The notes under the pieces were generated by a model that was not told the origin of the DNA, made no database searches, and was given only the letters and a program-made list of their open reading frames with translations. From positions 1-8,704 of the forward strand of contig JAHFAK010000102.1 in NCBI GenBank assembly GCA_023250585.1: a stretch of DNA of 8,704 nt, given 5' to 3'. Made by a program: the position numbers and the translations under genes. Shown here piece after piece: positions 1 to 8,704 of the stretch (within the stretch, counting starts at the first letter, position 1; each line of letters starts with the position of its first letter). Source of the DNA: Deltaproteobacteria bacterium (lineage in GTDB: Bacteria; Bdellovibrionota_F; JAHFAK01).

Positions 1-97
1 AAACGAGTGGCGTTCATTATAATTCAAAATATGATACATCAAGAACATTTGAAAAGAATCTTGCGTATCAAGATCTCTCTCTGCCTGATAGCGCCTC

Positions 98-185
98 GAC
101 GAGTTTTTCATTCATGTAATAGTTAAGGGCAGTCACAAAAACCTGTTTCGGCTGCGACTTCGTTAGATTTCATGAAAAACTCATC
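98..185. repeat. Inverted repeat with near-identical 14-base arms
   Basis: The left arm at 98-111 reads GACGAGTTTTTCAT. The right arm at 172-185 reads ATGAAAAACTCATC, whose complement is GATGAGTTTTTCAT, so 13 of 14 positions match. The arms enclose about 60 bases. A short hairpin follows directly to the right. Such a layout fits a dispersed intergenic palindromic element or a small non-autonomous mobile element, but a single copy cannot show that. It lies outside the operon and may mark the left edge of an inserted segment. Confidence 0.5.
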
Positions 186-187
186 AA

Positions 188-204
188 CGTAGCGTTGAGC
201 TACG
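188..204. repeat. Short perfect hairpin next to the inverted repeat
   Basis: CGTAGC at 188-193 pairs perfectly with GCTACG at 199-204 around a five-base loop, GTTGA. No run of T follows, so it is not an intrinsic terminator. It is probably part of the same repeat element as the 98-185 inverted repeat. Confidence 0.45.
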
Positions 205-336
205 CCTGCCTAGTAGTATGATTCCAAATTAACATTGCAATTCAGAGATAGAAGTGGATTCTTGGTTTATTCGTGTTTAAGGTTAACTATTGATGCAATG
301 AAGTACTTGCTATATCTAAATTGCGTTATTTCTGTC

Positions 337-370
337 TTGACAAAGGTGACCACCTTAAAGAAGATATAAA
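337..370 (+). promoter_or_regulatory. Candidate operon promoter
   Basis: A perfect -35 hexamer, TTGACA, lies at 337-342, about 100 bases before the first start codon. Downstream is an AT-rich block containing GATATA (363-368, spacer 20) and TATAAA (365-370, spacer 22). With a standard 17-base spacer the -10 would be poor (GAAGAT). The spacer looks too long for a normal sigma-70 promoter and holds a palindrome, so this could be a regulated promoter with a stretched spacer as in the MerR family. That reading is an inference from spacing alone. Confidence 0.4.
343..356. promoter_or_regulatory. Palindromic operator candidate
   Basis: AAGGTG, AC, CACCTT form a perfect 6+6 dyad with a two-base centre, placed directly after the TTGACA box and inside the promoter spacer. 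A bound dimer here would control RNA polymerase access to the whole operon. No regulator gene lies in the window, so the binding protein is unknown. It is not a terminator, since no T run follows. Confidence 0.45.
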
Positions 371-425
371 AAAATGTGAGTATAGAATTTAAATTTTTCT
401 TTAAGGTAAAAAATAGTTCTAATCC

Positions 426-430
426 AAGGA
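426..430 (+). promoter_or_regulatory. Ribosome binding site for the TTG start at 440
   Basis: AAGGA at 426-430 stands nine bases before TTG at 440-442. The first in-frame ATG lies far inside the conserved fold, near residue 54, so this site is what supports the non-ATG start. Confidence 0.6.
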
Positions 431-439
431 AATATAGCT

Positions 440-1453
440 TTGAAAAATATCTTGGCACCAAGAACATGGGTTAATCCCCATCAACATTTTCATGCAGTTA
501 TAGAAAACCATTGGTATAGATTCGTACATGAACTTATCAATGATTTTGTATTTTCAACAGTAGATTTTTTTCGTAACCAAGGATTCTCTCCTGCATTAAT
601 GCCCGTAACTTGTTCTTCAGTATCAAGTCCAATGGGCTTAGGGAGTGATAGTTTACCTGTTGAAATTAATCTATTTAATAAGAATACCTATTTAGCAGAT
701 TCAATGCAATTTCATCTTGAATATCTAATGAGACAACGTGTTCCTGGAGTTTTTTATATTATGCCTACATTTAGAGGAGAAATGCCAGATTCTCGTCACC
801 TGAACCAATTCTTTCACTCAGAAGCAGAATTGGTAGGAACGTTGGAAGACGTAATGACTCTCGTTGAAAGATATATTTTCTATTGTACTGATAATATCTT
901 AAGGAACCAAAGCCAAAAGTTTAAAAAGTTGAAAATCAACACGGATCATATAGAACAATTCATTACCCTAGGACATAAGATTCCTCGCATTACGTTTCAG
1001 GAGGCTCGAAAGGTTATTGGTAACAATCGAGAATTTTACTCTCAATTATCTGAAGAAATAGAGATCATATCTCATAGAGGAGAACAAGAACTTATGGATA
1101 AGTTTGGAGGCATAGTTTGGCTTACTCATTTTTCAAAGAAATCAGTTCCTTTTTATCATGCTCACAATAATGAAGGATACGCCTTATGCGCTGATCTTCT
1201 CATGGGTATAGGTGAGGTTGTGGGTTGTGGGCAAAGACATGTAACTTTTGAGGATACTCTGAATGCTCTGAGAGAACATAAAGTAAATACGAGTGATTAT
1301 GAATGGTACCTATGTATGAAGAAAGAATATCCCTTACAGACATCTGGCTTTGGATTAGGTTTGGAAAGATATTTACTCTGGATATTACGACATGATGACA
1401 TTCGAGATATTCCTCTGTTTAATCGTCTTAAAAATACAGAAGGAATTCCATAA
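440..1453 (+). CDS. AsnRS-like class II synthetase core without anticodon-binding domain
   Basis: The protein (337 residues) matches the catalytic domain of asparaginyl-tRNA synthetase. Motif 1 covers roughly residues 38-57. The segment YLADSMQFHLEY (84-95) corresponds to the substrate loop. Motif 2 is FRGEMPDSRH (111-120), with the ATP-binding Arg112 and the Arg-His pair kept. A GIGEVVGCGQRH stretch lies at 256-267, and motif 3 is GFGLGLERYL (303-312), followed by IRDIPLFNR. The roughly 100-residue N-terminal OB-fold that binds the anticodon is absent. Family knowledge: AsnRS-derived cores of this shape act as AsnA-type asparagine synthetases in archaea, through aspartyl-AMP. Here the place at the head of a ligase operon suggests making an aminoacyl adenylate for a small product rather than charging tRNA. 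The usual GGSQRE is GCGQRH, so substrate choice may differ. The start is TTG, supported by AAGGA. Family call firm; substrate unknown. Confidence 0.88.
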   Translation: MKNILAPRTWVNPHQHFHAVIENHWYRFVHELINDFVFSTVDFFRNQGFSPALMPVTCSSVSSPMGLGSDSLPVEINLFNKNTYLADSMQFHLEYLMRQRVPGVFYIMPTFRGEMPDSRHLNQFFHSEAELVGTLEDVMTLVERYIFYCTDNILRNQSQKFKKLKINTDHIEQFITLGHKIPRITFQEARKVIGNNREFYSQLSEEIEIISHRGEQELMDKFGGIVWLTHFSKKSVPFYHAHNNEGYALCADLLMGIGEVVGCGQRHVTFEDTLNALREHKVNTSDYEWYLCMKKEYPLQTSGFGLGLERYLLWILRHDDIRDIPLFNRLKNTEGIP

Positions 1454-1479
1454 ATATTTTGAAACAGTTAGAGATAAAG

Positions 1480-2310
1480 ATGAATATAGAAACTTTACAA
1501 CCTTCTGATATTGAAAGGATGTCATACAATGAGTTAATTGGGCTTGTAAGAGAAACTAACAGGCCTCCAGGTGGAGTATCTTCAATTGCTCGAGTTGCTC
1601 AAATTGTTATGCTGAATTCAATGAAAAAGGTTCTTGAAGTTGGGACAAGTACAGGTGTGACGGCTATTGAGCTTGTACGATTCTGTCAATGTGAAGTTTA
1701 TGGAATAGATATTAACACCACAAGTCTCAAAGAGGCACAAGAAAGAGCAGAAAAATACGAAGTTACTCATTATGTTCATTTTCTGAAAGATGATACAACT
1801 CATTTAAGTTTTGAGAATGACTTTTTTGATCTTGTTTTTTGTGGCAATGTAACATCATTAGTTGCTCATAGAGAAAAAGCAATCAGTGAGTATTGGAGAG
1901 TATTAAAGTTTGGAGGATTTTTAGCTGCAATCCCAATGTATTATGTTAAATCTCCTTCAAAAAGTCTTATCAAGAAAGTAAGTCAAGCAATCCATATTGA
2001 TATAGTTCCTCATGATAAAGATTATTGGATAAGGAAGTTTACCTCTGAATCGTTCCATGTTTTTTTTAGTGAAGACTATCTGTTTGATACTATCGATGCT
2101 CACGTAATTGATGAGTTCGTTTCAACTATTTTGAGAAGGCCTCATTTATCGAAACTGCCTTATGAGTCACAAAAAAGTCTGAGTAGAGTATATAGTAATT
2201 ATATGCATATCTTCAGAGAAAATCTTTCACATATGGGTTTTACTATTTTAATTTTGAGAAAAGAATTTGAAACGCTAGATAGAGAACTCTTTACCGCAAA
2301 ACGTTTATGA
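1480..2310 (+). CDS. Class I SAM-dependent methyltransferase
   Basis: The protein has the Rossmann methyltransferase signature. Motif I, KVLEVGTSTG, lies near residues 50-59 counted from ATG 1480. The acidic residue after strand 2 is in YGIDIN (74-79), motif IV is DFFDLVFCGNV (114-124), and the post-motif segment is YWRVLKFGGFLAAIP (138-152). Before motif I sits TNRPPGG, a possible substrate-side element. The last third (about 170-276) is helical and probably forms the substrate lid. It would transfer a methyl group from SAM to a biosynthetic intermediate; the acceptor cannot be told. An in-frame TTG at 1459 would add seven residues, but its nearest purine-rich site (AAGGA at 1440-1444) is 14 bases away. 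ATG 1480 has GAG six bases upstream and is preferred. The stop overlaps the next start as ATGA (2307-2310), so translation of the two genes is likely coupled. Confidence 0.85.
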   Translation: MNIETLQPSDIERMSYNELIGLVRETNRPPGGVSSIARVAQIVMLNSMKKVLEVGTSTGVTAIELVRFCQCEVYGIDINTTSLKEAQERAEKYEVTHYVHFLKDDTTHLSFENDFFDLVFCGNVTSLVAHREKAISEYWRVLKFGGFLAAIPMYYVKSPSKSLIKKVSQAIHIDIVPHDKDYWIRKFTSESFHVFFSEDYLFDTIDAHVIDEFVSTILRRPHLSKLPYESQKSLSRVYSNYMHIFRENLSHMGFTILILRKEFETLDRELFTAKRL

Positions 2311-3272
2311 AAAAGATATGTGTTATTGCACCTGCAAATACTATGGCGGATATTCCTTCTGAACTTCTAGAGTTAGGGAAAAAACAATTAAGGAGTCTAG
2401 GATTTAAAGTAGTATTTGGGAAAAATATTTGTAATCGATATTTTCACACTGCGGGAACCGTTGATGAACGTGTATCTGATATTATTGATGCATTTACTGA
2501 TCCATCTATATTCTGTGTAATGGCGGTATTTGGAGGATATAATACTAATCAGTTATTAGATCGCATAGATCCTACTATCATTACAAATTCTGGAAAAAAA
2601 GTAATCGGCTATAGCGATTTTACCGCTTTTTTATTAGCATTTCAGAGCTTTCAGAATATAGATTGTTTTCATGGACCTGGATTTGCATCATTCTGTGATC
2701 CAAAATTTTTTGATTATACAAAAGAATATTTTTTAAAGGTAATAAACGGCGAAATGGTGAAATACACAAGTCCGAAGTTTTGTGCAGACGATCTTTGGTA
2801 TCTTAAGAAAAAATTTGGACCACGAGAAAAATATTTTTTCTCCGGATGGAAAATCTATAAAGAAGGAGTCTCAGAAGGTTCAATTTTGGGCGGTAACATC
2901 GAGACAATAACCAGATTAGTGGGGACTCGATTTTTTCCTGATTTCACAGACACAATTTTATTTTTAGAAGACGCAACGGGAAAAAGTCCTGGAGCATTTC
3001 ATCGTGATCTAACGCAGTTACGGCAAATTGGCATTTTTTCAATAATCAGAGGACTTATTATTGGTAAATTCCCAAAAAGATCACCTTTAGATTCAGGTAA
3101 GATAGTCAGTGCTATATTAGATGATGTAATAGAAAGAAAATACAGATATCCTATTCTCTATGATGTTAATTGTTCTCATGTTGATCCCATGATGACAATT
3201 CCGTTAAAAAAATATGCAAAATTATTTGCGCACGACAAACCTATGCTCATCGTAAATTATAGAGAGAATTAG
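2307..3272 (+). CDS. MccF-like S66 serine peptidase (LD-carboxypeptidase family), probable self-immunity enzyme
   Basis: This 321-residue cytoplasmic protein (no signal peptide) belongs to peptidase family S66. The nucleophile elbow is GYSDFTAF with Ser103. The catalytic Glu221 is in FLEDATGKSPG, and His291 is in CSHVDPMMTIPL, so the Ser-Glu-His triad is complete. An oxyanion loop FGGYNTNQLLDRID (75-88) resembles the GG-x-NSNQLL form of MccF rather than the RGGYG form of murein LdcA. The GW...GxxxGGNIETITRLVGT stretch (180-207) is also MccF-type. Family knowledge: MccF splits the amide between the terminal aspartate and the nucleotide of microcin C and protects its producer; related enzymes also cleave aminoacyl sulfamoyl analogues. 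Its place beside amide ligases and an exporter argues for immunity rather than murein recycling. That role is inference; the family and triad are seen. Start fixed by the ATGA overlap. Confidence 0.88.
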   Translation: MKKICVIAPANTMADIPSELLELGKKQLRSLGFKVVFGKNICNRYFHTAGTVDERVSDIIDAFTDPSIFCVMAVFGGYNTNQLLDRIDPTIITNSGKKVIGYSDFTAFLLAFQSFQNIDCFHGPGFASFCDPKFFDYTKEYFLKVINGEMVKYTSPKFCADDLWYLKKKFGPREKYFFSGWKIYKEGVSEGSILGGNIETITRLVGTRFFPDFTDTILFLEDATGKSPGAFHRDLTQLRQIGIFSIIRGLIIGKFPKRSPLDSGKIVSAILDDVIERKYRYPILYDVNCSHVDPMMTIPLKKYAKLFAHDKPMLIVNYREN

Positions 3273-3276
3273 TAGA

Positions 3277-4479
3277 ATGAATCATAAGACAAGAATAATC
3301 ACTTCTCAACAAGCTATATCTACGTACATTGCAACTTCGTTACTTTATTCTTTTGGGGATAAGATTCACGGAAGTAATTTTACAATTTTCTTACATTCTC
3401 GCGGGTTATCTTTTACCCAGGTTGGAATTATTATTGGCCTGATTGGTATTATGGCTGCAGTAACTGACTTTCCAACGGGTATTCTTGCTGACAAATATGG
3501 TCGCAAAAATGCTGTGAGTTTAGGGCTTTTTCTTTATGGTTTTGGCCTTCTTACCTTTCTCGTATATCCAATTGCATTTTGGAGTTTTCTGGGAGCTTTA
3601 TTTATAGGACTTGGAATATCGTTTTGTAGCGGATCTTTATATGCATGGATCAAGGGTTTCCTCGATCAAAGTGCTCTTCTAGAAAAAACTATTATTTTGT
3701 CCGAAGGACTTCGTTGGTTAGGGGCTACGTTAGCCGGGTTATGTGCATTTTATCTGTTATCTATCCAAGGAAAATACACGTTTCTTATTGGTGGACTACT
3801 TTTAATAAGCACATCAATTATGTTTTATATTTTTGTTCCTGAAAATTATGGAGATTATACAAAGGGAATAGGTAAGTTTATGAAAGAATCCTATCAAGAG
3901 ATAACAACAAATAAGCGGTTAGCTATGCTTTTTGTATCAAATCTTTTGGCCGATGTAGGCCTATTTACCTTTATTGTTGGATGGCAGCCTCTATGGGTTA
4001 AGGCAGGGAATTCTCATAAATCATTGGCATTCGTTTTTATTTTTTTAACGCTTTTTGCTGCTTTTGGTTCTATAACGATGACAAAACTTAGAAAAAAATC
4101 TGAAAAAACGATATTACTTGTAGCTCTTGGGATCCAATCAACTGCGCTACTGATGATTCCTTTTTCAAGTAACATATATACACTTTTGATGTCTTTCTTA
4201 GTATTTGAGTTTGCTATTGGTATTCGTGGAACCTGTATATATAACATGTATGTGAAACTTATTCCATCATCAAAAACCGCCTCTTGTCTTTCTCTGTTAT
4301 CAACGCTATCAGGGGGGATGAGATTTATTGCTGCAACTACAGCAGGAGTATTTATCGAAAAAGCACAGTTTTTGGTAGCTTTTAGTATTCCAGCGACTCT
4401 TTCGGTTATCGGCGGAATCATACTTTTTTGGAGATATCTACCTGTTAATTCTCAAGTAAGTATAGCCTATGAAAAATAA
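3277..4479 (+). CDS. Major facilitator superfamily transporter, probable product exporter
   Basis: The 400-residue protein shows about twelve hydrophobic segments in two halves, with a charged central loop near residues 190-213. MFS motif A is plain between helices 2 and 3: DFPTGILADKYGRKNAV (64-80). The N terminus is short and polar, so the first helix begins around residue 12. It sits in the inner membrane. Among amide ligases and an MccF-like peptidase, export of the finished compound is the most likely task, giving the producer a second line of protection; uptake of a precursor cannot be excluded. ATG 3277 follows the upstream stop by four bases, with GAGAG-like purines upstream. The end lies ten bases before the preferred start of the next gene. 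The substrate cannot be read from sequence. Confidence 0.85.
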   Translation: MNHKTRIITSQQAISTYIATSLLYSFGDKIHGSNFTIFLHSRGLSFTQVGIIIGLIGIMAAVTDFPTGILADKYGRKNAVSLGLFLYGFGLLTFLVYPIAFWSFLGALFIGLGISFCSGSLYAWIKGFLDQSALLEKTIILSEGLRWLGATLAGLCAFYLLSIQGKYTFLIGGLLLISTSIMFYIFVPENYGDYTKGIGKFMKESYQEITTNKRLAMLFVSNLLADVGLFTFIVGWQPLWVKAGNSHKSLAFVFIFLTLFAAFGSITMTKLRKKSEKTILLVALGIQSTALLMIPFSSNIYTLLMSFLVFEFAIGIRGTCIYNMYVKLIPSSKTASCLSLLSTLSGGMRFIAATTAGVFIEKAQFLVAFSIPATLSVIGGIILFWRYLPVNSQVSIAYEK

Positions 4480-4482
4480 AGG
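4478..4482 (+). promoter_or_regulatory. Ribosome binding site choosing ATG 4490
   Basis: AAAGG at 4478-4482 lies seven bases before ATG 4490 and overlaps the transporter stop codon. The alternative ATG at 4469 has no comparable site upstream, so 4490 is the better start. Confidence 0.55.
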
Positions 4483-4489
4483 CAATAAG

Positions 4490-5719
4490 ATGGATGTTAT
4501 TATAATCATGTCAAGTGATCTTGCTGGTGGAGTGAGAAAGTTTTCTGCCTTCATCAGGAGAGATGGTTTTAAGTCCTTATTAATAACGAATGTTAAAGAT
4601 GACCCAAATGCTGCCTTCTGTGACTTCTCGATTTATTTTCCTTGGAAGGAAGATCTTAATCCGTTAATTGGGGAACTTAATCTATCGTTTAATATTGCTT
4701 ATATTATTAATGCATGTGAGCGTTTAATTCATTGGCAACTCAAACTTATAGAAGGACTTAATAGAAATGATCCAAATCTACCTGCATATTATTTTTTAAA
4801 AAGTAAATATGATATTAGAAAAAAACTTCATACTGAAGGAATTGAAGATATACAGTTTATAGGAGGAACTCTCAGAGACTTATTGAACACACAATGTCAC
4901 TATTTCCCTTGCGTCATAAAACCTTCCTATTATTCAGGAGCATCACGTTGGGTTCGTACCTGTATTGACGATGCTGAATTAAAAAAGACAATTGTAAAGT
5001 TTTTAAATAATCCTCTTTTGATACATGAGGAATTTATTGTTGAGGAATACCTTCCAGGGATAGAATTCTCTTATGATGGGTATGTTGAAAACCAGAAATT
5101 CAACGGACTTTTTTTAGCAGAAAAATTAAATTTTGATTATCAAAATAATCATGATGGAGATAGTATAATTTCCCCACCAGTAACTATTTCCAAACAGTCT
5201 GTGTGTGCTCTTGAAAAAAAGATTCGAAAAATTGTAAAAATTTTACACATACATCGGATGTTTCTCCATATAGAAGGTCGAGTAAATGAAGATAACGTCA
5301 ATATTATCGAAATTAATGCTCGTATGGGTGGAGGTGAATATTCTAGTGCAATTAAATATATAACTGGAATTGATCCGATCAAAACAATGTTTGAACTCGT
5401 TGGTAAAGATGAAGTTTCACAACCAGAAGAACATTCACCAAAACAATATACCATGATGGTGAAATTTAACATAAAACAACGAGGAGTTTTTAAATCACTA
5501 ACTTCCTTAACTGAGATCTTAGCTCTCCCTAATGTAATTAATGGTTATATTTCTGATGGATTTGAGATTAGTTCTTTGGAACGCGAAAACGTGATGGCAG
5601 CATTTACTATTTGTGGAGATAGTTACGAGGAAGTAATAGATTTAAGAGAACATATCAAAAAGAATTTCAGATTTCTGGTATCAGAAAAGCATACTATCAA
5701 TACAAAGAGTAGGAGTTAA
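4490..5719 (+). CDS. ATP-grasp amide/peptide ligase
   Basis: The protein (409 residues from ATG 4490; 416 from ATG 4469) has the ATP-grasp layout. An N-terminal pre-ATP domain occupies about 1-95. The ATP-binding lysine is Lys144 in VIKPSYYSGASR. A VEEYLPGIEFSYDGYV segment starts at 184. The metal site is HIEGR (Glu262) followed by IIEINARMGGGEYSS, with Glu274 and Asn276. All key residues are present. Family knowledge: such enzymes activate a carboxylate as acyl phosphate and join it to an amine, as in BacD-type dipeptide ligases and carbamoyl-phosphate synthase relatives. A C-terminal tail (about 310-409) resembles the small domain of that ligase group. It probably makes one amide bond of the cluster's product. 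Neighbouring ATP-grasp gene 6 is of a different subgroup, so the two are not a recent duplication. Substrates unknown. Confidence 0.85.
   Translation: MDVIIIMSSDLAGGVRKFSAFIRRDGFKSLLITNVKDDPNAAFCDFSIYFPWKEDLNPLIGELNLSFNIAYIINACERLIHWQLKLIEGLNRNDPNLPAYYFLKSKYDIRKKLHTEGIEDIQFIGGTLRDLLNTQCHYFPCVIKPSYYSGASRWVRTCIDDAELKKTIVKFLNNPLLIHEEFIVEEYLPGIEFSYDGYVENQKFNGLFLAEKLNFDYQNNHDGDSIISPPVTISKQSVCALEKKIRKIVKILHIHRMFLHIEGRVNEDNVNIIEINARMGGGEYSSAIKYITGIDPIKTMFELVGKDEVSQPEEHSPKQYTMMVKFNIKQRGVFKSLTSLTEILALPNVINGYISDGFEISSLERENVMAAFTICGDSYEEVIDLREHIKKNFRFLVSEKHTINTKSRS
5711..5715 (+). promoter_or_regulatory. Strong ribosome binding site for the second ATP-grasp gene
   Basis: AGGAG at 5711-5715 lies six bases before ATG 5722, within the last codons of the upstream gene. 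It is the best Shine-Dalgarno match in the operon and firmly sets this start. Confidence 0.7.
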
Positions 5720-5721
5720 CT

Positions 5722-7053
5722 ATGAGCGATAGATCTGTGGCTCTCATTGGATTTGTGAATACTGAAGAGGTTATCGCAAAAACATTGAAGAAACATCACG
5801 TAAAGGTAGATGGTTATCTACTATTTGAAAATGTTGCTTTTGCTAATGCTTGTAATCGGTCACAGATTATTAATAGCAATTCTCTTGAAATGAGTTTAAA
5901 TAAAATCTTAACTCCACAATCCTACGACGTCGTTTATCTTGGCCCTATACCTGCTTTACTTATGATTTCTCCGGTGCTTCGTACAAATGGAGTTCCCCAT
6001 ATTGGTGCAACGAGAGAACAATTAGCCTATGAGTTAGACAAAACGTTAATCAGAAAGATATTCTCTCGTAAAAGTGCCATTCTACCTGATTATCAGATTA
6101 TTAACTCTATTGATGTAAAGGACATTGAACGAATTCTGCAGCATTATGATGGAAATTGTGTTCTTAAATTTGTAGGAGATTACAATCAAAAATATAAGGG
6201 AAGCCCCACGGGTAGAGTTCGTTTCAACGCTGAAACTATCACTTGTTTTGATGATATTATGGAGTTTATCTCAAAATCTATTGAGCTTTCAGGAAGTGTA
6301 ATAATTGAAGAAAAAGTTAAAGGGCTAGAATTTAGTTCAAACTACATCGTCGATGCCAAGGGAAATCTTTTTAGATTGGGAGAAAATCTTTGTTATAAAA
6401 GGCGAAATAATAATAATAAAGGTCCCATGTGCGATGCAACTGGCTCTATTGCTATTAACAATACACTTCCATTTTTAAATAACGATGATATTAGGTTTAT
6501 TGAAAATAAAATAATTATACCCTTTCATCAGTATGTAACTGAGGTAACAAAACAGCCATTTTGTTCTCTTTTAAATATTGACCTTATGAAAAAAGAAAAT
6601 GGGAAAATTGTGCTTTTCGAGATTAATTGCAGAGAACCTGGTGGTTTTACTGCAGCTACTATTTTTCCTGGATTGAAGAATGATCTATTTGATGTATTGT
6701 TTACTGCTCAAAATGGAAAACTACATACTATAGAGCCACAATATAGAAAAGGTGTTTCACTTGCTGTCGGAGCATTTCCAACTTTTTTTCCTGAAGATAC
6801 GGACCATAAAGATGTAATTATAGAAGTTTCAAAACAAATACCTGAAGGAATTAATGTTTTTACCGGCTGGGTAGATCTCCTTGAAGAGAATGAAACGAAA
6901 CGCATTATACGATTAAAAAATTCGCCGACATTATTGTTCCATTATTTTGATAAGGATGTTCAATCGGTTAGAAGAAAGATATATAAAACAATGAATGAAT
7001 TTGTTCCAAAAGAGCTTAATTATCGTACGGATATTGGTAAGGAATTTGAATAA
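5722..7053 (+). CDS. PurD-like (GAR synthetase-related) ATP-grasp ligase
   Basis: The 443-residue protein looks like phosphoribosylamine-glycine ligase along its length. Residues 74-97 (a GPIPALL segment, then GVPHIGAT) match the N-domain end of PurD. VLKFVGDYNQKYKG (147-160) carries the ATP lysine, Lys149. IIEEKVKGLEF (194-204) is the hinge segment with Glu196-197. A K(R)..NNNNKGP..DATGS stretch (226-242) sits where PurD has its KR-GDGDTGP-TGG loop. LFEINCREPGG (298-308) is the metal site with Glu300 and Asn302. The end (343-390) recalls the PurD C-domain. PurD joins glycine to phosphoribosylamine; the operon has no other purine gene and the loop is diverged, so a different amino acid and amine are likely. 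It may link an amino acid to an aminosugar-phosphate or nucleotide-like amine, which would suit the MccF-like peptidase. Not a housekeeping purD by context. Confidence 0.82.
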   Translation: MSDRSVALIGFVNTEEVIAKTLKKHHVKVDGYLLFENVAFANACNRSQIINSNSLEMSLNKILTPQSYDVVYLGPIPALLMISPVLRTNGVPHIGATREQLAYELDKTLIRKIFSRKSAILPDYQIINSIDVKDIERILQHYDGNCVLKFVGDYNQKYKGSPTGRVRFNAETITCFDDIMEFISKSIELSGSVIIEEKVKGLEFSSNYIVDAKGNLFRLGENLCYKRRNNNNKGPMCDATGSIAINNTLPFLNNDDIRFIENKIIIPFHQYVTEVTKQPFCSLLNIDLMKKENGKIVLFEINCREPGGFTAATIFPGLKNDLFDVLFTAQNGKLHTIEPQYRKGVSLAVGAFPTFFPEDTDHKDVIIEVSKQIPEGINVFTGWVDLLEENETKRIIRLKNSPTLLFHYFDKDVQSVRRKIYKTMNEFVPKELNYRTDIGKEFE

Positions 7054-7070
7054 TTTTATAACGATTTTTT

Positions 7071-8207
7071 ATGATAGATTTTAATAGAAATATTAATAGT
7101 CAGAAAAAGGTTACCAATGATGATATATACACCTTACTCACTGATTCAATGAGCTGTAAGCATTTACTATGGTTGCTCCCGAAAGTATTTGAAAAACGTG
7201 TATCACAAAGATCATCCATAGATATCTTAAGACAGTATCGAGAAAGTAAACTTTTAAAACCTTGTAACGTGAGTCAACGAAACCTCATAAGACTCGATAC
7301 AGTTTTTTATAATTACTTACCTTCTGATTTTTATGGAATTGAGTTATCTCCGGTCAACCCCTTAGGTTTGAATAATATACTCGCTCGTATCAATCAAAAG
7401 AATATATTATCAGCTATACGAACTACAGAGGTAGTTGCTGATCCAACTATAGCTCTAGCAATTGAGAGTGCTCATAGGAGGAGTGTACTGCTTGAAAGTA
7501 ATCCAAAGGATGCAACGACAGTAAAACTGTCTACAAGTCATCGGTCTCTTCGATTACAGTCATTTGATAAAATTCCAGGTTTTACTACGCACTTTAAATG
7601 CTTTTCACTGTGTACTGCAGGTAGAGGCAACAAACTTTTTAATTTCGAAATTCAAAATTTCAAAGAACATATTTCTTTCTATTTAAGTATAATACAAAAG
7701 CTTAAAAATAACGGCTTCTACATTGATGATATAGTTGTCTCTATCTCGGATATACGAATTATAGAAAGAATTATGAATTATTATAATCTCGAGAGATTAT
7801 ATATTATCAAACATACACAAGATCAAACATTTGATGTATTTAAGAAATACGATATAGGATTACCAAATTACTTTGATGATACTAAGATTTTATTGCCATT
7901 TACAGAAAAATACGGCTTACATGACGCTATCAATTTGCTCATGATTTTCGAGAAAAAATTATATACCGAACTCAAGAAGGAATATAAAAATATAACTTTC
8001 AATTTTGATCTTCATCGTATTGCTGGCATGAGATATTATGACCATGTGTGTTTTAAAATATCAGCAAAGAATTCGTTAGGAAATCGATATCCTTTGGTAG
8101 ATGGGGGAATAAGTAGCTGGACAAAAAAAATTTTACATAACAATAAAGAAAGATTACTTACGAGCGGATTTGGAACTGAATTGTTTTATAGAATGTTTTC
8201 TTCATAA
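7071..8207 (+). CDS. Divergent class II synthetase-like protein (HisRS/HisZ type)
   Basis: This 378-residue protein is recognisable only by motif. RIAGMRYYDHVCFKI (316-330) aligns with the HisRS RGLDYYTGTVFE segment. PLVDGGISSW (341-350) matches the Gly-rich GGGRYDGLV strand, and TSGFGTELF (365-373) lies where motif 3 should be. The central SHRSLRLQSFDKIPGF...HFKCFSLCTAGR (156-185) may be the motif 2 region, followed by helices (195-215). Motif 3's arginine is not conserved and the protein ends there, with no anticodon-binding domain. Such proteins are often non-charging relatives, as HisZ is for ATP phosphoribosyltransferase. It may be a regulatory or partner subunit, or an acyl-transfer enzyme using an aminoacyl adenylate or tRNA. 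It starts 17 bases after the previous stop with no clear Shine-Dalgarno, so its start is less certain. It is the last gene; no terminator is visible after it. Confidence 0.65.
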   Translation: MIDFNRNINSQKKVTNDDIYTLLTDSMSCKHLLWLLPKVFEKRVSQRSSIDILRQYRESKLLKPCNVSQRNLIRLDTVFYNYLPSDFYGIELSPVNPLGLNNILARINQKNILSAIRTTEVVADPTIALAIESAHRRSVLLESNPKDATTVKLSTSHRSLRLQSFDKIPGFTTHFKCFSLCTAGRGNKLFNFEIQNFKEHISFYLSIIQKLKNNGFYIDDIVVSISDIRIIERIMNYYNLERLYIIKHTQDQTFDVFKKYDIGLPNYFDDTKILLPFTEKYGLHDAINLLMIFEKKLYTELKKEYKNITFNFDLHRIAGMRYYDHVCFKISAKNSLGNRYPLVDGGISSWTKKILHNNKERLLTSGFGTELFYRMFSS

Positions 8208-8582
8208 TAACCGTTAACCTTTGCTTTATGTTCGATAGACAGAATCTTTGATTGCACAAGATAGGCCTTTGCAATAAGTTCTGGATGTTGTAAATCCCGA
8301 GTTTGACACTTGCGGAGAGGGAATGAGCTGAAATCCGGTAAAGACGTTGGGTGAGTTTGGAAAAGTCTAAAAACGTGTAATACCTACTCCCTAACTCCCC
8401 CCATTAACTGAGCTGGTACAAAAACGTAACGATTGTTAGTTAAGAATAACTGGCATAGGATGAAGACTTCTAAAGAATTAGGCATATCCAGAAATAGGTT
8501 GTATAAGAAGATGCAGGCTTTGGGGATTGGGTGATTATACATCTTAATTTTCTTTGTTTATACTTCATATAATTATCTTTAC
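8208..8582. other. Decayed spacer between the operon and livF
   Basis: No intact gene and no clear intrinsic terminator appear here. The sequence is richer in G and C than the operon through about 8400, then AT-rich again near 8535-8582. It contains the helix-turn-helix scrap at 8430-8534 and, on the minus strand, a 65-codon open frame (8186-8383) without ATG. That frame includes the helix-like residues ELIAKAYLVQSKIL. The mix suggests eroded remains rather than a regulatory region. Confidence 0.4.
8430..8534 (+). pseudogene. Fragment of a Fis-type helix-turn-helix (NtrC-family regulator C-terminus)
   Basis: The frame ending in TGA at 8532-8534 reads NNWHRMKTSKELGISRNRLY, then KKMQALGIG. This is the typical C-terminal Fis-like DNA-binding helix pair of sigma-54-dependent activators (usually N-W-x-R-x-x-A-A-x-x-LGISR-x-x-LY-x-K). 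The same frame is closed by TAA at 8427-8429, and no AAA+ domain lies upstream, so only about 34 codons remain. A GAG CTG GTA CAA AAA stretch at about 8411-8425 in another frame could be the preceding helix after a frameshift. It is probably a relic of a lost regulator. Confidence 0.6.
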
Positions 8583-8704
8583 CTAAATTCCCAGGTAGGC
8601 TTTTTTTACATCTTCATTAGCCAGAAGATTTTTTCCTGTATCGTGCATAATGATTGATCCATTTTCGATAACATAGGCACGATGAGAAATACGAAGGGCT
8701 ACAT
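8583..8704 (-). CDS. livF: Branched-chain amino-acid ABC transporter ATP-binding protein, C-terminal end (partial)
   Basis: The minus strand ends with VALRISHRAYVIENGSIIMH, then D-T-G-K-N-L-L-A-N-E-D-V-K-K-A-Y-L-G-I and a stop (complement of CTA at 8583-8585). The Ala-x-x-I-x-x-R-x-Y-V-x-E-x-G run and the final D-V-x-K-A-Y-L-G are the hallmark C-terminus of LivF, one of two ATPases that power branched-chain amino-acid import. The ATPase core lies beyond the window edge. It is transcribed towards the operon, so the two converge; it is probably host chromosome and unrelated in function. Confidence 0.85.
   Translation of the reverse strand, partial: VALRISHRAYVIENGSIIMHDTGKNLLANEDVKKAYLGI

Follow-up and report, generated by a model that had tools for sequence, protein, structure and literature searches.

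A seven-gene operon with an agrocin 84-type core and a HisRS-fold paralogue carrying an impaired ATP site

The DNA analyzed here, hereafter the window, is a stretch of 8,704 nucleotides that makes up an entire contig (G000:C23) of a Deltaproteobacteria bacterium assembly. Both of its ends overlap other contigs (C86 and C48) at 100%, and the contig is therefore part of this genome. Positions 440–8207 hold seven intact open reading frames (P1–P7), closely spaced on the forward strand and free of internal stops, as the initial annotation had described. P2 lies 5 nt downstream of P1 if it begins at the listed TTG (1459) and 26 nt if it begins at ATG 1480, the better fit to its homologues; the remaining gaps are −4 (P2–P3), +4 (P3–P4), −11 (P4–P5), +2 (P5–P6) and +17 nt (P6–P7). 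No Rfam family matched at the locus, promoter-like sites in the window were fewer than in shuffled sequences, and no terminator-like site was found 3' of P7. The window contains no further long open reading frames and no obvious precursor-peptide gene, with the proviso that a seven-codon frame of MccA size could escape an ORF search. The assembly contains no 16S sequence, and placement of the host is accordingly rough: its RpoB is 66% to that of Myxococcus and lower against the other named genomes at comparable length.

P1 (440..1453, 337 residues, TTG start at 440) is an AsnRS catalytic core (PF00152, E 9e-36) devoid of the anticodon domain. It aligns end to end with AgnA of pAgK84, a truncated AsnRS (PMC4392301), at 38% identity over 97%, and by sequence it is a member of the AgnA family, that of the AsnRS-derived agrocin 84 enzyme. 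Motif 2 (FRGE, with R112) and motif 3 (GFGLGLER, with R310) are intact and invariant, and the top NCBIfam models are asparagine synthetase A, with scores below cut-off. We propose that P1 is a P–N bond-forming or adenylating enzyme. P2 (1480..2310; listed ORF from TTG 1459) is a class I SAM-dependent methyltransferase of the AgnA-cluster type, identified by homology to the agnA-adjacent methyltransferase (41%) and closer still to its Xenorhabdus and Streptomyces partners (46–49%).

P3 (2307..3272) has the N- and C-terminal Peptidase_S66 domains (E about 1e-27). With E. coli MccF it has in common the Ser-Glu-His triad (S103, E221, H291) and the Trp-bearing loop (DDLW, 161–164) that define the MccF subfamily, the loop being missing in LdcA. 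In the S66 tree, P3 groups with enzymes of other AgnA loci; E. coli MccF falls within this set, both LdcA sequences outside it. MccF cuts an aminoacyl-nucleotide carboxamide (PMC9239234), and P3 is proposed to be an immunity peptidase and/or a biosynthetic amidohydrolase. Together, P1, P2 and P3 match one-to-one agnA, the adjacent methyltransferase gene and agnC5 of pAgK84. P4 (3277..4479) is an MFS transporter (MFS_1, PF07690, E 2e-26) and a probable exporter.

The next two genes encode ATP-grasp ligases. P5 (4469..5719; ATP-grasp_4, PF13535) resembles L-amino acid ligases, matching BL00235 in the PDB at E 2e-7, and has close homologues inside two Streptomyces AgnA loci, L052 (E 9e-50) and L065 (E 4e-43). 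P6 (5722..7053; GARS_A) is PurD/GARS-like. Its identification as PurD was rejected, since it scores 106.7 bits with TIGR00877, whose cut-off is 288, and an authentic PurD is encoded elsewhere in the genome (contig C96).

P7 (7071..8207) gave no match to domain models when searched alone. Its family profile matches HisRS in the PDB (E 4e-4), and family members reach E 7e-5 against the Pfam model tRNA-synt_His. The AlphaFold model (pLDDT 72.8, the N-terminal 60 residues modelled poorly) is similarly close to HisRS, HisZ and the HisRS-like domains of GCN2, with Z about 18–23. This agrees with the HisRS/HisZ-like label assigned in the initial annotation, whose family calls for the other six genes were likewise recovered. 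P7 was rejected as a HisRS, lacking the anticodon domain and the motif-3 arginine, with the authentic HisRS residing on contig C108. Motif 3 reads GFGTELFYR (366–374), and the ATP arginine is gone in all eight aligned family members. The motif-2 arginine (R161) and R316, which resembles HisRS Arg259, are invariant in the family alignment; the motif-2 RxE reads RLQ in the window protein. One helical turn past the lost arginine, the family conserves an Arg or Lys that could restore ATP binding. The two paralogues probably perform different tasks, as the ATP site is retained in P1 but lacks an essential element in P7.

A single-sequence search with P1 returned no match, and AgnA loci (n = 87) were gathered by a family-alignment search of genome contigs. 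They span Proteobacteria, Firmicutes, Actinobacteria, Patescibacteria and one methanogen MAG. AgnA is absent from the one other genome of the host phylum examined and, at a strict threshold of E 1e-70, from 385 further genomes; viral contigs gave no match to P1 or P7, and phage records none to P7. An S66 gene lies within 9 kb of AgnA at 69 of the 87 loci and the AgnA-cluster methyltransferase family at 49, while some synthetase paralogue occurs in 47 by whole-locus count. LeuRS-type matches are confined to 12/87, and the resistant LeuRS accordingly defines agrocin 84, not the wider class of AgnA clusters. ATP-grasp genes are found near AgnA at only 26/87 loci and thus look like tailoring genes; the P6 family occurs in none of the other loci of this set. 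Of all parts of the cassette, these ligases show the lowest conservation. The initial annotation had founded the cassette on two synthetase paralogues, two ATP-grasp ligases and an MccF-like peptidase; both paralogues proved real, but the ligases are not a defining part. One cluster of AgnA-locus proteins (c7) was discarded because its members are shadow ORFs lying antisense to AgnA in genomes of high GC content.

The P7 family is present in nine AgnA loci, the window and eight others, with S66 in 9/9 and the methyltransferase in 8/9. Degenerate AlaRS-like or ProRS-like paralogues, which resemble AcmF of the ascamycin pathway, occur in none of these nine loci versus 30 of the remaining 78 (p about 0.02, relatedness ignored). 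The truncated AlaRS-like paralogues of AgnA loci have lost the motif-3 arginine in 13 of 15 cases, as opposed to the full-length AlaRS of such loci, which keep it in 5/5. P7 homologues also exist away from AgnA, on a Chroococcidiopsis plasmid (L016) and a contig of another genome (G333, L118), so P7 is not specific to the AgnA-type pathway. Co-occurrence, which the initial annotation had offered as a check, held for P1, P2, P3 and P7, which recur together; the exact seven-gene set appears nowhere else among the AgnA loci examined. The nearest locus, L022 from an uncultured proteobacterium (MAG SKS3.bin72), shares five gene types out of seven: homologues of P1, P2, P7 and S66 stand together with an MFS gene on one strand in a single run (9986–16382). 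That run lacks ATP-grasp genes, its MFS protein has no detected homology to P4, and it includes an additional 337-residue protein (c15) with no family match.

The closest characterized system is agrocin 84 of pAgK84, with which the window has in common the AgnA-type truncated AsnRS, the adjoining methyltransferase and the MccF-like peptidase. The agrocin 84 product is of the Trojan-horse type and bears an N-acyl phosphoramidate at its 5' position, as described for TM84 (PMC5059758). The window lacks the LeuRS AgnB2, agnC1–C4, C6 and C7, and the sugar-phosphate arm, and instead has two ATP-grasp ligases and P7. In agrocin 84, AgnB2 is a second, toxin-resistant LeuRS. Streptomyces NBC_01707 (L013) similarly combines AgnA, methyltransferase, S66, MFS and a class II synthetase-like protein, the latter ProRS-like in place of HisRS-like, and adds a molybdopterin oxidase, a P450, and asparagine synthase-like and condensation-domain proteins; we infer that it is a phosmidosine-like cluster. 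Calling the cassette undescribed, as was done initially, goes too far: its core is already in use in agrocin 84 and, by inference, in phosmidosine-like clusters. Microcin C (MccABCDEF) resembles the window in its MccF-type peptidase, MFS protein and aminoacyl-nucleotide logic, and differs by the ThiF-type MccB and apparently by the precursor peptide, for which the window shows no obvious ORF; the absence of a ThiF-like adenylyltransferase, pointed out initially, was borne out for all seven proteins. A methyltransferase is also seen in some mcc clusters (L105).

For P7, the nearest analogy is ascamycin (PMC12945691, PMC4257720). There, AcmF, a truncated AlaRS-like protein devoid of ATP-site residues, uses Ala-tRNA to acylate the NH2 of a nucleoside sulfamate (PMC12945691). 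P7 is likewise a class II synthetase paralogue that is truncated and has lost residues for ATP binding, and acylation of an NH2 on an AMP-like nucleoside is proposed for it by analogy. The ascamycin enzyme is AlaRS-derived, acts on a sulfamate, not a phosphoramidate, and is accompanied by a full-length AlaRS for charging and immunity; in a text search of the published cluster description, neither an AsnRS-like nor a peptidase gene was found. Although its mode of action may be that of AcmF, P7 is not classed with AcmF-type transferases, because it has a HisRS/HisZ fold and not AlaRS ancestry. Literature searches turned up nothing on an AgnA-type system with a HisRS-like protein, nor on phosmidosine biosynthesis, and subscription journals may describe parts of the class.

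Sequence, fold and neighbourhood establish a core of AgnA, methyltransferase and MccF-like peptidase joined by a paralogue of HisRS fold whose ATP site is impaired, in line with the original reading of a biosynthesis, immunity and export cassette akin to aminoacyl-nucleotide Trojan horses. What is new is P7, the core being already known from agrocin 84. We consider it probable that the operon makes a small, agrocin 84-like nucleotide antibiotic, with export and self-protection. P1 would use ATP to place nitrogen on a nucleotide 5'-phosphate, yielding a nucleoside phosphoramidate, and P7, as a proposed aminoacyl transferase, would deliver an aminoacyl group to that nitrogen, most likely from aminoacyl-tRNA as with AcmF; tRNA use by a protein without an anticodon domain is itself proposed by analogy. 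P2 may methylate the product or an intermediate; in phosmidosine, the phosphate carries a methyl ester. A group for masking or uptake, consisting of one or two amino acids or amines, could be attached by P5 and P6. P4 would export the product, and P3 would confer immunity by MccF-like hydrolysis of the acyl-NH-P bond in retained or re-entering product. Assembly would not need a precursor peptide. The product would be a stable, non-hydrolysable aminoacyl-adenylate mimic built on an N-acyl phosphoramidate and directed at an aminoacyl-tRNA synthetase; HisRS as the target, from the ancestry of P7, is only a guess. To our knowledge, N-acyl phosphoramidate nucleotides are very rare among known natural products.

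Alternatively, within the same pathway, P7 could adenylate its own amino acid or act as a HisZ-like regulatory subunit, with no aminoacyl-tRNA transfer. The equal closeness of the HisRS, HisZ and GCN2 folds, the invariant R161 and R316 and the basic residue after the lost arginine are compatible with such a role, but the uniform loss of the motif-3 arginine, the RLQ sequence and the parallel losses in AlaRS-like paralogues of sister clusters favor transfer, and a HisZ-like subunit is further disfavored by a window without a HisG gene; we hold this role for possible, at lower probability than the pathway itself. A larger departure is a non-nucleotide amide antimetabolite of the dapdiamide or bacilysin type, in which P5 and P6 would join an unusual amino acid into a dipeptide-like product, P1 would only supply an amide by asparagine-synthetase chemistry and P3 would remove a peptide amide for immunity. 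The likeness of P5 to L-amino acid ligases, the asparagine synthetase A models of P1 and the ATP-grasp protein of another AgnA locus (L010), which resembles dapdiamide synthase, point that way. This is nevertheless unlikely, since P1 groups with AgnA and P3 groups with MccF, two families linked to aminoacyl-nucleotide compounds, ATP-grasp genes are scarce near AgnA and P7-type paralogues would have no role.

MccF homologues are also present outside biosynthetic clusters (PMC9239234), as would suit an island for defence or detoxification against incoming peptidyl-nucleotides; AgnA, methyltransferase, two ligases and a transporter in one operon exceed the needs of degradation, and the agrocin 84 locus has the same core, making this reading very improbable. 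Least credible of all is a chance adjacency of housekeeping genes for asparagine, purine and histidine metabolism and cell-wall recycling. Every family involved includes housekeeping members, but separate genes elsewhere in the genome encode PurD, LdcA (C10), HisRS and AspRS (C19), P1, P5 and P6 fall below the NCBIfam cut-offs of housekeeping models, and the recurrence of P1, P2, P3 and P7 across unrelated phyla already contradicts it. The outcome named initially as refuting the cassette, genes dispersed or bound to housekeeping pathways, was thus not observed.

Beyond the favored agrocin 84-like pathway, the AgnA family flags clusters of this type on at least 80 contigs from many phyla, Patescibacteria and a methanogen among them. 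A bolder and, with all its steps taken jointly, rather doubtful proposal is that these are assembly lines made from retired class II synthetases, the parts being AgnA, S66 and an interchangeable AlaRS-, ProRS- or HisRS-derived transferase. The AgnA enzyme would use asparagine and ATP to form an acylated nucleoside phosphoramidate, and the S66 enzyme would remove aspartate to expose P-NH2, MccF relatives then being biosynthetic and not only immune. The swapped transferase would cap P-NH2 from aminoacyl-tRNA, its identity deciding which synthetase is poisoned, so that the HisRS-derived P7 would yield a histidyl-adenylate mimic. If the slot is indeed exchangeable, it would offer a handle for antibiotics against defined aminoacyl-tRNA synthetases, and the origin of the agrocin 84 P–N bond and acyl cap would become directly testable with seven small genes. 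In clusters with two S66 copies, the copies often come from two separate branches of the S66 tree, a pattern partly consistent with this proposal.

The seven genes of the window (P1–P7, in order) occupy positions 440–8207. All are intact ORFs, and, as the initial annotation had claimed, they share one strand (+) and are tightly packed, with operonic spacing. Family searches assigned P1 to tRNA-synt_2, P2 to a methyltransferase family, P3 to S66, P4 to MFS, P5 to ATP-grasp_4 and P6 to GARS_A; a search with the single P7 sequence returned no family. P2 probably starts at ATG 1480 rather than TTG 1459, upstream of it, because the alignment of its homologues begins at the ATG.

Judged by its sequence, P1 is a relative of AgnA, the AsnRS-derived agrocin 84 enzyme encoded by plasmid pAgK84. 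In tblastn searches of plasmids, P1 shares 38% identity over 97% with AgnA (annotated ‘Agrocin84-synthetase’) and 42–46% with closer homologues on plasmids of Exiguobacterium, Xenorhabdus, Peribacillus, Streptomyces and Pantoea. P1 aligns with the AgnA family over its whole length, and motif 2 (FRGE, R112) and motif 3 (R310) are invariant. AgnA is described as a truncated AsnRS without the anticodon domain (PMC4392301), and the toxic half of agrocin 84 contains a 5' N-acyl phosphoramidate (PMC5059758). On pAgK84, agnA is likewise followed by a methyltransferase gene (41% to P2), and agnC5 is MccF-like (30% to P3). The core of the window is of the agrocin 84 kind.

P3 is MccF-like at the sequence level: it shares with E. 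coli MccF the S103-E221-H291 triad and a Trp-bearing loop that is absent from both E. coli LdcA and the window genome's own LdcA. In the S66 tree, E. coli MccF falls within the enzymes of AgnA loci (regions around AgnA-family genes), with both LdcA proteins outside. The Trp loop binds the nucleobase. MccF cuts the carboxamide joining the aminoacyl and nucleotide parts of its substrate (PMC9239234). Six AgnA loci (L019, L021, L031, L037, L055 and L066) carry two S66 genes each, and in several the copies sit on separate tree branches, which hints at two roles.

Eighty loci came from a scan of species genomes that used the AgnA alignment as its query, and neighbours were counted, using HMMs built here, in 87 loci comprising the window, plasmids and genomes, which are not independent of one another yet are spread over many phyla. 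In 69/87 loci an S66 gene is no more than 9 kb from AgnA, compared with about 2% expected by chance at the density of the window genome, which has two S66 genes in 2.24 Mb. An AgnA-type methyltransferase lies within 9 kb in 49 loci (under 300 bp in 29); ATP-grasp genes are found near AgnA in 26, ProRS-like in 17, AlaRS-like in 15, LeuRS in 12 and the P7 family in nine. S66 genes also accompany AgnA-type genes in L040, L041, L045, L070 and L093, from Patescibacteria MAGs and a Methanovirga MAG, lineages in which antibiotic clusters of this type would be unexpected.

P7 resembles HisRS. Its family profile matches HisRS in PDB (E 4e-4), and five of eight family members weakly match tRNA-synt_His. 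The AlphaFold model (pLDDT 72.8; weak at residues 1–64, 94–119 and 162–172) matches HisRS, HisZ and GCN2-HisRS over residues about 50–378 with Z 18–23, and the protein ends where the HisRS anticodon domain would start. The motif-2 Arg (R161) and the HisRS Arg259-like R316 are invariant in the family; none of the eight aligned members has the motif-3 Arg, which is replaced by Leu or Tyr, and an Arg or Lys follows one turn further on. Eight other AgnA loci contain a homologue: L022 from a proteobacterium; L041, L045 and L070 from three Patescibacteria; and L051 (where the gene is broken across two frames), L055, L066 and L091 from four Firmicutes MAGs. All nine P7-family loci contain S66 and eight an AgnA-type methyltransferase, and none has an AlaRS-like or ProRS-like paralogue, versus 30/78 of the other loci. 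Mapped onto the AgnA tree, presence of the P7 family takes a minimum of six to eight changes and shows no clustering beyond chance, which is what exchange of a synthetase slot would predict. The family has other uses, since the homologues in L016 and L118 (G333:C76) stand outside AgnA loci.

Among the other candidate occupants of this proposed slot, AlaRS-like proteins are often truncated, sometimes with a full-length AlaRS beside them; by our count in the alignment, the motif-3 Arg is lost in 13/15 truncated and kept in 5/5 full-length forms. The divergent ProRS-like proteins keep motif 3, and several have lost the motif-2 Glu. In ascamycin biosynthesis, AcmF, a truncated AlaRS-like protein without ATP-site residues, transfers Ala from Ala-tRNA onto the NH2 of a nucleoside sulfamate, and full-length AcmD serves tRNA charging and resistance (PMC12945691). 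From this parallel and the motif-3 losses of the truncated AlaRS-like proteins, we infer that P7 may be an AcmF-like transferase, which would work on a phosphoramidate NH2.

P5 is similar to L-amino acid ligases, and two AgnA loci of Streptomyces encode close relatives. P6 is PurD-like yet distinct from PurD and was absent from all other AgnA loci; P5 and P6 are best interpreted as tailoring enzymes particular to this cluster. Elsewhere in the genome (C98:12946–13962, L111) lies another PurD-like ATP-grasp paralogue, 430 aa long and under the PurD cut-off. The nearest locus, L022, has homologues of P1, P2, P7 and S66 plus an MFS gene in a single run; it also encodes a 337-aa protein (12122–13135) that had no match in Pfam, NCBIfam or PDB and whose family (c15) is present in 10 AgnA loci. 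No other locus was found to join an agrocin 84-type core to both a HisRS-derived paralogue and a pair of ATP-grasp ligases. The Trojan-horse aminoacyl-adenylate mimic guessed in the initial annotation is the best-supported reading of the predicted product.

The window is a complete contig of a 2.24 Mb genome (97% complete). Contamination is unlikely because each end overlaps exactly with another contig of this genome and the right-end repeats recur in many of its contigs. The operon's G+C of 33%, against roughly 37% across nine other sampled stretches, is a weak hint of acquisition. No intact AsnRS was found in the window genome; an AsnRS C-terminus remnant full of stops lies at C20:4856–5038 (L114). 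At the right end, a ~40-bp repeat (8380–8424) has about 25 copies in other contigs; a remnant similar to a Fis-type regulator's C-terminal helix-turn-helix (8428–8548) has three further copies at 91–94% identity in C148, C63 and C91; and what looks like the last part of a LivF-type ABC transporter gene, named by eye (8583–8704, - strand), runs into C48.
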